From Phycisphaerae bacterium RAS1 (GTDB lineage: Bacteria; Planctomycetota; Phycisphaerae; UBA1845; Fen-1342): 64,000 nt of DNA. The notes beneath the pieces were generated by a model. The model searched no databases and was not told where the DNA came from. It was given only the letters and a program-made list of their open reading frames with translations. Both the position numbers and the translations under genes were made by a program. The number at the start of each line of letters is the position of its first letter. Position 1 is the stretch's first letter. Location: positions 2,852,001-2,916,000 of the forward strand of contig SMLU01000001.1 in NCBI GenBank assembly GCA_007859745.1, given 5' to 3'. Below, in pieces: positions 1 through 64,000 of this stretch.

Positions 1-546
1 CGTCACGTCGTAACAGCCAGCGGCCAGCTCCGTGTCCACTCGAATGTCGCCACCTAGCACGTCGCACGCCGGAGGCGGAGGCGGGGGCGGCGGCGGCGGG
101 GGAGGAGGAGGGGGCGGAGGAAGCGGGGCCAACGACGCGGTCGCACACTCCGCGCGACATGGCGCCGATTCCTGCCCTTCGGCGTCCACGGCGGTGATCG
201 CGTAACAGTATCGCCGCCCACCGGTCGCGCTTTCGTCAATCCACTCGCCGATTTCCACCCCCTCGACGAAGCGCCCGTCGCGGTACACCCGGTAGGCGTT
301 CCGGCCGGAAACGGCCCACGTCAGCCGGATACTCGAGTCGGCGCGGGCCTGCGCGGCCAAACGGGTCGGCGTCTCTGGCTTGGACACGTTCTCAACGTCG
401 TCTTCGGGTTGCTCCTCGACCGGCGGCGTCGGGCCGGTTTCCGGCGAAGGCGGCTCCCCGTCCATGTCCGGACAGCCGCCCGCGAGAAGAAGTGCGACCA
501 CCAGCCACCCGGCCCCGCCAACCTTCACTCGAGACAGACGATTCAT
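1..546 (-). CDS. secreted lipoprotein with fibronectin-III-like domain, partial
   Basis: The frame is open from an ATG at 546 down to base 1, so 182 codons are visible and the C-terminus lies outside the window. A good Shine-Dalgarno (AGGAG) sits upstream of the ATG. The N-terminus is a lipoprotein signal with lipobox LLLAGGC, so Cys25 should be lipidated. Residues about 55-125 look like one fibronectin type III domain (SIRLTWAVSG, then YRVYRDG and YCYAITAVDAEG). A run of 17 prolines follows, then a new domain that begins CDVLGGDIRVDT, which could be the start of a beta-helix or carbohydrate-related module. The exact function is unknown; a surface-anchored protein with a stiff proline spacer is the inference. 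Confidence 0.75.
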   Translation of the reverse strand, partial: MNRLSRVKVGGAGWLVVALLLAGGCPDMDGEPPSPETGPTPPVEEQPEDDVENVSKPETPTRLAAQARADSSIRLTWAVSGRNAYRVYRDGRFVEGVEIGEWIDESATGGRRYCYAITAVDAEGQESAPCRAECATASLAPLPPPPPPPPPPPPPPPPPACDVLGGDIRVDTELAAGCYDVT

Positions 547-795
547 GTCCTGCTCCTGTGCCGTGCCTTGCAACCGGCCCGCGTGCCCACACGGCAAGCG
601 GCCGACATTGCAAGGACGACAACGGAGCGTCGTCGTCACGCGTGCGGAGCAGCAGATGGCGCCGTGGACCTCCCCCCACCAGCGGCGCAGACGAAAGAAC
701 AAGTGGATTTATCGAGCGCCGACGCGGCACGGTACGATGTCGGGGCTACCCTTGTTGGGCAGCATTCGACATTCGATATTCGCCCTTCGACAATC

Positions 796-1980
796 TCAGA
801 ACGCCGCCGCCCCGGTGATTTCCCGCCCCACCACAAGCTGGTGAATCGTCTCCGTCCCCTCATACGTAATCACGCTCTCCAGATTCAGCATGTGCCGCAC
901 CGGGCAGCACTCCACGCTGATCCCGCCCGCGCCCAGCAGGTCCCGGCATTCGCGGGCGATGTCCAGGCCCATGCGGACATTGTTCCACTTGGCCAGTGAC
1001 ACCTGCGTGTGGTGCATCTTCCCCTCGTCCTTCAGCTTGCCCAGCCGCCACACCAGAAGCTGCGCCGTCGTGATCCGCCGCAGCATGTTCGCCAGCCGCA
1101 TCTGCACGATCTGCTTATTGGCGATCGGTTCGCCGAACAGCACCCGCTGCTTGGCGAAGGTCAGCGCCTCCTGGTAGCACGCCTGCGCCGCGCCGATCGC
1201 TCCCCAGGCAATGCCGTACCGCGCCTGCGTCAGGCAGCCGAGCGGACCCGCCAGCCCCGCCGCCTCGGGCAGACGGTTGCGCTCCGGCACGCGCACGTTG
1301 TCGAAAAACAGCTCGCTGGTGATCGACGCCCGCAGCGAAAACTTGTGCGCGATGTCGCGGGCCGTGTAGCCGGGCGTTCCTTTCTCGACCAGGAAGCCGC
1401 GGATGCCGTCGTCGGTGTTGGCCCAGACGACAGCGACATCGGCGATGGTCCCGCTGGTGATCCACATTTTCGCCCCGTTGATCACCCAGTCGCCGCCCTG
1501 CTTTTTGGCGAAGGTCTTCATCGCCCCCGGGTCCGAGCCGCCGTCCGGCTCGGTCAAGCCGAAGCAGCCGATCTTTTCAGCCTTCGCCATCGCCGGCAGC
1601 CACTGCTTCTTGTGCTCGTCGGAGCCGTAGCGGTGGATCGGATACATCACCAGCCCGCTCTGCACGGACGCGAAGCTGCGCAGCCCGCTGTCGCCGCGCT
1701 CCAGCTCCTGCATGATCAGGCCGTACGCGACGTTTGACAGTCCGGCGCAGCCGTAATCCTTGAACGTCGGCCCGAACAGGCCCATCTCGGCCATCTCCGG
1801 CACGAGCTCCTTGGGAAACCGCTCATGCTCAAAACAGCCGGCGATGATCGGCAGGACGCGCTCATCGACGAAGCGACCGACCAGCGCCTGCACCTGCCGC
1901 TCTTCGTCGGTCAGCAGCCCGGCGAGCACGAAGAAATCCGGCGACTTGGCATCCTGAATCAGCGCGTCCATTTCGAGCAC
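796..1980 (-). CDS. gcdH: glutaryl-CoA dehydrogenase-like acyl-CoA dehydrogenase
   Basis: 394 residues, a normal length for the family. FAD-dependent oxidative decarboxylation of glutaryl-CoA to crotonyl-CoA (lysine/tryptophan degradation) is the best guess. The flavin/substrate motif CFGLTEPDGGSDPG is present, and the C-terminal YEGTETIHQLVVGR resembles the glutaryl-CoA subgroup; its Glu (about residue 374) is the expected catalytic base. The Arg in GLRSFASVQSGLVM matches the glutarate-binding Arg of this subgroup. I chose a GTG start at 1980 because AGGAGA lies 6 nt before it; the ATG at 1971 is the alternative. A TAAGAT box upstream could be its -10. The neighbours do not form an obvious pathway with it. 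Confidence 0.88.
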   Translation of the reverse strand: MLEMDALIQDAKSPDFFVLAGLLTDEERQVQALVGRFVDERVLPIIAGCFEHERFPKELVPEMAEMGLFGPTFKDYGCAGLSNVAYGLIMQELERGDSGLRSFASVQSGLVMYPIHRYGSDEHKKQWLPAMAKAEKIGCFGLTEPDGGSDPGAMKTFAKKQGGDWVINGAKMWITSGTIADVAVVWANTDDGIRGFLVEKGTPGYTARDIAHKFSLRASITSELFFDNVRVPERNRLPEAAGLAGPLGCLTQARYGIAWGAIGAAQACYQEALTFAKQRVLFGEPIANKQIVQMRLANMLRRITTAQLLVWRLGKLKDEGKMHHTQVSLAKWNNVRMGLDIARECRDLLGAGGISVECCPVRHMLNLESVITYEGTETIHQLVVGREITGAAAF

Positions 1981-2050
1981 GGAGCGTCTCCTGCGGGTGA
2001 TTCGATAGGGCGATCTTAGCCGTTTGCACCGCCGACCGGGAGTGCGGCGA

Positions 2051-2086
2051 TCCGGGTGGGACGGGCGTCTCGCCCGTCCCCGTTCC
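2051..2086. repeat. palindromic repeat family B
   Basis: The core GGGTGGGACGGGCG is followed by TCTCGCCCGTCC, giving a short hairpin. The same palindrome recurs at 11416-11473 (as an inverted pair) and at 41293-41318. It lies in the 229-bp gap between the divergent gcdH and ROK kinase genes. Confidence 0.75.
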
Positions 2087-2209
2087 CCCCCAAGCGTCCA
2101 CCGCCGCCCGCGCCGGTCCCTCGTCTCGACGCCGACTTGTTTCATCCGCCCGCCGCGAGGATGATCGCCGCCGACGCCGCGGTCGCAAACCCGGTCGGCG
2201 AGGCACGAC

Positions 2210-3187
2210 ATGGAAAAACACGCAGCCATCGGCATCGACATCGGCGGCACGAACATCAAGGCCGGACTCTTCCGCAGCCTGCCGATCCCCCTGTTTCGCC
2301 GCTCGATCGATACGCAGGCGTCCGCCGGCTTTGAGCACGTGTTTACCCGGCTGATCGCGCTGATCGACGCCATGCTCGCGGACGCGGGCCTCTCGCGCGA
2401 CGAGCTGGTCGGCATCGGCGTCGGGGCGCCGGGACCGATGTCGTATGAGCACGGCGTCATTCACAACGCGCCGAACCTGCCGGGCTGGGAGAACGTCCCG
2501 CTGCGCGAGCGGCTGCGCGAGGCGACCGGCGTCGCCACGGTCGTCGAGAACGACGCCAACGCGGCGGCGTACGGCGAGTTCATCGGCGGCGCCGGGCGCG
2601 GTTCGCACAGCCTGGTGCTGCTGACGCTGGGCACGGGCATCGGCGGGGGGATCGTGCTCGACGGACGCGTGTGGCGCGGCCGCTTCGACAACGCCGGCGA
2701 GGTCGGGCACATGCTGATCGAACCCGGCGGGCGGCCCTGCCCCTGCGGACAGTCGGGCTGCCTGGAGCGCTACGCCTCGGCCGCCGCCGTGGCGGAGCGG
2801 GCGGTCGAGGCCATTCGCGCCGGCCAGTCGAGCGAATTGGCGGCCCGGGTTGCGAAAGGCGCGGCGATCGACGCGCGCGACGTGCTGCGGGCGGCCGACG
2901 AGGGCGACGAGCTTTGCGGCCGAATCTGGGATGACGCCGCTCGCTGGCTGGCGACGGCGTGCGTGACGCTGCGGCACCTTCTCAATCCCGAGCTGATCAT
3001 TTTCTCCGGCGGAATGGTGAACGCGGCCGAGCGGCTGCTGGAGCCGGTTCAGCGGCACTTCGACGCGCTGAGCTGGAAGATCGCCCCCGACGCGCCGCGC
3101 CTGGCGATCGCGACGCTCGGCCCGGACGCCGGAATGACCGGCGCCGCGGCTCTGGCCGGAGAGATTCAGAGCGAGCCGCGCGTGTGA
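2210..3187 (+). CDS. ROK-family sugar kinase (glucokinase-like)
   Basis: 325 residues. The ATP-binding DIGGTNIKAG lies at the N-terminus and a second phosphate motif, TLGTGIGGGIV, in the middle. EVGHM with CPCGQSGCLERYAS gives the ROK zinc site (Cys-x-Cys-x4-Cys). Phosphorylation of glucose, or of an N-acylated hexose, in the cytoplasm is the likely role; ROK sequence alone does not settle the sugar. The ATG at 2210 is the only start before the ATP motif. The last residues (SEPRV, then TGA) are encoded by the first unit of a palindromic repeat array, so the native C-terminus may have been replaced. The next gene is more than 400 bp away. Confidence 0.88.
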   Translation: MEKHAAIGIDIGGTNIKAGLFRSLPIPLFRRSIDTQASAGFEHVFTRLIALIDAMLADAGLSRDELVGIGVGAPGPMSYEHGVIHNAPNLPGWENVPLRERLREATGVATVVENDANAAAYGEFIGGAGRGSHSLVLLTLGTGIGGGIVLDGRVWRGRFDNAGEVGHMLIEPGGRPCPCGQSGCLERYASAAAVAERAVEAIRAGQSSELAARVAKGAAIDARDVLRAADEGDELCGRIWDDAARWLATACVTLRHLLNPELIIFSGGMVNAAERLLEPVQRHFDALSWKIAPDAPRLAIATLGPDAGMTGAAALAGEIQSEPRV

Positions 3188-3391
3188 GCAAGCGGTGTTC
3201 TTTCCGAGCTGCGCGTGTAAGCAAGCGGTGTTTCTTCCGAGCCGCGCGTGTGAGCAAGCGGTCTTTTCCGAGCCGCGCGCGTGAGCTAGCGGACTTTTCC
3301 GAGCCGCGCGCGTGAGCGAGCGGTTCATTTCGGCATCTCCGGAACCGCTCCCTCACGGTCGCGGCTCTGAAAGGCACGGTCGCAGCTCGGA
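3173..3391. repeat. family A repeat array (five direct units plus inverted partners)
   Basis: Five direct units of the type GAGCCGCGCGTGTGAGCAAG follow each other every 30-36 bp from 3173. The inverted forms CTCCCTCACGGTCGCGGCTC (to 3367) and CGGTCGCAGCTCGGA come next. Single or paired copies occur at 6184, 12158, 30051, 31348 and 33938. The first unit overlaps the 3' end of the ROK kinase gene. The rest of the gap to 3611 holds no convincing gene, only a TATACT box at 3468-3473. Confidence 0.85.
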
Positions 3392-3611
3392 AAGAGCTTT
3401 GGTGTTGGGTGCCATGCCGACGGCCTTTGCGTCGGCATGCCCACGCGAGGTCCGCCTCGAAATAGGGTATACTTGGGCCCAAGGCAGTTCGCAGGGGCGA
3501 CGGCGTGTAGTGGACGCGTTGACGCAATTCACCCACGCGCACGCGGCGGCTCGGCGATCGCTCGATGGAGGGCGTGCGGTGCGCGGCGAAGAACGGAGGG
3601 CTACTAGTTCG

Positions 3612-6068
3612 ATGCCATCAATGCGGCAGACTTCGGCCATGTTTGCGGCGTTCCTACTCGCAGCTCTAGCGGCTGCGCTGTCTGCGACTCCTGGTCGTGC
3701 GCAATCTTGTGGGATGCAGGATCTGGGCACGCTGGGTGGGCCGAATTCCACGCCGCAGGGTGTCTCGGCCGATGGTGCTGTGATCGTGGGCACGGCCCAA
3801 ATCGCCGTCTCTCAGTATCGTGCTTTCCGCTGGACGGCGGCCGGGGGAATGCAGAACTTGGGCACGTTAGGCGGGTCGTACTCCGGGGCGAGTGGCGTCT
3901 CGGCCGACGGCGCAGTGATCGTGGGAAGCGCCCGGGACGAAGACGGATTCACCCAAGCGTTCCGCTGGACGGTCGTTGGTGGGATGCAGAATCTTTTGCT
4001 GGGTGGTGCGGCGAATGGCGTCTCGGCCAACGGCGCTGTGCTCACAGGGTCGGGTGGGCAGTACGCTCTCCGCTGGACCGCCGCTGATGGTTGGCAGTAT
4101 CTGGGCACGCTGGGTGGCGGGTTGGCCGTGGCGACGGGCATATCGGCCGACGGCGCTGTGATCGTGGGGTACTCGAACAACGCAGCCAATCAGCGGCGTG
4201 CGTTCCGCTGGACCGTCGGCGACGGCATGCAGGATCTGGGCGCGCTGGGTGGGCTGTCCTCCAGAGCGAGTGCCGTCTCGGCCGATGGCGCGGTGATTGT
4301 GGGGACGGCCAATAACGCAGCCGGACTCGATCACGCGTTCCGCTGGACGGTCATGGGCGGCATGCAGGACTTAGGCACGCTGGGTGGACCGTTATCCGGG
4401 GCGGACGCCGTCTCGGCCGACGGCGCCGTGGCTGTTGGGTATGCCTACACTTCGCGCGATTTGCTTGTGCACGCGTTCCGCTGGAACGCCGCTGACGGCA
4501 TGGAGGATCTTGGCACGCTCGGCGGCTCGCAATCGGAGGCGAACGCCGTCTCGGCCGATGGCGCTGTGATCGTGGGGAGGGCCAATAACGCAGCCGGACT
4601 CGATCATGCGTTCCGCTGGACGGTCATGGGAGGAATGCAGGACTTGGGCACGCTGGGTGGGCTGTCCTCCGAAGCGAGTGGCGTCTCGGCAGATGGCGCG
4701 GTGATCGTGGGGTACGCTGACAACGCAGCCAATCAACTGCGCGCGTTCCGCTGGACTGTTCCCGATCCCGACTCCGATGGCGATGGTCTGCCGGATTCGT
4801 GGGAGACCGAAGGGTGCGGGATCCCGTTGCCGACCGGCGGAAGATTGAGCCTATTTGATATGGGAGCTCGCCCAGATCGCCGGGACATATTTGTCGAGAT
4901 TGACTCGATGTTTGGCTATGCTCCCCATGAAAGCGCGATGCAGCTGGTTGTTGATGCGTTTGCGGCTGCGCCCAATAGCGGGATCGTGCTCCACCTAATC
5001 GACGGAGGCGACCCGGGGCTTGATCCGGTACCGCTTCCTGCGAACGCCCAGCTCGCATTCAACCTTACGAGCTCCTATTTCGGCAGCGAAGCCGAAAGAA
5101 ACTCAACCGATCCCGAGGTAATCGCGAAGCTGGCTGCAAAACGTTTGTTTATGCGTCACTGCGTGTTTGTGAGCGCGTACTGCAATGAGCAGGGCGAATG
5201 CCCCGCCGGCCTCGCCGCAGGAATGCCGAGCAACGAGTTCTTTGTTGCGCTCGGCCCATTCGGCGCGCATGCTTCCGCATTCGAATACCAGGCGGGCACA
5301 TTCATCCACGAACTGGGGCACACGCTTGGCCTTTCGCACGGCGGCCGTGTGGACGATTGGTCTACTCGCTTCAACTACAAGCCAAATTATTACAGCGTCA
5401 TGAACTACCTCTGGATTTGGCCGCATGTTTGGAATGTCGGCGGTTGGAGGCTGGACTATTCGCGCGAGGCGTGGAGTGACCTCGACGAGCTGTCGCTTGC
5501 AGAACATGACGGATTGCGAGTTCCGACCGGTGCATCTGTACCGCAAGGTACCTGCGTGCCGTTCTCAAATGGAAACACGACTACTGGTTGCGCTCATGCT
5601 GCCCCTGGTTGGTGGGCCGATTGGAACGGCGACCACCTTCTCACTGAGAATCCGGTATCGGCAGACATCAATTTCCCCGGCGCACCGGGCGGTGCGCCGG
5701 GTTACGACCTGCTAAGAGGCCACGATGATTGGTCGAATTTGGTTTTCAACTTTCGGAGTAGTCCGTACTACTTGACGGGATTGCTCGGCGGATCGCGCGG
5801 TACAAACGACGTCGGCACCTGCATTACACCCGAGATCGCGGCTTTCCTGAGCGTATTGACATTCCCAAACAACTCCCTCGGCGACCTGAATTGCGACGGC
5901 GCCGCCGACGTGCTCGACATTAACGCGTTCGTGCTGGCACTGATCGATCCGGCCGGGTACGCCGCCATGTTTCCGGATTGCAATATTCTGAACGGCGACA
6001 TCGACGGCGACGGGCAGACGACCGTGCTGGATATCAACCCGTTCGTCGATTTGCTCCTGGGAGGATGA
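3612..6068 (+). CDS. secreted HAF-repeat metzincin-type metalloprotease with dockerin-like tail
   Basis: 818 residues from the ATG at 3612 (GGAGG 12 nt upstream); an upstream-extended frame is only repeat DNA. A signal peptide (FLLAALAAALSATPGRAQS) is followed by eight HAF repeats of about 45 residues (35-385; pattern MQDLGTLGG ... VSADGAVIVG ... AFRWT). A calcium-type linker (PDSDGDGLPDSWE) comes next. The peptidase region carries HELGHTLGLSH at 566-576, the zinc motif HExxHxxGxxH, and SVMNY at 595-599, a Met-turn; together these indicate a metzincin. From about residue 757 a dockerin-like tail (GDLNCDG ... VLDINAF ... VLDINPF) follows. I infer a surface or secreted protease; the substrate is unknown. 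HAF repeats joined to a metzincin is unusual. Confidence 0.85.
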   Translation: MPSMRQTSAMFAAFLLAALAAALSATPGRAQSCGMQDLGTLGGPNSTPQGVSADGAVIVGTAQIAVSQYRAFRWTAAGGMQNLGTLGGSYSGASGVSADGAVIVGSARDEDGFTQAFRWTVVGGMQNLLLGGAANGVSANGAVLTGSGGQYALRWTAADGWQYLGTLGGGLAVATGISADGAVIVGYSNNAANQRRAFRWTVGDGMQDLGALGGLSSRASAVSADGAVIVGTANNAAGLDHAFRWTVMGGMQDLGTLGGPLSGADAVSADGAVAVGYAYTSRDLLVHAFRWNAADGMEDLGTLGGSQSEANAVSADGAVIVGRANNAAGLDHAFRWTVMGGMQDLGTLGGLSSEASGVSADGAVIVGYADNAANQLRAFRWTVPDPDSDGDGLPDSWETEGCGIPLPTGGRLSLFDMGARPDRRDIFVEIDSMFGYAPHESAMQLVVDAFAAAPNSGIVLHLIDGGDPGLDPVPLPANAQLAFNLTSSYFGSEAERNSTDPEVIAKLAAKRLFMRHCVFVSAYCNEQGECPAGLAAGMPSNEFFVALGPFGAHASAFEYQAGTFIHELGHTLGLSHGGRVDDWSTRFNYKPNYYSVMNYLWIWPHVWNVGGWRLDYSREAWSDLDELSLAEHDGLRVPTGASVPQGTCVPFSNGNTTTGCAHAAPGWWADWNGDHLLTENPVSADINFPGAPGGAPGYDLLRGHDDWSNLVFNFRSSPYYLTGLLGGSRGTNDVGTCITPEIAAFLSVLTFPNNSLGDLNCDGAADVLDINAFVLALIDPAGYAAMFPDCNILNGDIDGDGQTTVLDINPFVDLLLGG

Positions 6069-6100
6069 TGGCGAGCGGCATGCCGGCGCGCTTGACCGAC

Positions 6101-6176
6101 GGTAGCGTCGGACCTCCGCGCCCGACGGCGTTTTCCGAGGTTTGTCGCGCCGTCGGACACAGAGGTCCGACGCTAC
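6101..6176. repeat. family C palindrome pair
   Basis: TAGCGTCGGACCTCCG and the inverted CGGACACAGAGGTCCGACGC are separated by about 25 bp. The family recurs as the 20.9-21.3 kb array, inside the gene at 58.5 kb, and at 61.25 kb. Confidence 0.75.
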
Positions 6177-6183
6177 AGGCTCC

Positions 6184-6212
6184 GCTCCCTTACCGTCGCG
6201 GCTCGGAAGTTT
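6184..6212. repeat. family A half-element
   Basis: CTCCCTTACCGTCGCGGCTC, the inverted half of family A, lies just beyond the 3' end of the pyruvate phosphate dikinase gene. Confidence 0.65.
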
Positions 6213-9056
<2,844 letters not shown>

Positions 9057-9197
9057 GGCTTGACTTTCGTTAGCGGTACGCCGATTCAGATCGCGAACCC
9101 ACGACTCGGCGTGCGACGTACCGGACCGTGCCGAAGGGGTGAATGATACGACAAAAACGCGGCGCCGTCAGCGGTGTGGAAGTCATGGACTGCTGTA

Positions 9198-10611
9198 GGG
9201 TCGGCATCAACTTAGTGGGTAGTTTTCAGGCGACCCTGGCTAACGGTCGCGTGTTCCAGACGCGCTCCCAGTCGCTGTTGAGGTGGGCGACGCGGAGCGA
9301 GAGGACGTTTTGGGATCCGGCCTTGGACCAGCGCATTCCGCAGCGTTTCATCCGCAGGGCGACCACGTGCTTGCAGGCCGCTTCGACCCGGCCCGAGCCG
9401 ATGTCCAGGCCCATCTCTCGGAAGCGGTCATAGGCCAATCGATCGTCCTGGTTCTCGATGTAGGTGATCAGGGCTTGTAACGCCGCCCGCTTGTTCTTGG
9501 CGCGCGTGCCGCAGCGCTCGGCCTTCAACTGGTCGAGAATCGCGCGCACCTGCCCGTCCCACAGCAGCGTTTCGATCGATTTCACCCAGCTCGCCGTTTC
9601 CGGCGTTTGCTCGCCCCCCAGGGCCCGCCCGCAGGTCCACACGTGCTCCATCGCGTGATACCAGTCCACGATGCAGACCGCCTCTTTCAACAACCCGCCG
9701 ATGTGCTCCCAGATCCACCGCGCCCCGTCGCCCAGCAGCACCACGCGCCGGGCCCGCTCCAGGCCGCAGCGACAGGCCAATTCCCAGACAAACGACACGA
9801 ACGCCGCCGCGCCTTCAAACCGCACCCCGTAGCGCACTTCGCGATCCACGCCGGCGGGCTGGCCGGGCTGATCCCAATAGCACGCCACGCACTTGGCTTC
9901 GTGCCAGCCGTCCGCCTGGTGCACCTGCACGCCGTCCACGGTCACATAGAACGTCTCCGGCGACGCCTCCGCCGGCGGCGCTTTCCACTCCGCCATGGCC
10001 GCGGCCCGCTGCTGCCCCTGCTGCGCCGCCACCCCGCCCACCCGCTCCGTCAGCCGCTCAATCGTCGCTTCGCTCAGCCGCTGACCGGTCAGCGCGTACA
10101 ACGTGGACGCGGCGCTGGCAAACGTGTTCTCAATCCCCAAGAGCGCCGCCGCCTTCGCCAGACCGACGCTCTCGGCCCCCGCCCCCAACCCCACCCGCTC
10201 GTCGTACGGCAACGCCGACCGGCCGCAAGACCGGCAGCGGTAGTACGCACGCCGAATCCCGATCTGACCCATCTGCGTCGCAATCAGCTTGGGCCGCTGA
10301 TCCACAAACCGCTGCGCCCCGCCGCACCCGCACACCCGGCTGGTTCCCTCATACCCCAGCTTCTGCCGCCCCAAATGAAGCTCGACCGCTCTTGCCCCGA
10401 TCCGCCGAACCGCCTCCAGAACCGCCGTTTCCACCTGCGTCAGATCGTCCGACAGAATCGCCCCATCCTCCCCGCAAAACGCCAACACCTGCTCGGCAAC
10501 GCTGGTAAGATCCACGTTTGGCCCTCCTTGGCCAATGGCTCGCTCAAACTCCACGCCATTGAAACCGAGGACAGGGCCTTTGTCTTTTACCCACTAAGTT
10601 GATGCCGACCC
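9198..10611 (-). mobile_element. intact ISKra4-family insertion sequence, 1414 bp
   Basis: The element is bounded by perfect 24-bp terminal inverted repeats (9198-9221 and 10588-10611; outer end GGGTCGGCATC, inner end TTAGTGGGTA). It is flanked by identical 9-bp direct repeats ACTGCTGTA at 9189-9197 and 10612-10620, the target-site duplication. One transposase gene fills it. Perfect ends and a perfect duplication suggest a recent insertion. The target is the gap between ppdK and a GNAT gene. Confidence 0.93.
9226..10515 (-). CDS. ISKra4-family transposase
   Basis: 429 residues from a GTG at 10515, preceded by AAGGAGGG with a 6-nt spacer. A longer frame from GTG 10554 lacks such a site. Zinc-binding cysteines near the N-terminus (CGCGG and RCRSCGR) are followed by a DDE-type core: TVDGVQV, then LLGDGARWIWEHI, then the glutamate region GSGRVEAACKHVV with MKRCGMRWS. 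This is the layout of the ISKra4 family. The frame is undamaged and fills the IS, so it should be active. Confidence 0.9.
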   Translation of the reverse strand: MDLTSVAEQVLAFCGEDGAILSDDLTQVETAVLEAVRRIGARAVELHLGRQKLGYEGTSRVCGCGGAQRFVDQRPKLIATQMGQIGIRRAYYRCRSCGRSALPYDERVGLGAGAESVGLAKAAALLGIENTFASAASTLYALTGQRLSEATIERLTERVGGVAAQQGQQRAAAMAEWKAPPAEASPETFYVTVDGVQVHQADGWHEAKCVACYWDQPGQPAGVDREVRYGVRFEGAAAFVSFVWELACRCGLERARRVVLLGDGARWIWEHIGGLLKEAVCIVDWYHAMEHVWTCGRALGGEQTPETASWVKSIETLLWDGQVRAILDQLKAERCGTRAKNKRAALQALITYIENQDDRLAYDRFREMGLDIGSGRVEAACKHVVALRMKRCGMRWSKAGSQNVLSLRVAHLNSDWERVWNTRPLARVA

Positions 10612-10777
10612 ACTGCTGTACGTTTGCGTGGCAGCTTCGGCGGGGTCGCAATCCGAGCCCCAATCGCGAGCGCGCGGGTGTTGGTACGAGTGTCACCCGA
10701 TCGTGAAAATGCCCACGCGCTTGCGCTTGGGGCTCGGTTCCCATTGGGCCTCCGCCAAACCTGTCGCGCAACCCTGC

Positions 10778-10783
10778 TATACT
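10778..10783 (+). promoter_or_regulatory. -10-like box TATACT
   Basis: TATACT ends 9 nt before the ATG of the GNAT gene, and no Shine-Dalgarno is visible. A transcript starting here would have almost no leader. No clear -35. Confidence 0.4.
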
Positions 10784-10792
10784 GCGCCTCAA

Positions 10793-11389
10793 ATGCGATT
10801 CACCTTCCGACCCCTGACGCCCGACCGCTGGCGCGACCTGGAAGCGCTCTTCGGGCAGCGCGGCGCGTGCGGCGGCTGCTGGTGCATGTGGTGGCGCGTG
10901 CGGGCCACAGAGTTCAACAAGAACAAGGGAGACCGCAACCGGGCGGCGTTCCGCGCCGTCGTCGCCGCCGGCCCGCCGCCTGGGCTGTTGGCCTACGCCG
11001 GCGCGGCGCCGGTCGGCTGGTGCGCAGTGGCGCCGCGGCAGACCTACGTGCGCCTTGCGACGTCGCGTGTGCTCGCGCCGCTCGACGCGCAGCCGGTCTG
11101 GTCGATCACCTGTTTCTTCATCGCCGCCACGTGGCGCCGGAAGGGGCTGAGCACGGCTCTGATCCGCGCCGCGGTGACGTTTGCGCGCTCGCATGGGGCG
11201 AAGATTATCGAAGGCTATCCGGTGGAGCCGCGTCGCGGGGCGATTCCCGCGGCCTTTGCGTGGACGGGCCTGCCGCGGGCGTTCGAGAAGGCCGGCTTTC
11301 AGGAGGCAACGCGGCGCTCGCCGACGCGGCCGATTATGCGGAAGAGCGTTCGGCCCGTGGCGCGGGCGATCTCCACGCCGCCAAACTAA
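10793..11389 (+). CDS. GNAT-family N-acetyltransferase
   Basis: 198 residues. The start ATG at 10793 begins MRFTFRPLTPDRWRDLEALF. A Cys/Trp-rich N-terminal motif (GACGGCWCMWWR) typifies one GNAT subgroup. The acetyl-CoA-binding region is CFFIAATWRRKGLSTALI, with the R-x-x-G-x-x/A loop expected for the family, and a conserved GYPVEPRRG follows. It should transfer an acetyl group to an amine; the acceptor is unknown. It is monocistronic, with the IS immediately upstream and a palindrome pair downstream. Confidence 0.85.
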   Translation: MRFTFRPLTPDRWRDLEALFGQRGACGGCWCMWWRVRATEFNKNKGDRNRAAFRAVVAAGPPPGLLAYAGAAPVGWCAVAPRQTYVRLATSRVLAPLDAQPVWSITCFFIAATWRRKGLSTALIRAAVTFARSHGAKIIEGYPVEPRRGAIPAAFAWTGLPRAFEKAGFQEATRRSPTRPIMRKSVRPVARAISTPPN

Positions 11390-11415
11390 CGTAGCCAGTA
11401 AAAATTGTGCATCAT

Positions 11416-11473
11416 GGGTGGGACGGGCGTCTCGCCCGTCTACGCGCGACGGGCGAGACGCCCGTCCCACCCA
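11416..11473. repeat. family B inverted pair
   Basis: Two family B palindromes in opposite orientation (11416-11440 and 11449-11473) can pair into one long hairpin of about 25 bp. They lie between the GNAT and gmhA genes and could act as a bidirectional transcription end. Confidence 0.8.
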
Positions 11474-11542
11474 ATTGCGCGAGTGCCGCGTGCCATTGCC
11501 GGCTGGCTCGACCTGCGACGGTTCATGCGGTAGATAGGCGAC

Positions 11543-12121
11543 ATGTCCTCGTGGCTTGATACGCTCGACAGCCATCAGCAGGTCGTCGCGGCGCTGCGCG
11601 ACGCCGGACCGGTGCTCGATGCCGTTGTCGGCGTCCTGATCGACGCCTTTCGCGCGGGCCGCCGCGTGTACATCTTCGGCAACGGCGGGAGCGCGGCGGA
11701 CGCCCAGCACATCGCAGCCGAGTTGCTGGGGCGCTTCAAGCAGGATCGCCGGGCTCTGGCGGCCGTCGCGCTCACGACCGACTCGTCGACGCTTACGGCC
11801 GTCGGCAACGACCTGGGATTTGAACAGGTGTTCGCGCGGCAGATTGAAGCGTTAGTGCTGCCTGGCGACGTGGTTTGGGCGCTGAGCACCAGCGGCGAGT
11901 CGCCCAATGTGCTCGCCGCACTGGCTGCCGCGCGCCGCCGGCAGGCGATCACGGTGGGCTTCACCGGCCAAACCGGCGGGAAGATGACGGAGCTATGCCG
12001 CCACATTCTTCGCATCCCGCATGTCGCCAGCGACCGGATACAGGAGGGGCACCTGCTGGCGTATCACTACGTCTGCGAGCGGGTCGAGGCGGCTTTCGTG
12101 TCGCGGGCGGACGGCGCGTAG
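11543..12121 (+). CDS. gmhA: D-sedoheptulose 7-phosphate isomerase (SIS domain)
   Basis: 192 residues, usual for GmhA. It isomerises sedoheptulose 7-phosphate to D-glycero-D-manno-heptose 7-phosphate, the first step of ADP-heptose synthesis for lipopolysaccharide. Motifs: GNGGSAADAQHIAAELLGRF (sugar-phosphate and metal site), ALTTDSSTLTAVGND, and the SIS loop LSTSGESPNVL. The Glu/His near the C-terminus (EGHLLAYHYVCE) fits the zinc ligands. No other heptose genes are nearby. There is no strong Shine-Dalgarno at the ATG; a TAGATA box lies 6 nt upstream. Confidence 0.9.
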   Translation: MSSWLDTLDSHQQVVAALRDAGPVLDAVVGVLIDAFRAGRRVYIFGNGGSAADAQHIAAELLGRFKQDRRALAAVALTTDSSTLTAVGNDLGFEQVFARQIEALVLPGDVVWALSTSGESPNVLAALAAARRRQAITVGFTGQTGGKMTELCRHILRIPHVASDRIQEGHLLAYHYVCERVEAAFVSRADGA

Positions 12122-12157
12122 CGAGCAGGAAAGCTGCGCGCTACGGGCGTTTCGATC

Positions 12158-12216
12158 CGAGCCGCGCGCGTGAGCAAGCGGTTCATTGGACTCCGCTCCC
12201 TCACGGTCGCGGCTCG
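12158..12216. repeat. family A inverted pair
   Basis: GAGCCGCGCGCGTGAGCAAG and the inverted CTCCCTCACGGTCGCGGCTC face each other with a short spacer, giving a hairpin between the convergent gmhA and rRNA-methyltransferase genes. Confidence 0.8.
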
Positions 12217-12236
12217 GAAAGAGCTCTGCAAAGCTT

Positions 12237-13013
12237 CTACAAACTCTCACTGCTCCGCCGCTGCCGCGCCGCCTCCGCCAGCACAATCGCCGCCGCGTGC
12301 GACAAGGGCAACGACCCGGCCGGGCTTTGCATCGGGATCGTCACCAGCAGATCGCAGATGCAGCGCACCGCGCCGCTCAGCCCGCGCTTCTCGCCCCCGA
12401 TCGCCAGCACCGTCGGCGCGGTCAGATCGGCTGCGTGGATCGATCTCCGCGCGGCCGCGACCAGGCCGACCAGTTGAAAGCCGCGGCGTTGCAGCGATTG
12501 CAGCGGGCGCACGCCGTCAATCAGCACCAGGGGCAGCCTCTCGAACGCTCCGGAGGCCGGCCTGGCGACCTCGACCGGATCAAAGTCCCAGAGGTGTTTC
12601 TTGATGAGAAGCGCGTGCGCGCCGAGCGCCTCCGCCGTCCGCAGCGTGAACCCCAGGTTCCGCGCGTCGTCCACGCCCTCCAGCAAGAGCAGCAGCGGCG
12701 ATCCGGCGGAGCGGTCGAGCGAGTCGAGCAGTTCATCGGCGGACATGCGCGGCTTCGGCGAGCAGATCGCGATCACGCCGCCGTGCGTGCCGCCGTGCGC
12801 GAGCGCGTTCAGCTCTTCGGCGGAAGCGGATCGGATTGGAACGCCGCGCTGGCTGGCCAGGTCGACGACGTCCTGCACGCGCTTCGCGTGCATGCCGCTG
12901 CGAATGAGGATGACCTGGAAACGGCGCTGAAAGGCGCGCAGCGCCGCGACGACGGATTGCCGGCCTTCGAGATGCTCCCAGTAGCGGTTCACGTCGGCAG
13001 CGTAGCGTTGCAC
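12237..13013 (-). CDS. SpoU/TrmH-family RNA 2'-O-methyltransferase
   Basis: 258 residues. The N-terminal substrate-binding part (NRYWEHLEGRQSVVAAL) is followed by the SPOUT knot. Motif 1 is DDARNLGFTLRTAEALGA and motif 2 is LAIGGEKRGLS. Motif 3 is IPMQSPAGSLPLSHAAAI. The usual SLNVS of motif 3 reads SLPLS here, so the Asn is missing. It probably 2'-O-methylates rRNA or tRNA using SAM, as RlmB and TrmH do. The start is uncertain: GTG at 13013, with only GAGG 2 nt away, or GTG at 12992. Its stop faces gmhA. Confidence 0.82.
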   Translation of the reverse strand: MQRYAADVNRYWEHLEGRQSVVAALRAFQRRFQVILIRSGMHAKRVQDVVDLASQRGVPIRSASAEELNALAHGGTHGGVIAICSPKPRMSADELLDSLDRSAGSPLLLLLEGVDDARNLGFTLRTAEALGAHALLIKKHLWDFDPVEVARPASGAFERLPLVLIDGVRPLQSLQRRGFQLVGLVAAARRSIHAADLTAPTVLAIGGEKRGLSGAVRCICDLLVTIPMQSPAGSLPLSHAAAIVLAEAARQRRSSESL

Positions 13014-13049
13014 CGCCTCGCGCGCAAGGCGCGCCGCGCAAGTCGCGGG

Positions 13050-13634
13050 TTAGGGCATGCTGCTTGGCTCGCCGTATCGCAGCCGGGCGATGCCGTAGCG
13101 GCGGACGCTTCGGACTCCGTCTCCGAACACGTCAATCATGTACAGTTGCCCGTAGCCGTCCGGGCCGATCCCAAGTCCACCCAGGCGATTGTAGATCGCG
13201 GTGGTGATGCCCACGTTCGGTGCATGTCCACTATTGCCACAGAACAGCACGACCCTGCCGGGGTGATCCTTCAGCATTCTGTCGATCAGCGCCTCGGCGG
13301 CGGCCGCAACGTCGGAATATGTTCTCGGGTCGATCAGAACCGGCTCAATGCCCAGCTTTTCGCAGAGCGGCGCAACCGTTTGGCGATTGCGAAGCAGGTC
13401 CGTGCAGTACACCGCCGAGACGCCGCTGTCGCACAGCGCATCGCGGAGCGCTTCCGCGCGGCGGGCGCCTTCGGGCAAGAGCGGCGGGTCAGCGCCGGGG
13501 TCGCGCTCGGCGTGGCGGATCAGCACGATCGTTGTCTCAGGCGACGCAACTATCGCGGGGAAGGTGACGCAACCTGAAAGCAGCAGCGGGATCAGCGCCA
13601 AGATTGCGGCGCACCGGACGCGCGTATTCCACAC
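13050..13634 (-). CDS. histidine-phosphatase (phosphoglycerate-mutase-like) lipoprotein
   Basis: 194 residues from a GTG at 13634 (GGAG 7 nt upstream). The lipoprotein signal ends LLLSGC. The histidine-phosphatase core follows: LIRHAERDPG, with the nucleophilic His, then LLPEGARRAEAL, SAVYCTDLLRNRQT and VVLFCGNSGHAPNV, with the second His. A phosphatase of the RHG superfamily, anchored outside the inner membrane, is expected; the substrate is unknown. It lies 36 bp upstream of the methyltransferase in the same direction, so the two may be co-transcribed. Confidence 0.85.
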   Translation of the reverse strand: MWNTRVRCAAILALIPLLLSGCVTFPAIVASPETTIVLIRHAERDPGADPPLLPEGARRAEALRDALCDSGVSAVYCTDLLRNRQTVAPLCEKLGIEPVLIDPRTYSDVAAAAEALIDRMLKDHPGRVVLFCGNSGHAPNVGITTAIYNRLGGLGIGPDGYGQLYMIDVFGDGVRSVRRYGIARLRYGEPSSMP

Positions 13635-13740
13635 AGCATGGCTCCGAAGGGCACGGTTCGAACCGCTCGTCGCGAATCCTACCGCGGCGACCCGGCGCGT
13701 GCGGAACGGCGTGCCGAGGGGTCGCCGGCCGCGGGACCTC

Positions 13741-13765
13741 AACCCGCCGCTTGGCGCGGCGGGTT
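13741..13765. repeat. family D palindrome
   Basis: AACCCGCCGC, 5-nt loop, GCGGCGGGTT: a perfect 10-bp stem between divergent genes. Identical palindromes occur at 24.6-24.75 kb and 47.7-47.8 kb. Confidence 0.8.
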
Positions 13766-13807
13766 CGGGCGGATCGGCGCGGCGGCGCGGGACGAGGCGC
13801 GGCGATA

Positions 13808-13813
13808 TATAAT
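13808..13813 (+). promoter_or_regulatory. perfect TATAAT -10 box upstream of the P5C dehydrogenase gene
   Basis: TATAAT in otherwise GC-rich DNA, 45 bp before the gene's ATG. No matching -35 hexamer is seen at the usual spacing. Confidence 0.45.
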
Positions 13814-13857
13814 CCGACCAGTCTGAATTCGCGCCCGATAGCACGAAAGGCCGCACC

Positions 13858-15408
13858 ATGCTGACGCCATATCGCCCCGAACCCTACGTGAATTTCGCCG
13901 AGCCGCAGCCGCGCGAGCAAATTGTCAAGGCACTGGCGCACGTGAAGAGCCAGCTTGGCCATGTCTACCCGCTGCGGATCGGCAAACACAAGATTGAGAC
14001 GCGCGACACAATCAAGTCGATCGCGCCCGGCGCAAAGGACACGGTCGTCGGCCTGGTCGGCAAGGCCAGCGCCGAGCAGGCCAACCAGGCCATCGAGACC
14101 GCCGCCGAAACCTTCAAGACCTGGAGCCGCGTCGATCCCGAAACGCGGGCGCGCATTCTCTTCAAGGCGGCGGCGATCATGCGGCGGCGGGTGTATGAGC
14201 TGTCCGCGTGGATGTGCTACGAGGTCAGCAAGAGCTGGCTCGAAGCCTACGCCGATGTGTGTGAGACGATTGATTTCCTCGATTTCTACGGCCGCGAGAT
14301 GGTGCGCCTCGGCGGGCCGCAGCCGGTGACGCCCTATCCCGGCGAGGACAACGAGGTTCGTTACATTCCGCTGGGGGTCACGGTTGTCATTCCGCCGTGG
14401 AACTTCCCGCTGGCGATCTGCACGGGCATGACGAGTGCGGCGATCGTCGCGGGCAACACGGTGGTGCTCAAGCCGGCCAGCACGTCGCCGGTGATCGCGG
14501 CCAAGATGGCGGAGGTGTTTGAAGAAGCGGGCCTGCCGCCGGGCGTGCTGAACTACGTGCCCGGCTCGGGCGGCACGATCGGCGACCTGATCGTCGAGCA
14601 TCCGAAGACGCGGCTGATCGCGTTCACCGGGTCGCGCGACGTGGGCCTGCGCGTCTTTCAGAAGGCCGCTCAGCAATCGGCGGGGCAGATATGGCTGAAG
14701 CGCACCATTCTGGAAATGGGCGGGAAGGATTGCATCGTCGTCGATGAGACGGCCGATCTTGAGGCCGCGGCCGACGGTGTCGTGGCGGCGGCGTTCGGGT
14801 TCCAGGGACAGAAGTGCTCCGCCTGTTCGCGCTTGATCGCGCATCGCGACGTGTATGAGAAGCTTCTGGAAATGATCGCCTCGCGGACCAATCGGCTGAC
14901 GATCGGCGACACGACGCTTGAAAACAACTTCTACATGGGCGCGGTGATCGACGAGAGCGCCTTCAAGAGCATTAGCGAGTACATCGACATTGGAAAACGC
15001 GAGGGGCGGCAGGTGACCATCGACGCGAAGGCGCCCGGCGGCGGCTATTTCATTCCGCCGACCATCATCGCCGACTGCGACCGCAAGGCGCGTGTGTGTC
15101 AGGAGGAGATATTCGGGCCGGTGCTGAGCGTGATGAAGGCGCGCGACTTCGACGACGCGCTGGACATCGCCAACGGCACCGAGTTCGGCCTGACCGGCGC
15201 GCTCTACTCCAACGACCGCTTCCGCCTCGAGCGGGCGCGGCGCGAGTTTCACGTCGGCAACCTGTATCTCAATCGCAAGTGCACCGGGGCGCTGGTGGAC
15301 GTGCAGCCTTTCGGCGGGTTCAACATGTCCGGCACGGACAGCAAGGCCGGCGGGCGCGATTACCTGCTGCTGTTCATGCAGGGCAAGAGCATCACGGAAA
15401 AGCTGTAG
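13858..15408 (+). CDS. pruA: 1-pyrroline-5-carboxylate (glutamate semialdehyde) dehydrogenase
   Basis: 516 residues, typical of RocA/PruA-type enzymes. It should oxidise L-glutamate gamma-semialdehyde to glutamate with NAD+, the last step of proline degradation. Motifs: PPWNFPLAI near the active site, FTGSRDVG for NAD binding, catalytic Glu286 in ILEMGGKD and nucleophilic Cys320 in GQKCSAC. EEIFGPVL and the C-terminal PFGGFNMSGTDSKAGG also fit. Start ATG at 13858 with GAAAGG 6 nt upstream. No proline dehydrogenase gene is nearby, so this is a stand-alone, monofunctional form. Confidence 0.93.
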   Translation: MLTPYRPEPYVNFAEPQPREQIVKALAHVKSQLGHVYPLRIGKHKIETRDTIKSIAPGAKDTVVGLVGKASAEQANQAIETAAETFKTWSRVDPETRARILFKAAAIMRRRVYELSAWMCYEVSKSWLEAYADVCETIDFLDFYGREMVRLGGPQPVTPYPGEDNEVRYIPLGVTVVIPPWNFPLAICTGMTSAAIVAGNTVVLKPASTSPVIAAKMAEVFEEAGLPPGVLNYVPGSGGTIGDLIVEHPKTRLIAFTGSRDVGLRVFQKAAQQSAGQIWLKRTILEMGGKDCIVVDETADLEAAADGVVAAAFGFQGQKCSACSRLIAHRDVYEKLLEMIASRTNRLTIGDTTLENNFYMGAVIDESAFKSISEYIDIGKREGRQVTIDAKAPGGGYFIPPTIIADCDRKARVCQEEIFGPVLSVMKARDFDDALDIANGTEFGLTGALYSNDRFRLERARREFHVGNLYLNRKCTGALVDVQPFGGFNMSGTDSKAGGRDYLLLFMQGKSITEKL

Positions 15409-15489
15409 GTCCTATCCGGAGACTCCTTCCGATAGCGCGGCGCGGAGAGGCCGTTCCCCCATGCGGTTGTGGCTCCGATTCCTTTCCCG

Positions 15490-17064
15490 CTATCCCAGCA
15501 GCAGCGTCACAAACGGGTTTATGTCCAGCACGTTCGCCGCGCCATCACCATTGATGTCCGCGTTGTCGATGTTGCATTCCGGATACTGCGCCGCGTACGC
15601 CGTCGGGTCGAGCAGCGCCAGCACGAACGGGTTGATATCCAGGACGTTTGCCGTTCCATCGCAGTTCAGGTCGCCCAGCAGGCCCGGCGAGCCCACTGTG
15701 ACGCTCACCAATGCGGTTGAGCCGTTTAGCGACCCGTCGCTGGGCGTGACGCTGCACTCGACGACGCTGCCCGCCGTCTGCCGCGGGATGGCATCCGCTT
15801 GTCCGGCGCTGGTGAGCTGGCGCACGATCTGCCCGTTCACGCGCCACACATACTCGTAGCGGACCAGGTCGTAGTCGGGGTCGTCGAAAATCAGATCCGT
15901 GTCCACACGGCAGAAGATTGCATCGTCGCTGGACGGCTGCGGCGGGTCGAGCGCCACGGAGATCGCCGCCGGCGGCCGATTGAAATCGGGATCGCGCGTC
16001 GGCACGACCTCGATCGGCGCGTTCACCAGCTCCACACCGTTGAAGATGTAGTGAATCCGCCACGTCCCGGCGATGGTCTCCATTCCGCCAAGCTGGAACC
16101 ACGACCAGAGCAGTGCATAGCGCCAGTTCGGATTGTCGTATGGCCAGGTCGGCGTGGCCCACTCGATTGAACCATCCGGCCGTTCGAAGATGTAGCTGAA
16201 CGTGCTGCTCGCGGGAACGTTGGCGACCAGCCCCCAGATGTAGATCGGCTCGCCGAGGGCAATCTGCCGGTCCTGAGGCGGGCGGTGCGGCCAGGGGGGC
16301 GCGACCCACAGGTCTTCGTGTGTGACGCCAAAATCCCACAGATAGGAAGTGAGTACGATCGGCGCCTGGTGCTCCCAGTTCGACGGCGCGGCGTGGCACG
16401 GGCCGGAATAAGGGTCGAACGGCGTCAGGTTGAGATCGGAATCGAGATGCATGTGCGGCCAACTGGTATTGCCGCTGGACGCGACCAGGCCGACCTGCTG
16501 CCCGGCGACGACAGCGTCATCGACGGCGACCGCCACGCTGCCGTTTTTCAAGTGGTAATACCACGAAGTCTGGCCGCCGCCATGATCGATGCCGACCAGG
16601 TTCGAAACCTGCCCCAGGGCCTGCGTATTCATGTCCGGCTCGCCGTCGTGCGACCAGATGACGACGCCGTCCAGCGCGGCGAAAACGGGCACACCGATGA
16701 GCTGCTCGCCGAAGCCGCGGATGGTGATGTCGATGCCGGTGTGGCCGTTGTAGCCGATGCTGGTGCAGTTCCAGTCGAGCACGCCGGCGCCCGGATCGTC
16801 GTCGACGAAGTTCACCTCGAACAGGTCGCGGTGAAGCGTTCCGGCGACGGGAACGAAGGGGTAGCGCTGCAGTCCGCCGCGCGGCGCCGCGAATTCGCCG
16901 AGCAGCTCGGCCATGAGCTGGCGGTCGGCGTGGCGGATGCAGGCATTCGGCGCGAGCGGGGCGGCCTTGCCGGGGCCGCCGATGTGCTGCGCGGGAGCGG
17001 CATGTGCCGCGAGTATCCCGAGAGGCATCGTGATGGGAAGTAACAGGCGTAATTTCGTGTGCAT
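15490..17064 (-). CDS. secreted M23-family metallopeptidase with dockerin-like tail
   Basis: 524 residues from the ATG at 17064, with GGAGG 8 nt upstream. A signal peptide is followed by an M23/LytM-type peptidase domain. Zinc ligands: His108 and Asp112 in GHTGID, and the HMH at 204-206 in SWPHMHLD. An Ig/PKD-like region (about 350-455) comes next, then the dockerin-like tail from about residue 462 (GDLNCDG ... VLDINPFVLALLDP ... VLDINPF). M23 enzymes usually cut peptidoglycan cross-links or glycine-rich peptides, so a cell-wall or predatory role is possible. Confidence 0.88.
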   Translation of the reverse strand: MHTKLRLLLPITMPLGILAAHAAPAQHIGGPGKAAPLAPNACIRHADRQLMAELLGEFAAPRGGLQRYPFVPVAGTLHRDLFEVNFVDDDPGAGVLDWNCTSIGYNGHTGIDITIRGFGEQLIGVPVFAALDGVVIWSHDGEPDMNTQALGQVSNLVGIDHGGGQTSWYYHLKNGSVAVAVDDAVVAGQQVGLVASSGNTSWPHMHLDSDLNLTPFDPYSGPCHAAPSNWEHQAPIVLTSYLWDFGVTHEDLWVAPPWPHRPPQDRQIALGEPIYIWGLVANVPASSTFSYIFERPDGSIEWATPTWPYDNPNWRYALLWSWFQLGGMETIAGTWRIHYIFNGVELVNAPIEVVPTRDPDFNRPPAAISVALDPPQPSSDDAIFCRVDTDLIFDDPDYDLVRYEYVWRVNGQIVRQLTSAGQADAIPRQTAGSVVECSVTPSDGSLNGSTALVSVTVGSPGLLGDLNCDGTANVLDINPFVLALLDPTAYAAQYPECNIDNADINGDGAANVLDINPFVTLLLG

Positions 17065-17201
17065 GATCGCACCCTCCGGGCGTTCAGTGCGTTGCCTCAA
17101 GCTGATTCGGCCGTGCCAATAGGTTAACACACCGGGCTGAAGCCGGACGACTGAATTCTGCGCGACATTCCCTCCTTTTTTCCGGCAGCGGGTCAGCTTG
17201 G

Positions 17202-17266
17202 GGGACCGGCCTCTGGCCGGTCTTTTTCCTTCGTGGCGGGAACGAGACCGGCCAGAGGCCGGTCCC
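17202..17266. repeat. family K inverted pair
   Basis: GGGACCGGCCTCTGGCCGGTC (17202-17222) and its inverted copy (17246-17266) flank a short spacer with TTTTTCC. The left half looks like an intrinsic terminator on the plus strand, but no plus-strand gene ends here. It lies between two divergent genes. Confidence 0.75.
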
Positions 17267-17323
17267 ACAAACGGACACGTGACTCCGTCTCTGCGCTCGC
17301 TACGCTGCCGCGAAACCGGGCGG

Positions 17324-17329
17324 TATTAT
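17324..17329 (+). promoter_or_regulatory. -10-like box TATTAT
   Basis: TATTAT ends 11 nt before the ATG at 17341, which has no Shine-Dalgarno; a very short leader is implied. Confidence 0.35.
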
Positions 17330-17340
17330 CGGCGACGCTC

Positions 17341-19560
17341 ATGCGTGCAATCGCGTCACCCGCGGCAATCAAACGCACACGGCGCCGAGACCCGGCGCGA
17401 TTCACGCTTTTGCTGACGCTCGGGCTGATGTTGCAGGCCGGTTGTCCAGTTCCCGAAACCGCCGTGCAACGTGAGCCCGCGTCTGGATCGTCACCGTCTG
17501 GCGTGGACGGGCCGACGAGACCGGATGCGCCGCGGCCGCCGGACAGGGCGGAGGCTGCCGCGGCACGCCGTGCACTTGACCGCCTGGGCTACCTGCGGCG
17601 TGCGCGCGAGGCGGCGGTCGTTTCGATGGAAAAGTACTGGGACGAGGGGTGCGGCTTCTATTCGTCGCCGGTGCAGGAAAGCAGTCTGACGAACGCGATG
17701 ATGGTGCAGACGTTCAGCATCCTCGCCGGTGCGAACCTGCTGGAGGACGGGTACCGCCGGCGCTGCGCTGATCTGGTGCGAGCGCTGACATACCCGCCGG
17801 TGACGGACGGCGCTGGCGGCGTCAGCCTCTACATGTCCGCACACGCCGAGCCGCACATTTCGGTTTCCGGACCGTATTGCACGGCGCTGGCGTGCGCCTG
17901 GCGGCACGCGGGCGCACTCGGGCTGGATGAGGCCGCGCTGGTGGGGCTGGAGGCCGGGGTGACGGCGCAGGTGGAGTACCTGCGAAACGAGCTGTCCGCC
18001 AACCGCACGGGCGCGAGCCAGACGGCGCTGCGCTGGGGGCCGGAGGCCGCGGCGGCCGCCTACGCGATCACCGGCGACGAGCACTACCGCGTGGCGGCGC
18101 GCGAGTTTCTGGACGAGTTTTTCCACTACTACAGCACGCCTGCGCCCGGACACGCACGGCCGTTCGTCAACGGCGACTGGACGTGGATTTACGATTCGCT
18201 TTCGGAGCGGGCTTCTTCCGGCGTTCGCAGCGAGTACGACTTCACCTACCTCAGCCACTGCGCCGCCGGCGCGTGGTTCTTCCAGTCCATGGGCGGTCGG
18301 TTTTCGGCCGATGAGACGGCCGTCGTCAATGCACTGTTGCGCACCTCACTGGCGCATTGGACGATCGGCGGCTACCCGCAGTGGATCAGCAGCCAGCTCG
18401 ACCAGCGCAGCTTCAGCACCAACTACTGGTCATGGTGTTTCTACAGCCTCGCGGCGATGGCCGCCTGGGAGGGTTGGGACGACGAGCAGCGCGGCGTGTC
18501 TCGCGCGGTGTTCGACAACGCCGGCGGACTGTTCGACCGATGGCTGCTGGCGGACCGCGTGGTGCGGGACGACGGCCGCGTCGCGAATCCGTACGGGGTG
18601 AAGCTGGCGGAAACGCCCAGTTTGAATCGACACGCGGATTTCGCGATCGCCATGTACGCGGCCTATCTTGCGCTGGCCGCGGAGATTGGCGTGGCGGACG
18701 TCGCGCCCGCAGCCGACCCGCGCGTCTGGAACTACGAGTTCGAGACGACCAACCTGTACGCCTCAACCCGGGCCTACGGCTTCGCATCCGGCAACGAGAT
18801 TCTCAAGGCGTTCTACGAGCCGCGCGGCGACATCACGCTGCTTTTTCACGGGAACGGCCGGCTGCTGTCGCCGGCGTATACGGAGTCCGCGTTGCCTCCG
18901 CCGCAATGGTCGCTGTGCGTGACAACGGCGTCCGGCGAGGCCGCGGCGGCGCTGTGCAGCGATCAGCGACGGCCGGATGAGATGTTCGTTCAAGTCGATG
19001 GGCGGCCGGTCGAGGGGCGCCCGTACGATGCGACCCCGTGGCCGGCGGCGTTTCAGCAAGTGTCGAAGTTGTCTCGCTGGTTCACAACGGAGTTCGACGC
19101 GACCGTGACCTTGACGGCGATGCCCGATCACATCGTTCGCAGCGTTGAAATCGTGCCGCACAATGCACCGCGGCTGGATTGCTACACGGTCTTTCCCAGC
19201 CGCGCCGAATGCCGGCGGATTGAAATCCTGCGCGCCGCCGGGAGCGCGTCGCCGCTGCAGCGAGGAGCGCACCTGGCGGTGGGTGACGTTGCCGGCTGGC
19301 ACTTCTCGTTCGGCGGATATGGGTACGCGGTGATTCTGTTGAATCTCGACCCGCCTGCCGCAGCGCTGCGCTACGAGGTGTTTTCCCCGCCGCCGTGGGA
19401 TTGGGACGCCGGCCGCGGCGACTGCGTTCGACTTCAGCTCGCCGGCGGGGAAGAGCGGCGCACGCCGCTGACGCTGCGGCACGCGATCGTGTTTACGGAC
19501 GGCAGCACGGCGGGCGCGCTGGCGGCGGTGGGGCGGTTTGGCTCCACGATGGCGCGGTAA
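17341..19560 (+). CDS. large lipoprotein of unknown function, possible alpha/alpha-barrel
   Basis: 739 residues from the ATG at 17341; an upstream-extended frame reads through a palindrome. A lipoprotein signal ends LMLQAGC, then a Pro/Ala-rich linker. Residues about 90-480 are helix-rich, with aromatic motifs (YWDEGCGFYSSP, NGDWTWIYDSL, TNYWSWCFYSLAAMAAW, LNRHADFAIAMYAAYLAL). This resembles (alpha/alpha)-toroid folds of polysaccharide lyases and glycoside hydrolases. The C-terminal part looks beta-rich. I do not recognise a family; a surface carbohydrate-active role is an inference. Confidence 0.7.
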   Translation: MRAIASPAAIKRTRRRDPARFTLLLTLGLMLQAGCPVPETAVQREPASGSSPSGVDGPTRPDAPRPPDRAEAAAARRALDRLGYLRRAREAAVVSMEKYWDEGCGFYSSPVQESSLTNAMMVQTFSILAGANLLEDGYRRRCADLVRALTYPPVTDGAGGVSLYMSAHAEPHISVSGPYCTALACAWRHAGALGLDEAALVGLEAGVTAQVEYLRNELSANRTGASQTALRWGPEAAAAAYAITGDEHYRVAAREFLDEFFHYYSTPAPGHARPFVNGDWTWIYDSLSERASSGVRSEYDFTYLSHCAAGAWFFQSMGGRFSADETAVVNALLRTSLAHWTIGGYPQWISSQLDQRSFSTNYWSWCFYSLAAMAAWEGWDDEQRGVSRAVFDNAGGLFDRWLLADRVVRDDGRVANPYGVKLAETPSLNRHADFAIAMYAAYLALAAEIGVADVAPAADPRVWNYEFETTNLYASTRAYGFASGNEILKAFYEPRGDITLLFHGNGRLLSPAYTESALPPPQWSLCVTTASGEAAAALCSDQRRPDEMFVQVDGRPVEGRPYDATPWPAAFQQVSKLSRWFTTEFDATVTLTAMPDHIVRSVEIVPHNAPRLDCYTVFPSRAECRRIEILRAAGSASPLQRGAHLAVGDVAGWHFSFGGYGYAVILLNLDPPAAALRYEVFSPPPWDWDAGRGDCVRLQLAGGEERRTPLTLRHAIVFTDGSTAGALAAVGRFGSTMAR

Positions 19561-19576
19561 CGGCCGATCGCCCGCT

Positions 19577-19966
19577 CTATGCTTGCAGCAACTCGACGAT
19601 CATCTGGTTCGGCAGAAACAGGAATGCGACTTCGCGACCGCCGAAGGCGACGGCCGGCTTGCGCGAGATGAGCATCGCGCCGCTTTTTCTCATGGCGTCG
19701 ATCTCGGCCCCCAGGTCGGGGGTCTCGTAGCAGAGGTGCGCCAACCCCTCGCCCTGACGTGAAAGTGCGTTGTGCAGGTGCGAGCCCTGTCCCAGCGGCG
19801 TGATCAGCTCGATGGTCGCGCCGCCGGCGTCGAACAGTTGCACGGTGGCCTGCTGCAGCGGGTCGGCGACGGGCGGGCCGGCGGGCGTCGCGTGAAAGAA
19901 GCGCTCGACAAGCCGGGCGCCTTGCGTCAGGTCGGAGACGAGGATGCCGATGTGGTGAAGCTTCAT
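19577..19966 (-). CDS. VOC-family protein, methylmalonyl-CoA epimerase-like
   Basis: 129 residues, two betaalphabetabetabeta modules. Metal ligands are visible: His in KLHHIGI, Glu in ATIELITP, His in GLAHLCYE and Glu in MIVELLQA. This pattern and length match methylmalonyl-CoA/ethylmalonyl-CoA epimerases and related glyoxalase-fold proteins. It starts 41 bp after fabG in the same direction, so it is probably the last gene of the fatty-acid operon. Conversion of 2-methyl-branched CoA epimers is plausible; the substrate is not proven. Confidence 0.8.
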   Translation of the reverse strand: MKLHHIGILVSDLTQGARLVERFFHATPAGPPVADPLQQATVQLFDAGGATIELITPLGQGSHLHNALSRQGEGLAHLCYETPDLGAEIDAMRKSGAMLISRKPAVAFGGREVAFLFLPNQMIVELLQA

Positions 19967-20007
19967 TCACTCAGCGGGCGAGACGCCCGCACTCCCCGTG
20001 GGGCAGC

Positions 20008-20748
20008 CTACATGTGCAAACCGCCATCGGCCACGATGCACTGCCCGGTGATATAGCTCGCCGCCGGCCCGGACAGGAACGCGACCAGCCCGGCGATCTC
20101 CGCGGGCGTTCCGAAGCGCTGCAGCGGAATGAGCTGCTTGACATTCTGCTTGAGCTGGTCGGGCAGGATGTCGGTCATCTCCGTCTCAATGAATCCCGGC
20201 GCCACGGCGTTGCACGTCACGCCGCGCTTGCCGACTTCCTTCGCGATCGACTTGGTCAGGCCGATCAGACCGGCCTTGGCGGCGGCGTAGTTCGCCTGCC
20301 CGGCGTTGCCCATCACGCCGCTGATGCTGGCGATGTTGATGATCCGCCCGCGGCGGGCGCGGATCATGTGACGCACGGCGGCGCGGCACAGCCAGAAGGC
20401 GGCGGTCAGATTGGTCTGGATCACCTGGTCGAACTGGTCGTCTTCCATGCTCATCAGCAGGCCGTCGCGCGTGATGCCGGCGTTGTTCACCAGGATGTCG
20501 AGCCGGCCGTGTTTCTCGGCTGCTTCGTCGATCAGGCGCGCACACGCCGCCTTGTCAGTCACATCCAACTCGACCGCGATCAGCCGCGACGCCAGCTCCG
20601 GCTCGGCGGCGATCCACTCGCGCGTTCGGGCGACGCCGCGAGCGGCGGCGAGGACCGTGGCGCCCTGTCGCGCGAGTTCGATGCAGATCGCCTGGCCGAT
20701 GCCGCGCGATCCGCCAGTGACGATGGCGACCTGTTCGTTCAGGCTCAT
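20008..20748 (-). CDS. fabG: 3-oxoacyl-ACP reductase
   Basis: 246 residues, standard for FabG. It reduces 3-oxoacyl-ACP with NADPH in fatty-acid elongation. NADP-binding TGGSRGIG lies near the N-terminus, then [14 protein letters not shown], and the catalytic Ser-Tyr-Lys in [21 protein letters not shown]. The end [14 protein letters not shown] is typical. The ATG at 20748 has CAGGAG 6 nt upstream. The gene follows fabD, but a 514-bp gap with an 86-bp tandem array separates them, so it may have its own promoter. Confidence 0.95.
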
Positions 20749-20768
20749 GCACGACTCCTGCCGGGGGG

Positions 20769-20870
20769 GCGTTGGGCCATGCCCGCCCTACGTGGGCCTG
20801 GTGGGCAGTGCCCACCTACGATAGCGGCGAACGCCGGCGGATTGTAGGGTGGATTGCCCACCATTCGCCG
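20769..20870. repeat. family H palindromes (GGGCA-TGCCC type)
   Basis: Three short palindromes carrying GTGGGCAGTGCCCAC, GGGCCATGCCCGCCC and a TAGGGTGGATTGCCCACC form lie before the 86-bp array. A related copy is at 34028-34072. The motif GTAGGGTGGGC...GCCCACC is a common intergenic type. Confidence 0.6.
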
Positions 20871-21266
20871 TCGGATGCGGAGGTCCGACACTATGGCGGC
20901 CGACTCGGAGGTCGGCCGCTACTCCCGGCCGGGGGCGGCCGGGCTACATTCGCCGTCGGACGCGAAGGTGCGACCTTTACGGCGGCCGACTCGGAGGTCG
21001 GCCGCTACTCGCGGCCGGGGGCGGCCGGGCTACATTCGCGGTCGGACGCGGAGGTGCGACCTTTACGGCGGCCGACTCGGAGGTCGGCCGCTACTCCCGG
21101 CCGGGGGCGGCCGGGCTACATTCGCCGTCGGACGCGGAGGTGCGACCTTTACGGCGGCCGACTCGGAGGTCGGCCGCTACTCCCGGCCGGGGGCGGCCGG
21201 GCTACATTCGCGGTCGGACGCGGAGGTGCGACCTTTACGGCGGCCGACTCGGAGGTCGGCCGCTAC
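20871..21266. repeat. 86-bp tandem array of family C palindromes
   Basis: The palindrome GGCGGCCGACTCGGAGGTCG starts at 20895, 20981, 21067, 21153 and 21239, giving an exact 86-bp period. Each unit also has a CCCGGCCGGGGGCGGCCGGG palindrome and a diverged GTCGGACGCGGAGG half. The units differ by only a few bases. The array fills the gap between fabD and fabG, and its last palindrome runs into the 3' end of fabD, where TAG of GTAGCGGCCGACC is the fabD stop. Confidence 0.92.
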
Positions 21267-22189
21267 GGCGGCGTCAGGTCCGACGCCTTGCTGACGTTGG
21301 TGACCTTGGCCTTGCGGTCGATCTTGCGCATCAGCCCCGTCAACACGCGATTCGGCCCAAGCTCCCAGAAATCGTCGACGCCGTCGCGGATCATCCGCTC
21401 GCAGCACGCCTGCCAGCGCACCGGGTTGAACACCTGCCAGTAGAGCGACTGCCGGATCGAGGCCGGGTCCCTGTGATATTCGGCGTCGACGTTCGCGATC
21501 ACGCGACACACCGGCGGCCGGATGTCCGCGCGATCCAGTTCCGTCTTGAGTTGCTCGGCGGCGGGTTTCATCAGGTCGCTGTGAAACGCGCCGGCCACCT
21601 TGAGCGGAATGGCCTTCCCGCCCATTTCCTCGATCACCGCCACGGCCGCCTCGCACGCCGCCAGGTCACCACTGATGACGATCTGGCCCGGACAGTTGTA
21701 GTTCGCCGGGCGCACGCGGCCGGCGACGGCGACGCGCTCGCACACGGCCAGCGTCTTTTCTTCATCCAGCCCCATGACGGAGACCATTCCCCCGCGCGAC
21801 TGCTCAGCGGCCTGCTGCATGAGCTGCCCGCGGCGATGGACCAGCCGCAGGGCGTCTTCGAAGCAGAGCGCGCCGGCCAAATGCAGGGCGGTGTATTCGC
21901 CGAGGGAGAGGCCGCCCATGACGGCAAAGCCGTCGGCGCGGATCAGCTTTGCATCGACAGCGGCGCGGAAGATCGCGACGCTGGCGGTGAAAATGGCCGG
22001 CTGCTGGATATCCGTCGCGCCGAGCCGCTCCTCCGGTCCTTCAAAACAGAGCTTCGAGATGGGAAATCCGAGCACCGCGTCGGCGCGCTCGAATGTCTCG
22101 CGCGCGACGGGAAACGCCGCGGCGACGTCCTGACCCATGCCCTCGAGCTGGGCGCCCTGACCGGGAAACATGGCTGCACTTGACGGCAT
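21263..22189 (-). CDS. fabD: malonyl-CoA-ACP transacylase
   Basis: 308 residues. It loads malonate from CoA onto ACP. FPGQGAQ lies near the N-terminus, the serine nucleophile in GLSLGEYTAL, and the partner His in AGAFHSDLM. Start ATG at 22189; only a weak purine-rich site is upstream. It lies between fabH (56-bp gap) and fabG. The stop codon TAG at 21263-21265 belongs to the adjoining repeat array, so the last residues (KASDLTPP) could be a post-insertion end. Confidence 0.94.
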   Translation of the reverse strand: MPSSAAMFPGQGAQLEGMGQDVAAAFPVARETFERADAVLGFPISKLCFEGPEERLGATDIQQPAIFTASVAIFRAAVDAKLIRADGFAVMGGLSLGEYTALHLAGALCFEDALRLVHRRGQLMQQAAEQSRGGMVSVMGLDEEKTLAVCERVAVAGRVRPANYNCPGQIVISGDLAACEAAVAVIEEMGGKAIPLKVAGAFHSDLMKPAAEQLKTELDRADIRPPVCRVIANVDAEYHRDPASIRQSLYWQVFNPVRWQACCERMIRDGVDDFWELGPNRVLTGLMRKIDRKAKVTNVSKASDLTPP

Positions 22190-22245
22190 CGTGTTGTTTC
22201 TCTCGTGTTGCTCTCTGAGAGCGTCCGGCTGGAAGGATGGCGCCG

Positions 22246-23238
22246 CTACACGCGCAGCAGCGCCGAGCCCCACGTCAGGCCCGCGCCGAACGCCACCAGC
22301 AGCACCAGATCGCCCGGCTGAAACCGCCCATCGCGCTTGGCCTCCCAGAACGCGATCGGGATGGACGCGGCGGACGTGTTGCCGTAGCGGTCAATATTGA
22401 TAACGACCTTCTCGCGCGGCAGCCCGAAGCGTTCGCAGGCGGACTCGATGATCCGCATATTGGACTGATGCGGGACGACCAGCTTCACGTCTTCGATTTT
22501 CACGCCGGCGTCATCGAGCGTCTCGGCGATCAACTCCTGAAACTGCGTGACGGCGAACTTGTAGACCTCGCGGCCTTTCATGCGCATGTAGTGCAGCCGC
22601 TCGTTCACGCTTTTGACCGACGCCGGCTCCTTTGCCCCGCCCGCCGGAATCCAGATCAGCATGCCGCGCTCGCCGTCGGAACCCATGCGGGCGGCGAGCA
22701 GGCGTCTGTGCGGATCGGCGCTTTTTCGGATGACCACGGCGCCGGCGCCATCGCCGAAGAGGATGGCGGTGCCGCGGTCTTCCATGTCGGTGATGCGCGT
22801 CAGCGTTTCGGCCCCGACGACCAGGACGTTGCCGGCCATGCCGGTGTGCACGTAGTGTGCGGCGGTGACGAAGCTCCAGACAAACCCGCTGCACGCCGCC
22901 ACCAGGTCGAACGCGGGAATCCAGCGGCAGCCCAGGGCCGCCTGGAGCTCGCAACTGGTCGCGGGGAGCGCGTGCTCGGGCGTGATGGTGCCGAGCACGA
23001 TCATGTCGAGGTCTTTGGGCGTCAGGCCCGCCTCGGCGATCGCCTGCCGGCTGGCATCGACCGCGAGCGTCAGCGTGCTTTCCTCGGGCGCCGCCATGCG
23101 GCGGCTCAGGATGCCGGTGCGCTGCGTAATCCACTCTTCGGTCGTGTCGAGCCGCTTGCAGAAATCAGCGTTGGAGACAGCCTTGGTCGGGAGACTCACA
23201 CCGGCGCCGATGATTTCGATCGGCCAGTCCAGCTTCAT
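22246..23238 (-). CDS. fabH: 3-oxoacyl-ACP synthase III
   Basis: 330 residues. It condenses acetyl-CoA (or another acyl-CoA) with malonyl-ACP to start fatty-acid synthesis. The catalytic triad is Cys in VAACSGF, His in VVPHQSNMRI and Asn in YGNTSAASIP. Its ATG overlaps the plsX stop by 4 bp (ATGA), so translation is coupled. Confidence 0.95.
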   Translation of the reverse strand: MKLDWPIEIIGAGVSLPTKAVSNADFCKRLDTTEEWITQRTGILSRRMAAPEESTLTLAVDASRQAIAEAGLTPKDLDMIVLGTITPEHALPATSCELQAALGCRWIPAFDLVAACSGFVWSFVTAAHYVHTGMAGNVLVVGAETLTRITDMEDRGTAILFGDGAGAVVIRKSADPHRRLLAARMGSDGERGMLIWIPAGGAKEPASVKSVNERLHYMRMKGREVYKFAVTQFQELIAETLDDAGVKIEDVKLVVPHQSNMRIIESACERFGLPREKVVINIDRYGNTSAASIPIAFWEAKRDGRFQPGDLVLLVAFGAGLTWGSALLRV

Positions 23239-24239
23239 GCGGGCGTTCCCTGGCGGGCCAGTTCCTCAGCGATCACCCCGTTCAGGTTCAGCTTGAGCTG
23301 CTCGACCGAGACGCGGACGGCGTTGTAGATGGCCCGCGCGTCGCTGCGGCCGTGACAGATGATCGCGACGCTGCGGATGCCCAGCAACGGCGCCCCACCG
23401 TACTCGGCGAAATCGTGCCGCTTGTAGATGTTGTCGAGGATCGGCCGGAAGCTCCTGGCCATCTCCTTGCTCTCCGTCTCGATTTCGTGAACGATCGTCT
23501 TGAAGAGGCCTTCCGCGAGCCCCTCCGTCAGCTTCAGCACGACGTTGCCGACGAAGCCGTCGCAGATGAACACGTCGCTGTTGCCGCCGAAGATATCGCG
23601 GCCTTCCATGTTGCCTTCGAAACGGATGCCCGGATCCTCGCGCATCAGGTACGTGGCTTCCTTGACCAGCGAATTGCCCTTGCCCGCCTCCTCGCCGATG
23701 GATACCAGGCCGACGCGCGGCTCGGCCACCTTCAGCAGGACGCGCGAGAAAACCGTGCAGATACGGGCGTATTCGTGCAGATGATGCGGCTTGGGCGCGA
23801 CATTGGCCCCCACGTCGCAGATGACCACGGGGCCATGAAACGTCGGCATCAGCACCGCAATGCCCGGACGGGTCACACCGGGGATCGGCTTGATGCGCAG
23901 TTGGCACGCGGCCGCGAACGCGCCCGTGTTGCCGGCCGAGATGATCGCATCGATTTCGCCCTTGCCGGCCGTCTCCGCCAGGCGGCTGATGCTCGAATCG
24001 CGCTTCTGCCGCAGGGCCTCGACCGGCGACTCGTCCATGCCGATGACCTGCGAGCACTCGACGAGCCGCACGCGGGGGTCACTGGCGCCGGCTTCGCGCA
24101 GCTCGGCCTCAACCGGTTGCTTCTGGCCGAAGAGCAGCAGCTCATCGGCGTCGCCGAGGTGCTGCAGCCCGCGGAGAGCCCCGCGCACGATTTCACGCGG
24201 CGCGTGGTCCCCGCCCATCGCGTCGACCGCGATCCGCAT
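23235..24239 (-). CDS. plsX: phosphate acyltransferase
   Basis: 334 residues. It makes acyl-phosphate from acyl-ACP for phospholipid synthesis. The N-terminus IAVDAMGGDHAP is diagnostic; SAGNTGAF, ADVG-type ICDVGANVAPKPHHL and DGFVGNVVLKLTEG follow. I chose the ATG at 24239, five bases after the rpmF stop, with AAGGAG 11 nt upstream. The order rpmF-plsX-fabH-fabD-fabG is conserved in many bacteria; acpP and fabF are not in this window. Confidence 0.95.
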   Translation of the reverse strand: MRIAVDAMGGDHAPREIVRGALRGLQHLGDADELLLFGQKQPVEAELREAGASDPRVRLVECSQVIGMDESPVEALRQKRDSSISRLAETAGKGEIDAIISAGNTGAFAAACQLRIKPIPGVTRPGIAVLMPTFHGPVVICDVGANVAPKPHHLHEYARICTVFSRVLLKVAEPRVGLVSIGEEAGKGNSLVKEATYLMREDPGIRFEGNMEGRDIFGGNSDVFICDGFVGNVVLKLTEGLAEGLFKTIVHEIETESKEMARSFRPILDNIYKRHDFAEYGGAPLLGIRSVAIICHGRSDARAIYNAVRVSVEQLKLNLNGVIAEELARQGTPA

Positions 24240-24244
24240 GATGT

Positions 24245-24430
24245 TCAGGACTCCTTGGCCCCGACGTTGATCTTGGTGTGCGTGTTCACGTAGCCGCAAT
24301 TATCGCAGGCCGCGTGCGGCAGCTTGGCCTGACCACACTGCGGGCAGCCGATCAGGTGAACGGCTGACAGCGCATGGTGCGAACGGCGCGTGCGCTGCCG
24401 CATTTTGCTCTTTTTCGTTACCGGTAACAT
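24245..24430 (-). CDS. rpmF: 50S ribosomal protein L32
   Basis: 61 residues. The basic N-terminus (KKSKMRQRTRRSHHAL) and a zinc ribbon (CPQCGQ ... CDNCGY) are typical of L32. Start ATG at 24430 with CAGGAG 6 nt upstream. It heads the fatty-acid/phospholipid operon, which couples ribosome and membrane synthesis in many bacteria. Confidence 0.93.
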   Translation of the reverse strand: MLPVTKKSKMRQRTRRSHHALSAVHLIGCPQCGQAKLPHAACDNCGYVNTHTKINVGAKES

Positions 24431-24599
24431 GCGTGCTCCTGCCCGAAACTCAGGCAAACGGCCGGCGGATGGCTGGCTGGTCGGCGCTCGACGGAAAGCC
24501 GGCCGGGGGTTCCGGCCCCTGCTCCCCGCCGAACCGATCCAAAGCGTTGAAGTTATGACCTGCGGCGTCCCGTGTCAAGCTGGCAGGCTCGGCCGGGAG

Positions 24600-24750
24600 A
24601 TCGGTCCGAACCCGCCGCGCCAAGCGGCGGGTTGACGATCGTCAGCGATCGGCGCCGAAAGGCAGTGGACGTCACCCCGCCGCTTGGCGCGGCGGGTTCG
24701 GACGGATCGGGACGTCACCCCGCCGCTTGGCGCGGCGGGTTCGGAAAAAC
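24600..24750. repeat. family D palindromes, three copies
   Basis: Three CCGCCGC-TTGGC-GCGGCGG type hairpins lie in tandem upstream of the rpmF operon. The rest of the 576-bp gap to pilT holds a TATACT box (24792) and a possible small frame, below. Confidence 0.8.
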
Positions 24751-24791
24751 GGGCCGGCCGGCTCCGAATAGCCGCCGGTTGACCCGCCCGT

Positions 24792-24797
24792 TATACT
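24792..24797 (+). promoter_or_regulatory. -10-like box TATACT upstream of pilT
   Basis: TATACT followed by GGAGGA at 24804-24809. This could serve the possible small frame at 24812 or a 200-nt leader of pilT. Confidence 0.35.
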
Positions 24798-24811
24798 CGC
24801 ACGGAGGAAGC

Positions 24812-24967
24812 GTGGGCTGGGTGGCTCGCCACGAGCCGGGAAAGGCGCCGGTCGTAGCCGCGTTTGAGCGGCTGGGTAAGTTCAGCGTCCAATATCAAGG
24901 CGATGCCAGAACCGCGTTCGTATCGACTTGCGGCGTGGTTCGTCGCGGTCATGGGATAGGTTCGTAG
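24812..24967 (+). CDS. possible small protein, 51 aa
   Basis: A GTG follows GGAGGAAGC closely and lies 15 nt after a TATACT box. The product would begin VGWVARHEPGKAPVVAAFER and shows no known motif. It ends 39 bp before pilT. The closely placed promoter-like and ribosome-binding signals are the only support. Confidence 0.25.
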   Translation: MGWVARHEPGKAPVVAAFERLGKFSVQYQGDARTAFVSTCGVVRRGHGIGS

Positions 24968-25006
24968 TGGTCGAGCCGCGTGTGCGGCTTGCTGAGGACC
25001 GTTTGT

Positions 25007-26230
25007 ATGTCGGACACGACGACGCAGGACGAGATGCTGTCGCAGGAGGTGGTCGGGCAGGAGGCGCAGGACATCCTGGCGGACACCGGGGACGGGAAGC
25101 GGAAGGAGCCGGCGCTCAACAGGTATTTCAAGGCCGTCGTCAAAATGAAGGTGTCGGACCTGCACCTGAAGTCGGACGCGCCGGCGGCGGTGCGGGTGAA
25201 GGGGGCCAGCGGCGGCCGGTCGAAAGGCGCCCTGCGGCCGCTGACGGGCGGGGTCTTGACGCATGAGTTCATTTACAACGGCGTGCTGGAGCTGCTGAAC
25301 CCCAAGCAGCGCGTGCTCTTCGACGAGAAGGGGGCGATCGACTTCGCGTACGACATCGGCGAACCTGGAGACGCCGACCGCTTTCGCGTGAACGCCTTCC
25401 TGCAGCGCGGCAAGATGGCCCTGGCGGCGCGGCGCGTGACGCGCGAAATCCGCCGCTTCGATCAGCTTTTCCTGCCGCCGTCGATGGAAGAAGTGTGCCA
25501 CTTCCGCGAGGGGATCGTGCTGTTGGCGGGCGTGACCGGCTCGGGCAAGAGCACCACGATTGCGGCGATGCTGGACTGGATCAACGAGCGCGAGGCGGTG
25601 CACATCATCACGGTCGAGGATCCGATCGAGTACCTCTTCGCCGACAAGAAGGCGCGCATCAACCAGCGCGAGATCGGCATCGACGTCCCGAATTTTCACG
25701 ACGCGCTGAAGTACCTGATGCGCGAGGATCCGGACATCGTGCTGGTGGGTGAAATGCGCGACCTGGAGACCTTCGCCGCTGCCGTGCACGCCGCCGAGAC
25801 GGGCCACCTGGTGCTGGGCACGATCCATGCCTCGAGCTGCGCCCAGACCATTTCGCGAATTCTCGACCTCTTCCCGGAGAACGAGCGCAAGGCCATGCGC
25901 CAGGCGCTGGAGTTCAACCTCAAGGCGGTCATCTGCCAGAAGCTGCTGAAGAGCTGCTCGAGCAAGACGCCGGTGGTTCCGTGTGTCGAGGTCATGATCA
26001 CCAATCCCTCGATCCGCAAGCTCATCCGCGAGGAGCGCGACAACGAACTGATTGACGTAATCCGCGCTTCGTACGACGATGGGATGGTCGATTTCAACGA
26101 GTACCTGCGGCGGCTGGTCGACACCGGCTTCATCGACCACGCCACGGCCTACGAGGCGTCGCCCAACCTGGACGAGCTGCGCATGGTGCTCAAGGGCATC
26201 CGCACCGGCGGCGGAGGAATATTGGGATAG
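25007..26230 (+). CDS. pilT: type IV pilus retraction ATPase PilT-like
   Basis: 407 residues. A secretion-superfamily ATPase with Walker A GVTGSGKST (Lys181), the Asp box ITVEDPIEY, Walker B IVLVGEMRD and the His box GHLVLGTIHAS. Length and motif spelling fit PilT, the hexameric retraction motor, rather than PilB. The N-terminal 35 residues are an unstructured extension. The ATG at 25007 has GAGG 9 nt upstream. It is followed by a divergent second ATPase and a CvpA-like membrane protein in the same direction. No pilin or PilC gene is in the window. Confidence 0.9.
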   Translation: MSDTTTQDEMLSQEVVGQEAQDILADTGDGKRKEPALNRYFKAVVKMKVSDLHLKSDAPAAVRVKGASGGRSKGALRPLTGGVLTHEFIYNGVLELLNPKQRVLFDEKGAIDFAYDIGEPGDADRFRVNAFLQRGKMALAARRVTREIRRFDQLFLPPSMEEVCHFREGIVLLAGVTGSGKSTTIAAMLDWINEREAVHIITVEDPIEYLFADKKARINQREIGIDVPNFHDALKYLMREDPDIVLVGEMRDLETFAAAVHAAETGHLVLGTIHASSCAQTISRILDLFPENERKAMRQALEFNLKAVICQKLLKSCSSKTPVVPCVEVMITNPSIRKLIREERDNELIDVIRASYDDGMVDFNEYLRRLVDTGFIDHATAYEASPNLDELRMVLKGIRTGGGGILG

Positions 26231-26233
26231 TGC

Positions 26234-26362
26234 AGAGTAGCGAGTAGCGAGTAGCGAGTTAAGAGTGCAATGCAGGACGAGCCTGACCGCCGACGCCCAT
26301 CCGGAGTCGCCGGTTGGCGGGCGCATTAACTCGCTACTCTGAACTCGCTACTCGCTACTCCA
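26234..26362. repeat. AGTAGCGAGT inverted repeat
   Basis: Three direct AGTAGCGAGT words (from 26234) face three inverted ACTCGCTACT words (to 26362) across about 70 bp, so the transcript could fold into a large hairpin between pilT and the next ATPase gene. Confidence 0.7.
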
Positions 26363-26374
26363 GTAGGAGACGGC

Positions 26375-28114
26375 GTGCAGATTCTTGCGCTAGCGGGCGT
26401 TTTGGCCGCGGCTACGGACAGTCCGATCTACGTCCAGCCCTTCAAGCTGCTGGCCGTCACGCTGGTCTTTGTCGCCTGGGCGCTGTTTGCGCAGTGGGTG
26501 GACAAGGACACCATCGCGGTCAATACGTATCGGGTGCTCTGGAACCTGGTCACGCTCACGGTCGGGCCGATCGGCATCACCGCCGGACTGCTGATTCCGA
26601 ACTTTCTGGTCGGCTTCCTGGTGATGGGGGCGATTGTCGGCGGGTTGATCGGTTTTTACGTCGCCCATCGCAACGCGCTGGTTGAGCCGCACGACACGGT
26701 CTTCACCACCAGTCACCTGAAGCGGATCCAGGAGACCGGCTTTTCGGGCACGAAGAAGAAGTCGGTCAAAGAAGTCAAGGAAAAGGTCAAGCTCACGCGG
26801 GCCGATCGCAGGGGCATCGCCATTCCGGAGGAGGAAGAGGCCCGCGAGCAATACGCGCTGGCGCAGGACGTCTTCTACGACGGCCTGTGGCGCCGCGCCT
26901 CGCGCTTCGAGATTGCTCCCGCCGGCGAGACGGCCAAGGTCACCTACACCGTTGACGCTTTGCCCGTTGAGCATGAGCCGCTGCCGCGCGAAGAGGCCGA
27001 CAGCTTCATCGCCTTCGTCAAGCAGAACGCCGGCCTGAATCTCGAAGAGCGCCGCAAGCCGCAGGACGGCCGGCTCTACGCCGCGATCGGCGACCATAAG
27101 TTTGAGCTGCGCGTCCGCACCAACGGCTCAACCGCGGGCGAGAAGCTGACGGTCCGCGTCATCGGCCCCGAGGCGAAATTCAGGGTGGCGGACCTGGGCT
27201 TCAACCCCAAACAGTTGGACCAGGTTCGGGCGCTCATGGACGCCGGCAAAGGCCTGACCATCATCACCGGCCCCGCCGGCAGCGGCGTCACCACGACCTG
27301 CTACAGCTTCACGCGCAGCCACGACGCGTTTCTGATGAACATCCAGCTCCTGGAGTACCACAAGGAACTGGAGGTCGACAACGTCACGCAGAATCTCTTT
27401 CAACCGGCCGAGGGGCGTTCGTTTTCCGACGAGCTGCTGCGGATCATCCGCGCCGACCCCGACGTCCTGATCATCCCCGAGCTGCGCGACAACGCCGCCC
27501 CGGCGGTCATCGCCAAGGCCGCCGGCGACAAGCAGAAAATTTACCTTGCGCTTCCGGCCAATGACGTATTCGAAGGGCTGCGCAAGTGGTCCAAGCTGGT
27601 TCCCGACAAGGGCCACGCCGCCAAGAGCGTGAACGCGGTCATCAACCAGCGGCTGATTCGCAAGCTCTGCATCGCCTGCCGCGAGTCCTACAAGCCCGAC
27701 GCCCAGACGCTGCGAAAGCTGAACCTGCCGCCCGACGCGGTGCTCTATCGCCAGCCGCAGCCGCAGTACGACAAGCGCGGCAACCCGATCATCTGTCCCG
27801 GCTGCCAGGGCACCGGATACGTCGGTCTGACGGGCGTATATGACATCCTCATGGTGGACGAGGGGCTGCGCGAGGTCGTCCGCCGCGGCGGCTCGACGGC
27901 CGACATTCAGACGTACGTCGCCAAGAAGGGCGGCGTCGGTTTGCAGCCGCAGGCGCTGGAGAAGGTGCTCAGCGGCGTGACCAGCATTCAGGAAGTTGTC
28001 CGGGTCGTGCGTGGTTCATCGTCCAAGGAAGGGGCGTCCGCCGGCGGCTCGGCCGGTCCACCGGCGGCAAGCAAGCCGCGTGCGCCAGGCAGCGCCGGCA
28101 CGCCGGCGGCGTGA
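26375..28114 (+). CDS. degenerate, membrane-anchored PilB/GspE-like ATPase
   Basis: 579 residues from a GTG at 26375 with AGGAGA just upstream. Two or three N-terminal TM segments (about 20-40 and 50-95) precede a basic linker and a PilB/GspE-like body. The motifs are eroded: Walker A reads GPAGSGVTTT, with Val305 in place of the catalytic Lys. The Asp box reads LLEYHKELE, Walker B IIPELRD, and the His box is replaced by QKIYLALPAND. Yet the zinc tetracysteine (CIAC ... CPGCQGTGYVG) is intact. It is probably an inactive or differently working partner of PilT. The C-terminus is Ala/Pro/Ser-rich. Confidence 0.8.
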   Translation: MQILALAGVLAAATDSPIYVQPFKLLAVTLVFVAWALFAQWVDKDTIAVNTYRVLWNLVTLTVGPIGITAGLLIPNFLVGFLVMGAIVGGLIGFYVAHRNALVEPHDTVFTTSHLKRIQETGFSGTKKKSVKEVKEKVKLTRADRRGIAIPEEEEAREQYALAQDVFYDGLWRRASRFEIAPAGETAKVTYTVDALPVEHEPLPREEADSFIAFVKQNAGLNLEERRKPQDGRLYAAIGDHKFELRVRTNGSTAGEKLTVRVIGPEAKFRVADLGFNPKQLDQVRALMDAGKGLTIITGPAGSGVTTTCYSFTRSHDAFLMNIQLLEYHKELEVDNVTQNLFQPAEGRSFSDELLRIIRADPDVLIIPELRDNAAPAVIAKAAGDKQKIYLALPANDVFEGLRKWSKLVPDKGHAAKSVNAVINQRLIRKLCIACRESYKPDAQTLRKLNLPPDAVLYRQPQPQYDKRGNPIICPGCQGTGYVGLTGVYDILMVDEGLREVVRRGGSTADIQTYVAKKGGVGLQPQALEKVLSGVTSIQEVVRVVRGSSSKEGASAGGSAGPPAASKPRAPGSAGTPAA

Positions 28115-28125
28115 CCTGTAGATCC

Positions 28126-28242
28126 GTAGGGTCCGCTGTGCGGACCAGATCTGTAGGGTCAGCTGTGCGGACCAGATCTGTAGGGTCCGCTGTGCGGACC
28201 ATGTGGCACCGCCGCCGGGCCGGTCCGCACAGCGGACCCTAC
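28126..28242. repeat. family E palindromes, three direct and one inverted
   Basis: GTAGGGTCCGCTGTGCGGAC starts at 28126, 28153 (one base different) and 28180, a 27-bp period. An inverted copy ends at 28242. Each copy is itself a hairpin (GGTCCGC/GCGGACC). Confidence 0.88.
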
Positions 28243-28261
28243 GAACGAAGGAGTTTCGTCC

Positions 28262-30034
28262 ATGCTCCTGAATCTCATCGCGCTCGTGCTGGTGCTCGCC
28301 GTCACGATGGTCAACTCCATCTTCGGTCTTTACTCCGGCCTGTTGAACGGTTTCGCCAGCATCGTCTCCATGTGCCTGGCGCTGGGCTTCTGGGAGTGGA
28401 TGACCGCATTTACCACCGCCAATTTCGGCCTCTCGGCCAATTACATGGGCCCGGTCTGCCTGATCGGGACGTACGCCGTCTCGCTGCTCATCTTCCGCGC
28501 GGTCATGGACAACTACATCCGCGGCAATGTGCGCGTGCCGACGTACGCTGACTGGGTCGGGGGCGGCGTGTGCGGCTTCATCATCGCGCAGGTTTCCGTC
28601 GGAATCCTGGTGCTGGGATTCCTGATGCTGCCCCTGGGCGGGCGGGTGATGATGTTCTCGCGCTACGAGCGCGTCGAAGGCGGCGACGGCCCGGCGCAGT
28701 TCGAGCGGCACAATCTCTGGCTCAAGTCCGACGCCTTCGCCGTCGGCCTGTTCAACATGCTCTCCGGCGGCAGCCTGCGGGGCGAAACCGCCTTCGCCAG
28801 CGTCTATCCCGATTTCCCCGAGTGGGTTTTCTGGAGCGGCAACACCGTGCAGAGCGAGTCGTCGCCAGCGCCGATGCGCAGCTCGAGCGACGACGGCTTC
28901 AAAGACGGCATCAAAGTCGTCTCCTGGTGGCCGCAGAAGGACGGTTTCGAGGCCCGCTATCGCCAGAAGCTGCCCACCTGGCAGGAGCCGGAGCCGCTCA
29001 TGTCGCGCGTCGCGTACAAGGCGCCGGACGGCAAGCAGCTCTTCGGCGTGCGGCTGGACCTGATGCGCGCCGCGGGCGAGAGCGACGGGGTCGGCGTGGC
29101 GCACCGATTCCGGCCGACGATGATCCGCCTGGTGGCCGAGAGGAACGGTGACACGCGACAGTACCCGGCCCGCATTCTTTCCGGCGCGGACACCAAGATC
29201 GGCAACGCGCTGCGGATCGTCGATCTCGACAACAACTTCGCGGTCAACGCCGGCGAAAGCACGCGGCTGGACGCGTTTTTCGAGGTGGATGAGGGGTATT
29301 CGCCGGTTTTCGTCGAGTATCGCCGGCACGCGCGGGCTGAGCTGGCCATGGGTACGCGCGCCGAGGCTCCGCCCAAGGACCATCTGGCCAAGCTCACCGC
29401 GTCGACCGTCGCGGCCAAGGGAGACTCCGGCAGCGGAGCGAAGGGCAGCGGCATTACCCGATTCGTCGACGGCTTTCTGCGGGGCGACTCGGGCGACCGC
29501 GAGGATCTCCCGATCCGGCCGCTGATCGAGCGCGTCCGCAGCGCGGATATCGAAGTCCGCGAGGACCGCCTGGTTTCGGGCCGCATCTCCGGATCGCGCA
29601 GCAACCTGGAGCAGGGCGACGGGCCGCGCATCGAGCGCATGCAGGTGCCCGAGGACAAGCGGCTGATGTATGTCGCCACCAAAACCAAAAAGGCCGCCAC
29701 GCTGGCCGGCAGCGTCTTTAATTACGTCGGCGGCAACGTCAACCAGTACTGGGCGATGGACAAGAACTCGGAGCGCTACCCGCTGGCGGGCTATATCGCG
29801 GTCGTCAAGCGCAACCGCGAAGACTTCATGGAGCTGTTCTTCACGCCCAACCCGGCCGAAAGCGGATTTCGCAGCATGCTCGACATGAAAGCCGTCACGC
29901 CGCGCGAGCTGGAAGACGACGAGGCGAAGCTGATTCTGATTTTCGTCGTCAATCCGGGCTGCACCATCTACCGCGTCGAGAACCAGGCCGGACAGGGCAT
30001 CGAGTTCGAGACGATGAAGGCCAATCCGCGCTAG
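28262..30034 (+). CDS. CvpA-like multi-pass membrane protein with large soluble domain
   Basis: 590 residues; ATG at 28262 with AAGGAG 8 nt upstream. The first 130 residues hold four hydrophobic segments. The pattern NSIFGLYSGLLNGFASIVS resembles CvpA (colicin V production) proteins, which begin with a similar helix and turn. The remaining 450 residues are soluble and I do not recognise them. The gene follows the two ATPases, separated by a palindrome array. Some CvpA-like proteins act in envelope homeostasis; its link to pili is only positional. Confidence 0.7.
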   Translation: MLLNLIALVLVLAVTMVNSIFGLYSGLLNGFASIVSMCLALGFWEWMTAFTTANFGLSANYMGPVCLIGTYAVSLLIFRAVMDNYIRGNVRVPTYADWVGGGVCGFIIAQVSVGILVLGFLMLPLGGRVMMFSRYERVEGGDGPAQFERHNLWLKSDAFAVGLFNMLSGGSLRGETAFASVYPDFPEWVFWSGNTVQSESSPAPMRSSSDDGFKDGIKVVSWWPQKDGFEARYRQKLPTWQEPEPLMSRVAYKAPDGKQLFGVRLDLMRAAGESDGVGVAHRFRPTMIRLVAERNGDTRQYPARILSGADTKIGNALRIVDLDNNFAVNAGESTRLDAFFEVDEGYSPVFVEYRRHARAELAMGTRAEAPPKDHLAKLTASTVAAKGDSGSGAKGSGITRFVDGFLRGDSGDREDLPIRPLIERVRSADIEVREDRLVSGRISGSRSNLEQGDGPRIERMQVPEDKRLMYVATKTKKAATLAGSVFNYVGGNVNQYWAMDKNSERYPLAGYIAVVKRNREDFMELFFTPNPAESGFRSMLDMKAVTPRELEDDEAKLILIFVVNPGCTIYRVENQAGQGIEFETMKANPR

Positions 30035-30050
30035 CGCCGCCTCAACGTCC

Positions 30051-30109
30051 GAGCCGCGCGCGTAAGCGAGCGGTTCTTCAGGCTCCGCTCCCTCACGGTC
30101 GCGGCTCGG
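30051..30109. repeat. family A inverted pair
   Basis: GAGCCGCGCGCGTAAGCGAG and the inverted CTCCCTCACGGTCGCGGCTC form a hairpin just upstream of the aminotransferase ATG. Confidence 0.8.
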
Positions 30110-30123
30110 AAAGATCATTCCTC

Positions 30124-31299
30124 ATGCTTATCTCCCGCAAAGTCGCCGCCGACGTGACCTCCGCCTCGTGGATTCGCGAGATGTTCGAGAAAGGCCGGCA
30201 GCTCAAGGCCCGCCTCGGCGAGGAGAACGTCTTCGACTTCTCGCTGGGCAACCCCAACGGCATTCCGCCGCAGGCGTTCTTCGACGCGATCCGCGCCGTC
30301 GCCGCCGATCCGCAGCCGTCGCTGCACCGCTACATGCCCAACGCCGGGTTCGACGAGACGCGGGCCGCGGTGGCGAAGTTCCTGGCGCGGGAGTATCGCC
30401 TGCCGATCAACGCATCGGGCGTGATCATGACCAGCGGCGCGGCGGGGGGGCTGAACGTGACGCTGCGCTCGATCTGCAACCCCGGCGACGAGGTGATCGC
30501 GCTGACGCCCTACTTTCCGGAGTACCGTTTCTACATTGAGCACGCCGGCGCGGTGCTGAAGCTGGTCGACACCGACGAGCGTTTTCAGCCCGACCTGGGG
30601 CGGATCGACGCGGCCATCGGCCCGCAGACCAAAGCGATCATCATCAACACGCCGAACAACCCCACGGGCGCGGTGTACGGCGAAAGCGCCTGTCGCGGGC
30701 TGGCGGAGGTGCTGAAAAAGCACGACCGCGACGACCGGCCGATCTACCTGATCTGCGACGACCCGTATCGCCGGATCATCTATGACCTGGACTGGTGCCC
30801 GACGCCGTCGGTGCATTACCCGCGGACGATCATCGCGTCGAGTTACTCGAAAGACCTGAGCGTGGCGGGGGAGCGGGCGGGCTACCTCGCGGTGCATGCC
30901 GATGTGCCGGGCCGGGGCGAGCTTCTGGCGGCGATGACGATGCTCAACCGCACGCTGGGGTTTGTGAACTGCTCGGCGTTCATGCAGCGCGTCGTGGCCC
31001 GCTGCGCCGATGCGCTGTGCGACATCGGCTTCTACCGCGAGAATCGCGACCTGCTGTGCAATGCGCTGCGCCAGGCGGGCTACGACCTGCCCATCCCCGG
31101 CGGAGCGCTCTACGCGTTCCCGCGCACGCCGATTGATGATGTGAAATTCGTCGAGGTGCTGCTGCGGCACAACATCCTGACCGTCCCCGGCCGCGGGTTC
31201 GGCCGGCCGGGGCATATTCGGATCAGCTTCTGCGTGGAGCGCAAGACGATCGAGCGGGCGCTGCCGAGATTTGCGAAGGCGTTTCGCGAGGCGGGATGA
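30124..31299 (+). CDS. class I/II PLP-dependent aminotransferase
   Basis: 391 residues. AspC-like fold I enzyme: NTPNNPTGAVYG (substrate and PLP contact), CDDPYRRIIY, and the Schiff-base Lys in SSYSKDLSVAGERAGY. Arg in HIRISFC near the C-terminus should bind the carboxylate. The acceptor/donor pair cannot be told. The ATG at 30124 comes right after a palindrome, and no Shine-Dalgarno is visible. Neighbours give no pathway hint. Confidence 0.9.
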   Translation: MLISRKVAADVTSASWIREMFEKGRQLKARLGEENVFDFSLGNPNGIPPQAFFDAIRAVAADPQPSLHRYMPNAGFDETRAAVAKFLAREYRLPINASGVIMTSGAAGGLNVTLRSICNPGDEVIALTPYFPEYRFYIEHAGAVLKLVDTDERFQPDLGRIDAAIGPQTKAIIINTPNNPTGAVYGESACRGLAEVLKKHDRDDRPIYLICDDPYRRIIYDLDWCPTPSVHYPRTIIASSYSKDLSVAGERAGYLAVHADVPGRGELLAAMTMLNRTLGFVNCSAFMQRVVARCADALCDIGFYRENRDLLCNALRQAGYDLPIPGGALYAFPRTPIDDVKFVEVLLRHNILTVPGRGFGRPGHIRISFCVERKTIERALPRFAKAFREAG

Positions 31300-31347
31300 A
31301 CTGCGAATGGCGAATTGAGAATTCCCGCGCCGCGACCGGCGATTTCC

Positions 31348-31370
31348 GAGCCGCGACCGTGAGGGAGCGG
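31348..31370. repeat. family A single element
   Basis: GAGCCGCGACCGTGAGGGAG in the 242-bp gap after the aminotransferase gene. No other gene is seen in the gap. Confidence 0.65.
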
Positions 31371-31541
31371 TTCCGCCGGGCGCTTGTTCCACCGGAATTG
31401 AGACGCTTCAACCGCGAACAGCGCTTGCCGACGTCGCTATGATGATGGATAGGGGCGTCGCGCGCAACACTCCGCTACAATCAGTGCAGTGCGAAGCTGC
31501 GCGGCGCGGTATCCGAGGCCGCCTAATCGAGCGTCGCCGGA

Positions 31542-33367
31542 ATGCGAATCTGTTTAGCAATCCGATGCAAGGGTGATAACAAGATTGACGACGAGTTTCT
31601 TGGGCAATCCGCGCGCTTGACCGAAGCGGTTCTCCCGTTCCGTCACATGCCGTTTCGAAGCGAGTCGTGGCGAAATCTTGGACGCAACGCCGCACTCTTG
31701 TGCTGGTCCAATGATCCCGGGGATTCCGGCGAGCCGCTCATACACAACTACGGCACCGAACCGGAGCAGGTTTGGACGATTTCCGGCCGGGCACAATTCC
31801 ACGCCGACCGTTCGGTTTGCGGCCTCCGCCCGGAGCCGGATCTTCACGAGCAAGTCGCGGCGACGCGAGGCTGCTTCTCGGCGTTGGCCGTGGATGGCGA
31901 ATCCGAGCGGGTCTATGCGGCGACAGGCGTCACGGGTGTGGAGCCGGTCTATTTCGCTGAAACCGCGGCGCTGAGCGTAGTGGGAACGTGGGCGGACGCG
32001 GTTCGCGTCGTGGCCTCGCAATCGCAAACGGCGCGGTATGACGCCGCCGCACTCTATTCATTTGTCCTCGCCGGATACTTCTGCGACGACCGAACCCCGT
32101 ATGATGGGGTGAGACAACTGCCTGCGATGACGACAATCGAGTTCGCCCCCCCCCCCCGGGGGGGGGGGCACGGAAGTACCGCGGTGCATCCAAGTCCTTT
32201 TTTCTATGCGACCATGAAGCCACGCCAGCGGATTTTGATGACATCGCCGATGCGTTTGTAGGTGCATTTCGGCCGATCGTCGAAGCGGGGCAACCCATTC
32301 AACTGGGGTTGACGGGCGGCAAGGACAGCCGCCTGGTCCTTGCAGGGCTTCTTTCAGCGGGCGCGACGGTCGAGACATTCACGCTGTCGCGCGGGTCAGC
32401 AAACACCGCCGATGTGGAAATCGCGGCGAGGCTGGCGCATCTGGGTGGCGTGCGTCACGAAATCCGCCAGACCTCACATCAAGGTCAGGGCGGGGAACGG
32501 TACGCCAACATCAACCTGCCGGCGCGTGCCGCAACGACGGTCACGGTCTCGGACGGAATGCTCTCCGCGTACGAAAACGTGACGCGTGCAGCAACCTTCA
32601 ACTCTCGCCCGGCGATGAACGGCGCCGGGGGCGAACTCCTGCGGGGCGGGTTTGCAAAGTCTGTCCGGCTGACCGATCCGTCGCCGTTCGACGGATTTGT
32701 TCAGCGCACCCTGTTCTCGCGCTCTCAGCTATTCGAGCCAACGGCGGTTGATGCCTTTCGCGATCGCTTCGAGACTTGGCGCTCCGAGCTTGGCGGTTTC
32801 TCGCAGGCGTCGCTGCTGGACGCGTTCTATGCCTCGTTTCGAGTAGGGCGCTGGTCGGCCGCGGGGTCGCGGGCCGCCACGCTGGGGCGGAATGTGTGCT
32901 ACCCGTTTTTTGACAACGTACTGGTTGCGCGCGTTTTTCGGTGCCGACTGGCCGATCGGCTTTCCGAGCGGCTGCTGTACGAGGTGCTTCGAAGACTCGC
33001 GCCGCACTTCGTGGACATGCCGTTTGCAAACGACACGTGGCGATGCAGCGCGGGCGCGGCGCCAACTGCCGCTGTGGCCGAGATACGCGCGGCGGACAGC
33101 AGCGCACCACAAGTCGCCAACACGGATTGGCGGCAGATGCCGGGTGAATTGCGCCCGATCGTGCGCGCACAGCTACAAGATTTGCTGAGCAAGAACATGG
33201 ACGTGCTTCGGCGAGACGCCGTCGGAAAATGGCTCGAGTCAGAGCAGTTTGGACGCGCCGACCTATCGATTGCGCTGCATCTGCTGACGGCGGCGATGCT
33301 TGCGAGCGATTGCTGGCGCGGAGCCGGAGTTCCATCGCGTCCAGCTCGCATTACCTTTCGCGGCTAA
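31542..33367 (+). pseudogene. asparagine-synthetase-like gene, frameshifted at a C12G11 tract
   Basis: Two overlapping frames read as one protein of about 610 residues. The first (31542-32261) encodes an N-terminal region like an asparagine-synthase half (VLAGYFCDDRTPYDGVRQLP). The second resumes in another frame with GARKYRGASKSFFLCDHEAT and holds the PP-loop LGLTGGKDSRLVLAG of ATP pyrophosphatases. The break lies in the 23-nt tract 32146-32168; one extra base, or two fewer, would restore the frame. No N-terminal catalytic Cys is visible, so glutamine hydrolysis is unlikely. Beta-lactam synthetase or lasso-peptide cyclase relatives are alternatives. The tract may be an assembly error or a phase switch. 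Confidence 0.75.
32146..32168. repeat. C12G11 homopolymer tract
   Basis: Twelve C bases followed directly by eleven G bases: a self-complementary slippage-prone run inside a coding region. Confidence 0.9.
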
Positions 33368-33381
33368 CACAGGAGGCTCTC

Positions 33382-33952
33382 ATGACTGTGTGTGCTTGTT
33401 CCATTCGAGCGCTTGTTGCCACCGTAACGATTTGTTTGCTCTCACACAGCACGCTGGCTCAATGCTCATTGCCGGCGCATCCAACCCCTGGGCTGACGGT
33501 GCACATGTCGACAAATGGCGATGATGTCAATGACGGGCTTACTGCGGCCAGCGCAGTCAAGACGCTCAATCGACGCGATCGACAATTGCCAAGCGGTTGC
33601 CAACGCCGATCAGGCCGACGCCGACCAGGATCGTGTCGGCGACGCCTGCGACAACTGCCCGAATCGCTGGAATCGCGATCAGGCGGATGGGGATGACGAC
33701 GACGTCGGCGATCGCTGCGACACCGGTAACGACAACGGCGCGCCGGGCAACGACAATGGCGTCCCCGACAACGACAACAGCGCCAACAATGACAACGGCA
33801 ACGGTGCGACCGCGAACGACGACGCAGACGACCCAGGATCGGCGAATCCGCCGGAATCGACCGCCGTCTGCCCGGCGACGGCCGCCACGATGCTGGCACT
33901 CATGCTGTATGGCTTGATCAGGCACCACGGCGCTTCCGAGCCGCGACCGTGA
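33382..33952 (+). pseudogene. deletion remnant: beta-helix N-terminus joined to TSP3/C-terminal TM
   Basis: The ATG at 33382 has an ideal AGGAGG. It encodes a signal peptide and the usual opening of a DUF1565-type beta-helix protein ([20 protein letters not shown]). At about 33565 the homology jumps to another frame that encodes thrombospondin type 3 calcium repeats ([20 protein letters not shown], then [18 protein letters not shown]). A low-complexity Asn/Asp-Gly stretch and a hydrophobic end follow. The middle of a once larger secreted protein seems deleted. The stop TGA lies in a family A palindrome (SEPRP tail). Confidence 0.65.
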
Positions 33953-33993
33953 GGGAGCGGAGATTGAAGAACCGCTTGCTTACGCGCGCGGCT
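33938..33993. repeat. family A inverted pair
   Basis: GAGCCGCGACCGTGAGGGAG and the inverted CCGCTTGCTTACGCGCGCGG; the first half supplies the stop of the TSP3 remnant. Confidence 0.75.
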
Positions 33994-34027
33994 CAGATCA
34001 AGAGGGGACTTGGCGTAGGTTCAGCGA

Positions 34028-34072
34028 GTGGGCAATGCCCACGCTACAAACGGGCACGGCCCACCCTACAAT
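34028..34072. repeat. family H palindromes
   Basis: GTGGGCAATGCCCAC, then GGGCACGGCCCACCCTAC, in the gap before the M29 aminopeptidase gene's 3' end. Confidence 0.6.
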
Positions 34073-34103
34073 TACTTTGGCCTTTGGCCTTCTCCCCTTG
34101 GAC

Positions 34104-35222
34104 TTATTTGAGCTTCTCCGGATTCAGCCCCATCAGCTCCTTCGCCACAAACCGCCCGTTCTTCCTCACCAGCTTCCCGTCAAAGTAAATCTCCCCGCCG
34201 CCATACTCCGGCGTCTGGATCATCACGATGTCCCAGTGAATCTCGCTCTTGTTCCCGTTGCTGGCTTCGTCGTAGCAGTTGCCGGGCGTCAGGTGGATGC
34301 TGCCGGCGATTTTTTCGTCGAACAGGATGTCCTTCATCGGCTTGGTGATGTACGGATTGAACCCGATGGCGAATTCGCCGATGTAGCGGGCGCCCTTGTC
34401 GGCGTCGAGCACTTCGTTGAGCTTCTTCGTGTTCGAGCTGGTGGCCTCAACGATCTTGCCGTCCTTGAAGACGAAGCGCACGTCCTCATGCGTCACACCG
34501 CGGTAGAGCGTCGGCGCGTTGTAGCGGATGACGCCGTTGATGCTCTCGCGGACGGGGGCGGTGAAGACCTCGCCGTCGGGGATGTTGACGTGCCCGTCGC
34601 AGGGGATGGCCGGAATCCCCTTGATCGAGAAGGTCAGATCGGTATCGCGCGGGCCTTTCAGCCGCACGATGTCCGTCTTCTCCATGCGTTTTTTGAGCGG
34701 GATCATGGCCTTGCCCATGCGGGCGTAGTCCATGCAGCACACGTCGAAGTAGAAATCCTCGAAGGCCTGCGTCGACATCTGCGCGAGCTGGGCCATGCTG
34801 CTGCCCGGCCAGCGCAGCACGCACCAGCGCGTCTTCTTCACGCGGATGTTGGTGTGCACCTTCTTCCACACGGTCGATTCGTAGATTTTCTGGTTCGCCG
34901 CGGCGACGTCCGACAGTTCGGACACGTTGGGCGAGCCGCGGATGCCGACGTAGCACTGCACGTTCTGCATCTGGAGCTTTTCGACCTTGGCCATGAGCTC
35001 CCACTGGCTGCGCGACGCGACGTTCATCAGGGCGCGGTTCACCTGCACGCTCTTGAGCAGCACCAGCGGGTCGGCCCCGGCCTTGCGGGCCACGCGGACG
35101 CACTCGGTGGTGAACTCGTGCGGAATGTCGATCGCCTCGAACAGGATTTTCTCGCCGCGCTTGGCGGCGCAGGCGTAATTGACGAGCGTCTGGGCAAGCT
35201 TGGTGTAACGGGGGTCGAGCAT
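34104..35222 (-). CDS. M29-family aminopeptidase
   Basis: 372 residues from the ATG at 35222, with AAGGAG 5 nt upstream. The family (AmpS/thermophilic aminopeptidases) uses two metals. Expected ligands are visible in GEFAIGFNP (Glu), IAGSIHLTPGNCYDEA (His and Glu) and SEIHWDIV (His, Asp). It removes N-terminal amino acids in the cytoplasm; no signal peptide is present. Single gene, divergent from the Cys-rich protein gene. Confidence 0.88.
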   Translation of the reverse strand: MLDPRYTKLAQTLVNYACAAKRGEKILFEAIDIPHEFTTECVRVARKAGADPLVLLKSVQVNRALMNVASRSQWELMAKVEKLQMQNVQCYVGIRGSPNVSELSDVAAANQKIYESTVWKKVHTNIRVKKTRWCVLRWPGSSMAQLAQMSTQAFEDFYFDVCCMDYARMGKAMIPLKKRMEKTDIVRLKGPRDTDLTFSIKGIPAIPCDGHVNIPDGEVFTAPVRESINGVIRYNAPTLYRGVTHEDVRFVFKDGKIVEATSSNTKKLNEVLDADKGARYIGEFAIGFNPYITKPMKDILFDEKIAGSIHLTPGNCYDEASNGNKSEIHWDIVMIQTPEYGGGEIYFDGKLVRKNGRFVAKELMGLNPEKLK

Positions 35223-35293
35223 GCGCTCTCCTTTCGGGGATGAAAAACGGATATTAGCGGGAATTTTCCCAGCGTGGCGGCGGTTACCGGCGA

Positions 35294-35299
35294 TATATT
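35294..35299 (+). promoter_or_regulatory. -10-like box TATATT for a leaderless transcript
   Basis: TATATT ends exactly 6 nt before the ATG at 35306. A transcript would start at or next to the start codon. No Shine-Dalgarno. Confidence 0.5.
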
Positions 35300-35305
35300 C
35301 CACTT

Positions 35306-35797
35306 ATGCGAATGCGTGCCGCGATTATCCTGGTCGGAGTGCTCCTGGCCCAGCCGCTGGCCTTCGGCTGCTGCCTGGCGGCGCTGGCCGTCTGCGCGGC
35401 TGTTTGTTCAACCGGCGATTGCACGCAGGCGGCGGGGTGCGAAAGTGCGTGCGAGGCCGCCGGCGAGGCGGACGCCGCGGCGACGAGTTGCTGCGCCGCG
35501 CTTTGCTGCGAAGACGCCGGCGAGCCTGCTGCGCCTGACCCGGCGTCCAGGGCGCCCTGCGACGGCTCCTGCAAAGAATGCACCTGGTGCTGCCCGGCGC
35601 CTTTCTACTGGGAAGCGACGCCGCCGCGCCCGTCGCTGCGGCTGGAAGCGTCGATCGATTCCATTATTCCCGCGATTGCGGCGGATTTGGCGACCCTCGC
35701 CGACGCAGCGCCGATCCGCGGTACGTCGATCGCGGGACCTGCGCCGCCGGGCGGCACCGCGCTTCGCCTCGCGATGCTCAACGTTTGGCTGATCTGA
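35306..35797 (+). CDS. Cys-rich secreted protein A, unknown function
   Basis: 163 residues. A hydrophobic N-terminus (MRAAIILVGVLLAQPLAFG) could be a signal peptide. About 16 cysteines lie in residues 22-100, many as CC pairs (GCC, SCC, LCC, WCC). The C-terminal 60 residues lack Cys and are Ala/Pro/Ile-rich. No family is recognised. Such Cys pairs could bind metal or form disulfides outside the cell. The ATG at 35306 follows a -10-like box at leaderless distance; 35312 is an alternative. A second Cys-rich gene lies 188 bp downstream. Confidence 0.6.
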   Translation: MRMRAAIILVGVLLAQPLAFGCCLAALAVCAAVCSTGDCTQAAGCESACEAAGEADAAATSCCAALCCEDAGEPAAPDPASRAPCDGSCKECTWCCPAPFYWEATPPRPSLRLEASIDSIIPAIAADLATLADAAPIRGTSIAGPAPPGGTALRLAMLNVWLI

Positions 35798-35985
35798 TTC
35801 ACTCCTGCACCGCGCTTGTGCGAGCGCTTCGCGAGCGCTCCGTGAGCGTCGAGCGCGGGTTCACCTGTACTTGTTCACGATTCGGATCGGCAGCGGCGCG
35901 TGTTGCGCCTCTGCGGCGCCGTGGATGCGCCTTGATCCGTGACCGAAAATGACGCGCCACCGCGTGGCGCGACAGGAGTGATCTC

Positions 35986-36348
35986 ATGCAGTTGTTTCTG
36001 ATTCCGATTCTGGTCTCCATGAACGTTCTCGGCGGCGCGCCCGCCGTGTCCAGCGTGCCGTGCAGCCCCTCCGATTGCTGCGATCCGGAGTGCTGCGTCT
36101 GGTGCTGCGAGGAGCCATGCGACCCATCCGACTGCGACCCGGCCGACTGCGAGATGATCTGCTGCGAGACCGGCGACGTGGATTGTCCGCTGGTCTGCTG
36201 CGTGGTCGACGAGTCGTGCTGCGTCGCCCTTTGCGGCTCGGAGTCGAGCAAGGCCTGCATCCAGGCTGAGCCGGTCTCGTCCCCGCGCGAGCCGGCGCCC
36301 GCCAACCAGGCCTGCTGCTCCGGCGGCAGCGCCTGCTGCGGCTCCTGA
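35986..36348 (+). CDS. Cys-rich secreted protein B, unknown function
   Basis: 120 residues with 23 cysteines, nearly one in five, mostly in CC pairs (DCCDPECCVWCCEEPC, MICCE, LVCCVVDESCC, ACCSGGSACC). A short hydrophobic N-terminus may be a signal peptide. Many Asp/Glu occur between the Cys. AGGAG lies 7 nt before the ATG. It is not a classic metallothionein by spacing. It follows protein A in the same direction and precedes the kinase gene. Confidence 0.6.
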   Translation: MQLFLIPILVSMNVLGGAPAVSSVPCSPSDCCDPECCVWCCEEPCDPSDCDPADCEMICCETGDVDCPLVCCVVDESCCVALCGSESSKACIQAEPVSSPREPAPANQACCSGGSACCGS

Positions 36349-36390
36349 ATGACGCGGCACACGCGGGTTGACTGACCCGCTGAGCACTCC

Positions 36391-36428
36391 GACGGCCGGC
36401 GACGGTTTACTGAACCGCGCCGGCCGTC
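36391..36428. terminator. long hairpin between the Cys-rich gene and kinase gene
   Basis: GACGGCCGGCG pairs with CGCCGGCCGTC (11 bp), and inside it CGGTT pairs with AACCG around a 5-nt loop, with one bulged A. It ends 29 bp before the kinase ATG. No T-run follows, so it could be a terminator, an attenuator or an mRNA stabiliser. Confidence 0.5.
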
Positions 36429-36445
36429 GGCCGTTTGTCCCGCGG

Positions 36446-36451
36446 TAGAAT
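36446..36451 (+). promoter_or_regulatory. -10-like box TAGAAT for a leaderless transcript
   Basis: TAGAAT ends 6 nt before the kinase ATG at 36458; no Shine-Dalgarno is present. Confidence 0.5.
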
Positions 36452-36457
36452 CCGGGA

Positions 36458-39076
36458 ATGCCCGTCAACGTGAATTGGTTCGAAGACGACGACCAGTTGC
36501 TCGGCGTCATCCGCGGCGGACCGCAGGCCGCGCGGGCCGCGGCGCCTGCGATTCGGGGGTACGACGAACTGGTCGAACTGGCCCGCGGCGGACAAGGCGT
36601 CGTCTATCGCGCGACGCAGCGCTCCACCGGCCAGCCGGTCGCGATCAAGCTGCTGCTCGACGGGACCTACGCCTCTTCCGCGGGCCGGCGGCGGTTTGAG
36701 CGCGAGATCGACCTGGTCGCGAGCCTGCGCCATTCCAACATCGTCCGCGTCTATGACAGCGGCGTGATGCCCGACCACCGGCCCTACTGCATCATGGAGT
36801 ACATCGAAGGCCGTCCGCTCGATCAGTTCGCCGCCGAATTCGGCCTGTACGATCCCGACGTTCGTTCGCGAACGGGCAGCGCGGATCGACGCCCGTCCGA
36901 CGCGGCCGCGCCGCTCCGCAGCCGTAAATCGCGGCTGGACGCGGTCCTGGCGGTCTTCGCGAAGGTGTGCGACGCGGTGAACTACGCCCATCAGCGCGGC
37001 GTGATTCACCGCGACCTGAAGCCCAGCAACATCCGCGTCGACCCCGAAGGCGAGCCGCACGTGCTGGACTTCGGGCTGGCGAAGGACGTCGGGGTCGAGG
37101 CGGCGGCCCGCACGCAGGTGAGCCTCGCCGGGCATTTCATGGGCAGCGTCCCCTGGTCCAGCCCCGAGCAGGCGCTGGGAATTCCGGAGAAGATCGACGT
37201 CCGGACCGACGTCTACGCCCTGGGGGTCGTACTCTACCAGCTTCTCACCGGACGATTTCCGTATGACGTGAGCGGCAGCCTGGCGCAGGCGCTGCTGAAC
37301 ATCCAATCCGCCGACCCGCTCCCGCCGCGCCGCATCGCTCCGCGACTCGATGAAGACGTGCAGACCATCGCGCTGAAGTGCCTCGCCAAGGAGCCGGAGC
37401 GGCGCTACCAGACCGCCGGCGACCTGGCGGCCGACGTCCGCCATTATCTGGCCGGCGAGCCGATCGCCGCCCGAGCCGACAGCACGTGGTACGTCCTGCA
37501 GCGGGCGTTGCGGAGGTATCGGCTGATCGTGCGTTTCGGCGTGGCGCTGCTGCTGTTGTCGCTGGGCGGGGCGATCGCGATGTCGATCCTGTATCAGCAG
37601 ACCATCGTCGCGCGCGACGCGACCGCGCAGCAGCGCGACAAGGCGCAGCTCGAGGCCCAGCGGGCCAAGCAGATTCAGAAGTTCCTGGAAGAAATGCTGG
37701 CGTCGGTGCGGCCGGCCAGGTCCCGCGGACGGGACGTGTCGGTGCTGCGCGAGCTGCTGGATGAGTCATCGCAGCGCGTCCACACGGAGCTGAAGGACCA
37801 GCCGCTGGCCGCCGCCGCGCTGCACCTCACGATGGGGCTTACCTATCAAGGCATCAGTGAATTCGAACCGGCGGAGAAGCACATCCGCCGGGCGATCGAA
37901 TTGTACGAATCCGCCGCCGGTCGCGCTGCGGAAGACACGCTGCTGGCGCGGCAGAAGCTGGCGTATTTCATGCTGTCGCAGAGCCGTTACGAAGAAGGTG
38001 AGAAGCTGGCTCGCGAGCTGCTCGACGACTGCCGCCGGGCGCTGGGCGACGAGCATCGCGTCTCGATCTACGTCGCGCATGACCTGGCGATGCTGCGCTC
38101 GACGCTGGGCGGCATGCAGGAGAGCATCGAGATCGTGCGCGGCCTGGTCGAAACGCTGCGCAGGACCAAAGGCCCCGAAGCCGAAGACACGCTGACGATG
38201 ATGAGCGACCTGGCCGCCGTGCAGAACGAGGCCGGGCAGTTCGAGGAAGCTCGCAAGCTGCACGAGCAGGTGCTGGAAGCCCGGCAGCGGATTCTGGGTC
38301 CTGACCATCCGGATGTCGTCGTGTCTCTCAACATGCTGGGCATGGCCCGCGAGAACCTTGGGGATTTGAAGGGCGCCGAGGAGGCCATTCGCGAATCCTT
38401 CGAGCGCGGCAGCCGCGTCTGCGGCCCCAATCACGCCGACACGCTCATCGCGCAGGACAACCTGGCGAGAATCCTCCAATCCCAGGGCCGCATCGAGGAG
38501 GCCGAGAAGCTCTTTCGCGCGGCGCTGGAGCGCAAGACCGCGAGCCTCGGGCCGGAGCATCCGAGCACGCTGACCACCATGCACAACCTGGCGGACGTGC
38601 TTCGCGGGCAGGGCAAATTGGATGAGGCGGAGTCTCTCCAACGCGCCTCGTACGAGACCACCAAGCGCATCATGGGTATGAACTCGCTCGAGACCGCCAT
38701 TACGGCCAACAACCTTGGAAAGCTGCTCGAGCGCCGCGGCCGATCCGCCGAGGCCGAGCCGCTCTTTCGCGAAGCAGTCGAGACCGCCGAGCGGGTCTTC
38801 CCGCAGGGCAACTGGCAGCTCAGCCTGCTGCGGTGCAACCTGGGCGCCTGCCTGGCCGACCTGAAGCGATTCGAGGAGGCCGAGCGGCTGCTGCTCGACG
38901 GCCACGCCGTGCTGGCCTCCTCGCTGGGCTGGCAGAGCGGCTACGTCCGCGGTTTTTTTGAGCGGATCGGCCGAATGTACGACGAATGGCCGCAGCCGGA
39001 GAAGGCCGCGCGATGGCGCGAGAGCGCCCCGACGTCTGCGCCGGCGTCCGCCCCGGTCTCCGCTCCGAGACCTTGA
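36458..39076 (+). CDS. membrane Ser/Thr protein kinase with TPR repeats
   Basis: 872 residues. The kinase domain spans about 35-330: Gly loop LARGGQGVVYRA, Lys64 in VAIKLL, HRDLKPSN with Asp186, and DFGLAKD with Asp204. A 30-residue insert after LYDPDVRSRTG is unusual. A TM helix lies at about 354-376, so the kinase is inside and the rest outside. A coiled-coil stretch (AQQRDKAQLEAQRAKQIQKF) and about nine tetratricopeptide units (430-830; pattern LGPEHPSTLTTMHNLADVL) follow. The ECF sigma gene starts about 100 bp downstream. Kinase-TPR plus ECF sigma pairs are frequent in planctomycetes, so a signalling link is likely. Confidence 0.92.
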   Translation: MPVNVNWFEDDDQLLGVIRGGPQAARAAAPAIRGYDELVELARGGQGVVYRATQRSTGQPVAIKLLLDGTYASSAGRRRFEREIDLVASLRHSNIVRVYDSGVMPDHRPYCIMEYIEGRPLDQFAAEFGLYDPDVRSRTGSADRRPSDAAAPLRSRKSRLDAVLAVFAKVCDAVNYAHQRGVIHRDLKPSNIRVDPEGEPHVLDFGLAKDVGVEAAARTQVSLAGHFMGSVPWSSPEQALGIPEKIDVRTDVYALGVVLYQLLTGRFPYDVSGSLAQALLNIQSADPLPPRRIAPRLDEDVQTIALKCLAKEPERRYQTAGDLAADVRHYLAGEPIAARADSTWYVLQRALRRYRLIVRFGVALLLLSLGGAIAMSILYQQTIVARDATAQQRDKAQLEAQRAKQIQKFLEEMLASVRPARSRGRDVSVLRELLDESSQRVHTELKDQPLAAAALHLTMGLTYQGISEFEPAEKHIRRAIELYESAAGRAAEDTLLARQKLAYFMLSQSRYEEGEKLARELLDDCRRALGDEHRVSIYVAHDLAMLRSTLGGMQESIEIVRGLVETLRRTKGPEAEDTLTMMSDLAAVQNEAGQFEEARKLHEQVLEARQRILGPDHPDVVVSLNMLGMARENLGDLKGAEEAIRESFERGSRVCGPNHADTLIAQDNLARILQSQGRIEEAEKLFRAALERKTASLGPEHPSTLTTMHNLADVLRGQGKLDEAESLQRASYETTKRIMGMNSLETAITANNLGKLLERRGRSAEAEPLFREAVETAERVFPQGNWQLSLLRCNLGACLADLKRFEEAERLLLDGHAVLASSLGWQSGYVRGFFERIGRMYDEWPQPEKAARWRESAPTSAPASAPVSAPRP

Positions 39077-39085
39077 ACTTCGTCT

Positions 39086-39091
39086 TATAAT
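39086..39091 (+). promoter_or_regulatory. TATAAT -10-like box upstream of the sigma gene
   Basis: TATAAT 84 bp before the proposed GTG start. No -35 at standard spacing. Confidence 0.35.
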
Positions 39092-39175
39092 CACCGCGCT
39101 GGCGCGGGCGGCGTGCAGACCGCGCCATGCAATCACCGATCGCGGCAGACGTTAGGCTTGTGTGAAGAGGTCGCG

Positions 39176-39736
39176 GTGGAGACAGGCGGCTTGGACGAAC
39201 TCCTCCGGCGTGCGGCCCGTCGCGACGCCGAGGCGCTTGGCCGGCTGGTCGATCTCTACAGCCCGCGGCTCTTCGGGCTGCTGTATCGGCTGACCGCGTC
39301 ACGGGACGCGGCGGACGATTTGTTGCAGGAGACATTTCTCCGCGTCGTCCGTACGATCGATCAGTATGAGCACAGCGGCAAGTTCGAGGCCTGGCTCTTT
39401 CGCATCGCCGCGAACCTGGCCCGCGACCGGGCCCGGCAGAGAGGGCGGCGAGGCGTTGATGCGGCGCTTGATGAGGCTCATGACGGCGCCGGTGCGCCGG
39501 CGAGCCGCGACAGCGCCGGCCCTGACGCGGCTCTGATGCGGCGCGAACGGGGCGAGAAGCTGAGCGTCGCGCTGAACGAGTTGAGCGACGCGGATCGGGA
39601 GATCATCATGCTCCGGCATTATTCGGAGCTGTCGTTCCAGGAAATCGCGGAGCTTCTGGGCGTGCCGCTCGGGACGGCGCTGGCCCGAGCGCATCGGGCG
39701 CTGGCGAAGCTGAGAGAAATCGTCGGCGACGTGTGA
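39176..39736 (+). CDS. ECF-type RNA polymerase sigma factor
   Basis: 186 residues from GTG 39176 (AAGAGG 5 nt upstream); an ATG at 39120 is not in this frame. Region 2: LVDLYSPRLFGLLYRLTASR, then ADDLLQETFLRVVR for the core contact, and FEAWLFRIAANLARD. Region 4: LSDADREIIMLRHYSELSFQ and IAELLGVPLGTALARAHRAL, a helix-turn-helix. The linker is Ala/Gly/Asp-rich. It sits between the kinase and a short TM protein, which may be its anti-sigma or a partner. Confidence 0.92.
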   Translation: METGGLDELLRRAARRDAEALGRLVDLYSPRLFGLLYRLTASRDAADDLLQETFLRVVRTIDQYEHSGKFEAWLFRIAANLARDRARQRGRRGVDAALDEAHDGAGAPASRDSAGPDAALMRRERGEKLSVALNELSDADREIIMLRHYSELSFQEIAELLGVPLGTALARAHRALAKLREIVGDV

Positions 39737-39781
39737 ATGTCGAAGGCGGAAAGCTGAATGCGAAACGCCGAGAGCGGACCC

Positions 39782-40222
39782 ATGACCGACCGAATCGACA
39801 ATCTTCAGCGCGACGTCGAACAGCGGATGACGCTGCTCGCCGACCTGGCTTCGCCCGCGCCGAGTGAGCAGGCGATGGCGCGCGTTCGCGGGGCGGTGCT
39901 GGCTGAGGCGGCCCGGGTCCGCGACGCGCAGCGGCGGCTGGCTTTGCTGCGGCCGTGGGTGGGCGTGGCGGCGGCGCTGCTGCTGGCCGCCGGTTGGACG
40001 TTTCGCTCGGCCCCGGATTCGCCTGACTGGCAGAACGCCGCGCACGCCGACGGGGCCGCGCTCGACGACTGGGTTGAAGCGCTGGACACGAGCGATGCGC
40101 AGGTCTCGGCCGTCTTCGAGGAGTTGTGGCTGCCGATCGATATGAGCGACGCGGACGCGGGGATGGACGACGCGCTGGACGCGTTTGATTCCTCGCTGGA
40201 TGCCCTGCGCGTCGGGGCTTAG
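39782..40222 (+). CDS. small single-TM protein, possible anti-sigma partner
   Basis: 146 residues. A charged N-terminus of about 55 residues is followed by a TM helix (WVGVAAALLLAAGW) and an acidic periplasmic part ending in Asp-rich repeats. Topology and position right after an ECF sigma gene fit a membrane anti-sigma factor, but no zinc (HxxxCxxC) motif is present. Start ATG at 39782; an upstream in-frame ATG at 39758 is possible. Confidence 0.6.
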   Translation: MTDRIDNLQRDVEQRMTLLADLASPAPSEQAMARVRGAVLAEAARVRDAQRRLALLRPWVGVAAALLLAAGWTFRSAPDSPDWQNAAHADGAALDDWVEALDTSDAQVSAVFEELWLPIDMSDADAGMDDALDAFDSSLDALRVGA

Positions 40223-40224
40223 GA

Positions 40225-40378
40225 AACCAGAGAGGCACAGAGGCGCAGAGAATGCGATCGAAAGGAACAAGGAGATATTGGGACAAAGGGCGCGCGGCCC
40301 TCCAAAAACCCGCGCGCCCTCTGTCCCTTTATCCCTTTATCCCGTTCTTCTCTGTGCCTCTGTGCCTCTGTGGTTGCA
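40225..40378. repeat. family J inverted repeat (AGAGGCACAGAGG type)
   Basis: AGAGGCACAGAGGCGCAGAG at 40231 pairs with the inverted CTCTGTGCCTCTGTGCCTCT near 40353; smaller complementary words (GGGACAAAGGG/CCCTTTATCCC, GCGCGCGG/CCGCGCGC) lie inside. It overlaps the 5' part of the next gene. Confidence 0.7.
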
Positions 40379-41283
40379 TTTTCTTCTTGCTGGGCAGCCC
40401 CGCGGCACGGGCACAATCCAATCCCGCCGGCGACGACGATCCGATGGGCGCCGTCGATGAGGCCGATGCACCCGCTCGACCCGGCGGCATGCCGCGGCTG
40501 GGCGGCGAACGCGAGCGGCCCTTCTTCGAGCCTTCTCCCGAAGACCGCGCCCCGCTCAAACCCGGTGAGGAAGACCAACTGCTGGCCTTCGCCGAAAAGC
40601 GGTTCCCCATCATGCATCGCCTGCTGGGCGAGGCCCGGCAGCGCAACCCGCGCGCGTTCGCGCGCCGGTTCGAGAACGAATTCGCCCCGCGGCTGCGGCA
40701 CCTGCAGCGCATCTACGCGGAGAACGAGGAGCTGGGCGAGCTGATGCGGCGGCACGCCGAGAACATGTTCCTCATGCAGCGGGCCGGGCGAATGCTGGCG
40801 AATAAGCAGACCCCGCCGGCGATGCGCGGGCGACTGACGCAGGAGGTGCGGCAGCACCTGCAAAGAATGGTCGAGCTCGAGCCGCGCATGCTCGAAACGC
40901 GGGCCAGGCAGTATGCCGACGACCGCTCCGGCTGGACCGACCGCCGGCTGGAGCGCGTGCTGGCCGGATCGGCGCCGAGCGAAGAGCAGACGCCGGAAAT
41001 GTCCAACGTGATCCACGCCTACCAGGTCGATAACGACACGGTCCGCCGCGAGGTCATGCGCGCAAAATTGCACGACCTGGTCGCGGCGCAGCTCGATCTC
41101 GACATCCGCCTGATGCGGCAACGCGCCGCGCAGCTTCGGCAGCGCGGGGACGACGAGATCGAGCAGCGCTGGCAGCGATTCCAGCAGCGAATCGGCGCCG
41201 CCCGCGGCGACAGCGACGCCCGTCCGAAGCGCCCCGGAAACCAGCCGGCGGACAAGCCGAACGGGAATTCACGTCGGCCGTAG
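40252..41283 (+). CDS. secreted helical protein of unknown function
   Basis: 343 residues from the only in-frame ATG. The hydrophobic signal-like segment (FSVPLCLCGCIFFLLG, then ARAQS) is encoded by the right arm of a family J intergenic repeat. The mature part is almost all helix, rich in Arg, Glu and Gln (RHAENMFLMQRAGRMLANKQ). It could form a coiled coil. It is the last gene of the kinase-sigma group and ends next to a family B palindrome. No known family. Confidence 0.65.
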   Translation: MRSKGTRRYWDKGRAALQKPARPLSLYPFIPFFSVPLCLCGCIFFLLGSPAARAQSNPAGDDDPMGAVDEADAPARPGGMPRLGGERERPFFEPSPEDRAPLKPGEEDQLLAFAEKRFPIMHRLLGEARQRNPRAFARRFENEFAPRLRHLQRIYAENEELGELMRRHAENMFLMQRAGRMLANKQTPPAMRGRLTQEVRQHLQRMVELEPRMLETRARQYADDRSGWTDRRLERVLAGSAPSEEQTPEMSNVIHAYQVDNDTVRREVMRAKLHDLVAAQLDLDIRLMRQRAAQLRQRGDDEIEQRWQRFQQRIGAARGDSDARPKRPGNQPADKPNGNSRRP

Positions 41284-41292
41284 GGCCCTGTT

Positions 41293-41318
41293 GGGTGGGA
41301 CGGGCGTCTCGCCCGTCC
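41293..41318. repeat. family B palindrome
   Basis: GGGTGGGACGGGCG with TCTCGCCCGTCC, just after the stop of the preceding gene. Confidence 0.7.
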
Positions 41319-41328
41319 GTACGAGCGC

Positions 41329-41483
41329 GTAGGGCAGGTCGCGGCGTTGTCGAGGAATGTGACAATTTCGGTGAATGAGGCAGGCCGAAAAAGCCCGCGA
41401 CCTGCCGTTTTTCGCTGGCGTCTTACGCCCCCGGGCGTCTTACGCCCCCGCGGCAGGTCGCAAAAGGCCGCGACCTGCCCTAC
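41329..41483. repeat. family F (RAYT-type) element, copy 1
   Basis: Begins GTAGGGCAGGTCGCGG and ends CCGCGACCTGCCCTAC. Inside, GGCAGG/CCTGCC arms form two hairpins. This copy is the outer part of a 241-bp duplication. Confidence 0.88.
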
Positions 41484-41569
41484 CGCAGCGCTTGTTGCAT
41501 CAATGCGAAGTCGCCAAGATCAACATCTCCGTCCTCGTCAAAATGGGCCGCTTCGAAATCCGCCAGCGC
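41484..41569. repeat. duplicated 3' end of the lipase gene
   Basis: 86 bp nearly identical to 41724-41809, the last 28 codons of the lipase-like gene, copied between two family F elements. It differs by only a few bases. Confidence 0.9.
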
Positions 41570-41723
41570 GTAGGGCAGGTCGCGGCGTTGTCGAGGAATG
41601 TGACAATTTCGGTGAATGAGGCAGGCCGAAAAAGCCCGCGACCTGCCGTTTTTCGCTGGCGTCTTACGCCCCGGGCGTCTTACGCCCCCGCGGCAGGTCG
41701 CAAAAGGCCGCGACCTGCCCTAC
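41570..41723. repeat. family F element, copy 2
   Basis: Same ends and almost the same sequence as copy 1. Its outer end overlaps the stop codon of the lipase-like gene: TAG of GTAGGG in reverse orientation. Confidence 0.9.
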
Positions 41724-43735
41724 CGTAGCGCTTGTTGCATCAATGCGAAGTCGCCAAGATCAACATCGCCGTCCTCGTCAAAATCGGCCGCTTCGAAATC
41801 CGCCAGCGAGCCGCCCGGCGGAGGCTCCAACACCCCCGGTCCGTTCATGACATTGACCAGCCGGAGCGCGTCGTCGATATCAATGTCACCGTCGAAATCC
41901 ACGTCCCCTGCCGGCAGCGCCAGAATCGCCAGATTGTCGATCAAGCACATCCCTCCAAGCTCGCCGTCGCCGCGCAAGACGAAATTCAACTGCCCGGTCA
42001 TCCCCGCAAAGCTCCGCACGGCGATCGGCCCGCTGCTGCGCAGGCCGCCGCGCGCCAGCGAAACATCCGCCGCATCGTAATAGATGATCTCATTGCCCAC
42101 ATACACGGTCAGCGTTTCCGCCACGGCAAACGCGTCGAACATATAGTCAAACTGGAACACAAACGTATCGCCCGGCCAGGCAAATTCACGGAAGAACGAC
42201 GCCGTGCCCACATCCACGAGCCGCACGACCACATTCGCCGGGTTGGCCGGGTCCGAACCCGACGCCACCACCGCCCCCGTCCCGGTCCAGTCCGCCGCCG
42301 TCTCCATCCCGTTGAACCACAGGAGCCGCAGCCCGCCGAAATCCGGCGGCGGCGGCGTGCCGGCGCGGGCCCGCTCGTACACGTTTTGGCAATACGTCCC
42401 CGCGCCCTGGAACGTGCCGCCGAGATTCACTTCGCAATCCTGCTCATCGGTCTCGATGCACACCGTGGGCGACACCTGGCACGCTCCGACCGCCCAGAAC
42501 TGCCGCACCTCTGTGCCCTCGTGAAAGCGGCCGGCCGGAAGCGTCCGCGGATCGAGCACCGACGGAATCGGGAAGCCGCGATCATCCGCCTCGCGTCCGA
42601 ACGTCTGCATGAACAAGATGCCGCCGCTCACCGCGTCGCCAAACCAGCTTCCATAGGGCGAGCCGCAGGCGCCCTCGTAGTCGTCGCCCTTCACGGCGCT
42701 GTGCAGCCAGGTCTCCAAATGATCCGGATTCAGCCGAATGCTGGTGACGTTGGGCGGCGTGCCATCGTAAGGCGCGCCGAACGCCCCGGTCGCCAGGTCG
42801 CCGTCGCCGTAGTAAATGGCCACGTGGCCGATCTTGGACGGCGTTTCGAGCAGGTCCATCGTGTCGATCGCGCCCCAGCGCGGCGTATCGAGCATCGTGA
42901 GCGTATCGACCATCAGACCGCGATCGTGAAGCCCTTCGGCGGCCCGCGCCAGGAGTCCGCCGCCGTGCGAGTGGCCGATGAAATGAAGTGCGCTGCCCAG
43001 CGAGGGCTGATCCGGATCGGGCAGGGCCGCGACCAGGGCGCGTGCCAGTTCGTTTCCCTTCCGGCCGGCGTTGAAATCCGAGAGGCTCGCGTCCAAGAGC
43101 GCACCGAAGGCGCGCAGCGCGAGGTAGCCCGGCCCGCCGCCGCCAAACGTCGCCACGAGGTCCCAGAAGCTCAAGTCGATATCCAGCAGGCAATTCGGAT
43201 TCGACCCGCGCAGACAATCGCCCCACTCCCACCCCAGAATGTTCGCCTCCGGCACCCCGTCGTTGTCCGAATCCAGCGCGTCGGCGATCGCCGCGGCGAT
43301 CGTGGACATGCCGTAATCCAGCGTCTGCGGTGGGCAGCCGTCGACCGACTGCGGTCCGAGCGTGTCGTCCCAGCCGTGCGTCAGAAGGTACGTTGGTTGG
43401 GCCAGGTTGATGCTGATCGCCCCTGGTGGGTTGACGAAGCGCCCCAGACTCGTGTCCCAGACGCGCAGCCGGGCCAGGTCGACCTCGATCACCGGCACCG
43501 ACTGCCCCGGCGCGGGCTGATCCGGCGGCGGGGCGGGCGCGTCGATCCCGAACGAATTGGAATCGGCCGAGGCGCGCGAGACGAGCGTTACATCCAGCTC
43601 CAGCGGCGGCGAATCGTTCCACGTCAGGCCGCCCACGAGCGGAATGGTGTTCACACCGAACGCCGGCGAGTCGGCCCAGCGGACGTCGGCCAGCGCGACG
43701 GTTGCCGCAAAGACGGCCATCACGAGGACCGCCAC
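41720..43735 (-). CDS. secreted lipase-like alpha/beta hydrolase with dockerin-like tail
   Basis: 671 residues from a GTG at 43735. The hydrophobic start (VAVLVMAVFAATVALA) works as a signal peptide but lacks the usual basic n-region. Residues about 95-310 are an alpha/beta-hydrolase: THGWDDTLG before the nucleophile Ser256 in FIGHSHGGGLL. A beta-sandwich module (about 475-600) follows, then a dockerin-like tail from about 610 (GDVDFDGDIDIDDALRLVN and DFDEDGDVDLGDFALMQQAL). No Shine-Dalgarno lies upstream; a family F element starts three bases before the GTG, so the true 5' end may be lost. Confidence 0.78.
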   Translation of the reverse strand: MAVLVMAVFAATVALADVRWADSPAFGVNTIPLVGGLTWNDSPPLELDVTLVSRASADSNSFGIDAPAPPPDQPAPGQSVPVIEVDLARLRVWDTSLGRFVNPPGAISINLAQPTYLLTHGWDDTLGPQSVDGCPPQTLDYGMSTIAAAIADALDSDNDGVPEANILGWEWGDCLRGSNPNCLLDIDLSFWDLVATFGGGGPGYLALRAFGALLDASLSDFNAGRKGNELARALVAALPDPDQPSLGSALHFIGHSHGGGLLARAAEGLHDRGLMVDTLTMLDTPRWGAIDTMDLLETPSKIGHVAIYYGDGDLATGAFGAPYDGTPPNVTSIRLNPDHLETWLHSAVKGDDYEGACGSPYGSWFGDAVSGGILFMQTFGREADDRGFPIPSVLDPRTLPAGRFHEGTEVRQFWAVGACQVSPTVCIETDEQDCEVNLGGTFQGAGTYCQNVYERARAGTPPPPDFGGLRLLWFNGMETAADWTGTGAVVASGSDPANPANVVVRLVDVGTASFFREFAWPGDTFVFQFDYMFDAFAVAETLTVYVGNEIIYYDAADVSLARGGLRSSGPIAVRSFAGMTGQLNFVLRGDGELGGMCLIDNLAILALPAGDVDFDGDIDIDDALRLVNVMNGPGVLEPPPGGSLADFEAADFDEDGDVDLGDFALMQQALR

Positions 43736-43737
43736 GG

Positions 43738-43927
43738 GTAGGGCAGGTCGCGGCGTGGTCGGGAAATGTGTCGTTTTCGGTAAATGCGGCAGGCCGGAAA
43801 AGCCCGCGACCTGCCGTCTTTCGCCTCTCGGCAGGTCACAAACGGCCGCGATCGGTCCGTCGCCGCGCGCGTCGCCGCGGCGCGTGTCCATTCCGGATTC
43901 CGCGCGGCCATTTGCGACCTGCCCTAC
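43738..43927. repeat. family F element, copy 3
   Basis: Full-length element, GTAGGGCAGGTCGCGG to GCGACCTGCCCTAC, between the lipase gene and the RAYT gene. Confidence 0.88.
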
Positions 43928-43941
43928 ATGGTTCGCGGGGG

Positions 43942-44484
43942 TCACTCGAACTCCGGCAATTGAATGCGGACGGTGGTCCACCAATCCGGGGCCAACTCGC
44001 CGCGGCGAAGGTGTTCGTGCACCGTCGACCATGGCCATTCCTCCGGCGTCCGGACGTAGCCGTGTTTCACCGGGTTCATGTGTATGTAATCCCGATGCAT
44101 GATGTAATCCGCCTCGTCGCGCAGGCGATGCTCCCAATAGCGGGCCTGGAATACGCCGCGGCGGCGTTGCCGTTTGTGATCCGCCGTTTGCCCGGTTTCG
44201 ATTCCGCCGGCGGAGAGAAACGCCGTGGTGAAGCGCGATTTGATGAGCCGCCAGCGCAGCGGGAAATCGTCGTCGTCCGTCGGCAGTTGCCAGATGCAAT
44301 GCAGGTGGTCCGGAAGGAGCACACAGGCGGGCATGTCGAAGGGCCATTTGGCGCGCGTCGCGTCGATGGCCTCGCGCAGGAACCGGCGGGATTGGTCGCT
44401 CGTGAGGATCGGGCGGCGCCCGGCGGCCACGACGGTGAAGAAATACGCCGCCCCGCGCTCGCGCCAGCGGACGTAGTTGGGCAT
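43942..44484 (-). CDS. REP-associated tyrosine transposase (RAYT)
   Basis: 180 residues. Y1-type HUH nuclease: His60 and His62 in LLPDHLHCIWQLP are the metal-binding HUH pair, and Tyr133 in RDYIHMNPVKHGYV is the expected nucleophile. These motifs are diagnostic of RAYTs (TnpA-REP), which nick REP palindromes on single-stranded DNA. It is flanked on both sides by family F elements (43738-43927 and 44521-44846), as expected for its substrate. Start ATG at 44484. The frame is intact. Confidence 0.92.
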   Translation of the reverse strand: MPNYVRWRERGAAYFFTVVAAGRRPILTSDQSRRFLREAIDATRAKWPFDMPACVLLPDHLHCIWQLPTDDDDFPLRWRLIKSRFTTAFLSAGGIETGQTADHKRQRRRGVFQARYWEHRLRDEADYIMHRDYIHMNPVKHGYVRTPEEWPWSTVHEHLRRGELAPDWWTTVRIQLPEFE

Positions 44485-44520
44485 AAGCGTCCCAGGTCGC
44501 GGGCATGTCGGCCCGCATTT

Positions 44521-44846
44521 GTAGGGCAGGTCGCGGCGGTGTCATAAGACGCCACGTTTGGGTGAAAAACAACCGGCCACAAACGACCCGCGACCTGCCG
44601 ATCGTCGCCGCCGACGCACGCCGGCCGGGCGGCAGGTCGCAAATGGCCGCGTTGAGCCGTAGGGCAGGTCGCGGCGGTGTCATAAGACGCCACGTTTGGG
44701 TGAAAAACAACCGGCCACAAAAGACCCGCGACCTGCCGGCCGTCGCCGCCGCCGTACGCCGGCCGGGCGGCAGGTCGCAACTGGCCGCGTTGAACATCAT
44801 CGAGCATCGGGGCGTCGCCGGCGCGGCCATTTGCGACCTGCCCTAC
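44521..44846. repeat. family F elements, tandem pair (copies 4 and 5)
   Basis: Two copies start at 44521 and 44659 and share GTGTCATAAGACGCCACGTT. The outer end is GCGACCTGCCCTAC at 44846, 3 bp from the stop of the FGE-like gene. Together with copy 3 this frames the RAYT gene. No gene is seen in the 365-bp gap. Confidence 0.88.
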
Positions 44847-44849
44847 CCA

Positions 44850-46037
44850 TTATGGAGTCCCGTTCGAACACCGAAACCCGTAGCGGGAGACGCGGTTCGT
44901 CGGCGAGTCGCTGGTGCGCATGGACGAGCGGCAGTCCGCGACGGGGTTGGTCCACGTCCCGCCGCGCAGGACACGGTTGGTACCTGAGGTCGGTCCGGTC
45001 GGGTCGCTCGACGGCGAACTGGAATAGTAGATGGCCGAATACCAGTCATAGCACCACTCCCACACATTCCCGCTCATGTCGTAGCAGCCGTAGTAGCTCT
45101 TGGCGTCCTGCGTCGTGTAGCTCCCATAGGTCGAGCCGTTGTAGTAGCCGACGGGCGTCGTGCCGTTGTCGTAGGGGTCGCCGCTGTTGGCGTAATTCGC
45201 GCGCCGACCGTCGAGCACCGTCGGGCCGCCGCCGTCCGTGTGCTCGCCGAAGCGCCAGTGCCGGTTCAGGTCCGGATCCCAGCCGGCGGCCTTTTCCCAC
45301 TGGGCCTCGGTCGGCAGGCGATACGTGCCGACCGGCAGCCCCTCGATCGCGCTGCGCCAGTCGCAGAAGTGTGTCGCGTCGGTGTGATTCACGTACACCA
45401 CGGGGTGGTTGGCGAAGCCGGACATGGGGGCGTAGAAATAAGCGCCCGAGACGCCGGAGCGCAGAATCTTCTGATTCGCGTCCCAGTGGTCGTCGTTTCC
45501 ACCAAAGTTGAGGAACTGGCAGTAGAACGCGTTGGTCACTTCGTACTTGTCGATGCGAAATGTGGAGACCCAGACCTCGTGCACCGGGCGCTCCTCCGCG
45601 CCTCCTTCACTCCACGGGTCGCCCATCATGAAATGGCTGCCGGGCACAAGGACCATCGGGGCCAAACCGTTGCCGTCGTCGGCGAAGACGCGCACCTTGA
45701 CGTTGCCCAGGACGGCCCCGGGGATGTCCGCGCCCGCGTCCCAGATGATGTGGCGGTTGCTGCCGGGGGTGATGCCCGCGCCGACGTGGCCGGTGAACGT
45801 GCGGGCGGGCACCTTAAAGGTCGTCCCGCCGTCGCTGCTGACCATGGCCCAGACGGTGCAGGCGTCGCCGTCGGCGTCGGCGAGCGTGTAATACACGTCC
45901 ACCAGGCGCGAGGCGTCGGCCCGCTGGGCGGCGGTGACGTTCGAGACGACCGGCGGGTTGTTGGCCCGGGCCGCGGCGGCGGCGGCGAGCAGGAGGGCGG
46001 GAAGAAGGAGCATCCGAAACGGGCGGGGCGGTTTCAT
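44850..46037 (-). CDS. secreted FGE-sulfatase-fold protein, probably not a sulfatase activator
   Basis: 395 residues from the ATG at 46037 (GAGGG 10 nt upstream), with a signal peptide. After an N-terminal beta domain (about 25-135) comes the formylglycine-generating-enzyme fold: VPGSHFMMGDPW, RLPTEAQWEKAAGWDP, YDMSGNVWEWCYDWY, RVLRGGTW and YGFRCSN. In true FGE two cysteines (GGSYMC-x4-C type) form the active site; here the first is Asn (WTNPVADC), so only the second remains. It likely acts as a structural or binding module. Both ends lie next to family F elements. Confidence 0.83.
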   Translation of the reverse strand: MKPPRPFRMLLLPALLLAAAAAARANNPPVVSNVTAAQRADASRLVDVYYTLADADGDACTVWAMVSSDGGTTFKVPARTFTGHVGAGITPGSNRHIIWDAGADIPGAVLGNVKVRVFADDGNGLAPMVLVPGSHFMMGDPWSEGGAEERPVHEVWVSTFRIDKYEVTNAFYCQFLNFGGNDDHWDANQKILRSGVSGAYFYAPMSGFANHPVVYVNHTDATHFCDWRSAIEGLPVGTYRLPTEAQWEKAAGWDPDLNRHWRFGEHTDGGGPTVLDGRRANYANSGDPYDNGTTPVGYYNGSTYGSYTTQDAKSYYGCYDMSGNVWEWCYDWYSAIYYSSSPSSDPTGPTSGTNRVLRGGTWTNPVADCRSSMRTSDSPTNRVSRYGFRCSNGTP

Positions 46038-46071
46038 GGGGTTATTCCCTCGCGTGAAACGTGCGGTGATG

Positions 46072-46153
46072 GTAGGGCAGGTTGCAAATGGCCGCGTTGG
46101 GGGCGGTTCGTTGATCGGACGTAATCCACGCGGCCATTTGCAACCTGCCCTAC
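46072..46153. repeat. family F short element, copy 6
   Basis: 82 bp, GTAGGGCAGGTTGCAAATGG to GCAACCTGCCCTAC. Only the outer hairpin arms remain. It lies upstream of the FGE-like gene. Confidence 0.85.
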
Positions 46154-46243
46154 AAGAACGTGCGTCATCCGGGGCCGGCGGGCGCAGAAATATTCTGGAT
46201 AGGGTCAGTCTACCCTCCGCCGGGGTTGGGGCCAAACGGATTT

Positions 46244-46449
46244 GTAGGGCAGGTCGCGGCGTTGTCGAGGAATGTGACATTCTCGGTGAATGTAGCAGGC
46301 CGCCAAAGCCCGCGACCTGCCGCGTTTCGCGCCCGCGGCCGTCCTCGCCGGCCGACGACCGCCGGCCGGGCGGCAGGTCGCAAATGGCCGCGATTCACGC
46401 GCTCGAATGGCGGGATGTCACCGGCGCGGCCATTTGCGACCTGCCCTAC
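46244..46449. repeat. family F element, copy 7
   Basis: Full-length copy, starting GTAGGGCAGGTCGCGG and ending GCGACCTGCCCTAC, 4 bp before the stop of sucC. Nothing else is seen in the 46038-46453 gap. Confidence 0.87.
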
Positions 46450-46453
46450 ACCT

Positions 46454-47614
46454 TCACACGCTCGCGCACACCTGCCTTGCCGCGTCCGTCAAATCCGCCG
46501 CCGGCTTCAATTGCGGGATCGCCGCTTCTTTCAGCATCTTGCGGGCGATCTCGACGTTCGTGCCTTCCAGCCGCACGACGACCGGAATCTTGAAGCCGAT
46601 TTCCTTCGCCGCCTTGATGAGCGCGTCCGCAATCACGTCGCACTTGGCGATCCCGCCGAAGATGTTCACCAGGATCGCCTTCACCTTCGGGTCCGAGAGG
46701 ATGATGCGAAACGCCTCGACCGCGCCCTCCGGCGAGACTGAGCCGCCGACGTCCAGAAAATTTGCCGGCATCCCGCCGTGGAGCTTGATGATGTCCATGG
46801 TGGACATGGCGAGGCCGGCGCCGTTCACCAGGCAGCCGATGTTGCCGTCCAGCGCGATGTAGGTCAGGTTGTGCTCGCTGGCGCGCAGCTCCGACGCGTT
46901 CTCTTCCGACGGATCGAACATCGCCTCGATGTCGGGATGGCGGAAGAGCGCGTTGTCGTCGAAGTTGAACTTGGCGTCGATCGCCAGCATCTTCCCGTCC
47001 GGCGTCTGCACCAGCGGGTTGATCTCGGCCAGCGAGCAGTCCTTTTCAACGAAGAGCTTCGCCAGCTTCAGCATGATGTCCGCGGCCGCCTTGGCCTGCT
47101 CGCCGGACAGGCCGATCTGGGCCGCCAGCGATTGGGCCTGAAACGGGCGGAAACCCAGGTGCGGATGGAACCAGGCTTTCTTGATCGCGTCCGGGTTCTT
47201 GGCGGCGACTTCCTCAATCTCGACGCCGCCTTCGGCGCTGGCCATCATCACCGGCACGCGGCGGGCGCGGTCGAGCACCACGCCGAGGTAATACTCCTTG
47301 GCGATGTCCACCGCGGCGGCGAGCAGAATCTTGCTGACCTTGACGCCCTGCGGGCCGGTCTGCTTGCTGACCATCGGGTTCGCCAACATGCGGGCCGCAT
47401 TCTCCGTCGCTTCCTGTGCGGAGTTGACGAGCTTGACGTACCCGGCCTTGCCGCGCCCGCCGGCGTGAACCTGGGCTTTGACCACAACGGTCTTGGCGCC
47501 GACGCGATTGAACGCGGCCGCGACCTGGTCGGCCTTGTCGATGACTTCGCTGGGCGGGACGACGACGCCGGCCTGTTGCATGATCGCGCGGGCCTGGTAT
47601 TCATGGACTTTCAT
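46454..47614 (-). CDS. sucC: succinate-CoA ligase, beta subunit
   Basis: 386 residues. With SucD it makes succinate and ATP/GTP from succinyl-CoA in the TCA cycle. ATP-grasp N-terminus (MKVHEYQARAIM ... VVKAQVHAGGRGKAG), AEINPLVQTPDG, and the C-terminal GLAMSTMDIIKLHGGMPANF, LDVGGS and NIFGGIAKCDVIA are all typical. The ATG at 47614 follows GGAG; a TAGAAT box lies 30 bp upstream. sucD, usually adjacent downstream, is not here; a family F element follows directly. Confidence 0.95.
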   Translation of the reverse strand: MKVHEYQARAIMQQAGVVVPPSEVIDKADQVAAAFNRVGAKTVVVKAQVHAGGRGKAGYVKLVNSAQEATENAARMLANPMVSKQTGPQGVKVSKILLAAAVDIAKEYYLGVVLDRARRVPVMMASAEGGVEIEEVAAKNPDAIKKAWFHPHLGFRPFQAQSLAAQIGLSGEQAKAAADIMLKLAKLFVEKDCSLAEINPLVQTPDGKMLAIDAKFNFDDNALFRHPDIEAMFDPSEENASELRASEHNLTYIALDGNIGCLVNGAGLAMSTMDIIKLHGGMPANFLDVGGSVSPEGAVEAFRIILSDPKVKAILVNIFGGIAKCDVIADALIKAAKEIGFKIPVVVRLEGTNVEIARKMLKEAAIPQLKPAADLTDAARQVCASV

Positions 47615-47644
47615 GGAGCGCTCCGAAAGGCTGTGAAAGGGCGA

Positions 47645-47650
47645 ATTCTA
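47645..47650 (-). promoter_or_regulatory. -10-like box TAGAAT of sucC
   Basis: TAGAAT on the minus strand, 30 bp before the ATG and upstream of the Shine-Dalgarno. No clear -35. Confidence 0.45.
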
Positions 47651-47720
47651 GCCTCGAAGCGCGGCCGGGGCGAGCCGCCCGGGGGCCGCAGGTCTTGGCA
47701 CACTCGGCCGGCATGTCTGT

Positions 47721-47818
47721 CCGAACCCGCCGCGCCGAGCGGCGGGCCGACGTTCGCGGCGCGCGTGGCGCCGTCTTGCTACGATCGTCAACCCGCCGCT
47801 TGGCGCGGCGGGTTCGGA
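47721..47818. repeat. family D palindromes, two copies
   Basis: CCGAACCCGCCGCGCC-GAGCGGCGGG and AACCCGCCGC-TTGGC-GCGGCGGGTT lie about 60 bp apart. They fill part of the 369-bp gap with the terminator below. Confidence 0.78.
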
Positions 47819-47883
47819 AAGACAGCCCGGTCGGCGGCGCCTGCCAAGAATGCCCAGAGGCCAATCCCCCCAAACCGAGCCAC

Positions 47884-47920
47884 TATCAAAAAGCAAACGG
47901 CCGGCGCGGGGCCGGCCGTT
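47884..47920 (-). terminator. intrinsic terminator of subtilase 1
   Basis: On the minus strand AACGGCCGGC and GCCGGCCGTT form a perfect 10-bp stem with a 5-nt loop, followed by TTGCTTTTTGATAG. It lies 63 bp after the subtilase stop codon. Confidence 0.75.
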
Positions 47921-47983
47921 CTCGGGTTCGAGCCCCAACCCCGGACGCCGCGGGTCGCGAGCGTCCGGGGCGGAGTCATTTCA

Positions 47984-50900
47984 TCATCCGCCCAGCAGCG
48001 TGATGAACGGGTTGATGTCGAGAATGTTCTCGTCACCGTCGCCGTTGCAGTCCGCCAGGTTGATGTTGCAATCGGGGTAGGCCGCGGCGTAGGCGGCCGG
48101 GTCGGTGATCGCCAGGATGAACGCGTTGATGTCGAGGATGTTCACCTCGCCGTCGCAGTTCAGGTCGCCGAGCAGATTGCTCGACGGCAGAACCGCGAGA
48201 ATGCGAATGTCATCCAGGTTCCAGCCGCAGAACACGACCGAGCCGTCCGTGGTTCCCATGCCCCAGCGAACGAAGACGGTCGCCTGGTTGTCGGCGACAG
48301 CCGACAGGTCGTAGCTGAACTGCGTCCAGCTCGTGGGGTTGGCGATCGTGCCGCCGGTGTGATTGAACACGTTCGTCCAGGTCGTTCCGTTGTTGCTCAC
48401 GTCGACGGTGGCGTGATCGAACGAAGCCGACTCGATGCCCAGCCAGCGCATGAACTGCACCGAGACCTGCGTCATGTTGGTGCAGTCGATCGCGGCCGTC
48501 TTCACGTAGCGCACCGGCGTCAGGTTGTTCGGATACGCGCCGTTCAGGTTGTATCCGATCACATTCACGCCGGTGAAGCCGTTGTTGGGGTCGCCGCCCA
48601 GGCCGGCCGGATCGCCGAAGGCCCAGTCGACGTCATACGTCCAGCCCAGGGGCGGCAGGTCGTCCACGAGGAACTCGTAGACCGGCTGAGGCGCGTTGGG
48701 GCTGGCGATGTTCACGGTCACCGTCGCGGTGTTCGAGTCGCCGCCGTCCGGTGGGCTGCCGCCGTCGTTGGCCTTGTAGTCGAACGTCACCGTGCCGGAC
48801 TGCACGCCCGGCGGGCCGTAGCGAACCGTGTCGCCGCCCGAGACCAGCGTGTAGGGCACGCTGTTGATCGGGCCGGCGTTCGGGTCATACAGCACGCCCA
48901 TTGACGGCAGGGACATGACGATGAACGTCAGCGGCGCGGCGAACGGCAAACCGTCGTCGGTCGCCGGAAGCGGGATGAGCACTGGCGTGCCGGCCGGCGT
49001 ATTGACCGTGGCGCCCGCGGCCGACGGCGGACGCGGTCCGCACGAGCCGTACGTGGAGAAGTCGGACATGAAGAAATCAACCGGCGTCCCGCCGCCGCGC
49101 GACAGGCCGATCAGGCCACCGGTCGCGGCGATGGAGACGATGTTGATCTCAATCCGACCGTCGAAGTACATCACGATCTGGAAGCTGTTCTGGTTGGTCG
49201 TGGCGTACTCGGGGACCTGGTTCCACGTGACGGCTACGCGGTCGGCAAGCTGCTTCCAACTCACCTGGCCGCCGGTGCCGGGGTTCAGGTCGTTGAACAG
49301 CGCTGCAACACGCCGGAAGTTGAAGTGTGCCGCGACCGTCTCGGTGTAGACGCTGTCGCCGCTGACGAACGTGATGTAGCCGTTGGTGCCGACAAACATC
49401 GAGCTGTAGTTCACGCCGTAGAGCGTGACCTGGGCGCCGCCGCCGAGGGTGATCTGGGAGTAGCCGTCGTCGCTGGTTGGGGTCCACGTCGTGATCTGCG
49501 TGCCGCCGGTCGGATCGGTCGGGTAGGTCGAGATCGGCACGGCGCACGCGGTATAGCCCTCGAACGTGCCGTTGGGCACGAAGAGGAAGCTCTTGCCGGC
49601 GGTGTCGTTGCCGCTGCCGAACAGCTCGGTGAAGTAGTCCGGAATCTCGGGCGTGCTGAACGTGTAGCACTGGCCGCCGTTATCGTCGGTAGTCATGTTT
49701 CCGGCTGAGTCCATGGCATCGACCGCGTAATAGTAGGTCGTGTTGTCGGTCAGGCCGGTGATGTCGAGCGAGTGCGAGACGGTGTTGCCGTTGTTCTGCA
49801 CCGTTCCGGTCAGGCTGCCGCAGTCGGTGCCGTAACGGACGGTGCCGCGTGCGACCTCGTCGGTGTTGAACGTGACGGTCGCGCTGCGCGGGGCGATGTT
49901 GATCGTCTGCACGTTGGTGATCACCGGGCCGACGCAATCGACTGTGCCGGTGTCGGTGCGGACGAGGTTCATGCCGCCGCTGCCGTCGTCAGCGTCGATG
50001 TAGGTCGCCGTGACGGTGTCGCCGTGGGCGATCTGCAGCGTGCCGACCGCATTGGTGGCGCTGAGCGGGATGGACCCGAGGAAGGCGGCCGATTCGGCGG
50101 CTGTTTCGGTCAAGAGGACCGACTCGCCGGCCGGCTCGCTGGTTGAATCGATCGTCACCATGACGGTGTCGATGACCTGGTCGTCCGTGTTGAGATCGCA
50201 GTCGATCACGCGAATCGTCGCCGACGATTCGCACGGGTACTTGTCGCTGTTGAGCGAGATGGTTCCGGCGCTGGAGCAGTTGACCAGGAATGGCGTAGCC
50301 GCGACCGAGAAGGGCTGCGGGCCGGTCGGCACGTTTGTGCCGCGGATTTCGACCTGCCAGGCGCCGGCCTGCGGGTTGCTTACGAAAACCTGTTCAAGAT
50401 TGTCAAGGTGGTTCTCCACCGTCTGGACAGCCGGGGCCGCCGGGTTCGCCAGGCCGCCCAGCGTCCACGGGTAGGCCCGCTGGCCGCCGGGGCCGGTGAC
50501 GACCAGGTCGAGGTCGTTGACCAGGGACGGAATCACGTTCGGCGTGGCCGGCGGATCATCCCACGCCAGCGTGACTTTGAGCTGCGTGTCGGTCGGCGAC
50601 ACGATCACGACGACGTTGTAGGAACTGCCGTTGGCCACTTCCGCTTCGGTGAAATTGCCGCTGCGCATCAGGTCGATTGCGGCGACGGCGCGGATCGAGC
50701 CGTAGCCGAACTGGTTGTCCGGGCCGGGGTTGCCCAGGTCGACGGCGGTGTGCGCCAGGAAGACCTTGAGCGTCGAGTTACGGAAATCGCCGTTATCGGG
50801 ATACTGGTTGCGATAGTCCTGGAGAATCAGGGCGCTGACGCCGCAGGTGGTCGGCGACGCCATCGACGTGCCGCACAGCGAGGCATAGGCCGTGTCGCTG

Positions 50901-52417
50901 CTGCTGCTGCACGAAGTCACGCCGGAGTCGCTGCCGACTTCGCAGCCGGGGGCGCTGATGTCGGGCTTCATGCGACCGTCATCGGCCGGTCCCCAGCTCG
51001 AGAAGCTGGTCATCGAATCGTCGTTCGAGTTGAGCGCGCCGCAGGCGATGTGGTTCTTCGCGCAGGCCGGCGGGGCGGTCAGGTGGTACTGCTGGAAGGG
51101 CGACGGCAGGTTCTGACAGCGCGTGCTTTGCCGCTCATTGCCGTTGGCCCAGACGATGCGGAAGGGCACCCCGCCGCTGACGCTGCCGCGCACGATCGAG
51201 TCGATCAGGGCGTCCGTCACGCCGTAGTCACCTTGCCAGGCGCACGGGAAGCCGTTGGTTGACGTGTTCGTGCCGATCGAGTTGTTGGCGATATGCGCGT
51301 CGTAGGTGTTGATTGCGGATGAGTAGTCGGCCTGCAGGTCGCCGGGGTCGTTGTAGAGGAAACCCTCGTGCAACCCGCCGGCCTGCTCGAAGCCGAACGA
51401 AATGATGCCGACGTTGGGGGCCATACCCTTACGCAGGCCGGCGCTGGCCGCGCCGCTGCCGCCGATCGTGCCGGCGACGTGCGTTGAGTGACTCGACAGG
51501 CCGGACGTGTCGGTGGCGCCGATGACCGCGCGGCCGCCGAAATCCTGGTGCGTAGTGCGGACCTGGCCGCCGTCATACACAAGCACGGTGACGCCCGTGC
51601 CGTCCAGGCTGTAGGGCGGGTTGTGGGCCGTGTTGGCCCCGACGCGGGCGCGGTTGCTGTCGTTCAGCTCGATGAACTGCGGCAGCGGCGGCTCGATCCA
51701 CATGACGCCGTCTTCGGCCGCCAGGGGCTTGATTGCCGTCGCCGGAAGTTCCAGCACCAGCGCGTTCACCGTCCACAGTTCGGAGCGGATGGCGGCGCCG
51801 TACTTCAGGACCAGCGGAATCGCCTGGGCCTGGAGATTAACGTCGTCATGGAACATGACGTAGATCGCGACGATCATGTCATCCTGGATGTCATACGCGC
51901 CATGCTCCGCACCGGGGTCTTTCACATCGGCCGGCAGCTTCGGGGCCGCCACGACCGACCAGGCCGGAACCTGGTCTGCCATCAGCAGCGGGTTCAGCTT
52001 GGCCGGCATCTCGACCGGCGACGCCAGCTTCAGCGCCGACAGCGACGCGACCGCCGTCTCGTCCAGCCCGGCCGGGTCCACGGCGGCGAAGAAGGCGTTG
52101 TTGCTCAGGTAGCGCTGCAGCTTCACGCCGCTGCGGTCGAGCTGCGCCCGCAGGGCGTCGCTGACCGGGTGGGTGAACTGCATGACGACGTGACGCCGGT
52201 CGCCGTCCGCCGCGGCGCGCAGGACGGCGGCGGCGGCGGCGGGATTCTGCGCGGCGGTCGTCACCGTGCCGCTGCGCCACTTGATCACTTCACTGGAGGT
52301 CGCGCTGGTGTCCAGCGCGGCCTTTTCCACGGCGTAAGACGCCGTCGCCAGTCCGATGGCGGCGGCCGCCGACGTTGTCAGCCAGGATTTCACCCGGCTT
52401 CGGCTCAAACTCGACAT
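47984..52417 (-). CDS. secreted subtilase (S8) 1 with dockerin-like tail
   Basis: 1477 residues from the ATG at 52417 (GAGGAG 8 nt upstream). A signal peptide is followed by a prodomain-like region (40-260) and an S8 domain with Asp282 in VLVYDGG, His313 in HSTHVAGT and Ser518 in CGTSMASP. C-terminal modules: a P-domain-like region (LVNDLDLVVTGPGG), Ig/fibronectin-like repeats (NTDEVARGTVRYGT), a PDYFTELF domain (about 915-1110), and a Cys-poor beta-sandwich. The dockerin-like tail starts about 1415 (GDLNCDGEVNILDIN). Subtilase 2 lies just upstream and is homologous. Extracellular proteolysis is likely. Confidence 0.93.
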   Translation of the reverse strand: MSSLSRSRVKSWLTTSAAAAIGLATASYAVEKAALDTSATSSEVIKWRSGTVTTAAQNPAAAAAVLRAAADGDRRHVVMQFTHPVSDALRAQLDRSGVKLQRYLSNNAFFAAVDPAGLDETAVASLSALKLASPVEMPAKLNPLLMADQVPAWSVVAAPKLPADVKDPGAEHGAYDIQDDMIVAIYVMFHDDVNLQAQAIPLVLKYGAAIRSELWTVNALVLELPATAIKPLAAEDGVMWIEPPLPQFIELNDSNRARVGANTAHNPPYSLDGTGVTVLVYDGGQVRTTHQDFGGRAVIGATDTSGLSSHSTHVAGTIGGSGAASAGLRKGMAPNVGIISFGFEQAGGLHEGFLYNDPGDLQADYSSAINTYDAHIANNSIGTNTSTNGFPCAWQGDYGVTDALIDSIVRGSVSGGVPFRIVWANGNERQSTRCQNLPSPFQQYHLTAPPACAKNHIACGALNSNDDSMTSFSSWGPADDGRMKPDISAPGCEVGSDSGVTSCSSSSDTAYASLCGTSMASPTTCGVSALILQDYRNQYPDNGDFRNSTLKVFLAHTAVDLGNPGPDNQFGYGSIRAVAAIDLMRSGNFTEAEVANGSSYNVVVIVSPTDTQLKVTLAWDDPPATPNVIPSLVNDLDLVVTGPGGQRAYPWTLGGLANPAAPAVQTVENHLDNLEQVFVSNPQAGAWQVEIRGTNVPTGPQPFSVAATPFLVNCSSAGTISLNSDKYPCESSATIRVIDCDLNTDDQVIDTVMVTIDSTSEPAGESVLLTETAAESAAFLGSIPLSATNAVGTLQIAHGDTVTATYIDADDGSGGMNLVRTDTGTVDCVGPVITNVQTINIAPRSATVTFNTDEVARGTVRYGTDCGSLTGTVQNNGNTVSHSLDITGLTDNTTYYYAVDAMDSAGNMTTDDNGGQCYTFSTPEIPDYFTELFGSGNDTAGKSFLFVPNGTFEGYTACAVPISTYPTDPTGGTQITTWTPTSDDGYSQITLGGGAQVTLYGVNYSSMFVGTNGYITFVSGDSVYTETVAAHFNFRRVAALFNDLNPGTGGQVSWKQLADRVAVTWNQVPEYATTNQNSFQIVMYFDGRIEINIVSIAATGGLIGLSRGGGTPVDFFMSDFSTYGSCGPRPPSAAGATVNTPAGTPVLIPLPATDDGLPFAAPLTFIVMSLPSMGVLYDPNAGPINSVPYTLVSGGDTVRYGPPGVQSGTVTFDYKANDGGSPPDGGDSNTATVTVNIASPNAPQPVYEFLVDDLPPLGWTYDVDWAFGDPAGLGGDPNNGFTGVNVIGYNLNGAYPNNLTPVRYVKTAAIDCTNMTQVSVQFMRWLGIESASFDHATVDVSNNGTTWTNVFNHTGGTIANPTSWTQFSYDLSAVADNQATVFVRWGMGTTDGSVVFCGWNLDDIRILAVLPSSNLLGDLNCDGEVNILDINAFILAITDPAAYAAAYPDCNINLADCNGDGDENILDINPFITLLGG

Positions 52418-52557
52418 GTGGCTCACTCCTCAGGGGCCGTTGGTTCTGCACGATAGACAATAAAGGCACGGACCAACGCCCGACCGCGAGATCGGGCGCG
52501 TCGCGTGAATTCGCAGGCGGCGAGGCAAGCCCCGCGCTTCGCCGCCGTGAAAGGCCT

Positions 52558-55500
52558 CTATCCGCCGAGCAGCGCGATAAACGGGTTGATATCCAGCACG
52601 TCGACGTTTCCGTCGTCGTTGATATCGCCGTTATTAATGTTGCAGCCCGGGTATGCCGCGGCGTAGGCGACCGGGTCGGAGATCGCGAGCGTGAACGCGT
52701 TGATGTCGAGGATGTTGACCTCGCCGTCGCAGTTCATGTCGCCCAGCAGGACGCACGGGCCGTAGGTCGAGAAATCCGACTCGAAGAAATCCGCCGGCAC
52801 GTTGCCGCCGCGCGACAGACCGACCAGGCCGTCCACCGCGGTCATTGTCAGGTACGAGATGCGGATCGTGCCGTCAAAGAACATCTCGATCTGGCCGGTG
52901 TTCGGTCCATTCGGATTGGGCGTCGAAGCGCTGTACTCTGGGACGATCAGCCAGGTAACCACAAACCGGTCAGCCAGCTGCGCCCAGCGCACCGACCCGC
53001 CGTTGTCGCGCGGCTCGAGGTCGTCGAAGCACATCGCGATCTCGGGCGTGTCAAAGTGGTCCGTGAGGCTCTCCGTGAAGCTCGTGTCGCTGGCGGTGAA
53101 CGTGACGTAGCCGTTCGTGCCGGCCCAGAGCGTCGTATAGCTGACGCCGTAGAGCTTCACACTCTGGCCGCTTCCGACGGTGAGCTGGAACGCGCCGTCG
53201 TCGCCGTTGGTGAAGGTGATCACCGCGTGGCTCGTCGGATCGGTCGGCAGCGCCGAGATCGCCTCTTTGCACGCCGTATACGCTTCAAACGTCCCGTTCG
53301 GGCTGAACGTGAACATCGTGTTGTCCGTGTCGTTCGTTTCACCCGCCGCGAACAGCTCCGTGAAGTAGTCCGGAATCTCCGGAGTCGTAAACGTGTAGCA
53401 CGATCCGCCATTGTCGTCGCTCGAGCTGTTATTGCCCGGATCGGCGGCGTCGACCGCGAAGAAGTAAGTCGTGTTGTCGGTCAGACCGCTGATGTTCAGC
53501 GTGTGCGACGTCGTGAAGCCGGCCTCGACGACGCTGCTCGTCAACGCGCCGCAGGACGTGCCGTAGCGGACGGTGCCCTTGGCGGCTTCATCCGTGTTGA
53601 ACGTCACTGTGGCGCTGTGCGCCGCGAGGTTGATCACTTGCACGTTGCTGATGATCGGTCCGACGCAATCCACGGTGGCCGTGTCGGTGCGGAGGATGTT
53701 GAAGCCGCCCTGGCCGTCGCTGGCGTCGAGGTAGGTGGCCGTGACGGTGTCGGCGTGGGCGATGTGAAGGACGCCGGCCGCGTTGGTGGTTGAGAGGCTG
53801 ATCGTGCCGACGAAGGTGGCGCCGTCGGGGGCGACCTCGGTCAAGAGGACGGTTTCGCCGGCCGGCTCGCTGGTCGAGTTGATCGTGACGTTGACCGTCT
53901 CGATCGCGCCCGCGTCCGTGTTCAGATCACAATCGACGACGCGCAGCGTGGCGCTGGACGAGCAGTTGTACTCGTCGGCATTCAGCGAGATCGAGCCGAT
54001 CGACGAGCAGTTGACCAGGAACGGGCCGGCGGCGATCGAGAAGGGCTGCGGGCCGCTGGGCACGGCCGTGCCGCGCACCTCGATCTGCCAGCTTCCGACC
54101 TGCGGATTGTTCACCAGCACCTGCTCGATGTTGTCCAGGTGATTTTCCTGCGTCTGCACCGCGGCCGCGGCCGGGTTGGCCAGGCCGCCGTGGGTCCAGG
54201 GGTAGAAGCGCGTGCCGCCGGGGCTGGTGACGACCAGGTCCAGGTCGTTGACCAGGGCCGGGCTGACGTTGGGCGTTCCGGGCGGATCGTCCCAGGCGAT
54301 GGTCACTTTCATGAGCGTGTCGCCGGGCTGCACCACGACGACGTAGTTGACCGAATTGCCCGTGCCGGGGACGGAATTCTCGGCGAAGTTGCCGGTGCGC
54401 ATGAAATCCACCGCCGCCTGGCCGCGGATCGAGCCGTAGCCGAACTGGAAGTCGGGACCGGGCGTGCCCAGGTCGACCGCGGTGTGCGCCAGCAGAATCT
54501 TCAACGTCGAGTTGCGGAAATCCGGCTCGCCGGGGAACTGGGCGCGGAAGTCCTGCAGGAGCAGGGCGCCGACGCCGCAGGTGGTGGGCGAAGCCATCGA
54601 CGTGCCGCACAGCGAGGCATAGGCCGTGTCGCTGCTGCTGCTGCACGACGTGACGCCGGCGTCGCCGCCGCTCTCGCAGCCCGGAGCGCTGATGTCGGGC
54701 TTGAGGCGGCCGTCGTCGGCCGGGCCCCAGCTCGAGAAGGTCGTCATCGAATCGTCGTTCGAGTTCAGCGCGCCGACCGCGATGTGGTTCTTGGCGCAGG
54801 CCGGCGGAGCGGTCAGGTGATACTGCTGGAAGGGCGGCGGCAGGTTCTGGCAGCGCGTGCTCTGGCGCTCGTTGCCGTTGGCCCAGACGATGCGGAAGGG
54901 CACCCCGCCGCTGACGCTGCCGCGGACGATCGCGTCGATGACCGTGTCGGTCACGCCGTAATCGCCCTGCCAGGTGCAGGGATAACCGTTGGTGGAGGTG
55001 TTGGTGCCGATGGAGTTGTTGGCGATGTGCGCATCGTAGGTGTTGATGGCGTTGCCGTAGTCGGCCTCGATGTCGCACGGATCGTTGTAGAGGAAGCCCT
55101 GGTGCAGGCCGCCGACCTGCTCCAGGCCGTAGGACACGATGCTGACGTTGGGGGCCATGCCCTTGCGCAGGCCGGCGCTGGCCGCGCCGCTGCCGCCGAT
55201 CGTGCCGGCCACGTGCGTCGAGTGGCTGGACTGGGGCGAGGCGTCGCCGACGCCCAGCGTGACGCGCCCGCCGAAGTCCTGGTGCGTGGCGCGCACCTTG
55301 CCGCCGTCATACACCAGCACGCCCACGCCCGTGCCGTCCAGACCGTAGGGCGCGCCCTGCAACTGATTGGCCTGCACCCGGGCGCGGTTGCTGTCGTTCA
55401 ATTCCTCGAAGCGCGGCAGCGGCGGCTCGATCCACAGCAGCGCGTCTTCGCCGGTCAGCGGCTTGATGGCCGTCGCCGGCAGCTCGAGCACCAGCGCGTG

Positions 55501-56145
55501 GGCGCCCTGCAGCGACCCCACCACGCTCGCGCCGTAGCGAACCGCCAGCGGAACCGCCTCGGCGTTCAGATCCACGTCTTTGTGAAACATCGCGTAAACC
55601 GCGACGATCATGTCGTCGTCAATCGCGTGCAGCTCGTTCACCGCCGGATCGTCCTTCGAGTCCGGCTGCTTGGCGGCCGCCACGATCGACCAGCCGGGAA
55701 CCTGGTCGGCCATCAGAATCGGGCTGAGTTTCCAGCCCAATTCGACCGGCAGGGCGGTCTTGAGCGTGCTCGCCGCAACCGCGGCGGCGTCGAAACGGGC
55801 CGCGTCGACGCGCGCGAAGTAGGCGTTGTTGCTCAGATAGCTGAGCAGCTTCACCCCCGCGACATCCAGCGCCGCCTGCTGCGCCGCCGTCAGCGGCGCA
55901 TTGAACTGCACCACCACCCGCCGCCCGCCGGCCGCCGCCGAACTCAACGCCCCAGCCGCATCCGCCGCCGCAGCGCCGGTCGTCGTTACGACGCCGCTGC
56001 GCCATTTGATTACATCGCTCGAGGTGGAGCTGTAACTCGCGACGTTGTCTGCCGCGAGGCCCATGGGAACCAGCGCAACGGCCGCAGCCGTTGCAGCGGT
56101 TGTCAGAAACGCTCGAACACCGCGCGTCATAAACGCCCTGCGCAT
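52558..56145 (-). CDS. secreted subtilase (S8) 2 with dockerin-like tail, paralogue of subtilase 1
   Basis: 1195 residues from the ATG at 56145 (AGGAG 6 nt upstream). Domain order as in subtilase 1, with triad Asp280, His311 and Ser516. The catalytic regions are nearly identical in long blocks (SVSGGVPFRIVWANGNERQS, GTSMASPTTCGV). The N- and C-terminal parts diverge more. It lacks the about 280-residue beta module present in subtilase 1 before the tail. The dockerin-like tail starts at about 1134. The two genes are tandem, 141 bp apart, and one arose by duplication. Between them no strong hairpin is seen, so read-through is possible. Confidence 0.93.
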   Translation of the reverse strand: MRRAFMTRGVRAFLTTAATAAAVALVPMGLAADNVASYSSTSSDVIKWRSGVVTTTGAAAADAAGALSSAAAGGRRVVVQFNAPLTAAQQAALDVAGVKLLSYLSNNAYFARVDAARFDAAAVAASTLKTALPVELGWKLSPILMADQVPGWSIVAAAKQPDSKDDPAVNELHAIDDDMIVAVYAMFHKDVDLNAEAVPLAVRYGASVVGSLQGAHALVLELPATAIKPLTGEDALLWIEPPLPRFEELNDSNRARVQANQLQGAPYGLDGTGVGVLVYDGGKVRATHQDFGGRVTLGVGDASPQSSHSTHVAGTIGGSGAASAGLRKGMAPNVSIVSYGLEQVGGLHQGFLYNDPCDIEADYGNAINTYDAHIANNSIGTNTSTNGYPCTWQGDYGVTDTVIDAIVRGSVSGGVPFRIVWANGNERQSTRCQNLPPPFQQYHLTAPPACAKNHIAVGALNSNDDSMTTFSSWGPADDGRLKPDISAPGCESGGDAGVTSCSSSSDTAYASLCGTSMASPTTCGVGALLLQDFRAQFPGEPDFRNSTLKILLAHTAVDLGTPGPDFQFGYGSIRGQAAVDFMRTGNFAENSVPGTGNSVNYVVVVQPGDTLMKVTIAWDDPPGTPNVSPALVNDLDLVVTSPGGTRFYPWTHGGLANPAAAAVQTQENHLDNIEQVLVNNPQVGSWQIEVRGTAVPSGPQPFSIAAGPFLVNCSSIGSISLNADEYNCSSSATLRVVDCDLNTDAGAIETVNVTINSTSEPAGETVLLTEVAPDGATFVGTISLSTTNAAGVLHIAHADTVTATYLDASDGQGGFNILRTDTATVDCVGPIISNVQVINLAAHSATVTFNTDEAAKGTVRYGTSCGALTSSVVEAGFTTSHTLNISGLTDNTTYFFAVDAADPGNNSSSDDNGGSCYTFTTPEIPDYFTELFAAGETNDTDNTMFTFSPNGTFEAYTACKEAISALPTDPTSHAVITFTNGDDGAFQLTVGSGQSVKLYGVSYTTLWAGTNGYVTFTASDTSFTESLTDHFDTPEIAMCFDDLEPRDNGGSVRWAQLADRFVVTWLIVPEYSASTPNPNGPNTGQIEMFFDGTIRISYLTMTAVDGLVGLSRGGNVPADFFESDFSTYGPCVLLGDMNCDGEVNILDINAFTLAISDPVAYAAAYPGCNINNGDINDDGNVDVLDINPFIALLGG

Positions 56146-56475
56146 TCCTCGCTCCTCAATAGATTCATCAACATTCGGACAAAGCGAACAAATGACGGCC
56201 GTGACATTGGGCCGCCGTTAGACGTCCGCGGAAATGGCGCAAGGAGAGCGTCGCAGCGTCGCTCTTCAACGCGGAACCCCGCCGAGCTTGTCTCCGCCTC
56301 GCAACCGCTCAACTGCACCTGGCCTCTTATCAGCGCATCTAAGAACGGCCATTCGGAATTAAGAAGTATTCTAACGCGGCCGGCCGTCAACCACGAAGCC
56401 GAAAGACGGGGAATCAGACAATAATCTCATGGCCTGTGATTATCGGTGCGACCGATTTGCACGAATTCAGGCGCG
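56146..56475. other. 330-bp gap upstream of subtilase 2
   Basis: No gene or palindrome recognised here. It is less GC-rich than its surroundings around 56330-56440 and probably holds the subtilase 2 promoter. Confidence 0.4.
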
Positions 56476-57225
56476 TCAGGGCGAGGTTGAATAGCCACCG
56501 CCGGCCACGGGGCCTCTGAGCCTCTCGGACGTGACCCGTCCGCACCCGGAGAACACCTGATCGCCCTTTACGAAGCGATCGGCGGCGGCGTCAACGGTCA
56601 GCGCCCGAAGCAGGGCCGCGTGAAGTTCGTACTGCCCGGCGTCGAGCGCGGCGACGCGGGCGGCCCGCTCGAGCCCCTCGGTCACGGCGCCGGCCGCCTG
56701 CCACAGTTCCTTGTCCATCGGTCCGCTGTGGCCGGGCTCATCCGCCGCGAGCGCCGCATCGCAATCATCCTTTGAAAAGGAGGTCCAGCCCCGACAACCG
56801 AGCGGCCGGAACGGATGGATCGTGCACTCGCCGGCGTCGCCGAGGAAGGCGCAGGGGATGCGCGCCGAAGCCCTGGCTTCGATCGTCAGGTGCGAGACGC
56901 GCTGCGACGTGGCGCGCACGTTGGCAGTGAGTTGCTCAAGCTGAGGCGCTGGGTGTATTTCGCGCAGCTTCGCCGCGAGGTAGAGCGCCTCGGGCGCGGT
57001 GAGCGAGACCGCCAGGAAGCAGCAGGAAGAGCAGCCGGCGCGACAGGCGCGGCGACCACGGTCCGGCGACGCGGCGGCACGGGATTCAACGCGTTCACAG
57101 GCGTCAGAGACCGCCTGCAAAAGAGCGAGCGGCGTGCGCTTCGCGAACGCGATGCCGGCGGCCTGCGCCTGTTCGTCCGCGAGGGCGCCGGCGTGCGTGA
57201 GTCCGGTTTCCGATGGGTTTGGCAT
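56476..57225 (-). CDS. YkgJ-family cysteine-cluster protein
   Basis: 249 residues. CRAGCSSCC, then ARIPCAFLGDAGECTIHPFR and PLGCRGWTSF, match the zinc/iron-chelating Cys cluster (YkgJ, CxxxCxxCC pattern). The role of this family is unknown; metal binding is likely. Start ATG at 57225 lies 32 bp after the acetoacetyl-CoA synthetase stop, so both may be one transcript. The C-terminal 90 residues are helical and not recognised. Confidence 0.82.
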   Translation of the reverse strand: MPNPSETGLTHAGALADEQAQAAGIAFAKRTPLALLQAVSDACERVESRAAASPDRGRRACRAGCSSCCFLAVSLTAPEALYLAAKLREIHPAPQLEQLTANVRATSQRVSHLTIEARASARIPCAFLGDAGECTIHPFRPLGCRGWTSFSKDDCDAALAADEPGHSGPMDKELWQAAGAVTEGLERAARVAALDAGQYELHAALLRALTVDAAADRFVKGDQVFSGCGRVTSERLRGPVAGGGYSTSP

Positions 57226-57257
57226 TGTGCGATGGCGCCCGCTTTCGCAGCATCTGT

Positions 57258-59321
57258 TCAGAAAAGGCCGGCGAACTCCGCCAGCGCCTCGGGATTCGCC
57301 AGTGCGTCCTTGTTCTTCACCTCTTGTCCATGGAGAATCTGCATGACCGCCATCTCGACTTTCTTGCCGCTGATCGTGTGTGGGATCGCACTGACCTGCC
57401 GGATGTGCTTCGGAACATGGCGCTTCGACGCGCCGGCGGCGATCGCATCGGCGATCTTGCGCGACAGCGCCGTGTCGAGCTTCATCCCCGGCCGCAGCAC
57501 GACGAACAGGCAGACCTCCTCATCCTGATCCGCCGTCTTGCGGCCGACGACGATGCTGTCGACCACCTCCGGCAATCCCTCGACGACTCGATAAATCTCC
57601 GCCGTGCCGATGCGCACGCCGCCGGGATTGAGCGTGGCGTCGGAGCGGCCATAGACGATAATGCCGCCGGTTTCGGTAATCTCGATGAAATCGCCGTGGC
57701 GCCAGACGCCGGGATAGTGGTCAAAGTAAGCCTTGCGATACTTGCTGCCGTCGGGGTCGTTCCAGAAGGCGACCGGCTGGGACGGAAAGGGCGAGCAGCA
57801 GACGAGTTCGCCCTTGCGGCCGATCACCGGCTTGCCGTTTTCGTCCCACGCCTTCACGTCCATCGCCAATCCGCGGCACTGGATTTCCCCCGCGTACACC
57901 GGCAACAGCGGATTGCCGAGCATGAAGCAGGAGATGATGTCCGTTCCGCCGGAGATGCTCGAAAGTTGCACGTCCTGCTTGATCGCGGCATAGACCCAGC
58001 GGAACAGCTCGTCGCTCAGCGGCGAGCCGGTCGAGAGCAACGCGCGAAGCGCGAAAAGATCATGCTCGCGCCCCGGCTCAAGATGGGCTTTCTGGCAAAC
58101 GCCGAGGAACTTCGGCGACGTGCCGAAGTGCGTGATCTTGAGCTTCGCCGCCATTTCCCAGAGCCGGTGCACGGTCGGATGGGCCGGGTTGCCGTCGAAC
58201 AGGACGATCGCGGCGCCGACGCCCAGGCCGCTGGCCAACCAATTCCACATCATCCAGCCGCAGGTCGTGAAGTAGAACAGGCGATCGCCGGCGTGCAGGT
58301 CGCTGTGCAGCATCAGCTCCTTCATGTGCTGAATGAGCGTGCCGCCGTGGCCGTGAACGATGCACTTGGGCACGCCGGTGGTGCCGCTGGAGTACATGAT
58401 GAAGAGCGGGTGGTCGAAGGGGAGTTCTTCGAACTCGAGCGCTGCGGAGTCCAAGGCCGCCGAGAGATAGTCGCTCCAGTATGTAACTTGCCGTGAGGCG
58501 CTCGCGAGCGCTGCGGCGGCACCCGTAGCGTCGGCCCTCTGTGGCCGACGGTGGGACGCTGCGCCGGCCGGCTGCTCATCGCACGCAGAAGCGTCCGCGC
58601 CGGTCGGCGTCGGCCCCGGAGCGCCGACGCTGCTGGACACGTACGGCACAACCACCACACGGCGGATGCTCGGTAGTTCGCAAAGCATGTCGGCGACACG
58701 CGCGATGCAGTCAATCCGCTTGCCGCCGTAGAAGTAACCGTCGGTGACGAGCAACACGACCGGCTCGATCTGTCCGAAACGGTCGAGCACGCCGCGGACG
58801 CCGAAATCCGGCGAGCAGGATGACCAGATCGCCCCGAGGCTGGCGGCGGCGAGCATGAGGATGACGGTTTCGGGCACGTTGGGCATAAAGGCGGCGACGC
58901 GGTCGCCGCGGCGGACGCCGTCTCGCCGCAGGGCGTCGGCGGCGCGGGCGACTAGCTCGCGCAGCTCGTGCTGAGAGATTGTGCGGCTGTCGCCGCGCTC
59001 GTTTTCGAAAAGGATGGCGGGCTGGGGGCCGTCGAAGCGGAGCATGTGGCGAGCGTAGTTGAGGCGAATGCCGTCGAACCACTTTGTGCCGAGCATGCCT
59101 TCGCCGCTGACGACGCTGCGATACTCGCCGGTGTGCTGGATGTCGGCGAAGCGGAGCATTTCTTCCCAGAAGCGGTCGCGATGGGCGATGGACCAGGATC
59201 GGAGGGATTCCCAGTCGGCGGGGATTCCGTGGCGCTTGGCGATGTGGTGGAGGAAGGTGTGGAGGTGGGAGGAGCGGAGGCGCTGCGGTGACGGTTGCCA
59301 GAGAAGCTGTCGATCAGACAT
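57258..59321 (-). CDS. acetoacetate-CoA ligase (acetoacetyl-CoA synthetase)
   Basis: 687 residues from the ATG at 59321 (AGGAGG 7 nt upstream). It activates acetoacetate with ATP and CoA, feeding ketone-body or PHB carbon into central metabolism. ANL-superfamily motifs: AMP-binding MYSSGTTGVPKCIVHGHGG, GGTDIISCFM, YGRSDATLNPGGVRIG and the C-terminal Lys in SGKKVEMAV. The N-terminal FWEEMLRFADI is typical of this subfamily. Around residues 230-290 is an extra Ala/Pro-rich stretch whose DNA contains a family C palindrome, in frame. YkgJ follows and a small membrane protein precedes it. Confidence 0.92.
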   Translation of the reverse strand: MSDRQLLWQPSPQRLRSSHLHTFLHHIAKRHGIPADWESLRSWSIAHRDRFWEEMLRFADIQHTGEYRSVVSGEGMLGTKWFDGIRLNYARHMLRFDGPQPAILFENERGDSRTISQHELRELVARAADALRRDGVRRGDRVAAFMPNVPETVILMLAAASLGAIWSSCSPDFGVRGVLDRFGQIEPVVLLVTDGYFYGGKRIDCIARVADMLCELPSIRRVVVVPYVSSSVGAPGPTPTGADASACDEQPAGAASHRRPQRADATGAAAALASASRQVTYWSDYLSAALDSAALEFEELPFDHPLFIMYSSGTTGVPKCIVHGHGGTLIQHMKELMLHSDLHAGDRLFYFTTCGWMMWNWLASGLGVGAAIVLFDGNPAHPTVHRLWEMAAKLKITHFGTSPKFLGVCQKAHLEPGREHDLFALRALLSTGSPLSDELFRWVYAAIKQDVQLSSISGGTDIISCFMLGNPLLPVYAGEIQCRGLAMDVKAWDENGKPVIGRKGELVCCSPFPSQPVAFWNDPDGSKYRKAYFDHYPGVWRHGDFIEITETGGIIVYGRSDATLNPGGVRIGTAEIYRVVEGLPEVVDSIVVGRKTADQDEEVCLFVVLRPGMKLDTALSRKIADAIAAGASKRHVPKHIRQVSAIPHTISGKKVEMAVMQILHGQEVKNKDALANPEALAEFAGLF
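58521..58560. repeat. family C palindrome inside a coding region
   Basis: GTAGCGTCGGCCCTCTGTGG continues with CCGACGG: almost the same as the intergenic family C elements at 6.1 and 61.25 kb. Here it lies within the acetoacetyl-CoA synthetase gene, in frame, encoding part of SHRRPQRADATGAA. Confidence 0.8.
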
Positions 59322-59376
59322 GCCGCTGCCTCCTCTGCGATGCACGCGGACCAGCGTGTGCGCGAGTATGAATCCA

Positions 59377-59757
59377 TTATCCCCGCTTGTCGCCAGGTCG
59401 AACAAGCAGCCGAAGAAAGCCGGCGCCGAGAAGTGCGGGCAGCAGCCCGAAGAGCGGGAATCCGCAGCAAGGTGGCAAGATGATCGGATCGCCCGGCGGG
59501 AGGCTGGGCAACGTCACGATGAGCGCGAAGAGCACGTCGCCCACACCGATCGCGAGCGGGGCGAACCAGAACGTCTGTGGGCACACGGCAGCCGTCAGAA
59601 ACGCGCAAACGGCGACGGCGACCGGGTAGTACCAGCCGTTTGCATCCCAGGGTTCCGACATTCCAGTGAGAAGCGGGGAAGTCCACCAAATCGACCAGCC
59701 CAGGAACGCGCCCAGAAACATCTGGAGGATCGCGCGATGCAGGAAAACGCGGGTCAT
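59377..59757 (-). CDS. small membrane protein of unknown function
   Basis: 126 residues with about three to four TM helices (LQMFLGAFLGWSIWW, YYPVAVAVCAFLTAAV, FAPLAIGVGDVLFALIV, FGLLPALLGAGFLRLL). No family is recognised. A TAGAAT box ends 6 nt before the ATG and there is no Shine-Dalgarno, so the mRNA may be leaderless. It lies 55 bp upstream of the acetoacetyl-CoA synthetase gene in the same direction. Confidence 0.7.
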   Translation of the reverse strand: MTRVFLHRAILQMFLGAFLGWSIWWTSPLLTGMSEPWDANGWYYPVAVAVCAFLTAAVCPQTFWFAPLAIGVGDVLFALIVTLPSLPPGDPIILPPCCGFPLFGLLPALLGAGFLRLLVRPGDKRG

Positions 59758-59763
59758 GGGGCG

Positions 59764-59769
59764 ATTCTA
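59764..59769 (-). promoter_or_regulatory. -10-like box TAGAAT for a leaderless transcript
   Basis: TAGAAT on the minus strand, 6 nt (CGCCCC) before the ATG at 59757. Confidence 0.5.
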
Positions 59770-59838
59770 ACGCGCGCACGGGGAGGGTCGAAGCAGCGCA
59801 TCCTGAGGGCGGGTTTCGTTATGCCGGGTGTGATGCAC

Positions 59839-61010
59839 CTATTGTCTGACGAGTTCGAGCACGAGCACGTCGCGCAGCGGCTGCCCCTGCATGTAAAAAT
59901 TCGCAGCCTCCGTGGGCGTGCAGCCCCCGTGAATCAAATGCGCAAAGTTGCGAGAATCGTATACGGCCACGTGATCTCGGCGCAGATTGCTGAAGAAGCG
60001 CTCGTGCTCCATCCAGCGCTTCCGGCGGAGGTCGAAGATCCAGAGGCTTCGTGTACCCGGGGCGCCGTCCGGGTCGAGAGTCAGCCCTCCGACGAGCAAC
60101 AGCGCGTCGGCTTTTGGATCATGAGTCAGCGAAGCGTCTTGCGTAAGCGCCGGGCGCGGCCCGTCGCCGCCCATGGTGGACCACGATAGTTTGGTCAGCT
60201 CGAGAACGTGGATGTCGGCGTCAGCCAAAAGTTCACCCTTCTTGTGACCGGACCCGCCGAACAAGAAGAGCCTGCCCGAGGTTTCGTCGATTGCGGCGCT
60301 ATGGCTCCAGCGGCAGGTTGGAGCTTGGCCCTTTGTTCGAGCTTGCTCCAGCGGCGAGCGTTCAGGTCGAACGTCCACAAGTCATCGAGCGGCGTGAATC
60401 CGTAGGTCGGGTGTGGCCCGCCGTCTCCGCCGTGGAGAATGATCCGGCGACGTGAGGAATGAAGCAGCATGACAGCGCCATTGCGGGCCGGCGGCCGCGG
60501 ACCCTCGCTCGCGACCAGCGCCCAAGCGCCGGGTCGCGCGTCGGCAAAACTCAGCGTCCAAAGTTCGTCGAGCGGGGCATCGGCACCAAGCGCCCAGCCG
60601 CCGAAGACGTAGACTGCGTCAGTGACCGCGTCGTAGACAAATCCAGGCTTGGCGACGCCACTGGGCGCGGGACCGCGCGTGTCGATCGTCCGCCATGCCG
60701 ACGTCGTGGGGTCAAAGCTCCGCAATAGTGGCGTCGCATCGGGCCGGGCGGGGTCCTTTCCGCCATAGACGAGCATGCGGCCCCGTCTTGTATCAAAGGT
60801 CGCTGTGCCGAGGATGTGGGCGAACGGACTCCCTGTGCCTGCGGTCTTGAGACCCGGTTTGAAAGGCGCCTCGTCATCGCCGAGGGCGTCAGTGACAGGC
60901 ACGAGAAGGACAACAGCGAATGCCGCCGCCGCTCTGAGCAGGGCCCATCGGCGCGGGACGATGCGGGACAGCATTCGGGAGAAGCGCGGGAAGCGGAGCT
61001 TGGGACTCAT
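59839..61010 (-). pseudogene. Kelch-repeat protein, frameshifted
   Basis: Two frames together make one secreted Kelch protein of about 390 residues. The first (from ATG 61010) has a signal peptide and Kelch blades (MLVYGGKDP, VYVFGGWALG, IILHGGDGG). It loses homology after RRWSKLEQ. The other frame then resumes with QAPTCRWSHSAAIDE and two more blades (LFLFGGSG, LLVGG). The shift lies near 60330-60350, in a purine-rich stretch (GAACAAAGGG on the coding strand). It may be a mutation, a sequencing error or, less likely, a programmed shift. Kelch propellers usually bind proteins or glycans. Confidence 0.78.
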
Positions 61011-61103
61011 TGTCGGTTCACATGCTCATTCGGAGGATCGTCTGCATTTCAAGTTACCCAGCTACAGTCGCAGAAACAAGCTGATTCACGCGATGACTAG
61101 CCG

Positions 61104-61191
61104 GTGAGGTGGGTTGCGCGAAGCGAAACTCACCATCCAGCGGCCGCATGATTTTCGCGGTTGGTGGGTTTCGCTTCGCTCAACCCACCCT
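61104..61191. repeat. intergenic palindrome of the GGTGGG-TTTCGCTTCGC type
   Basis: GGTGGGTTGCGCGAAGCGAA and the inverted TTTCGCTTCGCTCAACCCAC flank about 45 bp. Translated, one strand gives the well-known spurious peptide WVERSETHQ, a hallmark of this REP-like element in databases. Confidence 0.8.
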
Positions 61192-61244
61192 ACCTGTTCT
61201 ACCTGTTCCTGCTGCCTGTTCCCGCGACTGTTCTGTTCTGCTGT

Positions 61245-61276
61245 ACACCGTCGGACACGGAGGTCCGACGCTACTC
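61245..61276. repeat. family C palindrome
   Basis: ACCGTCGGACACGGAGGTCC continuing GACGCTAC; its TAG, in reverse orientation, is the stop codon of the GDSL lipoprotein gene. Confidence 0.82.
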
Positions 61277-62269
61277 CAGCGCGGGCTCGATCGCGGCGAA
61301 CCACAGGCCGGCGACCACGTCATATCCCGCGGCGTTCGGGTGAATTCCGTCGAAGTCCATCGTCGCGATGTCCGTGAAGATTGTCGTGCTGAAGAAGTCG
61401 ATCAGCGTCGCGTTGTACTTCTGTGCGACCGTCCGCATCGCGTCGTTGTAGCGCAGCACCTGGGCCGACATCTGCTCGAACTCCTCCGGCGTCGTGTTCG
61501 GCAGCGTCGCGCGGTCCTGCGACACGGCCCGCTTGGCCTGGTCGTCCGAGAGCGCGATGTACACCCGCGCTCCCGCCGCGGTCAGCCGGCTGACGATCGT
61601 CTCGATGTTCTGCGTGTACGCCGCAAGGTCCGCCGCCTCGCCCGCGGCGGTCGTCCCGGCCGGCGGCCCGTACTCGTACAGCCGCCACAGGTCATTGCTG
61701 CCGATCCAGACGCAGGCGATGTCCGCATCGGCGGCGACCGCTCGATCGAGCTGGCTCGGCTCCGTATCCGTTCCGTTGATGAGTTCACCGCTGGTCCAGC
61801 CGGAGCGGCCGAGGTTGAGCACGGACGAACCCGGGCGGAGCGGCTCAATCTGCTCCAGCAGCCGCCCCGGGTAGCCGCGGCCATCGGCGTCGCCGATGCC
61901 CTCGGTCAGGCTGTCGCCGACCGTGACGACGCGCAGGCTGCCGGACGGCAGGACGTCCACCGGCGGCGGCTCGACCGGCGGTTTCTCGACCGGCGGTTGC
62001 TCAACCGGCGGCTGTTCGACCGGCGGTTGGTTCACGGGCGGGTTGACCGGCGGGTTATTGGCCGGCGGCTGGTCGGCGGGGGGGTTGTTGATCGGGTCGG
62101 TTTTCTCGGTCGTGGGGTCCGGGGCAGCGGAGTCCAGCGTGTCGGTGCCAGGGCATCCGCCCAGGCAGAGCAGCAGTGCGGCCATCACGCCCGCACTGGC
62201 AACGCACGCTCCGCACGACGCCTTGCGCCCCCGGGCCGGTGACCTGCTGCCGCCGAAAGTGGTCTTCAT
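61271..62269 (-). CDS. SGNH/GDSL-hydrolase lipoprotein
   Basis: 332 residues from the ATG at 62269 (GAGG 7 nt upstream). The lipobox LLLCLGGC is followed by a Pro-rich spacer made of repeated PPVEQ/PPVNQ units (about 55-105). The hydrolase follows: VTVGDSLTEG (Ser), LGRSGWTSGEL (Gly block), WIGSNDLWRL (Asn) and DGIHPNAAGYD (Asp/His). An esterase or deacetylase acting on cell-surface carbohydrate or lipid is likely. The stop codon comes from a palindromic repeat. It lies 86 bp downstream of the cut-off glycosyltransferase gene. Confidence 0.9.
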   Translation of the reverse strand: MKTTFGGSRSPARGRKASCGACVASAGVMAALLLCLGGCPGTDTLDSAAPDPTTEKTDPINNPPADQPPANNPPVNPPVNQPPVEQPPVEQPPVEKPPVEPPPVDVLPSGSLRVVTVGDSLTEGIGDADGRGYPGRLLEQIEPLRPGSSVLNLGRSGWTSGELINGTDTEPSQLDRAVAADADIACVWIGSNDLWRLYEYGPPAGTTAAGEAADLAAYTQNIETIVSRLTAAGARVYIALSDDQAKRAVSQDRATLPNTTPEEFEQMSAQVLRYNDAMRTVAQKYNATLIDFFSTTIFTDIATMDFDGIHPNAAGYDVVAGLWFAAIEPALE

Positions 62270-62355
62270 GATCAAGCCTCAGTGTTAACGACACGCTCCC
62301 ACGCGCAGCGCTCACTGCGCGGGTGCACTCTCCTGAGCGAAGTCCTCGCTCAAGC

Positions 62356-64000
62356 TTAACGCGGGCGGGGCGATGTTTCCGGAAATTCCGCCTCGGTCGC
62401 GGCGGTCAAGCTGAACGGTCGTCCCCGCTCGTAAAGCCCGATTCTGCTGACGATGTCCGCCAGCAAGTCCATCTCGCCGCGGGTCTCGGCCCGCCGGGCG
62501 GCGCGCCGCGCGACGGCCGCGGCCGCTTCAAAATCGCCGCCACGGGCGTGCGCCATGGCGAGCACGTCGAGCGCTTCGGCGTCCTCGCCGGCGGTCGCGG
62601 CCGCGGCTCGCCGGGCCAGGCGAAGGGCCTCGCCGGCGTCGTGCACCCGCGGATCGGCAGAGGCCGCCCGCAGCAGGGCCGCAAGCAGCAGCGCCTCGCG
62701 CGAATCTGGATAGGCGGCCAGGACCGGCGTGACGGCGGACAAGGCGTCGCAATCACGCTGCTCCCGATGGGCGGTCTGCGCCTCGAGCAACAGCCCGTCG
62801 AGTCGCCGTTCGGCGTCGATCAGCCCGGCGCGGGCGTCGGCCCGCTGCTCCCGCGAAAGCACGCGACGGAACTCGGAAAGCGCCTCCGCGGGTCGGTCGG
62901 CGAGCCGCAGCGCGGCGGCCAGCGCCACGCGTGCGTCGTGATATTCCGGGTCGATTTCCAGCGCCCGCCGATAGCGATCGAGCGACTCCGCCAAGCGTCC
63001 GCGCGACTGGAGCGCGTGGCCCAAGACGAGCTCGGCCCAGGCGTAGGCCGGGTCGATCGCAACCGCCTGCCGCAGGTGATCAAGCTGCTCATCGCTCAAC
63101 CCGAGGCGCCCGGCGGCGTAGGCCAGCCACACGTGACCGGCGGCGTAGCTCGGCTGAAGCGCGACGGCATTTCGAAATTCGCTCAAGGCCGCGTTCCAAT
63201 CGCCCTTCAGCCGCCACGCCTGGCCGCGCGCCATGGCGCCTTCGGCGGCGAAGCTGTAGGAGCGCGCCTGCGACGGCAGGAACGACACGAGAATCGCGAT
63301 GGCGGCCGGAATCAGCATTCGCCGCAGCGCGAATCTCCAGTTCGCACGCGCAGCGCCGAGAATCTCCGCGAATCCGACTCCGGCCAGCGCGAGCACGCCC
63401 GGCAGCATCGGCACGCGATAGCGGCCCGACGCCACGCCGATCACCTGCGTCACGACGACGGCCAGTGTCAGCAGGAGCAGCGGCGGCGGAACGCGCCGCG
63501 CGCCCGTCGCCAGCCCGACCGCGGCGAGCGCCAGAAGGAGCCCGAAGCGGCGATCGCCGGTGCGCAGCAGCCAGACGTCGGGCTTGAGCGCTTCGAGCGG
63601 CGCGCTGGCCGGGATTTCCTCGGCGCTGAGCGACAGCAGGAGCTTCTGACCCAGCAGCCTGAGCCACGCCAGCGGGCGCTCGCGGATGAACTCCAGCGCG
63701 CGGTCCGTGAAGAAACGATCGCGGCCGGCCGTACGAAACAGGCCGGCTTCGACGTGCGGCCGGGCGGTCAGCCGGTCCCATGCCGGTCCGAAGCGGATGT
63801 TGGGCGTGCCGTCCGCGGCCGGGTTGTTGCCGATGAAGAAATTCAGTCCGCCGTGCTTCTGGACCAGCACGAATTCCCCCGCGATGCGGCTGTTGTGAAT
63901 GGCGACCGGGGCGATCAGCAGTGCAGCGGCCGCGGTCGCGGCGAGCGCCGGGGCGACTGAGCGCCGTGTCGTCGCGCCTGTCTTTCGACACGCGATCCAG
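62356..64000 (-). CDS. membrane glycosyltransferase (GT39/ArnT-like) with C-terminal TPRs, partial
   Basis: The frame is open beyond base 64000, so only the C-terminal part (about 547 residues) is visible; the start lies outside. GEFVLVQKHGGLNFFIGNNP followed by AADGTPNIRFG is a known signature of polytopic PMT/ArnT-like glycosyltransferases in planctomycetes and relatives. Several TM helices follow (LGLLLALAAVGL, PPLLLLTLAVVVTQVIG, MLPGVLALAGVGF, MLIPAAIAILVSFL). Then TPR units appear (WNAALSEFRNAVALQPSYA, SLDRYRRALEIDPEYHDA). A lipid-linked sugar donor and a periplasmic acceptor are expected. Confidence 0.82.
   Translation of the reverse strand, partial: WIACRKTGATTRRSVAPALAATAAAALLIAPVAIHNSRIAGEFVLVQKHGGLNFFIGNNPAADGTPNIRFGPAWDRLTARPHVEAGLFRTAGRDRFFTDRALEFIRERPLAWLRLLGQKLLLSLSAEEIPASAPLEALKPDVWLLRTGDRRFGLLLALAAVGLATGARRVPPPLLLLTLAVVVTQVIGVASGRYRVPMLPGVLALAGVGFAEILGAARANWRFALRRMLIPAAIAILVSFLPSQARSYSFAAEGAMARGQAWRLKGDWNAALSEFRNAVALQPSYAAGHVWLAYAAGRLGLSDEQLDHLRQAVAIDPAYAWAELVLGHALQSRGRLAESLDRYRRALEIDPEYHDARVALAAALRLADRPAEALSEFRRVLSREQRADARAGLIDAERRLDGLLLEAQTAHREQRDCDALSAVTPVLAAYPDSREALLLAALLRAASADPRVHDAGEALRLARRAAAATAGEDAEALDVLAMAHARGGDFEAAAAVARRAARRAETRGEMDLLADIVSRIGLYERGRPFSLTAATEAEFPETSPRPR

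Follow-up and report, generated by a model that had tools for sequence, protein, structure and literature searches.

A probable REPtron: a RAYT gene and its REPIN family clustered within 5.2 kb

Introduction

Repeats that crowd around a transposase-like gene may be the substrate of that enzyme, or they may have multiplied beside it by other means. This question is raised by a 5.2-kb cluster in the window analysed here, the whole 64,000-nucleotide stretch at 2,852,001-2,916,000 of contig 1 (genome 5.5 Mb, 7 contigs). The original prediction described a HUH/Y1 transposase of the RAYT type lying between full-length copies of a repeat, family F, which was proposed to be its probable REP element and to have been mobilised locally. 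GTAG REPs in Planctomycetes, several transposase-repeat pairs per genome, RAYT-REP co-evolution and TAG stop codons supplied by GTAG have all been published (PMC3733652, PMC2817692, PMC6006769, PMC3116915).

Results

The transposase gene

By sequence, the ORF at 43942-44484 (minus strand) is a REP-associated tyrosine transposase (RAYT/TnpAREP), in line with the original prediction. The protein scores 175 bits against NCBIfam NF047646 (REP_Tyr_transpos; cut-off 80) and 17.2 bits against Pfam Y1_Tnp, which is under that model's cut-off of 23. The only relative with a solved structure is the TnpAREP of E. coli (4er8; E=3.6e-35, phmmer). The HUH motif is H60-L-H62, the catalytic tyrosine is Y133, aligned to Y115 of the E. 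coli enzyme, and N137 is aligned to N119. Of the residues with which E. coli TnpAREP reads its guide (W94, Q95, E100, H101 and R104), the last four are retained as Q113, E118, H119 and R122. Among RAYT relatives, H60 and H62 are present in 36/36 and Y133 in 34/36. The equivalent of W94 is F112; this position is Trp in 35/36, the window RAYT being the sole exception, and the substitution could mean that activity is altered or lost. The closest named relatives are from MAGs of Phycisphaerae and Planctomycetota.

Structure of the F repeats

Seven F copies in one common orientation were found within 41329-46449. The features of the cluster are:

41329-41483, plus strand: F1, bipartite REPIN and the outer copy in the tandem duplication of 240 bp; left REP at 41329-41406, short right REP at 41452-41483
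41484-41569, minus strand: 86 bp repeated from the 3' end of the dockerin-domain gene, between F1 and F2
41570-41723, plus strand: F2, bipartite REPIN (left REP 41570-41647, right short REP 41692-41723)
43738-43927, plus strand: F3, bipartite REPIN lying downstream, past the RAYT stop; its left REP is 43738-43815 and its right REP, which has a long loop, 43830-43927
43942-44484, minus strand: RAYT/TnpAREP gene, 180 aa, assigned from the NCBIfam and 4er8 matches and residue conservation
44521-44658, plus strand: F4, REPIN with truncated right end, located upstream at 37 bp from the RAYT start and forming the first unit in the tandem duplication of 138 bp
44659-44846, plus strand: F5, full bipartite REPIN (left REP 44659-44737, right REP 44769-44846)
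46072-46153, plus strand: F6, double-foot hairpin GTAG...CTAC, 82 bp (fold -38.2 kcal/mol, z -9.9)
46244-46449, plus strand: F7, full bipartite REPIN that follows closely on the stop codon of sucC; left REP at 46244-46321, right REP at 46372-46449

The predicted count of seven copies in 41.3-46.5 kb and their coordinates were thus confirmed, with the qualification that six are bipartite and the copy at 46072-46153 is a single double-foot hairpin. Likewise, F copies do lie on both sides of the RAYT, but the nearest one upstream (44521-44658) is a truncated tandem copy and not a full-length element. The REPs flank the gene in inverted orientation, the right REP of F3 at 15 bp and the left REPs of F4/F5 at 37 bp from the ORF. 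The adjoining genes in the cluster encode a dockerin-domain protein, an FGE-sulfatase-domain protein and the CoA ligase SucC.

The F elements are REPINs/BIMEs. A bipartite copy consists of GTAG, a hairpin with a loop of ~50 nt, a spacer, an inverted hairpin and CTAC. Stems are 10-12 bp with GTAG at the 5' foot and begin with GGCAGGTCGC; the left stem is a perfect 12 bp (GGCAGGTCGCGG/CCGCGACCTGCC). The right hairpin is short in F1 and F2 (GGCAGGTCGCAAAAGGCCGCGACCTGCC) and enlarged in F3, F5 and F7. All bipartite copies except the truncated F4 (that is, F1, F2, F3, F5 and F7) have full right ends, with GTAG facing outwards on both REPs. The inner arm originally described as constant, AAGCCCGCGACC, is not so: GACCCGCGACC stands in its place in the copies starting at 44521 and 44659, and it is CCGCGACCTGCC that stays constant. 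The checks proposed with the original prediction, a fold and a GT[A/G]G tetranucleotide, both came out in its favour: in every copy GTAG stands directly at the foot of a foldback (DNA fold z -3.2 to -9.9). We also considered the left loop as a three-way junction. Two inner helices, differing in sequence between F1/F2 and F4/F5 with the appearance of covariation, are absent in F3 and F7. Conservation in the left hairpin is thus limited to the outer stem of 12 bp, and the junction was rejected. A palindrome (GTAGGGCCC / GGGACGGGCGTCTCGCCCGTCC) at 41280-41318, directly before F1, is unrelated to F.

The position of the copies suggests another role. None of the seven reaches further into a gene than a stop codon (the terminal CTAC of F2 supplies the TAG stop, 41720-41722, of the adjoining dockerin-domain gene), and no intergenic gap between the gene ending at 41283 and sucC (stop at 46454) is without a copy. 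F might thus consist mainly of RNA-level features of this minus-strand gene row (3' stabilisers, attenuators or terminators) that are kept for that purpose, and F4/F5 do contain two terminator-like stems on the minus strand. However, terminator-like sites number 7 against 4.6 +/- 1.9 in shuffled sequences, which is no clear excess, and the other copies have no T run. Searching Rfam with the F elements gave no family at or near the gathering score. As an RNA-level role also leaves the GTAG feet and the RAYT-linked sequence changes (below) unexplained, we regard it as very unlikely.

Distribution and origin of the F copies

Exact matches to GTAGGGCAGGT or its complement number 31 in the 5.5-Mb genome (2 for the reversed-pattern control), and 13 of these are in 41.3-46.5 kb; the binomial chance of 13/31 falling inside 5.2 kb is ~1e-31. 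Among the 18 outside the cluster, five (L005, L025, L026, L027 and L029) lack a hairpin and appear to be fortuitous matches within genes. Using two full copies as BLASTN queries, we found the bipartite left half with its long loop of ~50 nt only in this cluster genome-wide. About a dozen dispersed F relatives occur elsewhere in the genome, and these have only the ends or the right half in common with F.

Two tandem duplications were identified. First, 41324-41808 has a period of 240 with 98% matches and includes 86 bp of the 3' end of the dockerin gene. Second, 44521-44793 has a period of 138. Since two of the six bipartite copies arose in this way, only four need a mobility event. These four and the double-foot copy occupy separate gene junctions and have no flanks in common. 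The double-foot form is known from earlier work, in which loss of the centre of an inverted REP pair was suggested as a possible origin (PMC6006769). The predicted local mobilisation near the RAYT is therefore supported only in part: two of the six bipartite copies are tandem duplicates, and the other four may have been placed by the RAYT. We also tried the sucC sites of 23 relatives as empty sites for F7; F is missing after sucC in these, but the downstream neighbours differ, so they are not true empty sites.

These duplications bear on a second alternative, in which F spread near the RAYT by ordinary recombination only (tandem duplication, template switching and gene conversion) and the RAYT is inert or domesticated. 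It would suit the two plain tandem duplicates, one of which carries host-gene sequence, the restriction of the bipartite form to 5.2 kb and the Phe in place of W94. Against it stand the five copies at separate junctions without common flanks, and further evidence comes from the other REPs considered below.

Paralogous RAYTs and other REP families

The window RAYT is single-copy. The three next-closest RAYTs of the genome (46-56% identical) are each framed by a GTAG-REPIN of their own, GTAGGGTGGGTT, GTAGGCTGGGCT and GTAGGGTCCGC, respectively. Exact foot-plus-arm matches to these number 19, 126 and 124 genome-wide, with 8, 1 and 6 for the reversed-pattern controls; at 19 versus 8, the first is not clearly above its control.

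Such framing is also what would be expected if 43738-44846 were a whole mobile unit, an IS200-like composite in which F, RAYT and F transpose together: the segment starts with GTAG and ends with CTAC, the gene in it lies between REPs, and other RAYTs are framed likewise. Against this, the window RAYT is present once and its nearest paralogues carry other REPs, so that the identical multiple copies of a unit, by which IS200/IS605 elements are recognised, were not found in this genome. Moreover, REPtrons reportedly show no sign of moving as whole units (PMC6006769). Composite transposition is accordingly extremely improbable.

Other RAYT loci in the genome were noted in passing. Beside the RAYT of the GTAGGCTGGGCT family, an 81-bp REPIN unit is repeated four times in tandem (L032, 1033-1345, near 2268451-2268763 of contig 1). 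More divergent RAYT-like genes at L043, L045 and L051 (contig 1, 3087008 and 3081733; contig 4, 102446) are flanked by a GTAG hairpin, GTAGCGKCSGACCTC, possibly a further REP family. Finally, three RAYT-like genes with identical scores are spaced at exactly 1578 bp (L036-L038, contig 1, 2614672-2618295), with a fourth in inverted orientation beside them at 2618931-2619398. This array is either a tandem amplification or an assembly effect, and no GTAG REP was found within 500 bp.

REP sequence follows the RAYT lineage

We examined 37 distinct RAYT loci from this order and related Phycisphaerae, using a rule of stem >= 6, loop <= 12 and within 500 bp of the RAYT; an earlier, stricter rule (stem of 8 or more) overlooked many short REPs. 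GTAG was at a hairpin foot in 30/37 loci, as compared to 2/23 control sucC loci from relatives (Fisher p 3e-8). Among all 256 tetranucleotides (median of 1 locus), TAGG was found at 33 loci, representing the same sites with a one-base shift, and AATG at 13. The seven loci missed by the rule, which include the window's own long-loop REPs, also have GTAG REPs when the rule is relaxed or the sequence is inspected visually.

The seven bases that follow GTAG require 13 changes on the RAYT tree, versus 24.5 +/- 1.1 when shuffled (minimum 20 in 1000), and RAYT distance correlates with REP distance (Mantel r 0.19, p 0.002). These comparisons indicate that REP sequence is specific to, and co-evolves with, the RAYT lineage over several genera, supporting the proposal that F is the REP element of this RAYT. 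REP sequence that tracks RAYT phylogeny, together with related REPs scattered in this genome and others, argues against recombination as the only source of the F copies, and we consider that explanation unlikely.

A close pairing is with G019, a genome from another genus of the same family, whose RAYT is 55% identical to the window RAYT and ends directly in GTAGGGCAGGT, the TAG being its stop codon. Its REPINs are 103-104 bp and end in GGCAGGTCGCAAACGGCCGCGACCTGCCCTAC, versus GGCAGGTCGCAAAAGGCCGCGACCTGCCCTAC in F1/F2, and the right REP differs by one base. FastTree pairs the two RAYTs with support of 0.956, and the IQ-TREE tree does not resolve the pair.

As a cross-genome marker, the exact 11-mer GTAGGGCAGGT proved too coarse, as the copies examined in one genome (G047) were mostly another hairpin, GTAGGGCAGGTGCTCGCACCTGCC; a 32-nt F-type REP was used instead. 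This was found in 6/61 genomes (the present one, G019 and four of the same family), with 0 control matches. It is present in both genomes whose RAYT-flanking REP is GGCAGGT and in 4/59 others, so the correlation between F and RAYT that the original prediction called for is real but not strict. In G013, G016 and G026 the F-type REPs occur without a close RAYT, and in G011 they occur with a RAYT that has a different REP.

Two further observations concern stop codons. In at least six loci (L031, L056, L057, L061, L069 and L085), the TAG stop codon of the RAYT is the GTAG foot of a downstream REP. In a genome of another family (G033, locus L182), a different REPIN, GTAGGGTCCGC...GCGGACCCTAC, is exactly at the 3' end of sucC, the place of F7 in this genome, and its GTAG supplies the TAG stop of sucC.

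Discussion

We conclude that the locus is most probably a REPtron, in which a RAYT gene is flanked by its own REPIN family and the F REPs would be the enzyme's substrate. Direct support comes from the identity of the gene, the way F is built, the GTAG foot of the hairpins and a REP sequence that is coupled to the lineage of the RAYT; nicking and local spread are inferred from other TnpAREP enzymes. Following the biochemistry of the E. coli, Stenotrophomonas and Marinomonas proteins (PMC8266576, PMC6006769), a REP would fold in single-stranded DNA, such as that at the replication fork, and the RAYT would bind the hairpin, read GTAG, nick beside it via Tyr133 and then rejoin the strands. REPINs might thereby be copied or moved, preferentially nearby, with plain tandem duplication (the 240-bp and 138-bp units) adding two copies afterwards.

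One of the nearest known parallels, E. coli TnpAREP with its REP/BIME elements, is alike in catalytic core, four of the five guide-reading residues, GTAG-foot hairpin and inverted REP pairs at the gene. The window RAYT differs in having ~17 extra residues between HUH and Tyr as well as Phe for W94, and the unbulged 10-12 bp stems and long loops of F differ from the bulged REPs of E. coli. By its features, the locus resembles the TnpAY1 subclass 2.4 REPtrons (long unbulged REPs whose stem base has three G-C pairs, double-foot REPs and extra HUH-Tyr residues; PMC6006769). F loops of ~50 nt exceed the 2-20 bp tabulated for GTAG REPs in PMC3733652, where inner loops of up to 27 bp are also noted. 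The REPtrons of Rhodopirellula baltica and other GTAG families are alike by description in their GTAG REPs, several transposase-repeat pairs in a planctomycete and GTAG-supplied TAG stops (PMC3733652). Pseudomonas fluorescens SBW25 REPINs share the REP doublets, one REPIN type per RAYT and tandem arrays including flanking DNA, the last a published pattern, but they are spread in hundreds of copies, whereas F has few copies, gathered around its RAYT (PMC3116915). REP pile-up near the rayt gene rather than genome-wide is also published, for three marine gammaproteobacteria, a betaproteobacterium and Thauera, where phylum and REP sequence differ from those here (PMC2817692).

Only the ~50-nt loop and the W94F change are unusual details of this locus. 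The long-loop bipartite F could be a recently elaborated REPIN confined near its RAYT, at the start or as the last remnant of its spread, and W94F and the larger loop would then be paired changes in specificity; we give this idea a slim chance of being right.

The general RAYT-REP principle is already published, and what this locus adds is a well-supported RAYT-REPIN family for a planctomycete-like order. Whether REPs are compared inside this genome or among about 20 relatives, the stem varies with the lineage of the RAYT and the GTAG foot does not. Such natural enzyme-substrate pairs would let the stem-reading residues be mapped.
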